A stretch of 37,216 nt of DNA from Butyrivibrio sp. (GTDB taxonomy: Bacteria; Bacillota; Clostridia; Lachnospirales; Lachnospiraceae). This document shows positions 1-37,216 of this stretch, one piece after another; the first letter of the stretch is position 1; each line of letters opens with the position of its first letter. Made by a program: the position numbers and the translations under genes. The notes beneath the pieces were generated by a model. That model was not told where the DNA came from. It saw only the letters and a program-made list of their open reading frames with translations, and ran no database searches. The stretch is taken from contig JAGBMP010000118.1 in assembly GCA_017634825.1 (NCBI GenBank), positions 1 to 37,216 of the forward strand. The letters run 5' to 3'.

Positions 1-1560
1 AGTATTTTAAATGTTGAGCATCTGACCCACGGTTTTGGTGACAGAGCTATCTTCGATGATGTTTCCTTCAGGCTCCTTAAGGGTGAGCATATCGGCCTTG
101 TGGGCGCAAACGGCGAAGGAAAGTCGACTTTCATGAATATCATCACCGGTCAGCTTATGTCTGATGCGGGTAAGATCGAGTGGGCCAAGAACGTGAAGGT
201 TGGTTACCTTGATCAGCATGCAGTTTTAAAGCAGGGCATGACAATAAAGGATGTGCTGGCATCTGCCTATGATGAGCTCTTTGACATGGAGCGCAGAATG
301 AACGAGATCTGCGATGCCATGGGTGAGGCAAATGAAAAAGAGCTTGAGGATTATATGGAAGAGCTTGGAACCATCCAGGATCTTCTCACCAATCACGATT
401 TCTACCTGATAGATTCAAAAATTGAGGAGGTTTCAAGGGCTCTGGGCTTTTTGGAACTTGGGCTTGACCGTGATGTCACTGAGCTCTCCGGCGGACAGAG
501 AACCAAGATCCTTCTGGCGAAGCTTCTTTTACAAAAGCCCGATATCCTGCTTCTTGATGAGCCTACAAACTATCTGGATGCAGAGCATATCGTGTGGCTC
601 ACCAGATATCTTCAGGAGTACGAGAACGCATTTATCCTTATCTCCCATGATATTCCGTTCCTCAACAGCGTGGTAAACATCATCTACCACATGGACGGCT
701 ATACTCATGCTCTGGAGCGATATGTGGGCGACTACGACAAGTTTATGGAAGTTTATGAGGCTCAGAAGGCGCAGAGAGAGGCAGCTTACAACAGACAGCA
801 GCAGGAGATTGCCGAGCTTAAAGACTTTGTTGCAAGAAATAAGGCCAGGGTTGCCACAAGAAATATGGCCATGGCAAGGCAGAAGAAGCTTGATAACATG
901 GACCTCATCGAGAAGATTCAGGAGAAGCCAAAGCCTGAGTTTTATTTCAAGACAGCCAGAACCCCCGGCAAGTTCCTCTTTGAGGTAAAAGACCTTGTGA
1001 TAGGCTATGATGAACCCCTTTCAAAGCCGCTTAATCTGGCCATTGAGAGAAACACCTTCACTGTTCTTACAGGAGCAAACGGAATCGGAAAGACAACTCT
1101 TTTAAAGAGTATCCTCGGTATAATCCCTCCGATCTCCGGTAAGGTCCAGAGGGGTGAAAACGTTGAGATAGGCTATTTCCAGCAGGAGATGCCACCGGAT
1201 ATCGAGACCACCTGCCTTGAGGAGATCTGGAATGAATTCCCGGGCTTTTCACAGTACGAGGTAAGGTCAGCCCTTGCTAAATGCGGACTTACAACCAAGC
1301 ACATCGAGAGTAAATGTAAGGTCCTCTCCGGAGGTGAGCAGGCCAAGGTAAGGCTCTGCAAACTTATGAACAGAGAGTCCAATATTCTTGTGCTGGACGA
1401 GCCCACAAACCATCTGGATGTCGATGCAAAGGAGGAGCTTCACAGAGCTCTCAAGGAGTACAAGGGCACAGTTATTATGGTCTGCCATGAACCTGACTTC
1501 TATCAGGACCTTGCTACGGACGTTCTTGACTGCACGAAGTGGACAACAAAGCTGATTTAA
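1..1560 (+). CDS. ABC-F family ATPase, 5' end cut by the window
   Basis: Soluble twin-ATPase protein of the ABC-F class, whose members act on ribosomes rather than in membranes. The reading frame is open from base 1, so the start codon lies outside; the first visible residues SILNVEHL look like the very N-terminus, so probably only a codon or so is missing. NBD1 has Walker A GANGEGKST (bases 103-129), LSGGQ near 484 and LLLDEPTNYLD near 550. A charged linker of about 90 residues (about 745-965) follows. NBD2 has GANGIGKTT near 1075, LSGGE near 1324 and LVLDEPTNHLD near 1387. There is no membrane segment, which separates it from transporter ATPases. Which ABC-F subgroup it belongs to (translation factor or antibiotic resistance) cannot be decided by eye. 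The next gene follows after 18 bases on the same strand. Confidence 0.93.
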   Translation, partial: SILNVEHLTHGFGDRAIFDDVSFRLLKGEHIGLVGANGEGKSTFMNIITGQLMSDAGKIEWAKNVKVGYLDQHAVLKQGMTIKDVLASAYDELFDMERRMNEICDAMGEANEKELEDYMEELGTIQDLLTNHDFYLIDSKIEEVSRALGFLELGLDRDVTELSGGQRTKILLAKLLLQKPDILLLDEPTNYLDAEHIVWLTRYLQEYENAFILISHDIPFLNSVVNIIYHMDGYTHALERYVGDYDKFMEVYEAQKAQREAAYNRQQQEIAELKDFVARNKARVATRNMAMARQKKLDNMDLIEKIQEKPKPEFYFKTARTPGKFLFEVKDLVIGYDEPLSKPLNLAIERNTFTVLTGANGIGKTTLLKSILGIIPPISGKVQRGENVEIGYFQQEMPPDIETTCLEEIWNEFPGFSQYEVRSALAKCGLTTKHIESKCKVLSGGEQAKVRLCKLMNRESNILVLDEPTNHLDVDAKEELHRALKEYKGTVIMVCHEPDFYQDLATDVLDCTKWTTKLI

Positions 1561-1578
1561 GAAAATAAGGTGTTGCGC

Positions 1579-2991
1579 ATGAAGAGAAGACAATTACTGA
1601 TAATACTGGCTACAGCTCTTTTGACAACGGGCTGTGGTGGACTTAATTCCAATAACGCAGCTATCGAGGCAGATACTGCCCCGGCGGCTGAGGCTACACA
1701 AGACATTCAGCAGAATGAACCTGTGGAAGAACCCGAGCCTGAGGAGCCGGAAGATGCGTACGAGCCGGCATATCCTTATGAAGAGCAGCTTGCGGTTATC
1801 AGTGACAATTCTGATCTCTGGGAGCTTACTGAGGAGGATATGGAGGTCTTTTCACCCTTTATAGATTATGGCTATGCAATAGATGATTTGGACAGGGATG
1901 GATATCTGGAGGTGATAAAGACCTTCTGGGGCGATGAGACCAAGCTATATCAGACTTCAATCTATGAGACTACAGATGACAAGGCGCTTAGCGAATGGAA
2001 AATGGATGCCTTCAGAGCGCTGGATGTCGAGCCCTGTCTGAGTGATATTGACAGCGTATACATCATAGAAGATGAAGATGCAAAATACATGGTTTACGCA
2101 ACTATGCGTGAATCTGCCGATGCATACTGGGGCATGAATACCTTCTACAGAATGTTTATCGAGGACAATACGATAACCTTAGAAGAGATCAAGGACGGCG
2201 AGCAGTCCTGGTATTTCGGCAATGAGAAAGAGAGATTTTCCTGGTTTAAGGATGTGACGCCCGAGAATCTGCTGGTTTCTTATGAAAAGAAATACTACCG
2301 GGATGAAAGAGATACAACAGGCCTATACACTGCGTATCTCAATGGAGAAGCAGAGGCAATAATGGACTGCGAATTCGAAGACTATGATGCTGAGGCTGAT
2401 TATCCCATTTATGATTACAAATATATTGACTGCGGAAGTGACGGTGAATATGAGCTTTTGGTCTTTGCCCGCAGTGACCCTGATATGCTTCCTGCCAAAC
2501 TCAGCTTTGTGATCAAAGAGGTCGGAGGCAAGTTATATATAAGATATATAACATATGTAGAGGCTGAGAGACGTGAGGGAAATATCAGCGAACAGGGCTT
2601 TGTAGGTGAATTTGACAAAGGCGGAGCGAATCTTGCGATATATGACTATGGTTTCCTTGATGCTGATGCCAGATATCATTTCTTCTACAAGATGCATTAT
2701 TTCTTGACGGTCAATGATTTTGATTTCGGGGATGATGTAGAGATCGATATGGAGGAGTGGAAGGACACTCAGCTCATGGTCTATTTCCTCTCTGAGGATA
2801 AAAATGATACAGAGCACATCTATTATCATTACACTTATACCGGCAGCAAAAAGTATTACGAGAACGACAATGTGTTTAAGAACACTTTGGAAGAAGCCGG
2901 ATTTAAGACATATACAGAAAAAGAGATCAAGAAGATCCTCACAGATCGTGCAAAAGAAATAGGGCTAGACCCTTCTATCAGAAATGATTAA
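1579..2991 (+). CDS. Acidic secreted lipoprotein, function unknown
   Basis: About 470 residues. I chose the ATG at 1579 over an in-frame GTG at 1570, because the AATAAGG ribosome site (1564-1570) is correctly spaced for 1579. The N-terminus MKRRQLLIILATALLTTGC is a lipoprotein-type signal with Cys19 as likely lipidation site; the lipobox (TTGC) is weak at the -3 position. A Glu/Pro-rich tether follows (about residues 40-62), then an acidic body rich in Asp, Glu and Tyr. The stretch DLDRDGYLEV (about residue 110) looks like a calcium-binding DxDxDG loop, as in FG-GAP/VCBS or dockerin-like repeats, and CGSDGEYELLVF later echoes it. I recognise no enzyme motif. It is probably an extracellular surface protein. 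It lies between the ABC-F gene and a radical SAM gene that has its own promoter, so no operon partner is clear. Confidence 0.8.
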   Translation: MKRRQLLIILATALLTTGCGGLNSNNAAIEADTAPAAEATQDIQQNEPVEEPEPEEPEDAYEPAYPYEEQLAVISDNSDLWELTEEDMEVFSPFIDYGYAIDDLDRDGYLEVIKTFWGDETKLYQTSIYETTDDKALSEWKMDAFRALDVEPCLSDIDSVYIIEDEDAKYMVYATMRESADAYWGMNTFYRMFIEDNTITLEEIKDGEQSWYFGNEKERFSWFKDVTPENLLVSYEKKYYRDERDTTGLYTAYLNGEAEAIMDCEFEDYDAEADYPIYDYKYIDCGSDGEYELLVFARSDPDMLPAKLSFVIKEVGGKLYIRYITYVEAERREGNISEQGFVGEFDKGGANLAIYDYGFLDADARYHFFYKMHYFLTVNDFDFGDDVEIDMEEWKDTQLMVYFLSEDKNDTEHIYYHYTYTGSKKYYENDNVFKNTLEEAGFKTYTEKEIKKILTDRAKEIGLDPSIRND

Positions 2992-3010
2992 AAAATAGCA
3001 CACAATATAA

Positions 3011-3038
3011 TTGCAAAAAATATAAAACGTGATATAAT
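3011..3038 (+). promoter_or_regulatory. Promoter of the radical SAM gene
   Basis: TTGCAA (3011-3016), a 16-base spacer and a perfect TATAAT (3033-3038). Transcription would start near 3045, about 30 bases before the ATG at 3075. Confidence 0.65.
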
Positions 3039-3039
3039 C

Positions 3040-3058
3040 ATTTGTATCAATGACAAAT
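3040..3058. promoter_or_regulatory. Possible operator, inverted repeat at the transcription start
   Basis: ATTTGT (3040-3045) and ACAAAT (3053-3058) form perfect 6-base arms around 7 bases. The repeat overlaps the expected +1 of the promoter just upstream, a typical repressor position. No cognate regulator is visible nearby, and AT-rich arms of this size can occur by chance. Confidence 0.35.
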
Positions 3059-3074
3059 ATAAGAGGATCACGTT

Positions 3075-4166
3075 ATGAGTAAAGACTTTGATATTCAGGA
3101 GTATATGACCAGAGGAGTTGAGCGTGTTGTTGCCGACGCCGTAAGAGCTACTCTCAGAAACCCCAAGGAGAGCGCATATATGGCTAAATTCGCTATTGCC
3201 AGCAGCGCAGCTTCCAAAAAGAGAGCCAAGATGGAAGAGGCAGGAGAACATGTTCCGCCATTCCTTATTGCAAGCATTACCAGCAGCTGCAACCTTCACT
3301 GTGCAGGCTGTTATTCGAGATGTAATGATGCTACCAATGACAATGAGCCTGTTAAGCAGCTCTCGGATGAGGATTGGAGCAAGATATTCGATGAAGCTGA
3401 TGACCTAGGAGTAAGCTTTATTCTTCTTGCAGGAGGAGAGCCACTTCTCAGGCGCGGAGTAATAGAGGCTGCAGGCAAGAAGCAGTCAATCCTCTTCCCT
3501 ATCTTTACGAACGGAACTTTCATGACAGAGAAGTACTTCGACGAATTTGATAAGAACCGTAATCTGATCCCCATCATGAGTATAGAAGGCGAGCAGGAAG
3601 CTACTGACAGGAGAAGAGGAGAGGGCGTATACGAGAAGCTCGTTTCAAACATGGATGAGCTTAAGAGAAGAGGCCTTATCTTCGGAGCATCTGTAACAGT
3701 GACAACTGACAATTTAAAAGAGGTTTCCTCTGAGAGTTTCATCAGTATGATGTCCGAGAAAGGCTGCAAGGCGGTTATTTTCGTTGAATTTGTACCTGTA
3801 GATGAGAATTCTGAGCACCTTGCACCAGGTGATGAGGACAGAGAGTACTTAAAGGCAGAGATCATGAGACTCAGAAGAGAGCATCCTGAGATGGTATTCG
3901 TATCATTCCCTGGAGATGAGAAGAATTCAGGCGGATGCATCGCTGCAGGAAGAGGTTTCTTCCACATCAACTCACAGGGAGGCGCAGAGCCATGCCCATT
4001 CTCACCTTATTCTGATATCAATGTAAAAGACACTTCCCTCAGGGAAGCTATGAAATCCAAGCTTTTCCTGGATCTTCAGTCCGAGGGCGTTCTTCTTGAC
4101 GACCACAAGGGCGGATGCGTTCTTTATGAGAAACGCGCGCAGGTTCAGGAACTTGCTGCAGTATAA
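3075..4166 (+). CDS. Radical SAM protein with SPASM-like C-terminal cysteines
   Basis: 363 residues. CNLHCAGC (residues 72-79) is the CxxxCxxC motif that holds the SAM-cleaving [4Fe-4S] cluster, and AGGEP (119-123) is the SAM-binding GGEP motif. The C-terminal part has Cys288, then Gly-rich spacing to PC at 306-307, and Cys348 in GGC. This resembles the auxiliary-cluster pattern of SPASM/twitch proteins, which modify peptides or proteins or mature other enzymes. An N-terminal extension of about 65 residues precedes the core. Substrate is unknown: no short precursor peptide, transporter or partner enzyme is adjacent. It is monocistronic, with a promoter at 3011-3038 and a hairpin terminator right after the stop. 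Confident in superfamily, not in function. Confidence 0.9.
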   Translation: MSKDFDIQEYMTRGVERVVADAVRATLRNPKESAYMAKFAIASSAASKKRAKMEEAGEHVPPFLIASITSSCNLHCAGCYSRCNDATNDNEPVKQLSDEDWSKIFDEADDLGVSFILLAGGEPLLRRGVIEAAGKKQSILFPIFTNGTFMTEKYFDEFDKNRNLIPIMSIEGEQEATDRRRGEGVYEKLVSNMDELKRRGLIFGASVTVTTDNLKEVSSESFISMMSEKGCKAVIFVEFVPVDENSEHLAPGDEDREYLKAEIMRLRREHPEMVFVSFPGDEKNSGGCIAAGRGFFHINSQGGAEPCPFSPYSDINVKDTSLREAMKSKLFLDLQSEGVLLDDHKGGCVLYEKRAQVQELAAV

Positions 4167-4172
4167 AATACC

Positions 4173-4201
4173 AAAGACCGCCGTAAACAGCGGTCTTTTT
4201 T
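4173..4201 (+). terminator. Rho-independent terminator after the radical SAM gene
   Basis: AAAGACCGC (4173-4181) pairs perfectly with GCGGTCTTT (4190-4198) around an 8-base loop and continues into a run of T to 4201. It lies between two convergent genes. The opposite strand lacks a good T-run, so it mainly serves the rightward gene. Confidence 0.85.
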
Positions 4202-4202
4202 G

Positions 4203-5459
4203 TCAAAAGCCTTTATGTATCAGTCCATCCCCGAATTTATCGCGGATGGATCTTTCCATTTTTTCAAGCTTATCGTCTTTTTCTTTCTTTTCTTTTTCTG
4301 CCCGGAGCTCTTTTTGGCCGGTAGTCATCCAGTCAAAGAGATTGCCCTGCCTGAAGGTCCCGTTATCAAGGTGATCCACACCAACACCCACAAGACGAAT
4401 ACCGACTCCTTCTTCAAAAATACCGTTATCGCCTGTCAGGAGCTCTCCCAGGAGCATAAGAGCGTTTTCGTATATGGTATCCGCATCGTTTGTGGACTCG
4501 GCAAGACGGAGCTGCCTTGAAAAGCGCTTAAATTCACTGGTCTTAACCTGCACGCTTATAGTTCCGCCATAGACGTTATCTCTTTTAAGCCTTGCGGAAA
4601 CTTTATCTGAGAGATGCCTTACAATCGGGGGCATATCCGTCTCAAAATTGGCTGTAGTTATGTCGTTTTTGGTGGTGGTCTCATTGGAGTAGCTCTTGGG
4701 ATCGTCCCTCTCGGGATGTACGGTTTCAGAGCCAATGCCATTGGCGCTCTGATATATGTATTCTCCGGCCTTTTCGCCAAGGAGCGAGGTAAGCAGTTCC
4801 TTGGAATATGACGCAGCATCTCCTATGGTCCTTATGCCGACTGAGCGGAGCTTTTCTGCTGTCTTTTTGCCGCAGCCGTACAGCTCTCCAATATCAAGAG
4901 GCCACATTTTTTCTTTGATTTCCGTTGGGAACAGTGTGTGAGTTTTGTCGGGCTTTGTAAAATCACTGGCCATTTTCGCAAGGAGTTTATTGCTGGAAAT
5001 GCCGACATTTACAGTAAAGCCGAGATTATCCCTGATCTCGTCGCGGATCATCTGTGCGACGTTTAGCGGAAAATCAGGGGATGGATAGATGTCTTTTAAA
5101 GAAGTGACATCAAGATAAGCCTCATCAATGGAGACCTGCTCAAGAACTTCGGAGTAGGTCCTGAGGATACCGATAAAGGCGCTTGAATACTCGTGATAGG
5201 TCTTAAAATCCGATGGAACAACCACGAGCTTGGGACATTTCTGGAGAGCACTTGCTATGGGCTCAGCAGTCTGGATCCCGTATTTTTTGGCAGGGATAGA
5301 TTTGGCGGTAACAATTCCGTGCCTGGTCTTAACATCCCCTCCGATAACGGAAGGAATGGTCCTAAGGTCTATGGAATCGGGATTTTCTTTTAATCTCTTA
5401 ACTGCTGTCCAGGAAAGGAAGGCAGAGTTAACATCCACATGAAAAATGATATGTTTCAT
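4203..5459 (-). CDS. dinB: Y-family DNA polymerase IV (DinB)
   Basis: 418 residues. A translesion polymerase copying damaged templates with low fidelity. Metal-binding acidic residues are Asp9 in HVDVN and Asp112-Glu113 in SIDEAYLD. Phe14 sits where the steric gate excludes ribonucleotides. The helix-hairpin-helix segment GELYGCGKKTAEKL (191-204) and a little-finger domain follow. QGNLF (371-375) fits the QxxLF clamp-binding motif, so the sliding-clamp contact appears intact, though it is followed by an extra Lys/Glu-rich tail of about 40 residues instead of ending the protein. The ribosome site AAGGA precedes the ATG. The gene follows the PurF-like gene on the same strand by 23 bases, so they are probably co-transcribed. 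I see no LexA box next to it. Confidence 0.94.
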   Translation of the reverse strand: MKHIIFHVDVNSAFLSWTAVKRLKENPDSIDLRTIPSVIGGDVKTRHGIVTAKSIPAKKYGIQTAEPIASALQKCPKLVVVPSDFKTYHEYSSAFIGILRTYSEVLEQVSIDEAYLDVTSLKDIYPSPDFPLNVAQMIRDEIRDNLGFTVNVGISSNKLLAKMASDFTKPDKTHTLFPTEIKEKMWPLDIGELYGCGKKTAEKLRSVGIRTIGDAASYSKELLTSLLGEKAGEYIYQSANGIGSETVHPERDDPKSYSNETTTKNDITTANFETDMPPIVRHLSDKVSARLKRDNVYGGTISVQVKTSEFKRFSRQLRLAESTNDADTIYENALMLLGELLTGDNGIFEEGVGIRLVGVGVDHLDNGTFRQGNLFDWMTTGQKELRAEKEKKEKDDKLEKMERSIRDKFGDGLIHKGF

Positions 5460-5482
5460 GTCTCTATCCTTTTATATCTAAG

Positions 5483-6904
5483 TTACTCTTTGCCGCTCCA
5501 ACAGTAGGTGCAAAGCCTGCAGGGCTCGATCGGAATAGCCTCCACCATGTCGTCGAGACGGTGGTAGTGAAGAGATGTGAAGTTGAGCTCTTTTCTGATC
5601 TCTTCGAGCATTGCCTCATACTGAGGTGAATCGGGGTCAGTGTATTTTCTTACGGTTTCTTCGTTGGGACTTGGGTATCCCTCGAGTTTCTCTATTACAC
5701 GTCTTGTAATAAGCTCCATTTCGGAGTTGGAACGTGAGAAGTTAAGGTACTTGCATCCGTAGATAAGCGGAGGACATGCGGGTCTTATATGTACCTCTTT
5801 TGCGCCGCTCCTGTATAAAAACTCTGTGGTTTCTCTCAGCTGTGTGCCTCTTACGATTGAGTCGTCGATAAGAAGAAGGCTCTTGTTGTTGATGAGCTGA
5901 TTGATGGGAAGAAGCTTCATCTTGGCGATAAGATCACGTCTAGACTGAACTGTGGGCATAAAGGATCTTGGCCAGGTTGGTGTGTACTTGACAAAAGGTC
6001 TTGAATAAGGGATTCCTGAGGTGTTGGAATAGCCGATGGCATGAGCAACACCTGAATCCGGAACGCCGGCTACAAGGTCAGGGTGAAGGCCTCTTTGCAT
6101 ATCACGCTGAGCAAGCTTGCCACCACAGCCGTATCTGATCCTCTCTACGCTGAGTCCCTCGTAAGTAGATGCAGGGAATCCGTAGTAGATCCACAGGAAT
6201 GTGCAGATGCGCATTTCGTCAAAGGCAGGGGCCACAATTTCAACGCTCTCCGGTGTGATATAGGCTATTTCGCCGGGGCCGAGTTCTTTATAGGGATCAT
6301 ATCCAAGATTAAGATAGGAAAAACTTTCAAAGCAGACGCAGTAGCCCTCATCTTTGTGACCAATCTCAACAGGAGTTCTTCCGAAACGGTCACGGGCTGC
6401 ATAGATGCCTTCAGGAGTCATAAGAAGAAGGGACATTGAGCCCTTGATTATCTCCTGGGCGTAACGTATTCCCTCAACGATAGTTACTTTCTGATTGATA
6501 ATAGAAGCTACAAGCTCTGTGGGATTGATATCTCCACCGCTCATCTCAAGGAAGTGAGATCTGTTGTCGGCAAAGAGCTTGTTGGTTATTTCTTCGATGT
6601 TGTTGATCTTACCAACTGTGGTAATTGCGTAGGTGCCATGATGCGACCTGACAATAAGGGGCTGAGGCTCAAAATCGGAAATACAGCCGATTCCGAGATG
6701 GCCTTCCATTTTAGCCACTTCATCCTCAAACTTGGGTCTGAAGTAGGACCTTTCTATGTTATGTATAGAGCGGTCGAACCCTTTCTTTTTATCGTAAACT
6801 GCGAGTCCGGCACGACGTGTGCCAAGGTGTGAGTGATAGTCAGTACCATAAAAGAGGTCAAATACTGCACTTTCACGAGACGCTACACCAAAAAATCCTC
6901 CCAT
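5483..6904 (-). CDS. PurF-like amidophosphoribosyltransferase paralogue without the catalytic Cys
   Basis: 473 residues from the ATG at 6904, chosen because CCGGAGG stands just before it; an in-frame extension to 6976 has no ribosome site. The fold is that of glutamine PRPP amidotransferase, first enzyme of purine synthesis: an N-terminal Ntn-glutaminase domain (about 1-230) and a phosphoribosyltransferase domain with the PRPP loop LLLIDDSIVRGT (343-354). PurF enzymes expose an N-terminal Cys as glutaminase nucleophile (CGIxG/CGVFG). Here the corresponding start is MGGFFGVAS, with no Cys among the first 70 residues. Cys234, Cys377, Cys384 and Cys462/465/468 could retain an iron-sulfur site as in Bacillus-type PurF. 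It is therefore probably not a normal glutamine-dependent PurF; it may use ammonia or have a regulatory role. dinB follows in the likely operon. Confidence 0.88.
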   Translation of the reverse strand: MGGFFGVASRESAVFDLFYGTDYHSHLGTRRAGLAVYDKKKGFDRSIHNIERSYFRPKFEDEVAKMEGHLGIGCISDFEPQPLIVRSHHGTYAITTVGKINNIEEITNKLFADNRSHFLEMSGGDINPTELVASIINQKVTIVEGIRYAQEIIKGSMSLLLMTPEGIYAARDRFGRTPVEIGHKDEGYCVCFESFSYLNLGYDPYKELGPGEIAYITPESVEIVAPAFDEMRICTFLWIYYGFPASTYEGLSVERIRYGCGGKLAQRDMQRGLHPDLVAGVPDSGVAHAIGYSNTSGIPYSRPFVKYTPTWPRSFMPTVQSRRDLIAKMKLLPINQLINNKSLLLIDDSIVRGTQLRETTEFLYRSGAKEVHIRPACPPLIYGCKYLNFSRSNSEMELITRRVIEKLEGYPSPNEETVRKYTDPDSPQYEAMLEEIRKELNFTSLHYHRLDDMVEAIPIEPCRLCTYCWSGKE

Positions 6905-6990
6905 TGGAAACCTCCGGATGTAATGCGAATAAATGGTTGACAGATACGCTAACAATAATAGCACAACTATCAGCAATTTTTGAAGTATTT

Positions 6991-7019
6991 TTGATACAGA
7001 TTGATAAGAAAAATGATAA
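6991..7019 (+). promoter_or_regulatory. Likely promoter of the DUF4867 gene
   Basis: TTGATA (6991-6996), 17 bases, TGATAA (7014-7019) in the 170-base region between divergent genes. Moderate match; the start of transcription would be about 50 bases before the ATG. The leftward promoter of the PurF-like gene must lie in the same region, but only a TATTAT-like -10 with a poor -35 is visible. Confidence 0.45.
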
Positions 7020-7074
7020 GGCTTGGTGTATCATTGATTATTGAGGAAGTATTTTGATTTTATAGGAGGACGAT

Positions 7075-7716
7075 ATGAAGATTTATAAGGTTACAGACCC
7101 AGAATTTGTTAATTACGGAAGGATCATTGAGGGGTATGAAGAGGAGAAGAAGCAGATTGAAGAGGCTCTTCGCGACAAGACTCCGATCCCTGAGGGGACA
7201 GATTATGTAGCTGAGGAGAAGGCTCTTCAGGAGCTACCTGCAGCAGAGAAGATCACAAACTCATTATTTGGCGGATCTCCAATGCAGTTCGGATGGTGCA
7301 ACGGACACAACACCAAGCTCAACTGCCTTGAGTATCACCGTTCAAGCGAGATCAACCTCGGAACAACAGACTTTATCCTTCTTCTTGCAAAGAGAGAGGA
7401 GATTGTTGATTACAAGATCGATTCAAGCAAGGTTAAGGCTTTCCTTGTACCAAAGGGAGTTATGGTAGAGGTTTATGCTACAGCACTTCACTACGCTCCA
7501 TGCCAGGCAAGCAAGGATTCAGGATTCCAGGTACTTGTTGGACTTCCTAAGGGAACCAACGTTGGTAAGCCTGATTTTACACCTGCCAATCAGGAGGACA
7601 AGCTCATCACAGCTACAAATAAGTGGCTCCTTGCACACGCTGAGTCATCTGAGGCTAAGGACGGCGCTTGGGTAGGGATTACAGGCGAGAACATCGATAT
7701 CGCGGATGATATCTGA
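7075..7716 (+). CDS. DUF4867 family protein
   Basis: 213 residues, recognised as DUF4867 from MKIYKVTDPEFVNYGRI at the start, FGWCNGHNTKLNCLEYHR in the middle and the VEVYATALHYAPC region. The fold is likely cupin-like, in the style of ureidoglycolate lyase, but no biochemical role is established to my knowledge. Conserved His and Cys in the NGHN, CLEYHR and LHYAPC segments could form a metal or active site. There is no signal peptide, so it is cytoplasmic. TAGGAGG stands 8 bases before the ATG, a strong site. It is monocistronic, convergent with the AraC gene 18 bases on and divergent from the PurF-like gene. Codons are highly regular, suggesting good expression. Confidence 0.82.
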   Translation: MKIYKVTDPEFVNYGRIIEGYEEEKKQIEEALRDKTPIPEGTDYVAEEKALQELPAAEKITNSLFGGSPMQFGWCNGHNTKLNCLEYHRSSEINLGTTDFILLLAKREEIVDYKIDSSKVKAFLVPKGVMVEVYATALHYAPCQASKDSGFQVLVGLPKGTNVGKPDFTPANQEDKLITATNKWLLAHAESSEAKDGAWVGITGENIDIADDI

Positions 7717-7734
7717 CAGGTCACGAGAGCTCTT

Positions 7735-8790
7735 TTACCTGGTTCTGTTTGATGTGGACTGTTTGCGATATGCAGAGGGTGTCATGCCTGTGTGCTTTTT
7801 AAACTGTCTTATATAATGCTCTGTGGTATCGTACCCAACAGCTTCTGCTATGGTCTGCACCGTCATGGTGGAATTGGCAAGAAGATCCTGCGATCTTTCG
7901 ATTCGGACAGTTCGCAGGATTTCTGTGTAATTCATGCCTGTGAGCTCTTTTATCAGCCTTGATGTATATTCGTTGGAATAGTGGAACTTATTTGACAGAT
8001 CCGACAAGGTAACATCTTTGTAGTTTTCCTGAATATACTGGATAAGAGCATAGCGCTGGACATCTACTCTGGAGTCGAACAGGGGCATCTGAACAGATTC
8101 GGAGTACCGTCTTATTATCAGATAGAAGTCGAGGAGTAGGGTGTTTGTTATGGCTTGGTAGTGGTACTCTTCCTTGTTGCGACTCTCTGTTAACATCCAT
8201 ATGAAGGACTCGGAAATGGCCGCGTCCTGGCCGGTCCTGAACATTATATAATCGTTCGCCTTTTTGGCATAAATGTTGTTCAGAAAGAAGGATGAGAGGA
8301 TGTTACGGGTGTTGAGAAAGGAGTAGAACATAGTGTGAAGTGTATCACGGCGTAGCATTATATTTATGGCGATAGTGTCGTCAAATACCGCAAAAGAATG
8401 CCTGATTCCCGGTGGGATCACGCAGAAATCTCCTGTTCTCATCTCAATGGTATTGCCCGATATAGTCTGGGTGCATCTGCCATCGTAAATATATGAGATT
8501 TCAAAAAAGGTATGGCTATGCTCAATATCGGGGCTGTATCTTTCGTGTTTTTGAACAATAATACTGTCATTGTCAGACAGATCAAAAAAGAAATAATCCT
8601 CATAAACATCGGGGATTGTTTCTTTTTTTTCTTTGATCAGAAGGTGCTTACTCAGCACCATTTCCATGTCAAGATTCTTAAGAAATTCTCTAAGCGAATC
8701 CGGGTTCTTACCTGCGAGGTAGTAATCTCTATAAAATGCTTCCACCTCTGTAACATCGTATATATGCTGCTTTAATGCATTAGCGTCCAT
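7735..8790 (-). CDS. AraC-family transcriptional regulator with N-terminal cupin sensor
   Basis: 351 residues. A cupin-like sugar-sensing domain at about 85-140 contains HSHTFFEISYIYDG and GDFCVIPPGIRHSF. The C-terminal 100 residues are a double helix-turn-helix: LSDLSNKFHYSNEYTSRLIKE, then TIAEAVGYDTTEHYIRQFKKH with the AraC signature ending TPSAYRKQ. AAGGAG precedes the ATG. It is divergent from the sugar ABC operon, so by position it is the likely activator of that operon, responding to the imported sugar or a breakdown product. The operon promoter has a good -10 but a poor -35, as expected for an activated promoter. Confidence 0.92.
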   Translation of the reverse strand: MDANALKQHIYDVTEVEAFYRDYYLAGKNPDSLREFLKNLDMEMVLSKHLLIKEKKETIPDVYEDYFFFDLSDNDSIIVQKHERYSPDIEHSHTFFEISYIYDGRCTQTISGNTIEMRTGDFCVIPPGIRHSFAVFDDTIAINIMLRRDTLHTMFYSFLNTRNILSSFFLNNIYAKKANDYIMFRTGQDAAISESFIWMLTESRNKEEYHYQAITNTLLLDFYLIIRRYSESVQMPLFDSRVDVQRYALIQYIQENYKDVTLSDLSNKFHYSNEYTSRLIKELTGMNYTEILRTVRIERSQDLLANSTMTVQTIAEAVGYDTTEHYIRQFKKHTGMTPSAYRKQSTSNRTR

Positions 8791-8997
8791 TTTATCTCCT
8801 TATATTGAGGGCTCCTATTAAATCTACTATATCTGCTCGGCAAGTAGATGTCAAAAAATCAAAGATTTATATAAAAATTATTATATTTAAATCATAAAAC
8901 ATCAATAATATTGAGCGATTTTGTGAATTATATTCAGTGTTTTTTAAACATATAATTGCATCATAAAGAGCGCCGTTACAGAAAGGAATGGGCAGTT
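8791..8997. other. Divergent control region of the AraC gene and the sugar operon
   Basis: A very AT-rich 207-base gap with no convincing coding sequence. It has small inverted repeats, AAATC-AAA-GATTT near 8855-8875 and CAATA-A-TATTG at 8903-8913, that could be regulator sites. AraC proteins usually bind direct repeats, and I find none that is clear. The operon promoter is at its right end. Confidence 0.5.
8928..8956 (+). promoter_or_regulatory. Likely promoter of the sugar ABC/glycosidase operon
   Basis: Perfect TATAAT (8951-8956), 17 bases after a weak TTATAT (8928-8933). Transcription would begin near 8963, leaving a leader of about 35 bases before the ATG at 8998. The weak -35 suits activation by the divergent AraC protein. 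Confidence 0.5.
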
Positions 8998-10500
8998 ATG
9001 AATAAACCAGTTCTTGAAATGAAGAATATCAGCAAACGATTCGGAAGTGTCGTGGCTCTTAACAAGGTTGACCTTGCAGTTTATCCCGGTGAGATCAGAG
9101 GACTGATCGGTGAGAACGGATCAGGAAAATCCACTATTTCCTCAATAGCTGCCGGAATGCAGAAAGCAAATGAAGGCGAGATATCTTTTAAGGGAAACAG
9201 ATGGGAACCGGCCAGTATGATAGATGCACTGAACAAGGGCATTGGAATGGTTGTTCAGGAAAGCGGGACCATTGGAGGAATATCGGTAGCTGAGAACATG
9301 TTTCTTGCTGAGCTTGGGAGCTTTAAAAACAAATTTGGCCTTGTGGACAAAAACAAACTGGAAAGAAAAGCAGATGAGGCTCTTAAAAGCGTTGGGATAA
9401 CAGGAATCAGCGGAAGGGATGCGATGGGAAGGCTGGATTTTCAGGACAGGAAGCTGGTTGAAATAGCCAAAGTCATCATGAAAAACCCGGATATTCTGAT
9501 CATCGATGAAACATCAACTGCGCTGTCCCACGATGGAAGGCAGATCATGTACAGTCTGATCAGGAAAATGAGGGATGACGGAAAGTCGGTGATCTTTATA
9601 TCTCATGATCTGGACGAAATCATGGAAGTCTGCGACACATTGACGGTACTCAGGGATGGAAACATCATAAGGACCTTTGAAAAAGAGGAATTTGATGCAG
9701 ATGCCATCCGCAGCAGCATGATAGGAAGAGAGCTTAAAGGTGATTATTACAGGGCGGATACCGAGTGTACATCTCTTGATGAAGTGGTTCTCAGCGCTCA
9801 AAGCCTGAACTACAAAGATAATTTAAAGGACGTTTCTCTGGAGCTCCACCGCGGAGAGATTGTGGGAGTCGGTGGTCTTGCGAGCAGCGGAATGCACGAT
9901 CTGGGTGAAGCCCTTTTCGGAGCGCTAAAGCTTGATTCGGGACATGTTATCTGCGGTAGTGGAAAAGAGATACTCAGCCCTCACAATGCAATGGGACAAA
10001 AGATCGGATATGTGTCGAAAGACAGAGACCAGAAATCTTTGTGTCTCGATGCCAGTATAAAAGACAACATTGCTATCGCCGGAATGAATATCTTTAAAAA
10101 CAAAATGAACCTTGTTACTTCATTCGGTGAGAAAAAATATGTAAAAAAACAGGTGGATGAACTTAAGATCAAATGTTCAGATATGGATCAGGCAGTAAGT
10201 CAGCTTTCGGGTGGCAATAAGCAGAAGGTTGTCTTTGGTAAATGGATAGGCTGCGGAAGCGAGATACTGATTCTGGATTGCCCCACAAGAGGCGTGGATA
10301 TCGGAGTCAAGCAGGCGATGTACCAGCTCATGGTAAAGCTCAAAAATGAAGGCAAGGCAATACTTATGATAAGCGAGGAGCTGCCGGAGCTGATAGGTAT
10401 GAGTGACAGAATACTCATTATGAAGGACGGAGAGATCACAAGAGAGTTTAAGAGAAGCAGTACCCTCAGCGAGGGAGACATCATAAGCTACATGATCTGA
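8998..10500 (+). CDS. Sugar ABC transporter ATPase, RbsA/MglA type, two NBDs
   Basis: 500 residues; cytoplasmic motor of a monosaccharide- or oligosaccharide-type importer. I chose the ATG at 8998 with GAAAGGA 10 bases upstream rather than the in-frame TTG at 8956. NBD1 has Walker A GENGSGKST (38-46) and Walker B ILIIDE (E171) with His203, but its signature is degenerate (LDFQDRKLVEI, 146-156, instead of LSxGxQ). NBD2 has no real P-loop (VGGLASSGM, about 291-299, usual for this family) but a good LSGGN (403-407). Its Walker B reads LILDCP, with Cys428 where the catalytic Glu is expected. One composite ATP site is thus intact and the other doubly disabled. It is first in the operon, 14 bases before the permease. 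Confidence 0.93.
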   Translation: MNKPVLEMKNISKRFGSVVALNKVDLAVYPGEIRGLIGENGSGKSTISSIAAGMQKANEGEISFKGNRWEPASMIDALNKGIGMVVQESGTIGGISVAENMFLAELGSFKNKFGLVDKNKLERKADEALKSVGITGISGRDAMGRLDFQDRKLVEIAKVIMKNPDILIIDETSTALSHDGRQIMYSLIRKMRDDGKSVIFISHDLDEIMEVCDTLTVLRDGNIIRTFEKEEFDADAIRSSMIGRELKGDYYRADTECTSLDEVVLSAQSLNYKDNLKDVSLELHRGEIVGVGGLASSGMHDLGEALFGALKLDSGHVICGSGKEILSPHNAMGQKIGYVSKDRDQKSLCLDASIKDNIAIAGMNIFKNKMNLVTSFGEKKYVKKQVDELKIKCSDMDQAVSQLSGGNKQKVVFGKWIGCGSEILILDCPTRGVDIGVKQAMYQLMVKLKNEGKAILMISEELPELIGMSDRILIMKDGEITREFKRSSTLSEGDIISYMI

Positions 10501-10514
10501 GGAAGGTAAAAGAG

Positions 10515-11495
10515 ATGACAGATAAAAGGAAAACCAACATAAAACAAAAACTCATATCCTTGCTTCCCATTGCTGCTTTACTGGTTTTGTTTGCAGCATT
10601 TCTGGCGGTGGTAAGCATAAATGGCTACAGGCTGGATATGTACCTGAAAATAGTATTTAATGAGGCTCTTGTTCTTGTGGTGGTTGCTACTGGGGCGATC
10701 TTCATTTATACCCTTGGCACCTTTGATATAAGCCTTGGAGCATCAACACTTTTTGCAGCCACTATGGGAGTTATGACCTATAACAATACTCAGAGCCTTA
10801 TATTGATGATCGTCGCGATATTCGCGGTGGGTATCACAGCTTCACTGCTGAATTCGATTTTGGCCTCGGTTTTTCATATACCTCCCTTCGTGACAACTGT
10901 TGCCATGATGTCGGTTCTTTCAGCTCTCTCGGCACAGATCATCACAAGTTATGGAGGAGCTCTTGGGGGAATAAGTATTCCCAGCGAAGTTGTAAAGCCC
11001 TTTGACAACATAGGTTTTAAGGCAGTGCTTTTAATAGCTTTTTTTGCCATATGCTTCTTTGTATTCCAGTTTACGAAGGCCGGAAGAAGGATGAAATTTG
11101 TGGGCGGAAATCCAATTTGTGCAGAGCTTACAGGAATAAAGGCAAGTAAATATACGATCCTGGCCTTTGTGATGGCGGGAATCGGAATCGGCCTCGGAGC
11201 ATTTTTGACACTTTGCTATACCCCATCGGTTACTACTACAACAGCATCAAGTATAGGAATGAATATCTTTATTGCGATCGTTTTCGGAGGAATGCCAATC
11301 TCAGGAGGTGCAAGAAGTAAGATTTACGCGGCACTGATCGGTGGCTTCTCATATATTTTGCTGAATGACATCCTTGAGATAGGCATAGACAGCAGCGCAG
11401 CATACGGCATTACACAGGTGATCAGTGCAGTCTTTTTCCTGGCTGTTGTTTATGTAACCAGCATGAATTACAGGACAGCACTGTTACCAAGATAA
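10515..11495 (+). CDS. Sugar ABC transporter permease, RbsC-like (first)
   Basis: 326 residues, largely hydrophobic with about eight to ten membrane segments, of the BPD_transp_2 permease family (RbsC, MglC). Family features seen include the GTFDISLGAS segment near residues 68-78 and the IFIAIVFGGMPISGG loop near 250-265, which matches the conserved region around the ATPase contact of these permeases. The N-terminus MTDKRKTNIKQK is positively charged and cytoplasmic. A GGAAGG ribosome site lies before the ATG. With the second permease of equal length downstream it probably forms a heterodimeric channel, an arrangement found in some family members, whereas ribose systems use one permease twice. 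Confidence 0.91.
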   Translation: MTDKRKTNIKQKLISLLPIAALLVLFAAFLAVVSINGYRLDMYLKIVFNEALVLVVVATGAIFIYTLGTFDISLGASTLFAATMGVMTYNNTQSLILMIVAIFAVGITASLLNSILASVFHIPPFVTTVAMMSVLSALSAQIITSYGGALGGISIPSEVVKPFDNIGFKAVLLIAFFAICFFVFQFTKAGRRMKFVGGNPICAELTGIKASKYTILAFVMAGIGIGLGAFLTLCYTPSVTTTTASSIGMNIFIAIVFGGMPISGGARSKIYAALIGGFSYILLNDILEIGIDSSAAYGITQVISAVFFLAVVYVTSMNYRTALLPR

Positions 11496-11509
11496 AGGAG
11501 GAAAATATT

Positions 11510-12709
11510 ATGAACAAAAAACTTACAAAAGTGATCGGACTTATCATGGCCGGGGCTATGACAGTGATGGCAGGATGCGGAAATTCGGCACCTGCTGCAC
11601 AGGGCAGTGCTGATAACGCAGCACCGGCACAGGAAGCTGAAACAACTACTCAGTCTTCCGGTAAAGCCAAGAAAATCGGAGTGCTTGTAGCAGATGTCAG
11701 CGGGGAGGAAGCCCTGGGATTTAGAAATTACTATGAGAAGTATATTCAGGAAAACTATGATGTTACCTTCGATTACACTGATGCGCTGGCAAGTGCTGAA
11801 GACGAGAAGGCCGCTATTGAAAAATTTGCATCAAAGGGATATGACGCAGTTATCTCTTTATCCAGCAGCGACAGAGCGCAGCAGATTGAGACCTGCGAGC
11901 AGTATGGCCTTTACTATGCAATAGCTTCAGGAGTTCTTGATGACGAGCAGTATGAAAAATACAAAGGTTATGAGCACTTCGTTTGCCAGATCGGACCTTC
12001 AAATGCCACTGAATTTGAGGCAGGAAAAGCTATGGGCGAGTATTTTAAAAATCAGGGAGTAAAGAAGGTGGCTCTCTATGGCGCTTTCATTCCCAATCCT
12101 ATGCACGTTTTCAGAGCAGCCGGTATTCTTACGGGACTTGGTTGTACCTACGGCGGAGCAAATGACATGGGAGCGATCGTGGGACAGATTTTCCAGGATC
12201 AGGGAATTGATCTTTCAAAGGTTTCCGGCGATGTTGAACTTGTTGCATACCTCCAGGGATATGGCGATACAACAACAGATGAGCTTGGTGCAGCTATTCA
12301 GAAGGCTCCCGAAGCATTCCTTTCAGTTGGAATGGCAACTACATTCTTTGCACAGACACTTTCACAGGAAAATATACCTTTTGCCGATATTGATTCCTTT
12401 ACTGCCATGAACAGTCAGTCAATGGAGAGTGGAAGTCTTAAATATCTTGCAGGTAAGTATTCATCATCTATCGGACCTGTATTTGCGCTGGTTTCAAATG
12501 CGATTGACGGAAATCTTATCAGAAATGATGAGGGAAATGCTGTATCGCTCAATCAGGGCTATCTGGTAGCAACAGACAAGGCAACCTTCGATGAGTATTT
12601 TGTCAATGACAACGGTGATTCACCCATCTACAACAAAGAGACACTTGATAGCATTATCGGAAGTCAGGTCACCTATCAGGATGTAAAAAGCCTTGTAGAG
12701 AGTAAGTAA
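11510..12709 (+). CDS. Sugar-binding lipoprotein of the ABC importer
   Basis: 399 residues. Signal MNKKLTKVIGLIMAGAMTVMAGC with lipobox MAGC, Cys23 lipidated, followed by a Ser/Ala/Gln/Thr-rich tether to about residue 53. The body begins KKIGVLVADVSGEEALGFRNYY, the first strand of a type I periplasmic-binding fold (Peripla_BP_4 class, as in ribose/galactose-binding proteins). The recurring alternation of beta strands and helices (DAVISLSSSD, VKKVALYG) fits the two-lobed fold. Ligand cannot be read from sequence. It is placed between the two permease genes, with AAAGGAGG before the ATG. It is anchored to the outer face of the membrane and would deliver substrate to the permeases. Confidence 0.92.
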   Translation: MNKKLTKVIGLIMAGAMTVMAGCGNSAPAAQGSADNAAPAQEAETTTQSSGKAKKIGVLVADVSGEEALGFRNYYEKYIQENYDVTFDYTDALASAEDEKAAIEKFASKGYDAVISLSSSDRAQQIETCEQYGLYYAIASGVLDDEQYEKYKGYEHFVCQIGPSNATEFEAGKAMGEYFKNQGVKKVALYGAFIPNPMHVFRAAGILTGLGCTYGGANDMGAIVGQIFQDQGIDLSKVSGDVELVAYLQGYGDTTTDELGAAIQKAPEAFLSVGMATTFFAQTLSQENIPFADIDSFTAMNSQSMESGSLKYLAGKYSSSIGPVFALVSNAIDGNLIRNDEGNAVSLNQGYLVATDKATFDEYFVNDNGDSPIYNKETLDSIIGSQVTYQDVKSLVESK

Positions 12710-12733
12710 TACAGAGTAATAAGGAGATTAGCT

Positions 12734-13714
12734 ATGAGTACCCCGAAGAGAATCGTAAACGCACTGGCCATACCGGTTGTAACCCTTGTGGTTTTGCAGA
12801 CTCTTTGCCTGTTAAATGGACAGAGTGTGATTTCAAATATGAAAAGCTTTGACAATTTCATAGTTTATACAGCTATTGTGATGATCACAACCATGGCTCT
12901 TTCCATAAATCTGAACAGCGGAAGATTTGATTTCTCCCTGGGATCAATGGCCGGTCTGTCATCTATCATAGGGGCAAAAATAACCTATGGGATTCTCTCC
13001 GGGGGAAATGGCTCTGCGCCGGTGATGCTTTGTATATCCCTTGTTGCAGGTGTGATACTTGGACTAATATCGGGTCTTACATATTGCATATTAAGACTGC
13101 CTCCCATCATAGTCTCACTGGGAGTAACGCTGGTGTATGAGGGAATTATGTACACAATAACCGGTGGCAAATATGTTATGAGTGAAGTTCAAAATCCTTC
13201 AATGTCCGCTCTTACAGGAACCTGGGTCTATGCAGCATTGATAATAGCGGCAGTCCTTGCATTTATGATAATTACTTTTGATAAAACGGCCTTTGGATAT
13301 GACTACAACGCACTTAAGTCGGGACAGAAGGTGGCTGTGGCTACAGGTATCAATGAGGTAAAAAACACTCTGATCTGTTATGGGATCAGTGGAGGCCTGA
13401 TGGGTATAGTGGGAACACTTAATGCGGCCAGAAATACGACAATAAATGGAGGACAGCTCAATTTTGGCAGTATAGCCATCATGTTTACAGCATTTCTCCC
13501 TATGTTTATCGCAGGATATATCGGCAGATTCACAAACGAGAAGATTGGCTTTCTCTTGGCGGCTGTTTGCATGTCACTTTTAAATTCTACCTTTGCTGTA
13601 TTCTCAAACTCAGTGAATGCAACGATGCAGTCAATTATAAATGCAGTATTGCTGGTTGTTTTCCTTATTTACCTGAACAACAATGATTTGATAAAGAGAT
13701 TATTGAAAGCATGA
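12734..13714 (+). CDS. Sugar ABC transporter permease, RbsC-like (second)
   Basis: 326 residues, BPD_transp_2 family with about eight to ten hydrophobic segments. NLNSGRFDFSLGSMAGL (about 56-72) corresponds to the GTFDISLG segment of the first permease, and NFGSIAIMFTAFLPMFIAGY (about 246-265) to its conserved cytoplasmic loop. The two permeases are clearly related but diverged, consistent with an ancient duplication and heterodimer. AAGGAG lies before the ATG. The stop overlaps the start of the next gene (ATGA), so translation is probably coupled. Confidence 0.91.
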   Translation: MSTPKRIVNALAIPVVTLVVLQTLCLLNGQSVISNMKSFDNFIVYTAIVMITTMALSINLNSGRFDFSLGSMAGLSSIIGAKITYGILSGGNGSAPVMLCISLVAGVILGLISGLTYCILRLPPIIVSLGVTLVYEGIMYTITGGKYVMSEVQNPSMSALTGTWVYAALIIAAVLAFMIITFDKTAFGYDYNALKSGQKVAVATGINEVKNTLICYGISGGLMGIVGTLNAARNTTINGGQLNFGSIAIMFTAFLPMFIAGYIGRFTNEKIGFLLAAVCMSLLNSTFAVFSNSVNATMQSIINAVLLVVFLIYLNNNDLIKRLLKA

Positions 13715-15234
13715 AAGACTTAAGATTATTGAAAAAAGCAACGACTCTTTTCCCAAGGATAAATGAAAAAGAGATTGCTGTAGCCGAAACAGTAAGTATT
13801 ACAAGGGACAGCAAGGGAATAAAGAAAAAAAGTCTCCGGGATTTCAGGACTATGTCACTAAAAAAGGGTGATGAGGTCATCCTTGACTTTGGCGGACATC
13901 TGGTTGGATATCTTTCTCTTGCTTTTAAGAACATAGGAGCTCATGCAGATGCTCCGGTGCTTTTAAGAGTACGCTTTGCCGAAAGAGAAGTAGAGCTGTT
14001 TGAGGATGCATCAGAATACAGTGGCTGGGTAAGCGCATCATGGATACAGGAAGAGCTGGTAAAGGTGGATGTAGTCCCCGGAAGGCTGGACTTTGACAGA
14101 CGATATTCATTCAGATTTGTAAGGATTGAGGTTATGGATATCAGTTCAAGATTTGACCTTCAGATTTCCGAAGCTTGGGCCAAGGCTGTCACTTCTGCCA
14201 GAGATACGGATCTTTTACCCTATGAGGCGGCAGATCCCTTGGACAGAGAGATGGACAAGGTGGCTGTAAAAACCCTCAAAGATTGCATGCAGACAGTGTT
14301 TGAGGATGGACCTAAAAGAGACAGAAGGCTGTGGATAGGAGATCTTAGGATACAGGCTCTGGCCAATTATGAAACCTACAGAATGAATGATATGGTCAAA
14401 TCCTGTCTTTACCTGTTCGGTGCGCTTACTCAGGAGAACGGAAGAGTCGGAGCCTGCGTATTTTTGGAGCCTGAGCCTGAAGTAGACGACACCTGTATGT
14501 TTGACTATTCTCTGTTTTTTGTGGTCATTCTCAGGGATTATTACAGAAAGACAGGTGACCAGGAGGCGTTGGAGGATCTGTGGCAGGTATGCCGCAGACA
14601 GATCAGTCTTGCCAGAGAAGGCCTTGACCAACACTATGTAGTAAGGGACCTTGACGTTCTTGGCTGGTGCTTTGTGGACTGGAATCTGGAGCTGAATAAA
14701 CAGGCAAGTGCGCAGGGGATATTCCTGTACGCGCTGGAGGCAGCAATTGAGCTTGCCGAGCAGGTCGGAGATGTGCTCTCAGAGGAAGAGTATGCTGATC
14801 TTTACAACAAAGTAAAGGATGCAGCCAATACTTTTTTATATGATGAAAAAATGGGCATGTACGTAAGCGGGAAAGACAGACAGATCTCCTTTGCATCTCA
14901 GATATGGATGATACTTGGAAATGCCGTTGAAGGTAGCGCTGCACTCAGGCTTTTGGAAAGACTAAATGGCTGCGACGGTGCTGTTAAAATGGTTACTCCT
15001 TATATGTATCACAACTATATAGATGCGCTTATTAAGCTTGGCAGGAAAGAAGACGCTCACAATCTCATGAGACAGTACTGGGGCGGAATGATCCAAAACG
15101 GTGCAGATACCTTCTGGGAGCTGTATAATCCCGAAAACCCGGACGAGTCACCTTACGGAGGGACCATTGTAAACAGTTATTGTCATGCCTGGAGCTGTGG
15201 CCCGGCGTATTTTCTCAGGAAATACTTTGCTTAA
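13711..15234 (+). CDS. GH78-like (six-hairpin) glycoside hydrolase, intracellular
   Basis: 507 residues with no signal peptide, so it should act on imported sugars. A beta-sandwich-like N-terminal part (about 1-165) precedes an alpha/alpha-barrel domain like that of alpha-L-rhamnosidases. The family motif is visible as EDGPKRDRRLWIGD (198-211), NGADTFWELYNPE with Glu470, and NSYCHAWSCGP near the end. Characterised GH78 enzymes have the general-acid Glu in the RDERLGW version of the first motif; here that position is Arg205 and a Gly is missing, while the C-terminal Glu seems kept. At 507 residues it is shorter than typical rhamnosidases. Substrate may not be rhamnose, or the chemistry may differ. 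The start overlaps the upstream permease stop; GH3 follows in 24 bases. Confidence 0.8.
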   Translation: MKDLRLLKKATTLFPRINEKEIAVAETVSITRDSKGIKKKSLRDFRTMSLKKGDEVILDFGGHLVGYLSLAFKNIGAHADAPVLLRVRFAEREVELFEDASEYSGWVSASWIQEELVKVDVVPGRLDFDRRYSFRFVRIEVMDISSRFDLQISEAWAKAVTSARDTDLLPYEAADPLDREMDKVAVKTLKDCMQTVFEDGPKRDRRLWIGDLRIQALANYETYRMNDMVKSCLYLFGALTQENGRVGACVFLEPEPEVDDTCMFDYSLFFVVILRDYYRKTGDQEALEDLWQVCRRQISLAREGLDQHYVVRDLDVLGWCFVDWNLELNKQASAQGIFLYALEAAIELAEQVGDVLSEEEYADLYNKVKDAANTFLYDEKMGMYVSGKDRQISFASQIWMILGNAVEGSAALRLLERLNGCDGAVKMVTPYMYHNYIDALIKLGRKEDAHNLMRQYWGGMIQNGADTFWELYNPENPDESPYGGTIVNSYCHAWSCGPAYFLRKYFA

Positions 15235-15258
15235 TTCTTTGGAAGAAGAGAGTTTGAT

Positions 15259-17028
15259 ATGACATTTGATAATTATGAAATCGATTATACCGGGAATCCG
15301 TTTTTTCTTGACGAGAGTGCTATAAATTGGGTAAAAGAGACCTTTGAGGACATGAGCCTTGAGGAAAAATGCGGACAGATTTTTTGCCCCATGGGATTTA
15401 GCAGTGAAGATGAAGTCCTTCGCGGAATCGTCAGTGGAATTGGTGTTGGCGGGATGATGTACAGAAGTGGGAGAGCAAAAGAGATTCAGGATACTCACAG
15501 AAAAATACAATCAATGGCCAAAATTCCGCTTTTATTAGCCGCTAATACGGAGAGTGGTGGAGATGGACTGGCTGTAGAGGGGACATCCTTTGGCAAGCCC
15601 ATGGCAGTTGCAGCAACCGCGGATCCTGAAAACGGCTACAGGATGGGTTATGTTGCATGCAGGGAAGGGGCGGCACTGGGACTAAACTGGTCTTTTGCTC
15701 CTATCGTGGATATCAACAGAGACTTTCATAATCCGATAACAAACGTCAGGACCTTTGGCGATGACCCGGAGAAGATAGTTTCCTTCGCTTCACACTATAT
15801 GGATGGTGCAGATGAAAATAATGTTGCCGTGTCAATAAAACATTTCCCCGGAGACGGAATAGATGAAAGAGACCAGCATATCCTCACCAGTGTCAATTCT
15901 CTGTCTGTAAAAGAGTGGGATGACAGCTTCGGATACATCTATAAAAGCCTTATAGATAAGGGAGCAAAGACTGTAATGGTGGGACATATTGCCCAGCCGG
16001 CTTATGTAAAAGAGATTAACAATAATGCTGACAGAAGAAGCATGTTGATGCCGGCATCTCTTTCTAAGGAGCTTCTTGGAGGTCTTCTCAGAAAACGCCT
16101 TGGCTTTAATGGTCTTATAACCACAGATGCTACTCCCATGGTAGGATTTACCAGCGCAATGCCCAGAAATATTGCCATACCGACTGCCATAGAAAACGGC
16201 TGCGACATGATTTTGTTCAATAAGAGCCTTGAAGAAGATTACGGTTTCATGCTTGAGGGTATTGGCAGTGGTTTGTTGTCCGTAAAAAGACTTGATGAGG
16301 CAGTGCTGAGAATTCTTGCAACAAAGGCATCCCTGGGACTTCATGAGAAACAAAAAAATGGAAGTCTTGTCCCTATGGAAGAAGATTTATCAGTTGTTGG
16401 CTGCAGCAAACACAGAATGTGGGCAAAAGAGGTGGCTGATAAGGCTGTCACTCTTGTGAGGGACGAGAAAGCTCTTTTGCCGTTAAGTCCGAAGAAATAC
16501 CGGAGGATATACCTGAATGTGATCGACAAGGAAATGGACCCGGAGAGCGCATTTGTAAAGATGTGGAAGGATAAGCTGGAAGCAGAAGGGTTTGAAGTTA
16601 CGGTAAGGGACAGAAGGGTTAAAATTGTCCCGGCTGATTTTATGGATCCGGCATCACTGCCTGATGAGAAGAAGGCTCTTTTACATGAGATGTACAGAAG
16701 TGTTGCTGAGATGAAGGAATCCTTTGATCTGTATCTATATGTCTGCAATATGGAAAATGCTTCAAATAACACTACTTTGCGACTCAACTGGAACGTAGTG
16801 TTTGGGCTTGGAGATGATGCGCCCTGGCATGCATCAGAAATACCTATGATGATGATATCGACTTCGTATCCATATCATCTGTTTGATGCTCCCATGATCG
16901 GGACTTATATTAATTCCTACAGCGGAGGTGCGGATTTTGTCGATGCAACTGTAGAGAAAATAATGGGCAGATCTGAGTTTATGGGAGTTAGTCCCATTGA
17001 TCCCCTGTGCGGAAAGGATTACATCTGA
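15259..17028 (+). CDS. GH3 glycosidase or phosphorylase, NagZ-like active site
   Basis: 589 residues, cytoplasmic. The N-terminal GH3 barrel has NVRTFGDDP (162-170), KHFPGDG (194-200), the Asp205-x-His207 dyad (ERDQH) and the likely nucleophile Asp290 in LITTDATPM. A GH3 C-terminal alpha/beta domain begins around residue 390 (KAVTLVRDEKALLPL). NagZ-type GH3 enzymes use exactly such an Asp-His pair as acid/base, while ordinary beta-glucosidases use a Glu from the second domain. Some Asp-His GH3 enzymes are phosphorylases. Here KHFPGDG replaces the usual KHFPGHG. The beta-phosphoglucomutase gene begins 1 base after the stop, which supports a phosphorolytic role (inference). Annotation as beta-N-acetylhexosaminidase or beta-glucosidase would be equally usual. 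Confidence 0.86.
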   Translation: MTFDNYEIDYTGNPFFLDESAINWVKETFEDMSLEEKCGQIFCPMGFSSEDEVLRGIVSGIGVGGMMYRSGRAKEIQDTHRKIQSMAKIPLLLAANTESGGDGLAVEGTSFGKPMAVAATADPENGYRMGYVACREGAALGLNWSFAPIVDINRDFHNPITNVRTFGDDPEKIVSFASHYMDGADENNVAVSIKHFPGDGIDERDQHILTSVNSLSVKEWDDSFGYIYKSLIDKGAKTVMVGHIAQPAYVKEINNNADRRSMLMPASLSKELLGGLLRKRLGFNGLITTDATPMVGFTSAMPRNIAIPTAIENGCDMILFNKSLEEDYGFMLEGIGSGLLSVKRLDEAVLRILATKASLGLHEKQKNGSLVPMEEDLSVVGCSKHRMWAKEVADKAVTLVRDEKALLPLSPKKYRRIYLNVIDKEMDPESAFVKMWKDKLEAEGFEVTVRDRRVKIVPADFMDPASLPDEKKALLHEMYRSVAEMKESFDLYLYVCNMENASNNTTLRLNWNVVFGLGDDAPWHASEIPMMMISTSYPYHLFDAPMIGTYINSYSGGADFVDATVEKIMGRSEFMGVSPIDPLCGKDYI

Positions 17029-17029
17029 T

Positions 17030-17668
17030 ATGAAATATAAGGCCATAATTTTTGATCTGGACGGAGTTATCTGTTTTACCGATGAATATCACTATCTTGC
17101 ATGGAAAGAGCTGGCAGATGAGCTGGATATTCCCTTTGACAGGACTATCAATGAAAGGCTCAGGGGCGTCAGCAGAATGGATTCTCTTGAGATCATACTG
17201 GAGAAGTACACAGGACCTGCTCTTTCAGATGAGGAGAAGGAAAGACTTGCCACCAAAAAGAACGACATCTACAGAAAGAGTCTTGAAAATATGTCTGAAA
17301 AAGACCTCTCAGACGAGGTCAGAGATACTTTAAATACTCTTAGGGATATGGGACTTAAGCTTGCCATCGGATCATCAAGCAAAAATACCAAGTTCATATT
17401 AAAACAGATCGGGCTGGAAGGTTTCTTTGACGCCATAAGTGATGGCACCAATATCACAAGATCCAAGCCCGATCCGGAAGTGTTCTTAAAAGCTGCGCAG
17501 TTCCTGACAGAAGAGCCAAAGGACTGCCTTGTTATCGAGGATGCAGAAGCCGGCATAGATGCTGCTGTTGCAGGAGGCTTTGACGGCGCAGGTATCGGAA
17601 GTGCAGCAAACTATGATAAGGCGACCTATCACCTTGAGTCTTTTAAGGACATCTTAAAGTTTGTTTAA
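17030..17668 (+). CDS. pgmB: Beta-phosphoglucomutase
   Basis: 212 residues from the ATG at 17030, one base after the GH3 stop; an earlier in-frame ATG at 16997 would overlap GH3 and adds residues that do not fit the family. A HAD-superfamily enzyme converting beta-glucose-1-phosphate to glucose-6-phosphate. FDLDGVICFTDEYHYLAWK (8-26) contains nucleophile Asp9 and acid/base Asp11 and the His/Trp-containing cap-domain start typical of PgmB. RLRGVSRMDSL matches the cap substrate loop, SSSKN the motif II Ser, SKPDPEVF the Lys and IEDAEAG the last Asp motif. PgmB usually accompanies a phosphorylase that makes beta-glucose-1-phosphate; no GH65 phosphorylase is present here, which points to GH3. Its stop overlaps the convergent potD stop by 3 bases. 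Confidence 0.92.
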   Translation: MKYKAIIFDLDGVICFTDEYHYLAWKELADELDIPFDRTINERLRGVSRMDSLEIILEKYTGPALSDEEKERLATKKNDIYRKSLENMSEKDLSDEVRDTLNTLRDMGLKLAIGSSSKNTKFILKQIGLEGFFDAISDGTNITRSKPDPEVFLKAAQFLTEEPKDCLVIEDAEAGIDAAVAGGFDGAGIGSAANYDKATYHLESFKDILKFV

Positions 17669-19161
17669 TTATAAAGCTTCTCTTTGGCTGCTTTATGCCT
17701 GAGAATAAGGAAAACTGCAGCGCAGATTGCCAAAAGACCTGCAATCCATACCCATACAGGCACATTGAGGATATTAAAGCACCTTACCCGGATCCACATG
17801 CGGTTTATGACTTCGCTCTGTGCCTGATCAAAGTAGATCATGATGGAAGCCCGGTCGATTACATCTGAGGAGGGATACTGGGCGCCTAATTGGCGATCCA
17901 GCTGTTCCGTGGGAACTGTCAGTATGTAATCCTCATCGTCAGGATCTCCAGAGAAGAAATATCCTACCGGATATTCGGTTACATCCTCGGTATCATCCTC
18001 AGCTCCGTAGGTCCACTCAAGATATTCAAATACCCGTCCATCGTCTCCTCCTGAGATGACAGAGGTATATCCGATATAATACATGTCGCGGATAGCGTTG
18101 TCGGGGCGTGAAACGAAATTGATAAACGCCTCGGCAGCCTGCTGTTTGGCAGGATCCTGGGATATTCCCTTCTTGAGCATTACCCATCCGTCAAAGTAAA
18201 TATTGGTGCTTTCTCTGGGAGCGGCGAAGTTTAAGTAGTAGTCGTCTTCCTCAGCCTGATCCATGGTATATACTGCATCTCCGGACCACTGGTAGTTTGC
18301 AACAACCTTGCCGGTGATCATATCGGCCTTACCTGAGTCAGTCTCGAAGGAATACAGATTGTCTTTTACCTGTTGAAGGTATTCCTGAACATTGTTCACC
18401 GTTTCCAGGGAGACGTCGTTCATTTCATCCTGCAAGGCCATGGCATAGTCAGGCCTGTTCTTAAATTCATCCGAAGTCAGAAGATCTGATTTAAGGGCGC
18501 CCACAGCGGCAAAATATGCATCTCTGACATTGTCCTTTATGGTTACCTGGCGCTTGTAATCTGCATTTTCAAGCAACTTCCAGGTGGATGCTTCCTCTTT
18601 GCTCACCACATCCGGATTGTACACGAAACCGGTTATACCCCACATATATCCTGCTGCGCAGCGATCCCAGGTAACACCGTTAATATCGTGGGTCTCAAAG
18701 ATGTTTCTGATGTAGGGAGAAACGCCTTTGATGTAGTAGTTGGTATCTATTGTAGGGTCAAAAAACTCATCTGAGAGGGGCTGAACCATATCATCTGCCA
18801 TGAGCTTCATGATCATGTACTCCGAAGGGCACACAAGGTCATAAACATCGCCTATGGTGAGCATGTTGTAGAGATCCTCGTTGGTACCGAAGGTGGAGTA
18901 TTCTACTTTGACTCTCTTTCCGTAGGTCTCGTAGTACCAGTCTTCGAAGTCTTTTACCATGGGGTTCTGACCGAAAACATCGCCGCTCTCAAGGTCTATA
19001 ACCTCGTCATCATCCCAGTCACCCTGGTCTATATATTCTTCCCAGTTGCAAACCCGCAGAACTACAGGTTTATCAGCCTCTGCAGCAGCGGATGCGGGGA
19101 TGAAGTTTGTCATAATAACGCTTGTTATCAAAAACGCAGCCGTAACAATTCTTGCTTTCAT
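17665..19161 (-). CDS. potD: Polyamine-type ABC substrate-binding protein with C-terminal membrane anchor
   Basis: 498 residues, of the PotD/PotF family by VVLRVCNWEEYID near the mature N-terminus, VPSEYMIMKL-like segment (CPSEYMIMKL), YMWGITGFVYNP and the ANYQWSGDAVYTM region. It has a classical signal peptide (about 1-26, FIPASA-AAE) with no lipobox Cys. Instead the C-terminus carries VWVWIAGLLAICAAVFLILRHKA (about 468-490), a membrane segment with a Lys/Arg-rich cytoplasmic end. Most Gram-positive binding proteins are lipid-anchored, so this transmembrane anchor is unusual. It also has acidic inserts not expected in a 350-residue PotD. It is last in the operon and overlaps potC by the ATGA-type junction. 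Spermidine/putrescine is the family substrate; actual ligand is unproven. Confidence 0.9.
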   Translation of the reverse strand: MKARIVTAAFLITSVIMTNFIPASAAAEADKPVVLRVCNWEEYIDQGDWDDDEVIDLESGDVFGQNPMVKDFEDWYYETYGKRVKVEYSTFGTNEDLYNMLTIGDVYDLVCPSEYMIMKLMADDMVQPLSDEFFDPTIDTNYYIKGVSPYIRNIFETHDINGVTWDRCAAGYMWGITGFVYNPDVVSKEEASTWKLLENADYKRQVTIKDNVRDAYFAAVGALKSDLLTSDEFKNRPDYAMALQDEMNDVSLETVNNVQEYLQQVKDNLYSFETDSGKADMITGKVVANYQWSGDAVYTMDQAEEDDYYLNFAAPRESTNIYFDGWVMLKKGISQDPAKQQAAEAFINFVSRPDNAIRDMYYIGYTSVISGGDDGRVFEYLEWTYGAEDDTEDVTEYPVGYFFSGDPDDEDYILTVPTEQLDRQLGAQYPSSDVIDRASIMIYFDQAQSEVINRMWIRVRCFNILNVPVWVWIAGLLAICAAVFLILRHKAAKEKLYN

Positions 19162-19964
19162 CAGGCTCTCTCCTCTTTAATTTCCCGTCGCTCGAATTTC
19201 AGATTCCTTACGGCAACGATGATGATGACTATCAGAAAGATCAGTGTGGACAGAGCCCACAGAGCAGTCTTGATGTGGGTCTGGGAACCCTTTGTGGCGT
19301 TGACAACATAAGTACTGATAGTGTCAAAGGTTGCCGGCTTGGTATAGGTGGCGATGAAATAGTCATCCAGCGAAAGAGTGATAGCCAGCGAAAATCCTGA
19401 GATTATACCTGAAAGGATCTGGGGAATAACCACTTTTCTCAGGGCCTGGAAGGGCCTTGCGCCCAGGTCCAGAGCTGCCTCATAGAGGCTTGAATCCATC
19501 TGCTTAAGCTTGGGGATAACCGAGAGATACACAAAGGGTGCACTTAAGGTTACATGTCCAATGAGCAGCGGAAGGAAGCTGTCTTTATTGATGCCCAGAA
19601 CAACTACAAGGAGGATACACAGTGAAAATCCTGTAACTACATCAGCATTTATGACCGGAATCTGGTTCACGGTGTCCATGGCGGCGGTAGTGCGCCTATG
19701 GGAATAGAAAGCTCCAATGGCGCCCAGTGTGCCGAGAATGGTTGCCAGCAGCGCCGAAGAGAGGGCTAAGAGGATCGTTCCGAGAATCATCTCCTGCAGC
19801 TCGGGGGTAGTGAACAGCGTCACGTAGTTTTTCAGGGTAAAAGAGCGTATGGCTCCGATCTGGGTTGAGTCAGTGAAGCTGTACAGTGCAAGCACAAGGA
19901 TAGGTACGTATAAAAACAGTATGACCAGAATCGGTATTCCTGCACGGGTAATCTTTCTTATCAT
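19161..19964 (-). CDS. potC: Polyamine ABC transporter permease PotC
   Basis: 267 residues with about six membrane segments and the binding-protein-dependent permease (BPD_transp_1) domain. The EAA motif, which docks to the ATPase, is visible as YEAALDLGARPFQALRKVVIP (20 of these residues being the conserved loop). SFTLKNYVTLF in the first periplasmic region is typical of PotC. The start overlaps the end of potB by 4 bases and the stop overlaps the start of potD, so the four genes are translationally linked. Confidence 0.94.
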   Translation of the reverse strand: MIRKITRAGIPILVILFLYVPILVLALYSFTDSTQIGAIRSFTLKNYVTLFTTPELQEMILGTILLALSSALLATILGTLGAIGAFYSHRRTTAAMDTVNQIPVINADVVTGFSLCILLVVVLGINKDSFLPLLIGHVTLSAPFVYLSVIPKLKQMDSSLYEAALDLGARPFQALRKVVIPQILSGIISGFSLAITLSLDDYFIATYTKPATFDTISTYVVNATKGSQTHIKTALWALSTLIFLIVIIIVAVRNLKFERREIKEERA

Positions 19965-20749
19965 AACAGAGCACCTCCTGTCTTAACGGTTTCTCCCCTG
20001 TCATCATCGTTGATAAGATTGAAAAGACAAATGATGCCAAGCAGGATCAGTGCGATCATTGAGCCGCCGTGCCAGTTATATGCAGCAAAATAGCTGCCGA
20101 TGAGACTTCCCATGATATAGGTACTGTTATATAACATATCTAACACTACATAGTTGGTCATGGCCGGCAGAAGTACCATGGATACGCCGCTTATGATACC
20201 CGGAAGAGAAAGGGGCAATGTTATGCGCAGGAATGCATGTCTGTCGTTGGCGCCCAGGTCTTTTGCAGCTTCTATAAGTGATCCGTCCATCTTGGCAAGG
20301 GTGTTGTAGATGGGCAGGATCATGAAGGGCAGAAAATCGTAGGTCATGCCAATCACCGAATTAAGGAACGGATAGTATGCAAGATTCCCTTCTATCAGGT
20401 CAAGGATCTCTTTCAGCGCAGTAATACGCAGGGAAAAATTGATCCACATGGGCATGATGAAGATCATGATAACAACTGAATTCTTCTTAAGTCTCCCGGT
20501 AGTCAGAATATAGGCTGTGGGATAGGCCAAAAGAAGGCATACAGCCGTGGTCGTAAGGGCAAGGACAAAGCTGTAAAAAAGCGTTCCAACGGTATTGGGA
20601 TCTGTAAAAAAGCCTGTAAGATTCAGGAGCGTGAACTGTCCCTGTCCATTTGTAAATGCATAGTAGAACAGCACCAAGAGCGGTGCAACTACGAATAGCA
20701 GCAGGAATACGGCATATGGGATGCCTAGGGTTTTTCTGGAAAATCTCAT
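19961..20749 (-). CDS. potB: Polyamine ABC transporter permease PotB
   Basis: 262 residues, six membrane segments, BPD_transp_1 fold. The cytoplasmic EAA loop is EAAKDLGANDRHAFLRITLP. MRITALKEIL-like and NSVIGMTYDFLPFMILPIYN segments are characteristic of the PotB half of these transporters. AAGGAGGAG lies before the ATG, and the gene starts 10 bases after potA. It ends inside the start of potC. PotB and PotC form the membrane channel driven by PotA. Confidence 0.94.
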   Translation of the reverse strand: MRFSRKTLGIPYAVFLLLFVVAPLLVLFYYAFTNGQGQFTLLNLTGFFTDPNTVGTLFYSFVLALTTTAVCLLLAYPTAYILTTGRLKKNSVVIMIFIMPMWINFSLRITALKEILDLIEGNLAYYPFLNSVIGMTYDFLPFMILPIYNTLAKMDGSLIEAAKDLGANDRHAFLRITLPLSLPGIISGVSMVLLPAMTNYVVLDMLYNSTYIMGSLIGSYFAAYNWHGGSMIALILLGIICLFNLINDDDRGETVKTGGALL

Positions 20750-20759
20750 ATGCTCCTCC

Positions 20760-22208
20760 TTATTTCTTAACTGTAAATTTCATCTTATCAAGGGGCAGGA
20801 TAAGGCCGACCCTGTCATCCATGTTCCAGAGATACTCATCGTCAACGATGAAATCCTGCCCGAAATCAGTGTTGATGACGTAGCTGTAGTGGTCGCCCTT
20901 GTAGATGAGGTTGCTGATAAAGCCCTCAACCAGTACTTGTTCATCCTCAGTATTATCTGTCATGCGGATGTCGTCCGGCTCTATGGCTGCGTCAATATGT
21001 ATCTTGTCGGGATCTATAACTTCGCCGTGCTCGTCCAAAAGCTCGTGGTTTTCGTTGCGGCGACTGCCCTTAATGAGCTGTGTGAGGCTGACGTCGAGCT
21101 CTTTATTGTTGAACTCAAGGCGATGATTTTTGTTCATATCCACATGGAAGAAGTTGGTGTGGTTCTCTGCAAGCATGATGTGGATACCGTCAGGTTCTAC
21201 TTTAAGTCCTACTATGCTCCCCACTTCTGCGGATTTTGTGTTCTGAATGACTACTTCGTAGCGGCCGGACTGAACTGTGATCTCGTAGTGCATACCTTTA
21301 AATATGACGGATATGACCTTTCCGCGGATCTGTCCGTCCTCAGGCGCAACAAGTTCGATATCCTCGGGACGCACAACCGCAGTGATCTGGGTGCCCTGGG
21401 GCACGTCATCAACGCACTTAAACAGTCCACCTGCAAATCTGGCCTGCATGCTGTCTGTCATAATGCCGTTAAAGATATTACTCTCACCGATAAAGTCTGC
21501 AACGAAGGCGTTCTTGGGCTCGTTGTAGATATCTTCGGGAGTTCCGATCTGCTGGATCTTGCCTTCCGCCATGACTACGATCTTATCTGACATGGTAAGA
21601 GCTTCTTCCTGGTCGTGGGTAACGTAAATAAATGTTATGCCCAGCTCATCGTGCATAGCCTTAAGCTCTATCTGCATCTCTTTTCTCATCTTGAGATCAA
21701 GAGCGCCAAGGGGCTCGTCAAGAAGTAGGATTTCAGGCTCGTTGACAAGAGCTCTTGCGATGCCTACACGCTGCTGCTGACCGCCGGAAAGGGTGGAAAC
21801 ACTTCTTTTCTCAAAGCCCTCAAGGTCAACCAGTTCCAGTACTTTTTTAACTTTTTTCTTGATCTCATCCGCCGGAAGCTTTTTAAGCTTTAGACCAAAG
21901 GCAATATTGTCGAATATATTCATATGGGGAAACAGAGCATAGCGCTGGAACACCGTGTTGATCGGCCTCTCATAGGGCGGAAGCTGTGAGATGTCTTTGC
22001 CGTTAAGAAGGATATCTCCGGAAGTGGGCATATCAAAGCCTGCTATCATTCGAAGAGTCGTGGTCTTGCCACAGCCCGAAGGGCCCAGGAAGGTGACAAA
22101 CTCTCCGCGCTTTACCTCCAGATTAAAGTCCTCAACAGCCTTGAAGCCATCTTCAAAGATCCTGTTGATGTGTTTGAGTTCGATGATATTATCGTTGGTG
22201 TTCCCCAT
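20760..22208 (-). CDS. potA: Polyamine ABC transporter ATPase PotA with a duplicated C-terminal TOBE region
   Basis: 482 residues from the ATG at 22208, chosen for AAGGAG upstream; an in-frame extension to 22268 lacks a ribosome site. The ATPase has Walker [10 protein letters not shown] (42-50), LSGGQQQRV (140-148), Walker B LLLDEP (161-166) and His198. The first TOBE domain (about 279-346) contains VRPEDIELV and [14 protein letters not shown] linker follows, then a second copy (about 409-478) with IEPDDIRM and [13 protein letters not shown], clearly homologous to the first. Typical PotA is around 350-380 residues, so the extra 100 are unusual. TOBE domains in such ATPases bind regulatory ligands or stabilise the dimer. 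First gene of a leftward potABCD operon. Confidence 0.93.
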
Positions 22209-22375
22209 TTTGGTAAGCTCCTTATATAATCGCAATTCATTGTTTATTATTCTATCACGTGGACGCATTACTGTGGGAAAAAGTATATGATTTCTTAATC
22301 TTTCTTTTAGTTACGTTTTAAGTAGGGAGCCTATTATTGCTTTCAGATGAGCAAACAGTTTAGGAGGAATGATCC
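22209..22375. other. Divergent region between potA and the esterase gene
   Basis: 167 bases, AT-rich, non-coding. A TATTAT at 22332-22337 may be the -10 of the esterase gene but no -35 at the right distance is convincing; potential leftward elements for potA (TAATAA-type) are equally weak. No riboswitch or strong palindrome is seen. Confidence 0.4.
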
Positions 22376-24301
22376 ATGATCAGAAGAAAAATTATTTTAG
22401 CAATTATTCTGGGCACTTCAGTTGCTCTTACAGCGTGTGGAAGTGGTGCAACAACAGAAACACAGGTAAGCACTACACAAGAGAGCACGGCTGAATCAGC
22501 AGGTGCAGAAAATACAGTTACAGAGGCCACAACAGATGCGGACTCAACAGAAGAAACAACAGAGATAGTAACAAATCTGCCTCAAATAGATAATACAAAA
22601 TGGCAGTACAACGAAGAGGACAACGTGTACTACCAGCTTGGAATTCAGTACTGCGAAAACCCTGCTGATACAGAGTATGAGGAGCTGGCAATAATTGTTC
22701 CGGCAGCTTACATGGATGCTACTGACAACGGAGATGGAACATATACTTGTACACTGAATACTACGGCTGAAGTAAACGGATATACTGCTGAGACGGCGCC
22801 GATCGTGTTCCCGGTAAATACACCCGGCTATTCAGCACAGTCTCCAATGACCGAGTACAGCAGCGTTTCAGAGTATACAGATGCAGGATACATCTATGTA
22901 CATGCAGGATGCAGAGGAAGAGATGCCGGAGCACCGGCAGGTGTTACCGATCTTAAGGCGGCTATACGATATATAAGGTATAACGATGGAAATATCGCAG
23001 GAGATATGGACAGCATCTTTACATTTGGTATGTCAGGTGGTGGTGCGCAGTCAGCTCTTTTAGGTGTAACAGGCGATTCCGAGCTCTATGACGACTATCT
23101 TGAGGCAATCGGAGCTGTTATGGGAGTCAGTGACTCTGTGCTTGGATCCATGGGATGGTGCCCTATCACATCACTTGATTCCGCAGATGGAGCTTATGAG
23201 TGGATGATGGGAACCACCAGATCTGGCCTTACTGATGAGGAACAGAGTATTTCAGATGGACTGACAGCTGCATATGCTGAGTATATAAATAGCCTTGGGC
23301 TTACAGATTCCGAGGGAAATGCGCTCACCCTGGAAGAGAGTGAAGACGGAAGATACCAGGCAGGCAGCTATTATGAATACATGGTTAGCATCATTGAGGA
23401 GTCACTGAACAATTTCCTTGCAGATACTACGTTCCCTTATGATTCAGATTCTTCAAGTCAGGGACATCAGGCAGGAATGGGCCCTGATGGAGGAAACGGA
23501 GGTCCCAGCGGTGGAAACGGTGGTCCCGGTCTCGGAAATGGAGCTCCGGACGGAGAAATGCCCGAGGGCGAGAAACCGGAAGGAGAGATGCCAAGTGGTG
23601 ATATGGCAGCCGGTTCAGAAAGCAGCGAAGTTGATTACACAGCTATAGATAATATCTCCAGAACAGAGAATAGTTCAGGTGTTACGATCTCAGGAACCTT
23701 TGAGACAGCACAAGACTATATAGATGCACTGAACGCAAACGGAACATGGGTAACCTACGACGAGGCAACAAATACTGCGACAATCACAAGCATCGCTGAT
23801 TTTGCGGAAGCAGTTAAGACAGCTTCCAAGGGCATCGCAGCATTTGATCAGCTTGATGAGTCACAGGGTGAAAATACTCTCTTTGGATATGGAGACGGAG
23901 AAGGTGCGCATTTTGATTCAATGCTCATGTCAGTTTTGAGCGAGCTGGGATCAAGTTACGTTGCGGATTTTGAAGAGGACTTAAGCCAGGAAGATGAACT
24001 CGGACACACAGTAGATTACAGATTAAATATGTATTCGCCTCTGTACTACCTGCTTTCAAGCTCAGAAGGGTATGGTACATCAAATGTGGCTAAGTATTTC
24101 CGTATAAATACCGGCTTATGGCAGAGCGATACAGCAGTCAATACTGAGGCCAATCTGGTTCTTGCGCTCCAGAACTATGGTTCAGAGGTTGATTATAGCT
24201 TTGTATGGGGCCAGGAGCACACAACGGCTGAAAGAGATGGCGATTCCACAACCAACTTCATTGAATGGGTAAATGCCTGCGTAGCAGCTGAAGCTGAATA
24301 A
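22376..24301 (+). CDS. Secreted alpha/beta-hydrolase lipoprotein, tannase-like esterase
   Basis: 641 residues. Signal MIRRKIILAIILGTSVALTAC with lipobox LTAC, Cys21 lipidated, then a long Thr/Glu/Ser-rich tether to about residue 68. The nucleophile elbow is GMSGG (218-222), Ser220. Asp585 in LWQSDTAVN and His615 in GQEHTTAE probably complete the triad; the 30-residue spacing resembles what I recall for subtype B bacterial tannases. A Gly/Pro/Glu-rich low-complexity insert (about 363-412, repeats such as GGNGGPSGG and EMPEGEKPEGEM) sits in the lid region between the nucleophile and the Asp. It is likely an extracellular esterase for plant phenolic or acyl esters. GGAGG precedes the ATG. Monocistronic, ended by a hairpin. 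Confidence 0.82.
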   Translation: MIRRKIILAIILGTSVALTACGSGATTETQVSTTQESTAESAGAENTVTEATTDADSTEETTEIVTNLPQIDNTKWQYNEEDNVYYQLGIQYCENPADTEYEELAIIVPAAYMDATDNGDGTYTCTLNTTAEVNGYTAETAPIVFPVNTPGYSAQSPMTEYSSVSEYTDAGYIYVHAGCRGRDAGAPAGVTDLKAAIRYIRYNDGNIAGDMDSIFTFGMSGGGAQSALLGVTGDSELYDDYLEAIGAVMGVSDSVLGSMGWCPITSLDSADGAYEWMMGTTRSGLTDEEQSISDGLTAAYAEYINSLGLTDSEGNALTLEESEDGRYQAGSYYEYMVSIIEESLNNFLADTTFPYDSDSSSQGHQAGMGPDGGNGGPSGGNGGPGLGNGAPDGEMPEGEKPEGEMPSGDMAAGSESSEVDYTAIDNISRTENSSGVTISGTFETAQDYIDALNANGTWVTYDEATNTATITSIADFAEAVKTASKGIAAFDQLDESQGENTLFGYGDGEGAHFDSMLMSVLSELGSSYVADFEEDLSQEDELGHTVDYRLNMYSPLYYLLSSSEGYGTSNVAKYFRINTGLWQSDTAVNTEANLVLALQNYGSEVDYSFVWGQEHTTAERDGDSTTNFIEWVNACVAAEAE

Positions 24302-24334
24302 AATTAACTCTTGAAAAAGACATTTAATAATATT

Positions 24335-24383
24335 AGCCTTCTATTAGGAAATTTAAAATTCCTGATAGAAGGCTTAAATTTTT
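24335..24383 (+). terminator. Strong hairpin terminator after the esterase gene
   Basis: A 16-base-pair stem: AGCCTTCTAT and its exact complement ATAGAAGGCT, extended by TAGGAA/TTCCTG with one T-G pair, around an AT loop, followed by TTAAATTTTT. The T-run touches the GGAGGAG ribosome site of the next gene at about 24384-24390, so it might also act as a leader element for that gene. Confidence 0.8.
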
Positions 24384-24401
24384 GGAGGAGAGTAAAGAGA
24401 A

Positions 24402-25049
24402 ATGAAGTTAGAGGGATTAAAGATCAATTTTCTCGGGGACAGCATCACAGAAGGTCATGGAGTATCTGATCCGCAGAACTTCTATTGGAGGAGGTTTGAG
24501 AAGGATGGCTGTATCTGCAGAGGCTACGGAATCGGTGGAACAAGGATAGCAAATCAGCAGGTTCCATACGATGAGGTTATGGACCAGTACTTTGCATCAA
24601 GAGTAGATGAAATGGATGCGGATGCTGACGTTGTTGTACTTTTTGGCGGAACCAACGACTATGGTCACGGAGACGCAGCAAAAGGCCACATGAGCGATCG
24701 CACCCCGGATACATTTTATGGCGCCTTGCACGATCTATATCAGAAGGTTTTAAAGAAATATCCCGGAGCAACAGTCATAGTCATGACTCCGCTTCACAGG
24801 ACAGAAGAAGATAAGGTATATAACGAGGTCGGCGTTCGCAACTGGGGCACTCTTTTGGATTACGTTGAGGTGATTCGTGAAGTTGCTCAGTACTATGCAC
24901 TTCCTGTAGTCGATCTCTATAAAGAGAGCGGTATTGAGCCTCAGGAAGATTTCATACGTGAGAGATACTGTCCTGACGGTCTTCATCCCAACGACGCCGG
25001 ACATGAGATAATCTACAAGCTCCTTAAATCCAAGCTTAAGATGATGTGA
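24402..25049 (+). CDS. SGNH/GDSL-type hydrolase
   Basis: 215 residues with no signal peptide, so cytoplasmic. All four SGNH blocks are visible: GDSITEG (12-18, Ser14 nucleophile), Gly46 in IGGTR, Asn85 in GGTNDYGHG and DGLHPND with Asp192/His195. The family contains esterases, acetyl-xylan and rhamnogalacturonan esterases, and lipases. The substrate cannot be chosen from sequence; deacetylation of sugars is plausible in a polysaccharide-degrading organism. GGAGGAG precedes the ATG. It is bounded by hairpin terminators on both sides, so it is either monocistronic from a promoter just upstream of 24335 or expressed by read-through. Confidence 0.9.
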   Translation: MKLEGLKINFLGDSITEGHGVSDPQNFYWRRFEKDGCICRGYGIGGTRIANQQVPYDEVMDQYFASRVDEMDADADVVVLFGGTNDYGHGDAAKGHMSDRTPDTFYGALHDLYQKVLKKYPGATVIVMTPLHRTEEDKVYNEVGVRNWGTLLDYVEVIREVAQYYALPVVDLYKESGIEPQEDFIRERYCPDGLHPNDAGHEIIYKLLKSKLKMM

Positions 25050-25091
25050 GTCATTTTTTCTTGTTTGGGAAAATATCATAATGTAATTCAC

Positions 25092-25123
25092 AAAGCCCGG
25101 TATGTATTGTAATACCGGGCTTT
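25092..25123 (+). terminator. Terminator after the SGNH hydrolase gene
   Basis: AAAGCCCGGTAT (25092-25103) pairs exactly with ATACCGGGCTTT (25112-25123) around an 8-base loop. The T-run that follows is short (TTT then CATATAATTTC), so it is probably less efficient than others here; it reads as a hairpin in both directions. Confidence 0.7.
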
Positions 25124-25147
25124 CATATAATTTCTTTAACAACAAAC

Positions 25148-25190
25148 GATACTTAAAAACTTGAGTATCACATTTAGGCCAAAGGCCTAA
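25148..25190. promoter_or_regulatory. Leader inverted repeats before the flotillin gene
   Basis: Two elements: GATACT (25148-25153) with AGTATC (25164-25169), and TTAGGCC-AAA-GGCCTAA (25174-25190), a perfect 7-base-pair hairpin with a 3-base loop. The second ends just before the AAGAGAGGAG ribosome site, so it may be an operator or an mRNA 5' stem. A TATAAT lies at 25126-25131 but its -35 is poor. Confidence 0.4.
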
Positions 25191-25207
25191 GAAAGAGAGG
25201 AGATTGT

Positions 25208-26713
25208 ATGACACTACAGGCTATTTTATTATTTGCAATGATCGCGCTTATCATCCTGATCATTGTTGCAGGATATGTAAAGGCTCCTCCAGACAGAGCA
25301 TATATCATATCCGGTATGAGGAGAAACCCCAGAATCCTGATCGGACGCGCAGGAGTAAAGATTCCGTTCTTTGAGAGAGTTGATAAATTGTATCTTGGAC
25401 AGATGACTGTTGATATCAAGACTGAGCAGTCAGTACCCACAAACGATTTCATCAATGTAAACGTAGATGCTGTAGCAAAAGTAAGGATTGGAACAGACAC
25501 AGAGTCCATACAGCTGGCTGCCAAGAACTTCCTGAATAAGGACCCTGAGCAGATCACAATGGACCTTCAGGATTCTCTGCAGGGTAACATGCGTGAGATC
25601 ATCGGTACACTTGCTCTTAAGACCATAAATACTGACAGAGACAGCTTCTCAGATCAGGTTATGGAAAAAGCTTCAAGAGATATGAGTAAGCTTGGTATTG
25701 AGATTCTTTCCTGCAACATCCAGAATGTTACAGATGAAAATGGTCTCATCAGTGATCTTGGTATGGATAACACCGCTAAGATCAAAAAAGATGCTGCTAT
25801 TGCAAAGGCTCAGGCCGACAGGGACGTAGCAATCGCACAGGCTGAAGCCGATAAGGCTGCCAATGATGCGAGAGTTCTTGCACAGACTGAGATTGCTGAA
25901 AAGAACAATGCCCTTGCTATCAAGCAGGCAGAACTTAAGAAGGAAGCTGATACAGCAGGCGCTATTGCCGATGCTGCTTATCAGATCCAGGAGCAGGAAC
26001 AGCAGAAGACCATTCAGACAGCAACTGTGAATGCACAGATTGCTAAGGCTGAGAGGGAAGCAGAGCTCAAGCAAAAAGAGGTACTGGTAAAACAACAGGA
26101 ACTTGCTGCTGAGATCGAGAAAAAAGCTGATGCCGAGAAATATCAGGCTGAAAAGAAAGCTGAAGCAGAGCTGGTACAGCGTCAGAAAAAAGCTGAAGCT
26201 GCCAAGTATGAGCAGGAGCGTGAAGCTGATGCTAAAAAGGCTCAGGCTGAAGCCCAGAAATTCGCTGCAGAGCAGGAAGCAGCAGGTATCAAGGCAAAAT
26301 ATGATGCAGAAGCTGCAGGTATTGCTGCAAAAGGTCGTGCAGAAGCTGAAGCCATCAAGGCCAAAGGTCTTGCAGAAGCTGAGGCAATGGAAAAGAAAGC
26401 AGAGGCTTACAAGAAGTACAACGGCGCTGCTATGGCTGAGATGATGATCAAGATCATGCCTCAGATGGCTGCTGAGATTGCAAAACCTCTTTCACAGATC
26501 GATAAGATCAATATCTATGGAACCGGCGATGGCTCCAATGGAGCATCACAGATTTCAGGGAACATGCCAATTGTCATGAAACAGGTATTTGATACCATGT
26601 CAGAGGCTACAGGCGTTGATTTCTCAGAGATCATGCGTGCCGGAACCTATGATGCAAAGGTTAACAAGAACATCAACATCACAGGTGCTGATGTATCGGT
26701 AGAAACTAAGTAA
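25208..26713 (+). CDS. Flotillin-like SPFH/band 7 membrane protein
   Basis: 501 residues. An N-terminal membrane segment (about 4-22, LQAILLFAMIALIILIIVAGY) is followed by the SPFH domain (about 25-190: KAPPDRAYIISG, INVNVDAVAKVRIG, IEILSCNIQNVTDENGL). A long Ala/Glu/Lys/Gln coiled coil of about 220 residues (about 190-410) contains the AEAEAI-type repeats of flotillins, and the C-terminal part (MAEMMIKIMPQMAAEIAKPL, DKINIYG) is flotillin-like. Such proteins form oligomers in ordered membrane domains and organise signalling and secretion. In Bacillus, FloT pairs with an NfeD-type partner; none is adjacent here. Ends with a strong hairpin terminator. Confidence 0.93.
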   Translation: MTLQAILLFAMIALIILIIVAGYVKAPPDRAYIISGMRRNPRILIGRAGVKIPFFERVDKLYLGQMTVDIKTEQSVPTNDFINVNVDAVAKVRIGTDTESIQLAAKNFLNKDPEQITMDLQDSLQGNMREIIGTLALKTINTDRDSFSDQVMEKASRDMSKLGIEILSCNIQNVTDENGLISDLGMDNTAKIKKDAAIAKAQADRDVAIAQAEADKAANDARVLAQTEIAEKNNALAIKQAELKKEADTAGAIADAAYQIQEQEQQKTIQTATVNAQIAKAEREAELKQKEVLVKQQELAAEIEKKADAEKYQAEKKAEAELVQRQKKAEAAKYEQEREADAKKAQAEAQKFAAEQEAAGIKAKYDAEAAGIAAKGRAEAEAIKAKGLAEAEAMEKKAEAYKKYNGAAMAEMMIKIMPQMAAEIAKPLSQIDKINIYGTGDGSNGASQISGNMPIVMKQVFDTMSEATGVDFSEIMRAGTYDAKVNKNINITGADVSVETK

Positions 26714-26733
26714 AGAGCTTTACTAAGTAATGG

Positions 26734-26769
26734 AATCCACTCCCATTCATATAATGGGGGTGGATTTTT
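26734..26769 (+). terminator. Terminator after flotillin, overlapping the next ribosome site
   Basis: AATCCACTCCCATT (26734-26747) pairs with AATGGGGGTGGATT (26753-26766), with one T-G pair, around a 5-base loop and ends in TTT. GGGGGTG (26756-26762) in the second arm would also serve as the ribosome site of the following TTG-initiated gene. Confidence 0.75.
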
Positions 26770-26771
26770 GA

Positions 26772-27545
26772 TTGCAGAAAAAGCATAATGACTATATGAG
26801 TGCAAAAAACATGTCATTTATGCAAATGCTCAGGCTGGCTGTGGCACCGAAAACCATTTATCAGTCAGATGACGGGCACATAGTAATCCTCGACAGGATC
26901 GAGCATAAGAGGCCGGTAAGGCTTCTTTTGTATGACGAAGTGCGGGAATCAGGGGTCTATCTTGATGATAATGGGGACACAGACCCGCTGTTTTACTATA
27001 TGCAGTCGTTAAAAGAGATATCTCTTTTCTATGATGGGCTTGATAAGGTGCTTCTAATAGGCGGCGGTGGTATGGCATTTCCAAGGTATTATACAAGTTG
27101 TGTGCCCGGTGGCAGGATGACTGTTGTTGAGAAGGATGCACGGATGCTGGATCTGGCGCGCAAGTACTTCTCATTCGCAGAGAATGACAGGGTTAAGACT
27201 GTTGTTGGCGACGGAATAAAGCATATCTCGCAGCTTGCACTGGAAATAGCCGCTGATGAAATTGGGAGTGAATCCAAGAAGTATGACTTTATCGTGTTTG
27301 ACGCATTTGAGGGCAGAAAGCCGGTAAAAGAGCTGATCTCAGAGGGAGTGCTCAAGCTGACATATCAGATAACAAGAGCCGATGGCATTCTTGCTATCAA
27401 CATGCTTAACGAATCCGAGGGAGTCATATCAATGCAGACTCACTTATGTCAGGCGATACTAAAGAAAATCTATAAGAATACTAAGATCATCAACTGTCCG
27501 CAGGGCTGGAACTGCATACTGATGGCCTCGGACAGAGAATTATAG
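26772..27545 (+). CDS. Spermidine-synthase-like class I methyltransferase-fold protein
   Basis: 257 residues if started at TTG 26772, which has a GGGGGTG ribosome site 9 bases upstream; the first in-frame ATG (26796) has none, so TTG is preferred but unsure. The core is a Rossmann-like methyltransferase fold: VLLIGGGGMAFPRYY (motif I), MTVVEKDARMLDLARKYF (acidic ribose-binding loop), DRVKTVVGDGIKHI and YDFIVFDAFEG. This is the arrangement of spermidine synthases and their relatives, but many such proteins act on other substrates. It has no signal peptide. A polyamine importer lies in the same window but not next to it. Nitroreductase follows after 27 bases. Confidence 0.82.
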   Translation: MQKKHNDYMSAKNMSFMQMLRLAVAPKTIYQSDDGHIVILDRIEHKRPVRLLLYDEVRESGVYLDDNGDTDPLFYYMQSLKEISLFYDGLDKVLLIGGGGMAFPRYYTSCVPGGRMTVVEKDARMLDLARKYFSFAENDRVKTVVGDGIKHISQLALEIAADEIGSESKKYDFIVFDAFEGRKPVKELISEGVLKLTYQITRADGILAINMLNESEGVISMQTHLCQAILKKIYKNTKIINCPQGWNCILMASDREL

Positions 27546-27572
27546 GGCTGAGATGGCTAAGGAGGCATAATA

Positions 27573-28160
27573 ATGGAAGCATTAGAAGCTATTTTAACAA
27601 GACGTAGCACAAGAAGATATAAGAAAGAGATTCCGGATAAAGAGCTGATAAACAAGGTCATTGAGGCAGGAAGATATGCTCCGAGCGGCTCAAACAGTCA
27701 GACCACGCATTTTATTGTGTTTACGGATGAAGCAGTACTTGCTGAAATGGCGGATCTGGTATGCGGAGAGTTCGCGAAAATGGAGATCAAAGAAGATACC
27801 TATATTTCGTTAAAGAACTCTATAAATGCAGCAAGGAAAGGTGGCTACGTTTTCCATTACGGAGCTCCGGTTTATATTGTTACTGCCAATAAAAAGGGTT
27901 ATGGAAATGCTATGGCAGACAGTGCATGCGCACTGGAGAACATGATGATAGCTGCCAATGCGCTGGACCTTGGTTCATGCTGGATCAATCAGCTTCACTG
28001 GCTTGACGAGAACGAAGAAATTAGGAAATTCATGTACAGATATGGCCTTAATGAAGATGAGACAATAACCGGTGGACTTATCATTGGCTATCCTGAGAGC
28101 GGAGAGCCTGTCAGGGAGCCACTTGAGAGAAAAGGAAATCCGGTAACCTGGGCAAATTAA
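27573..28160 (+). CDS. Nitroreductase-family flavoprotein
   Basis: 195 residues. The N-terminal EAILTRRSTRRYKK and AGRYAPSGSNSQTTHF segments are the FMN phosphate-binding motif of the NfsB/FRP type. GGLIIGYPESGEPV near the C-terminus is the usual end of this fold. The conserved core SACALENMMIAANALDLGSCW is present in the middle and holds the dimer interface. Members reduce nitro compounds, quinones or flavins with NAD(P)H; physiological substrate unknown. AAGGAGG precedes the ATG. Probably in one transcript with the upstream methyltransferase-like gene and the Sel1-like gene downstream. Confidence 0.91.
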   Translation: MEALEAILTRRSTRRYKKEIPDKELINKVIEAGRYAPSGSNSQTTHFIVFTDEAVLAEMADLVCGEFAKMEIKEDTYISLKNSINAARKGGYVFHYGAPVYIVTANKKGYGNAMADSACALENMMIAANALDLGSCWINQLHWLDENEEIRKFMYRYGLNEDETITGGLIIGYPESGEPVREPLERKGNPVTWAN

Positions 28161-28178
28161 AAAGAAAGAGATAGAACC

Positions 28179-28376
28179 ATGAGTAAACAAGACTTATTAG
28201 ATCTTATAGACAAAGCAGGAAAGGGCAGCATAGAAGCAGCCGAAGCCATAGCCGAAGGATACTTCAAAGGGTCTTTTGACGGAAAAAAGAACTTAGAAAA
28301 AGCCAAGAAGTGGGCTTCCTACGCAACAAAACACGGCAGTGAAAAGGCTGCGGAGATACTTACGAAGCTGGATTAA
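28179..28376 (+). CDS. Small Sel1-repeat-like protein
   Basis: 65 residues: essentially one Sel1/TPR-like repeat (AAEAIAEGYFKGSFDGKKN, then LEKAKKWASYATKHGSEKA). Sel1 repeats usually come in arrays and mediate protein contacts; a single repeat with a short N-terminal helix is unusual. AAAGAAAGAG lies before the ATG, and the gene follows the nitroreductase by 18 bases. No catalytic motif. The amphipathic repeat and clean codon pattern support a real gene despite its length. Confidence 0.72.
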   Translation: MSKQDLLDLIDKAGKGSIEAAEAIAEGYFKGSFDGKKNLEKAKKWASYATKHGSEKAAEILTKLD

Positions 28377-28385
28377 AATTCCCTA

Positions 28386-28414
28386 TTACACAACCACAAA
28401 TTTTCTGCTATAAT
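28386..28414 (+). promoter_or_regulatory. Promoter of the DUF2798 gene
   Basis: TTACAC (28386-28391), 17 bases, perfect TATAAT (28409-28414) with an extended TGC just before it. Transcription would start near 28421, leaving a leader of about 120 bases. The leader contains small inverted repeats, CACC/GGTG around 28480-28493 and CCTGG/CCAGG flanking AAGGAG, but I recognise no riboswitch. Confidence 0.75.
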
Positions 28415-28539
28415 CACAACTCGATGCAAAAAATATATGAAGATATTGAGCTGGTATTTATTGGAAACGCACACCCTGTGGTGATAACGAACAACACGCC
28501 TTTGGTCTTCCCCTGGACAATGAAAGGAGAACCCCAGGT

Positions 28540-29019
28540 ATGTTACCACAGAATAAGTTTCAAGATGTAATTTTCACTCTATTCATGGCATTTGTCATGG
28601 TCTATGCAATGATCTGCTACAACATTTCCCTAAGCGTAGGAGGAATGCAGAATTTCGTGTTCCTCGCGGCATTTAAAGAGATCATAATCATGTGGCCTAT
28701 AGCTGTAGCTTTAGAGCTTTTGTTTGTTGGAAAACTGGCGCAGAAACTGGCCTTTAGATTTGTTACACCGGGAAAAGACCCGATGATAATGATTGTACTT
28801 GCTATCTCAGCGATGTCAGTATGCCTGATGTGCCCACTGATGAGCCTTGCAGCAACAATTCTTTTTAAGAATGCCGGCGTAGAGTTTGTGGCAGTCTGGC
28901 TTCAGACAACAGCCCTGAACTTCCCAATGGCGCTCTGCTGGCAGATTTTCTTTGCCGGACCACTTGTTAGAAATGTATTTGGATTCTTTGTTAAGACTAT
29001 TGGAAAAGGGAAACAGTAA
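28540..29019 (+). CDS. DUF2798 family membrane protein
   Basis: 159 residues with about four membrane segments: FTLFMAFVMVYAMICYNISL, IIIMWPIAVALELLFVG, MIIVLAISAMSVCLMCPLMSL-like helix and FPMALCWQIFFAGPLVRNVF. The recurring FxxxMAFxMVxxMxxYN and WQxFxAGPLVR motifs are those of DUF2798, proteins of unknown function that seem to contain two copies of a two-helix unit. AAGGAG lies 10 bases before the ATG. Convergent with a TetR gene, whose stop is 7 bases away; regulation of this gene by that TetR protein is possible but is not supported by an operator here. Confidence 0.85.
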   Translation: MLPQNKFQDVIFTLFMAFVMVYAMICYNISLSVGGMQNFVFLAAFKEIIIMWPIAVALELLFVGKLAQKLAFRFVTPGKDPMIMIVLAISAMSVCLMCPLMSLAATILFKNAGVEFVAVWLQTTALNFPMALCWQIFFAGPLVRNVFGFFVKTIGKGKQ

Positions 29020-29026
29020 TAACTGT

Positions 29027-29614
29027 TTACGAATGATCAAAATACTCCCCGCTAAAGAGCATGTATATCATCTTCTCAAGTTCATCGCAGCTGATCTGTG
29101 ACCTGTTCTTGACGTAGTGCTTGGCGATGGTTGTAAGGCCGGAAGCTACGAAATCAACGGCAAGATCGGCTGACAGAGCACATTCGCCGGCCTTGGCGTG
29201 GGCGTGGCCATAAGCGTGACCGTCATCGTCACCTTCGCCACAACAGCAGTTAAAGCCCTCATACAGGGTCTCCTGCATAAGATAGATGATGTTATTTTTT
29301 TCAAGAAGATCGATGAAATCGCCCTTTTGGACTATAAATGAAGAGAAGCCACGGCTGAGCTCCGACAGCGAAGGGTGTCCTGTGCACTTGCACTCTTCAT
29401 TGGGGTTAAAAGAGTATTCTTTCGACAATATAAATGCAACGATGTTTTCTTTTGAAGAGAACAGCGAATAGAACGTCTGGCGGGAAACGCCGGACTTTTT
29501 GCATATTTCACTGGCTGTGATCTTGGAATATTCCTTTTCTTTAAGCAGTTCATAAAAGCCTTCCGCTATTGTTTTCTGGGAACAAAGGGCGGTTTTATTG
29601 CATCCTTGGTACAT
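29027..29614 (-). CDS. TetR-family regulator with a Cys/His-rich C-terminal loop
   Basis: 195 residues. The N-terminal helix-turn-helix is ITASEICKKSGVSRQTFYSLF (32-52), classic TetR. The C-terminal ligand domain contains CKCTGH (75-80) and Cys123-Cys124-Cys125 followed by DDDGHAYGHAHAKAGEC (His133, 137, 139 and Cys145), a metal-ligand-rich loop not usual in TetR proteins. Ten Cys in all suggest sensing of metal or thiol stress. GAGGAG precedes the ATG. It is divergent from lon; a palindrome and a related second site lie between them. It may repress itself and the lon-side promoter (inference). Confidence 0.88.
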   Translation of the reverse strand: MYQGCNKTALCSQKTIAEGFYELLKEKEYSKITASEICKKSGVSRQTFYSLFSSKENIVAFILSKEYSFNPNEECKCTGHPSLSELSRGFSSFIVQKGDFIDLLEKNNIIYLMQETLYEGFNCCCGEGDDDGHAYGHAHAKAGECALSADLAVDFVASGLTTIAKHYVKNRSQISCDELEKMIYMLFSGEYFDHS

Positions 29615-29638
29615 GAGATCTCCTCTAAAAAATAAACA

Positions 29639-29667
29639 TTGACACCTGTCAAGGTTGGTGATAATAT
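29639..29667 (+). promoter_or_regulatory. Consensus promoter facing lon
   Basis: TTGACA (29639-29644), 17 bases, TAATAT (29662-29667): near-perfect housekeeping promoter directed to lon, starting near 29674. The -35 lies inside the palindrome described separately. Confidence 0.7.
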
Positions 29668-29694
29668 CATGTACATATCTTAGACAAGTGTAAA
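29639..29694. promoter_or_regulatory. Pair of likely TetR operators between tetR and lon
   Basis: Site 1 is TTGACA-CC-TGTCAA (29639-29652), perfect 6-base arms. Site 2 (29681-29694), read on the other strand, is TTTACACTTGTCTA and matches site 1 at 11 of 14 positions. The sites are 42 bases apart, four helical turns, flanking the -10 of the lon-facing promoter and close to the tetR start. TetR proteins usually bind such palindromes next to their own gene. Confidence 0.6.
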
Positions 29695-29702
29695 GGTTTT
29701 GT

Positions 29703-29735
29703 AAAGCGTTCGCTACGAATTCGCTTTATTTTTTT
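29703..29735 (+). terminator. Terminator-like hairpin in the lon leader
   Basis: AAAGCG (29703-29708) pairs with CGCTTT (29722-29727) and TTCG with CGAA around a CTA loop, with a 2-base bulge, followed by ATTTTTTT. If the promoter at 29639-29667 is used, transcripts would stop here at about 60 bases unless the hairpin is prevented from forming. Confidence 0.55.
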
Positions 29736-29744
29736 ACCGGAGCG

Positions 29745-29771
29745 TTAGCACTCGACGGCGCAGAGTGCTGA
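29745..29771. promoter_or_regulatory. CIRCE heat-shock operator before lon
   Basis: TTAGCACTC (29745-29753), 9 bases, GAGTGCTGA (29763-29771). It matches the HrcA operator TTAGCACTC-N9-GAGTGCTAA at 17 of 18 positions. It lies 25 bases before the lon ATG, within the leader, where bound HrcA would block transcription. Confidence 0.88.
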
Positions 29772-29796
29772 CAGCGATTATAAAAGGAGGATAAAC

Positions 29797-32067
29797 ATGA
29801 TAGTAGTTCCTGTATATAATAAACAGCTTATTTCTGAGGGAAATCTATATTTTCAGACAGATGAATTCAAGGTACTGGGAGGAAGAGCCGTTCAGGGAGA
29901 GAAGGTAGTTCTTTTGCAGAACAAGACCTACCAGAAGAGAAGTGAGATGACGGAAGATAATTTCTACCCGATCGGTGTCTCCGGAATCCTAAGTAACATC
30001 AGTTCCGACGGCTATATCGTTGTGAAGGTCAATAACCGCGTGAACATTGACGAGGTTTCGATTGATCCAAGGCACAACATCGAGCTTAGCATCTCAAGAA
30101 GGCCAGACAGTGAAGTGGTGGACCCGGTCAGGGAGAGAGAAGTCCTTACGCGTCTTAAGGAGGAGGTAAAAGACCTTTCCAACAGATTCCAGTACGCCGG
30201 CTTTTTCAACATGATGATCGACAACATGAACACTGTGGGAGAACTCACAGCTGCCGTATCCTACTGGATGAAGAACAGCAATGACGACAAATACAGAATT
30301 CTGGCGGAGGATAGCGCAATAAAGCGCCTCGAGATGATGGAAAAGGCCATTGTTGAGTTCGTTGAGGTGGCCAAGGTAACTACCGACGCTGCCAGCGCTC
30401 AGGAGCAGGAATACAAGGACATGTACCGTGAGTCAGCCATCAAGAAGCAGATGGAATATCTGCAAAAAGAGCTTGATGAGATGCATCCTGAGAATCAGAC
30501 CGACATTCAGAAGTTTGAGAAGAAGATAAATGAGTCCGGCATGAATGAGGATGCTGAAAAAGAGGCCAGAAAGGTTCTGGACAGACTGAGGCAGGAGGGG
30601 AAAAACAGCCCTGAGACAGGCATGCTCTACGACTATCTTGACTTTGTGACAGGTCTTTCCTGGAAAAAGCAGGAAGCAGAATATATCGACCTCTCCGAAG
30701 CTGAGAAGATCCTGAACGAGGACCACTACGGTCTTGATAAGGTCAAAAAGCGCATAATTCAGCAGATTGCCGTTATGAATCTGAAGAAAGAGCAGTCAGG
30801 ATCGATTCTTTTATTCGTAGGTGCACCGGGTACAGGTAAGACCAGTATCGGCAAGAGCATTGCAAAGAGCCTTGGAAGAGAGTATGTCCGCGTAAGCCTT
30901 GGCGGAATCAGGGATGAAGCTGACATCAGAGGACATCGCCGTACCTACATCGGCGCAATGCCCGGAAGGATCATGGATGCCATCAGTAAGAGCGGCGTTA
31001 CAAACCCTGTAATGGTGCTGGATGAGATCGACAAGCTCTCCCAGTCCTACAACGGAGATTCTGCCAGTGCGCTGCTTGAAGTTCTTGACCCTGAGCAGAA
31101 CAACACCTTTACCGACCATTACATGAACGTTCCTTATGACCTTTCGGATGTAATGTTCATTTGCACAGCAAACAGCATAGATACCATACCTGAGCCACTT
31201 CTTAACAGAATGGAAGTGATAAACTTCACGGGCTATACACCTGATGAGAAGCTGAAGATTGCCAGAAAGCATCTTTTACCCAAATCCATGAGCTCCATGG
31301 GAATATCCGAGGATGCGCTGGAGGTATCTGATGAGGTCTTGGAGACGATAATTGAGGAATACACAAGGGAAGCCGGCGTCAGAGGCCTTAGAAAGAGGAT
31401 CGACTCCCTCTGCAGAGGAGCAGCGGTGCTGATCTCCAAGGGAGGACAGGACAAGCTCTCAATCACCAAAGATCAGCTCAGAACGGACCTTGATATGAGA
31501 CCGGTGCACAGAGAGAACGTGCCTGATAAGCAGAAGGCAGGCGTTGTGACAGGAATGGCCTGGACATCAGTAGGTGGCGAGATTCTTTACATAGAGACTC
31601 TTTTCACCAAGGGAAAGGGCGGAATCATCATTACCGGGAAACTTGGCGATGTAATGAAGGAATCGGCGCAGATAGCTGTGAGCCTTGTGAAATCTCTTTT
31701 CCCTGAGAAGGCGAAGCTCTTTGAGGAGAATGACCTTCATATCCACGTGCCTGACGGAGCGGTTCCAAAGGACGGACCATCTGCCGGAATTACCATGACT
31801 ACTGCAATTGCGTCACTGGTAACGGGGCGAGACGTCAATCCCAAGATCGCCATGACAGGAGAGGTTTCCTTAAGAGGCCTTGTTATGCCAATAGGAGGTC
31901 TTCCCGAGAAGCTGATGGCAGCCCTCAGGAGCGGCGTTAAGACAGCATTCATCCCTGCGGAAAATGAGCAGGACCTCATAGATGTTGCCGATGAGGTAAA
32001 AGAGAATCTTCAGATAATCCCGGTTAAGACCGTGGATGAGGTTCTTGAGAGGACAGGAGTTAAGTAA
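29797..32067 (+). CDS. lon: ATP-dependent Lon protease
   Basis: 756 residues, cytoplasmic. An N-terminal LON substrate-binding domain (about 1-190) and a helical linker lead to the AAA+ module with Walker A GAPGTGKT (342-349) and Walker B VLDEID (about 407-412). The serine protease domain has catalytic Ser662 in PKDGPSAG and Lys705 in GGLPEKLMAA, 43 residues apart as in E. coli Lon. It degrades misfolded and regulatory proteins. AAAGGAGG precedes the ATG. Length is on the normal scale. The leader carries a CIRCE site, a promoter overlapping a palindrome and a hairpin, so expression is probably heat-inducible. Confidence 0.97.
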   Translation: MIVVPVYNKQLISEGNLYFQTDEFKVLGGRAVQGEKVVLLQNKTYQKRSEMTEDNFYPIGVSGILSNISSDGYIVVKVNNRVNIDEVSIDPRHNIELSISRRPDSEVVDPVREREVLTRLKEEVKDLSNRFQYAGFFNMMIDNMNTVGELTAAVSYWMKNSNDDKYRILAEDSAIKRLEMMEKAIVEFVEVAKVTTDAASAQEQEYKDMYRESAIKKQMEYLQKELDEMHPENQTDIQKFEKKINESGMNEDAEKEARKVLDRLRQEGKNSPETGMLYDYLDFVTGLSWKKQEAEYIDLSEAEKILNEDHYGLDKVKKRIIQQIAVMNLKKEQSGSILLFVGAPGTGKTSIGKSIAKSLGREYVRVSLGGIRDEADIRGHRRTYIGAMPGRIMDAISKSGVTNPVMVLDEIDKLSQSYNGDSASALLEVLDPEQNNTFTDHYMNVPYDLSDVMFICTANSIDTIPEPLLNRMEVINFTGYTPDEKLKIARKHLLPKSMSSMGISEDALEVSDEVLETIIEEYTREAGVRGLRKRIDSLCRGAAVLISKGGQDKLSITKDQLRTDLDMRPVHRENVPDKQKAGVVTGMAWTSVGGEILYIETLFTKGKGGIIITGKLGDVMKESAQIAVSLVKSLFPEKAKLFEENDLHIHVPDGAVPKDGPSAGITMTTAIASLVTGRDVNPKIAMTGEVSLRGLVMPIGGLPEKLMAALRSGVKTAFIPAENEQDLIDVADEVKENLQIIPVKTVDEVLERTGVK

Positions 32068-32099
32068 AAATAGTACATAATATTCCACTTTTATGCAAA

Positions 32100-32113
32100 T
32101 GTAAACGCTTACA
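32100..32113. promoter_or_regulatory. cre site (CcpA-type operator)
   Basis: TGTAAACGCTTACA fits the catabolite-response consensus TGWAARCGYTWNCW at every position. Its last bases overlap the -35 of the next promoter, a position that would give catabolite repression. LacI-family proteins in general bind such sites, so a regulator other than CcpA is possible. Confidence 0.75.
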
Positions 32114-32137
32114 AGGAATATGTTCAAATGATATAAA
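32109..32137 (+). promoter_or_regulatory. Promoter of the GltD-like gene
   Basis: TTACAA (32109-32114), 17 bases, TATAAA (32132-32137). Start of transcription near 32144, about 37 bases before the ATG. The cre site overlaps the -35. Confidence 0.65.
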
Positions 32138-32180
32138 TGGAACATGAAGCAAAAAGCCTAAAAAAGTGGAGGTGAAAGAT

Positions 32181-33374
32181 ATGTCTGTGCATGTTATCGA
32201 TGAAGCAAACCGTTGTCTACAGTGCCCCAATCCCAGATGCAGGGAGAACGGATGCCCAATTCACACAAACATTCCTGAAATGATACGTCTTTTCAAGGAA
32301 AACCGCATGATGGAAGCTGCGGAGATGCTTTTTGAGAATAATCCGCTCTCCATGATATGTTCCCTTGTGTGCAATCATGGGAATCAGTGCGAGGGAAATT
32401 GTGTGAGAGGCATAAAAGGTGAGCCTGTTCACATCTCCTCCATCGAGAATTACATCTCAGACTCATGCTTTGAGAGACTTGATCTAAAGCCTGCTCCTTC
32501 AAACGGAATGAAAGCAGCTGTTATTGGTGCAGGACCTGCGGGGATCACCATTGCGATAATACTGGCACTTAAGGGCTATTCCATCACTGTTTTCGAGACA
32601 CATGACAAGATAGGAGGAATCCTGCGCTACGGAATCCCGGAGTTCAGGCTCCCCAAGTCGATCCTTGACAGATATTACAAGAAGATGAGGGAACTGGGGA
32701 TCAAGTTCAGACCCAATTTCTCCATCGGAGGCTCTACCGGTATAAAGGATCTTTTAAACGATGGCTATAAGAGCGTCTTTATCGGTACCGGTGCCTGGAG
32801 ACCAAGAAAGCTGGGTGTTCCCGGTGAGACCTTTGGAAATGTTTTTTACGCCATAAACTATCTCAACAATCCGGATGTCTATGAGCTTGGGGACAAGGTC
32901 GCCATAATCGGTGCCGGCAATGCTGCCATGGATGTTGCCAGAACTGCCATAAGACACGGCTCAAAAGACGTTGTTGTCTATGTAAGAGGCGATGAAGTCA
33001 GCGCTTCACCCGAAGAATTTGAATATGCCAAGGTTGACGGCGTGAAATTTGAGTACAGAAAGTCTATTGTCAGGATTGAAGATGACGGACCGGTATTTAA
33101 AGATGATGAGAACGAAGAGCTTCTTGTTCCTGCTGACAGTGTGATAATCGCAATTTCACAGGTTCCGCAGGACAGGATCGTAACCCGTGAAAAAGACCTA
33201 AAGCTCAACGAGAAGGGTAATCTTGCCACGGATTCCAAGGGAGAGACTTCACTTCCGGGTGTTTTCGCATCGGGAGACGTGGTTACGGGTGCCAAGACAG
33301 TTGTTGCTGCAGTTGCAGTATCCAAGCAGATTGCAGAGGATATGGACAGATATATGAAGTCTAAGAAGGACTGA
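32181..33374 (+). CDS. GltD-like NAD(P)-dependent FAD/iron-sulfur oxidoreductase
   Basis: 397 residues from the ATG at 32181, chosen because GTGGAGGTGA lies just upstream; a GTG at 32166 is in frame but falls in that ribosome site. The N-terminus carries two cysteine groups, Cys12/15/20/25 and Cys60/64/70/74, as in the [4Fe-4S] domain of glutamate synthase beta subunits. FAD-binding VIGAGPAG (114-121) and NAD(P)-binding IIGAGNAAMD follow, and SGDVVTGAK closes the FAD domain. No GltB (glutaminase/synthase subunit) is adjacent. Such orphan proteins serve as electron input modules for other dehydrogenases, so calling it glutamate synthase would be unsafe. Monocistronic, under a cre-containing promoter. 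Confidence 0.9.
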   Translation: MSVHVIDEANRCLQCPNPRCRENGCPIHTNIPEMIRLFKENRMMEAAEMLFENNPLSMICSLVCNHGNQCEGNCVRGIKGEPVHISSIENYISDSCFERLDLKPAPSNGMKAAVIGAGPAGITIAIILALKGYSITVFETHDKIGGILRYGIPEFRLPKSILDRYYKKMRELGIKFRPNFSIGGSTGIKDLLNDGYKSVFIGTGAWRPRKLGVPGETFGNVFYAINYLNNPDVYELGDKVAIIGAGNAAMDVARTAIRHGSKDVVVYVRGDEVSASPEEFEYAKVDGVKFEYRKSIVRIEDDGPVFKDDENEELLVPADSVIIAISQVPQDRIVTREKDLKLNEKGNLATDSKGETSLPGVFASGDVVTGAKTVVAAVAVSKQIAEDMDRYMKSKKD

Positions 33375-33488
33375 TAAGGTCTTGGAGATTCCGGCTTACA
33401 CCTTCCTGAGTACCAGTTCCTTTGGCTCTGTACTCTTTTGGCTCTGTTTTTTTGTTTTCGTCTGTATTTTTGTTCGCATCGCTCTAAG

Positions 33489-33545
33489 TTCGCCCGAAAA
33501 AATGTAGAATAGATTGTTTTTTCGCTTGAAAAAATGTAAAATAGA
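33489..33545 (+). repeat. Tandem 25-base direct repeats overlapping the ATPase promoter
   Basis: Copy 1 at 33489-33513 and copy 2 at 33521-33545 share 22 of 25 bases, with the core GAAAAAATGTA. The period is 32 bases, about three helical turns. Copy 2 covers the likely -10. Confidence 0.75.
33514..33542 (+). promoter_or_regulatory. Likely promoter of the DUF4143 ATPase gene
   Basis: TTGTTT (33514-33519), 17 bases, TAAAAT (33537-33542). The start would fall near 33549, about 15 bases before the ATG at 33564, so the leader is very short and holds the GGGGGGCGG ribosome site. Confidence 0.5.
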
Positions 33546-33563
33546 AATACGGGGGGCGGTAAT

Positions 33564-34859
33564 ATGAAGCGATTAGCGTACGAAAAATTAGTTGAATGGA
33601 AAAAGAGTAAAAACAGAAAACCTCTTATACTAAATGGAGCCAGACAGGTTGGAAAAACGTGGCTTCTTAAGGAATTTGGTTCCAGAGAGTATGAAAGTAT
33701 TGCATATATAAACTGTGATGAAGTCAGTGATATAAAAGATGCCTTTACTGATTTTAACACAGACAGATTAGTCAGGGTTTTCTCGGCATTATCAGGCGTA
33801 GTTATTAAACCGGAAACTACCTTGATAATATTGGATGAAATACAAGAAGTGCCTATAGGGTTGACTTCATTAAAGTATTTTTGCGAGAATGCTCCGGAGT
33901 ATCATATAGCTGTTGCCGGAAGTTTGCTTGGAATCGGCTTGCATCAAGGAACAGGATTCCCCGTAGGCAAGGTGGATGAAGTTAATCTTTATCCATTTTC
34001 TTTCAAAGAATTCCTACTGGCCATGGACAAGGACATACTTGTTAATAATATTGAAGCACATAGATGGGATGAATGCTCTACTCTGTCGACTACATATATA
34101 GATTTGCTGCGCCAGTATTATTATGTGGGTGGAATGCCTGCAGTAGTTAAGTCTTATATGGAGGAGCAGGATATATTTTTGGTAAGAAGCATTCAAAAAC
34201 AGATACTGGCTGATTATAGACGTGATTTTTCCAAACATGTTCCATCAGAGATTCTTCCAAAAGTAAATATGGTATGGGATTCTATTCCGGCGCAGCTTGC
34301 GAAAGAAAACAAGAAATTCGTATATAGCGCAGTAAAAAAGGGCGGAAGAGCTAAGGAATTTGAAAATGCTATTCAGTGGCTTATTGATGCCGGATTGGTT
34401 TACAAAGTTCTTCGGGTTTCAAAGGTAGATAAACCCTTGAAGTTTTATGAAGATATTGATGCCTTTAAGTTATTTGTATTGGATCTGGGGTTGCTTGGTG
34501 CGTTGTCAGAAGTTGATGCAAAGGACGTTTTAGTAAACAATACAGCGTTTACTGAATATAAAGGAGCATTTACTGAGCAATATGTATTACAGGAATTGGA
34601 GGCGCATGAAAAAAAGGTTTATTACCACTCAAAAGAAAGATCTGAGCTGGAAATAGATTTTGTTATTCAAAAATACAACGTATACCCGATCGAGGTAAAG
34701 GCAGAGGAGAACCTGAGAGCAAAGAGTCTGAAAACGATATATGATAGTAATAACAGCTTGAAGCCGGTAAGGTTCTCTATGGCGGACTATAGAGAACAGG
34801 AATGGATGGTTAATGTGCCTCTGTATTTGGCCGGTGAGTGGATTGAAGCTGCAGAGTAA
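33564..34859 (+). CDS. AAA ATPase with DUF4143 C-terminal domain
   Basis: 431 residues. Walker A GARQVGKT (25-32) and Walker B LIILDEIQ (87-94, Asp91/Glu92) belong to the AAA_14 type. The C-terminal DUF4143 part holds ELEIDFVIQKYNVYPIEVKA (about 372-391), a D-x(n)-ExK pattern of the restriction-endonuclease fold, possibly nuclease-like or a remnant. Such proteins are common in bacterial accessory regions and have unclear function. Ribosome site is an unusual GGGGGGCGG. The gene is AT-richer with different codon use (many ATA, TTA, GTT) than its neighbours, which suggests horizontal transfer. No toxin or partner is adjacent. Confidence 0.9.
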   Translation: MKRLAYEKLVEWKKSKNRKPLILNGARQVGKTWLLKEFGSREYESIAYINCDEVSDIKDAFTDFNTDRLVRVFSALSGVVIKPETTLIILDEIQEVPIGLTSLKYFCENAPEYHIAVAGSLLGIGLHQGTGFPVGKVDEVNLYPFSFKEFLLAMDKDILVNNIEAHRWDECSTLSTTYIDLLRQYYYVGGMPAVVKSYMEEQDIFLVRSIQKQILADYRRDFSKHVPSEILPKVNMVWDSIPAQLAKENKKFVYSAVKKGGRAKEFENAIQWLIDAGLVYKVLRVSKVDKPLKFYEDIDAFKLFVLDLGLLGALSEVDAKDVLVNNTAFTEYKGAFTEQYVLQELEAHEKKVYYHSKERSELEIDFVIQKYNVYPIEVKAEENLRAKSLKTIYDSNNSLKPVRFSMADYREQEWMVNVPLYLAGEWIEAAE

Positions 34860-34901
34860 ATAGTGATATGATTCTGACTTAATTTATGAGGTGGCGAAGA
34901 A

Positions 34902-35639
34902 ATGAATGATATATTATGCAGACAGCTGGCTATAGATTATTGCTGCAGCCCGGAAGACGTTCTTGATGGGCAGAATCACTTTACCGAGCACAGATTTATT
35001 GAGGGCAGACGTAGATATCATGAGAAGGAAGACTGTTATCTTAAGCTTGTTCTGGTGAACGGAAAGATTCTGTTTTCAGGGAGAAAAGACATTGTAGAGT
35101 GGTGCAGAGAGAACTATTCCGAAAAGGGTTCTGAGTGGTTTTTGGAAGTTAAGAACATGCGCAAGTTAAATGAACGCTTTGCGCAGGACGGATATCAGAT
35201 CGGAATGGCGCATCCGTTCTATATTTCAGAAACTGTCTCTGAAGTCGATACCAAAGGCTACGATATTGAGTGGTATAGAGGAAAAGAGATAGAGCAGTTC
35301 CGGGACGATGGCAGATTCTACGAGGCTTTTACCTTCTGCGAAACAGCACCGGATATAATAGGTGTTGCGGCAATTAAGGACAGAGTTATCCTCGGAATGG
35401 CCGGAGCAAGTCTTGATAGTCCACTTATGTGGCAAATCGGCATCAATGTCGAGCCTGCCGGAAGAAGGCTTGGAATTGGCAAGATACTGGTTTCGCTTCT
35501 TAAGAATGATATACTTGAAAGCGGACATCTTCCATATTATGGAACGTCCATGGGACACATAGCTTCACAAAAGGTTGCGCTCGGAGCAGGCTTTATTCCT
35601 GCATGGGCAGAGCTTGTGACCGATAAGATCACGAATTGA
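34902..35639 (+). CDS. GNAT-family N-acetyltransferase
   Basis: 245 residues. The acetyl-CoA-binding motif A is RRLGIGKILVSLLKND (about 188-203, R/QxxGxG/A type), preceded by the beta strand MWQIGINVEPAG. The N-terminal 110 residues are not a standard part of the GNAT core and may bind substrate. The C-terminal HIASQKVALGAGFIPAWAEL is the usual last motif. Substrate unknown. GAGGTGG precedes the ATG. The stop overlaps or abuts the DUF4037 gene, so the two are probably co-expressed and may be functionally linked. Confidence 0.86.
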   Translation: MNDILCRQLAIDYCCSPEDVLDGQNHFTEHRFIEGRRRYHEKEDCYLKLVLVNGKILFSGRKDIVEWCRENYSEKGSEWFLEVKNMRKLNERFAQDGYQIGMAHPFYISETVSEVDTKGYDIEWYRGKEIEQFRDDGRFYEAFTFCETAPDIIGVAAIKDRVILGMAGASLDSPLMWQIGINVEPAGRRLGIGKILVSLLKNDILESGHLPYYGTSMGHIASQKVALGAGFIPAWAELVTDKITN

Positions 35640-35662
35640 GGCGTAAGATAAACGTACAGATT

Positions 35663-36598
35663 ATGAATTCAGAGATTTTCGACAAAAGCAGGCGCTTTTA
35701 TGAGAATAAGGTTGCGCCTATGATCCATGAGAAGTTTGCTGAATACGAATCACATATAGCAGTTGGACTTTCGGGAGAAGGGTCCGACTGCTTTGGTTTT
35801 GATGACTTTATTTCCAGGGATCATGACTTCGGAACCGGAGTTTGCCTTTGGCTATCTGAGGAGGATTTTCACCGGTTTGGAAGACTTCTTTCAATAGCAT
35901 ATAACGAGCTGGTAGATAGTACTCCAGGGGCCGATCTTACTGACAGACTCCGTCAGAGGAGAGGCGTCATGACTATAAACGGCTTCTATTCCTACGTTCT
36001 CGGGACAGAAATTGACGCTGAAGAAAACCGCATGTCTGATGAAATGTGGAGAGCGCTGGATCATTCATGCCTTGCAACCGCTGTGAACGGTGAAATCTTC
36101 AGGGATGACCTCGGCAAGTTTTCTGCTTTCAGAAAGACGCTTCTTGATTATTATCCCGAAAGGATATGGAGAGAGCGCATGGCAAATGAACTCCACAGGT
36201 TCGCTTCATCACTTCAGGTCAACTATTCAAGATGCATGGCCAGAAAAGATACCGTTGCGGCAGAGATCTGCAAGGCAACAGGGCTACAGGCTGCAATGGA
36301 GCTATTCTTTCTTCTAAAAAGAGTTTATCCGCCATATTACAAGTGGACGTACAGGGCGCTGGAAGAGCTTGACTCAGGCGGAAGATTCAGCAGACTGGTA
36401 AAAGAGCTTGCGGAAGCAAATTGTGCGTTGTCGGCTTGGGAGCATATCAGATATATGCCGGATAACCTGAATATGAGCGATAAGGTGGTGGTATTATCCG
36501 AGCAGATTGCTGAAATGCTGGTAAAACTGCTGGCGGGAGCGAATCTGGTTGATGCACAGGATACATATCTTGAAAAATATGTGGATGAAATTCTGTGA
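35663..36598 (+). CDS. DUF4037 protein, nucleotidyltransferase-like
   Basis: 311 residues from ATG 35663; an in-frame TTG at 35636 overlapping the GNAT stop (TTGA) is an equally possible start, since neither has a good ribosome site. The segment AVGLSGEGSDCFGFDDFISRD, followed by HDFGTGVCLWL, is the nucleotidyltransferase GSxxxG...DxD-like core of DUF4037. The rest is helical. Members are found beside kinases and acetyltransferases in small-molecule resistance or modification settings, so a role in nucleotidyl transfer to a small molecule is possible. Function unknown. Confidence 0.84.
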   Translation: MNSEIFDKSRRFYENKVAPMIHEKFAEYESHIAVGLSGEGSDCFGFDDFISRDHDFGTGVCLWLSEEDFHRFGRLLSIAYNELVDSTPGADLTDRLRQRRGVMTINGFYSYVLGTEIDAEENRMSDEMWRALDHSCLATAVNGEIFRDDLGKFSAFRKTLLDYYPERIWRERMANELHRFASSLQVNYSRCMARKDTVAAEICKATGLQAAMELFFLLKRVYPPYYKWTYRALEELDSGGRFSRLVKELAEANCALSAWEHIRYMPDNLNMSDKVVVLSEQIAEMLVKLLAGANLVDAQDTYLEKYVDEIL

Positions 36599-36678
36599 TT
36601 CGACGGAGGAGTACACTTTATTGATATGAACTGATATGACAAAAATGTATTACTTTATACAATACTATTTTATCCAAA

Positions 36679-36705
36679 TTAGCACTCTCTGTTGACGAGT
36701 GCTAA
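36679..36705. promoter_or_regulatory. Perfect CIRCE operator before hsp20
   Basis: TTAGCACTC (36679-36687), 9 bases, GAGTGCTAA (36697-36705): identical to the HrcA consensus. Overlaps the -35 of the promoter, so bound HrcA would exclude RNA polymerase until heat stress. Confidence 0.96.
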
Positions 36706-36720
36706 TTGTAGTGTTATAGT
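36692..36720 (+). promoter_or_regulatory. hsp20 promoter
   Basis: TTGACG (36692-36697), 17 bases, TATAGT (36715-36720), partly inside the CIRCE operator. Predicts a leader of about 110 bases. Confidence 0.8.
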
Positions 36721-36839
36721 GTTCGTAGAACAAAGGAACAGAGAAGACCATAAGGATTTAAAGGTTCCAATGATCTAAACCCTCCGTCCCAATGCTCATT
36801 AACATAGATAATGTTTTTGATGCAAAGGAGGTATGTATT

Positions 36840-37216
36840 ATGTTAGCACCTAGTATTTTTGAAGAGAATTTTATCGATGATCTGTTTGGATTCCCAATGA
36901 ATGAATTTGACGACATGGAGAGGAACATGGAGCGTAAGCTCTATGGAAGAAAAGCAAACAGGATGATGAAGACCGATATCAGGGAAAAGGATGATAACTA
37001 CGAAGTATCAGTTGACCTGCCGGGCTTCAAGAAGGAAGAGATAACAGTAGAACTTGATAACGGTTATCTTACCATCAGCGCAGCAAAGGGCCTTGATAAG
37101 GACGAGAACAAGAAGGGCAAACTTATCCGTCAGGAGAGATATGCAGGATCCATGACAAGGAGCTTCTACATTGGAGACAATGTAGAGAAGGGCGATATCG
37201 AGGCAACCTACAGGCA
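36840..37216 (+). CDS. Small heat shock protein (Hsp20/alpha-crystallin), 3' end cut by the window
   Basis: 125 residues visible; the frame is open at the window end. MLAPSIFEENFIDDLFGFPM at the start is a typical short N-terminal arm, followed by the alpha-crystallin domain: YEVSVDLPGFKKEEITVEL, then YLTISAAKG and RSFYIGDNVEKGDIEATY. The usual C-terminal IxI motif would be beyond the edge. ATP-independent holdase for unfolding proteins. AAAGGAGGT lies 7 bases before the ATG. HrcA/CIRCE control is directly visible upstream. Confidence 0.95.
   Translation, partial: MLAPSIFEENFIDDLFGFPMNEFDDMERNMERKLYGRKANRMMKTDIREKDDNYEVSVDLPGFKKEEITVELDNGYLTISAAKGLDKDENKKGKLIRQERYAGSMTRSFYIGDNVEKGDIEATYR

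What the first reader, a model, noticed from the sequence alone, without database searches (positions are those of the whole stretch)
15259..17668. GH3 enzyme with Asp-His dyad abutting beta-phosphoglucomutase: possible retaining phosphorolysis pathway
Seen: GH3 with KHFPGDG, Asp205-x-His207 and Asp290, then pgmB 1 base later. Known: NagZ-type GH3 enzymes use Asp-His instead of the usual acid Glu, and some act as phosphorylases; GH3 is retaining, so phosphorolysis of a beta-glycoside should give a beta-sugar-1-phosphate. PgmB acts on beta-glucose-1-phosphate and normally sits with GH65-type inverting phosphorylases, none of which is here. Inference: the pair is a novel energy-saving route (GH3 phosphorylase plus PgmB) for an imported oligosaccharide.
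Basis: partly seen in the sequence, partly recalled or inferred. Interest (0 to 1): 0.72.

Follow-up and report, generated by a model that had tools for sequence, protein, structure and literature searches.

The report
GH3 phosphorylase–PgmB sugar-salvage cassette
A gut-type bacterium carries a compact gene cassette that most likely imports plant-type rhamnosyl-glucosides, trims off rhamnose and splits the remaining glucoside with phosphate instead of water, so that the glucose enters metabolism already phosphorylated; the splitting enzyme is of a known but rare kind, and its recurring partnership with the sugar-phosphate mutase looks new.

Summary
In detail: GH3 (15259-17028; KHFPGDG, D205-Q206-H207, D290) is followed after one base by pgmB (17030-17668). 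The best solved relative is BglP (5VQD), a reported retaining beta-glucoside phosphorylase, so the enzyme class is not new. What looks new, as far as I could search, is its tie to PgmB. pgmB lies near this GH3, same strand, in 56 of 80 relatives in varying gene order. Among 259 family genomes without GH65, 14 of 14 with a close GH3 have pgmB, against 4 of 245 others. In a class sample of 274, the only 2 genomes with pgmB but no GH65 have it beside such a GH3, though 2 genomes with a high-scoring GH3 lack pgmB. A distant GH3 clade is not linked (0 of 17). One GH3-PgmB and one GH78-PgmB fusion were seen. The cassette also holds a sugar ABC importer, an AraC regulator and a GH78 closest to a rutin-cleaving rhamnosidase. 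Best reading: phosphorolytic use of rhamnosyl-beta-glucosides (GH78, GH3, PgmB). No activity was measured. The Asp-His dyad alone does not prove phosphorolysis; the case rests on BglP kinship and gene linkage.

The parts
7734..17698 (.). whole cassette: a block about 97% identical to Butyrivibrio sp. YAB3001 and AE3009 (the pgmB part 87-91%); the long alignment ends near both edges
   Evidence: HSP 7734-17698 to L077, 7719-17698 to L078; about 2.5 kb upstream and 5-9 kb downstream in those loci not aligned in place
7735..8790 (-). AraC-family regulator with cupin domain, divergent from the operon
   Evidence: PF12833, PF02311, PF07883
8998..10500 (+). sugar ABC ATPase of the ribose/xylose/arabinose/allose type (ORF opens at TTG 8956; ATG chosen by eye)
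   Evidence: PF00005, two stretches; NCBIfam simple-sugar ATPases, those shown all below their cut-offs
10515..11495 (+). ABC permease
   Evidence: PF02653
11510..12709 (+). presumed lipoprotein substrate-binding protein (no family hit; position and N-terminus by eye)
   Evidence: no Pfam or NCBIfam hit at E 0.001; homologues in the matching place in several relatives
12734..13714 (+). second ABC permease
   Evidence: PF02653
13711..15234 (+). two-domain GH78 alpha-L-rhamnosidase, KoRha type; presumed acid D204 and presumed base E470
   Evidence: PF21104, PF17389; 4xhc E 2.5e-138; residues placed with PMC4690510
15259..17028 (+). GH3, BglP type: presumed retaining beta-glucoside phosphorylase
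   Evidence: PF00933; 5vqd BglP E 8.8e-140
15463..15465 (+). codon of R69, in the pgmB-linked relatives and BglP
   Evidence: 68 of 68 linked rows; 0 of 17 distant unlinked rows; 15 of 15 near unlinked rows
15739..15744 (+). codons of T161-N162 (PITN motif)
15871..15879 (+). codons of D205-Q206-H207 (presumed acid/base dyad; Gln206 as in BglP)
   Evidence: invariant; BglP alignment
16126..16128 (+). codon of D290, presumed nucleophile
   Evidence: invariant; aligned with BglP
17030..17668 (+). pgmB, beta-phosphoglucomutase
   Evidence: TIGR01990 over cut-off; 3nas, 1lvh

Best explanation
The cassette feeds on imported rhamnosyl-beta-glucosides. The ABC importer brings the glycoside in. Cytoplasmic GH78 removes the terminal L-rhamnose. 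GH3 (BglP type) forms a glucosyl-enzyme on D290 and transfers glucose to phosphate, with the His207/Asp205 dyad as acid/base, giving beta-glucose-1-phosphate with retained configuration. PgmB turns this into glucose-6-phosphate, saving the ATP of a kinase step. Shown here: the genes, their family placement, the conserved linkage of GH3 with pgmB, and the frequent company of GH78. Inferred: the activities, the order (rhamnose must leave first if it sits on O6 of glucose, because PgmB needs a free 6-OH), the aglycone and the cytoplasmic location (no signal peptide seen by eye in GH78, GH3 or PgmB).
For: BglP is the best solved relative by a wide margin (469.9 bits against 170.5 for the next; 45% identity). 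pgmB on the same strand in 56 of 80 relatives, downstream or upstream, GH78 before or after, and in 12 of 39 loci of a family sample that included distant paralogues. In 299 family genomes, 28 of 28 with GH3 of at least 465 bits have pgmB; among those without GH65 it is 14 of 14 against 4 of 245; of those 4, two have a partial window-type GH3 beside pgmB and one has a GH3-PgmB fusion with another kind of GH3. In a class sample of 274, the only 2 genomes with pgmB and no GH65 have pgmB beside this GH3. Distant GH3 clade: 0 of 17 linked. Fusions GH3-PgmB and GH78-PgmB, one genome each. In L079 the cassette is kept at about 97% but carries a different pgmB. No GH65 in 80 + 39 relative loci (tblastn, one query). 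KoRha, the closest solved GH78, gave products consistent with cutting rutin to quercetin-3-glucoside (PMC4690510 passages). Plasmid loci: Carnobacterium GH3 and pgmB overlap; Melissococcus GH3, rhamnosidase, pgmB in a row; 5 of 6 plasmid GH3s with R69/T161/N162 have a pgmB over the TIGR01990 cut-off nearby, 0 of 6 without.
Against: No activity was measured. 24 of 80 relatives show no pgmB in the locus; 10 of these have short flanks; of the 13 genomes behind the other 14 loci, 2 have no pgmB match at all. In the class sample 2 of 5 genomes with GH3 of at least 465 bits lack pgmB, though their GH3s have N69/S162. At that threshold the class test is weak (1 of 3 vs 1 of 224, p 0.026). 14 of 75 family pgmB genes have neither GH65 nor any window-type GH3 in reach. 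BglP itself branches beside, not inside, the window's clade, and the deep order is open. PgmB would also fit other hexose-1-phosphates with a free 6-OH. No GH78 was found in 9 of 56 linked loci, and GH78 is also in 8 of 14 unlinked ones, so it marks the clade rather than the pgmB link (p 0.06). G367 is linked but has His in place of Gln206; Enterococcus innesii has the residues but no pgmB nearby. The 465-bit cut was chosen after seeing the family data.
Confidence: 0.78

Rival explanations
1. The GH3 is a plain beta-glucosidase or beta-N-acetylglucosaminidase that hydrolyses its substrate; pgmB is an operon passenger or serves another phosphorylase.
For: NagZ-like Asp-His GH3 enzymes such as RmNag3 and the Herbaspirillum enzyme show little phosphate effect or no phosphorylase activity (PMC6987092 passages). 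The genome has a GH65 elsewhere. Some relatives and plasmid GH3s lack a nearby pgmB.
Against: The GH65 has its own pgmB. pgmB occurs beside this GH3 in genomes without GH65. The best solved relative is a phosphorylase, not a NagZ hydrolase. A natural GH3-PgmB fusion exists, if of another GH3 branch.
Confidence: 0.12
2. The pair is a phosphorylase route but for another sugar, such as GlcNAc, galactose or mannose, or for beta-gluco-oligosaccharides, and GH78 acts on an unrelated glycoside.
For: The review lists both beta-GlcNAc-1-phosphate and beta-Glc-1-phosphate as BglP donors and cello-oligosaccharides as substrates (PMC8950772). No GH78 found in 9 of 56 linked loci. The fused GH3 has Ser, and the linked GH3 of G367 has His, in place of Gln206.
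Against: Gln206 is kept in 68 of 68 linked rows and BglP, though also in 26 of 32 unlinked rows. GH78 is in 47 of 56 linked loci, and in Melissococcus it lies between GH3 and pgmB.
Confidence: 0.25

Closest known systems
BglP / BglX, GH3 retaining beta-glucoside phosphorylase (PDB 5VQD, 5VQE; GenBank AUG44408.1)
   Same: GH3, D-Q-H and nucleophile Asp aligned; R69, T161, N162 present; 573-residue chain
   Different: 45% identity; BglP came from a mine-tailings library by activity screen (PMC8950772); the review passages I read mention no mutase partner; the window enzyme sits with GH78, an ABC importer and pgmB
GH65 inverting alpha-glucoside phosphorylase + PgmB (maltose, trehalose, kojibiose routes; recalled)
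   Same: phosphorylase makes beta-glucose-1-phosphate for PgmB; neighbouring genes: 35 of 75 pgmB genes in 299 family genomes lie within 10 kb of GH65
   Different: GH65 inverts an alpha bond; here a beta bond would be retained; no GH65 found in 119 relative loci
NagZ-type GH3 beta-N-acetylglucosaminidases, including Nag3 of Cellulomonas fimi
   Same: Asp-x-His dyad
   Different: best NagZ-type solved relative scores 170.5 bits against 469.9 for BglP; window has DQH and more sequence C-terminal to the GH3 domain; some members show no phosphorylase activity
KoRha, two-domain GH78 alpha-L-rhamnosidase of Klebsiella oxytoca (4XHC)
   Same: strong match to the KoRha chain (E 2.5e-138), both catalytic carboxylates kept
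   Different: here in an operon with a presumed phosphorylase and PgmB; substrate untested

Membership tests
GH3 beta-glucoside phosphorylase (BglP type) | GH3 catalytic domain with Asp nucleophile and Asp-His acid/base dyad | tested here: met
   PF00933; D205, H207, D290 invariant and aligned with BglP
GH3 beta-glucoside phosphorylase (BglP type) | active-site Gln that sets glucose over GlcNAc (role recalled from Macdonald 2018, paper not held; that it is this Gln is my inference) | tested here: met
   Q206 aligned with a BglP Gln; 68 of 68 linked rows
GH3 beta-glucoside phosphorylase (BglP type) | one clade with BglP to the exclusion of unlinked paralogues | tested here: inconclusive
   R69 and T161 shared with BglP and absent from the 17 unlinked clade-B rows, but the tree leaves the order of clade A, BglP and clade B open
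GH3 beta-glucoside phosphorylase (BglP type) | phosphorolysis outruns hydrolysis, beta-sugar-1-phosphate product | not testable with these tools
   needs enzyme assay
NagZ beta-N-acetylglucosaminidase | D-S-H motif and single-domain about 340 aa (recalled) | tested here: not met
   D-Q-H, 589 aa; below the cut-off of NCBIfam PRK05337 (98.0 vs 207 bits)
beta-phosphoglucomutase | equivalog model over cut-off and catalytic residues of the L. lactis enzyme (residue list recalled) | tested here: met
   TIGR01990 229.3 vs 189.4 bits; the FDLDGV, EYH, GVSR, SSSKN, SKP and ED motifs keep the key residues against 1lvh (read by eye)
GH78 alpha-L-rhamnosidase (KoRha type) | PF21104 + PF17389 and the two catalytic carboxylates | tested here: met
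   Asp222 and Glu486 of KoRha match D204 and E470 (20-residue offset of the PDB chain worked out by hand)
GH65-PgmB pathway | GH65 phosphorylase in the locus | tested here: not met
   the genome's only PF03632 match is on another contig; 0 of 119 relative loci by tblastn with one GH65 query

The most novel reading that the evidence does not exclude
A widespread, horizontally moving phosphorolytic route for plant rhamnosyl-beta-glucosides exists in Clostridia and Lactobacillales: a retaining GH3 phosphorylase is a second natural supplier of PgmB besides GH65, has fused with PgmB at least once, and the residues R69 and T161-N162 separate these phosphorylases from hydrolytic or otherwise different GH3 paralogues.
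Probability: 0.55. Interest if true: 0.72.

Novelty: new variant of a known kind. Interest (0 to 1): 0.6.

Why it matters
Whether GH3 enzymes with an Asp-His dyad are phosphorylases in the living cell is disputed. The conserved PgmB partnership would give one clade a physiological product, beta-glucose-1-phosphate, and names residues and paralogues with which to test it. It also suggests an energy-saving way for gut and rumen bacteria to use plant glycosides such as rutinosides, and a source of retaining phosphorylases for glycoside synthesis.

Tried and rejected
Rejected: pgmB as a leftover of a GH65 system (GH65 in 0 of 119 relative loci; pgmB beside this GH3 in genomes without GH65). Rejected: adjacency as a local accident. 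Rejected: the Asp-His dyad as sufficient proof (clade B keeps D-x-H and is not linked).

Errors and corrections: one search reported GH78 in every locus because one of its queries (an ORF of L146 taken without a check) is itself a GH3 by its best NCBIfam matches; one search repeats the count without it, and only one search is used for GH78. One search put 18 pgmB genes under 'neither'; searches show 3 beside a partial window-type GH3 at a contig end (G034, G246, G275) and 1 fused to another GH3 (G161). The 800-aa open frame at pgmB in G577 is not a fusion. The 465-bit threshold was set on the family data and did not carry over cleanly to the class data. In one search I lowered the pgmB score limit to 100 bits (140 elsewhere); 1 of the 5 would pass 140, but all 5 pass the TIGR01990 cut-off. 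Searches scored at most 4 GH3 candidates per genome, so copies can be missed. The rate used for chance (1.5 pgmB per 3.5 Mb) is an assumption. The Pfam tally shows 25 of 33 families, so it cannot by itself exclude GH65. The residue counts use 119 rows with near-duplicates (103 after thinning for the tree); four short rows (L074, L075, L076, L117) were dropped before that. The loci overlap (L085 and L038 appear to be the same contig), so 119 loci are not 119 independent places.

Not possible: a structure model (tool off). The papers of Macdonald 2015 and 2018 and Franceus 2021 (ACS Catal., 10.1021/acscatal.1c00761, seen only as a citation) are not held; Franceus 2021 may already discuss gene neighbourhoods.
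Full report
What is there. The window is contig C90 of an incomplete genome (2.43 Mb, 166 contigs, 64.5% complete); the closest named relatives of the GH3 are in Butyrivibrio. The operon on the + strand reads ABC ATPase, permease, presumed binding protein, permease, GH78, GH3, pgmB, with a divergent AraC regulator. GH78 overlaps the permease end by 4 bases, GH3 starts 24 bases after GH78, and pgmB starts one base after GH3. The block 7734-17698 is about 97% identical to Butyrivibrio YAB3001 (L077) and, from 7719, to AE3009 (L078); within it the pgmB part is 87-91% identical. The long alignment ends near both edges; the loci hold only about 2.5 kb upstream of it. In L077 a stretch alike to window 32.2-33.4 kb (82-83%) follows the block in the other direction. 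So the unit sits in different surroundings; that it moves between strains is inference.

What the GH3 is. Its best solved relative is BglP/BglX, 5VQD (469.9 bits, E 8.8e-140); the next, YbbD/NagZ of Bacillus, scores 170.5 bits. BglP is a retaining beta-glucoside phosphorylase by the review PMC8950772 (passages read). D205, Q206, H207 and D290 align with BglP. The review also says that an Asp-His dyad lets phosphate in, but PMC6987092 (passages read) reports Asp-His members with little phosphate effect or no phosphorylase activity, so the dyad is not enough.

What the partner is. The pgmB product passes the TIGR01990 equivalog cut-off (229.3 vs 189.4 bits) and keeps the motifs of the Lactococcus enzyme (by eye; the residue list is recalled).

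Linkage in named genomes. pgmB (tblastn at least 140 bits) lies in 56 of 80, in all 56 on the same strand, at match-to-match distances of 5 to 6158 bases, downstream or upstream; GH78 lies before or after GH3. With at least 8 kb on both sides it is 39 of 52. Of the 24 loci without pgmB, 10 have under 6 kb on one side. For the other 14, the 13 genomes behind them were searched: 11 have a pgmB elsewhere, 2 (G571, G578) have no match. In the 39 loci of a first family sample, which included distant paralogues and some very short contigs, 12 are linked; its one near unlinked row lies in G007, which has a pgmB beside a GH65.

Linkage in a sample of family genomes. In 299 genomes there are 75 pgmB genes in 51 genomes, 40 genomes with GH65 and 51 with a GH3 hit at E up to 1e-100. 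Of the 75 pgmB genes, 34 lie within 10 kb of GH65 only, 22 within 10 kb of such a GH3 only, 1 near both and 18 near neither; of the 18, 3 lie beside a partial window-type GH3 at a contig end and 1 is fused to another GH3, leaving 14. Of these 14, one (G147) lies beside GH78 and one contig is 3.4 kb long. Of 23 pgmB genes near GH3, 22 share its strand. Genomes with GH3 of at least 465 bits: 28 of 28 have pgmB somewhere. Genomes without GH65: 14 of 14 with that GH3 have pgmB, 4 of 245 without it (Fisher p 6e-20, relatedness not corrected). GH3 loci of at least 465 bits: 20 of 34 have pgmB within 10 kb; below: 2 of 45.

Check in a wider sample. In 274 class genomes pgmB occurs in 46 and GH65 in 47; only G308 and G367 have pgmB without GH65, and both have it beside a window-type GH3 (2.5 kb and 18 bases). 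The bit threshold does less well: of 5 genomes with at least 465 bits (own included) 3 have pgmB, 2 (G413, G500) do not; without GH65 it is 1 of 3 against 1 of 224 (p 0.026); with any GH3 hit at E up to 1e-90, 2 of 6 against 0 of 221 (p 0.0006).

Which GH3s are linked. A tree of 103 rows (quick method) has a clade of 24 rows with 0 linked, 17 unlinked and 7 unknown (SH-aLRT 99), and a clade of 72 rows with the window: 50 linked, 12 unlinked, 10 unknown (98); BglP groups with two linked rows (98); the deep order is open and some branches are long. R69 and N162 are in 68 of 68 linked rows and in BglP; R69 and T161 are in 0 of 17 rows of the distant unlinked clade, N162 in 5 of 17; the 15 near unlinked rows carry all three. 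So the residues mark the clade, not adjacency as such. They also set apart G413 and G500 (N69, S162). G367 is an exception: linked, with R69 and T161 but G162 and His at 206.

Test on new material. Of 36 plasmid records with this GH3 I looked at 12 of the 15 listed. R69/T161/N162 is present in 6, of which 5 have a pgmB in the fetched stretch (125-191 bits; here the limit was 100 instead of 140), and all 5 pass the TIGR01990 cut-off; absent in 6, of which 0 have pgmB (p 0.015). Two of the five are one species. Without the Melissococcus and Agrobacterium leguminum rows it is 4 of 5 against 0 of 5 (p 0.048). Flanks were 7 kb in four and 8 kb in eight; the Lactiplantibacillus stretch has only 3.8 kb on one side. 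In Carnobacterium GH3 and pgmB overlap; in Melissococcus GH3, rhamnosidase and pgmB follow each other; the counter-example is Enterococcus innesii, with the residues but GH1, PTS and GH2 neighbours.

Fusions and exchange. In G161 one reading frame of 763 aa holds a GH3 domain (19-336) and a full-length PgmB match (about 553-757); this GH3 is of another branch, with D-S-H and 25% identity to the window, and the other 2 genomes of its genus lack it, so it stands on one assembly. In G077 GH78 and PgmB share one open frame (704 aa read) directly beside the GH3. In Butyrivibrio MC2021 (L079) the cassette is kept at about 97% but the pgmB is another one (59% protein identity). Replacement of the partner by another of the same kind argues that the partnership matters.

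Substrate. GH78 (tblastn with four GH78 queries) is found in 47 of 56 linked, 8 of 14 unlinked and 5 of 10 undecided loci of the named genomes, and in 7 of 12, 1 of 18 and 1 of 10 rows of the family set, where the unlinked ones are nearly all the distant clade. It thus goes with the clade; within the clade its tie to pgmB is not significant (p 0.06). The window's GH78 is closest to KoRha (E 2.5e-138), whose products from rutin on TLC fit rhamnose and quercetin-3-glucoside (PMC4690510, passages read). The importer is of the simple-sugar type. In 27 linked loci Pfam finds 29 permeases of its kind, 19 GH78, 4 GH43, 2 GH2 and 1 GH1 among 97 neighbour ORFs, from the first 25 of 33 families. A rhamnosyl-beta-glucoside (rutinose, rutinosides or the like) fits best; this step is inference.

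Literature. Ten searches of the held library listed no paper that I recognised as describing a GH3 phosphorylase working with PgmB; I judged by listings and opened passages of six papers only. The main papers on GH3 phosphorylases are not held, above all Franceus 2021, so this is weak evidence of novelty.

Verdict. The pair is real and conserved. I put the GH3-phosphorylase-to-PgmB route at 0.78, and the rhamnosyl-glucoside substrate at about 0.55. The enzyme class is known; the coupled pathway, the fusions and the residue signature are what looks new as far as I could see.

Noticed in passing
7734-17698: Whole AraC-ABC-GH78-GH3-pgmB block is about 97% identical in two other Butyrivibrio strains with flanks that do not align in place: a horizontally moving or rearranged unit.
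   Followed up: partly
L187:9691-11979 (G161:C39): One frame of 763 aa joins a NagZ-like GH3 (D-S-H) to a PgmB, beside a glucuronate isomerase gene.
   Followed up: partly
L041:6450-8561 (G077:C15): GH78 and PgmB in one open frame (704 aa read) directly beside a window-type GH3.
   Followed up: partly
L048, L051-L072 and G000:C19:1850-3529: Paralogous GH3 clade, many with KHFPGNGxDxRDAH or EExDQH motifs, not seen near pgmB and lacking R69 in the 17 rows with usable flanks; function unknown.
   Followed up: no
L175, L177 (G245:C146, G214:C111): pgmB genes at 47-48% identity to the window's, one beside a B12-dependent methyltransferase-like gene and one beside a URO-D gene, with no window-type GH3 found there.
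   Followed up: no
G577:C15 (L200): Actinotalea carries a second window-type GH3 with pgmB and the same type of importer: the cassette reaches Actinomycetota.
   Followed up: partly
17665-22268: Convergent operon of an ABC importer (ATPase, two permeases, binding protein), by eye like a polyamine importer; its end overlaps the pgmB stop by 4 bases.
   Followed up: no
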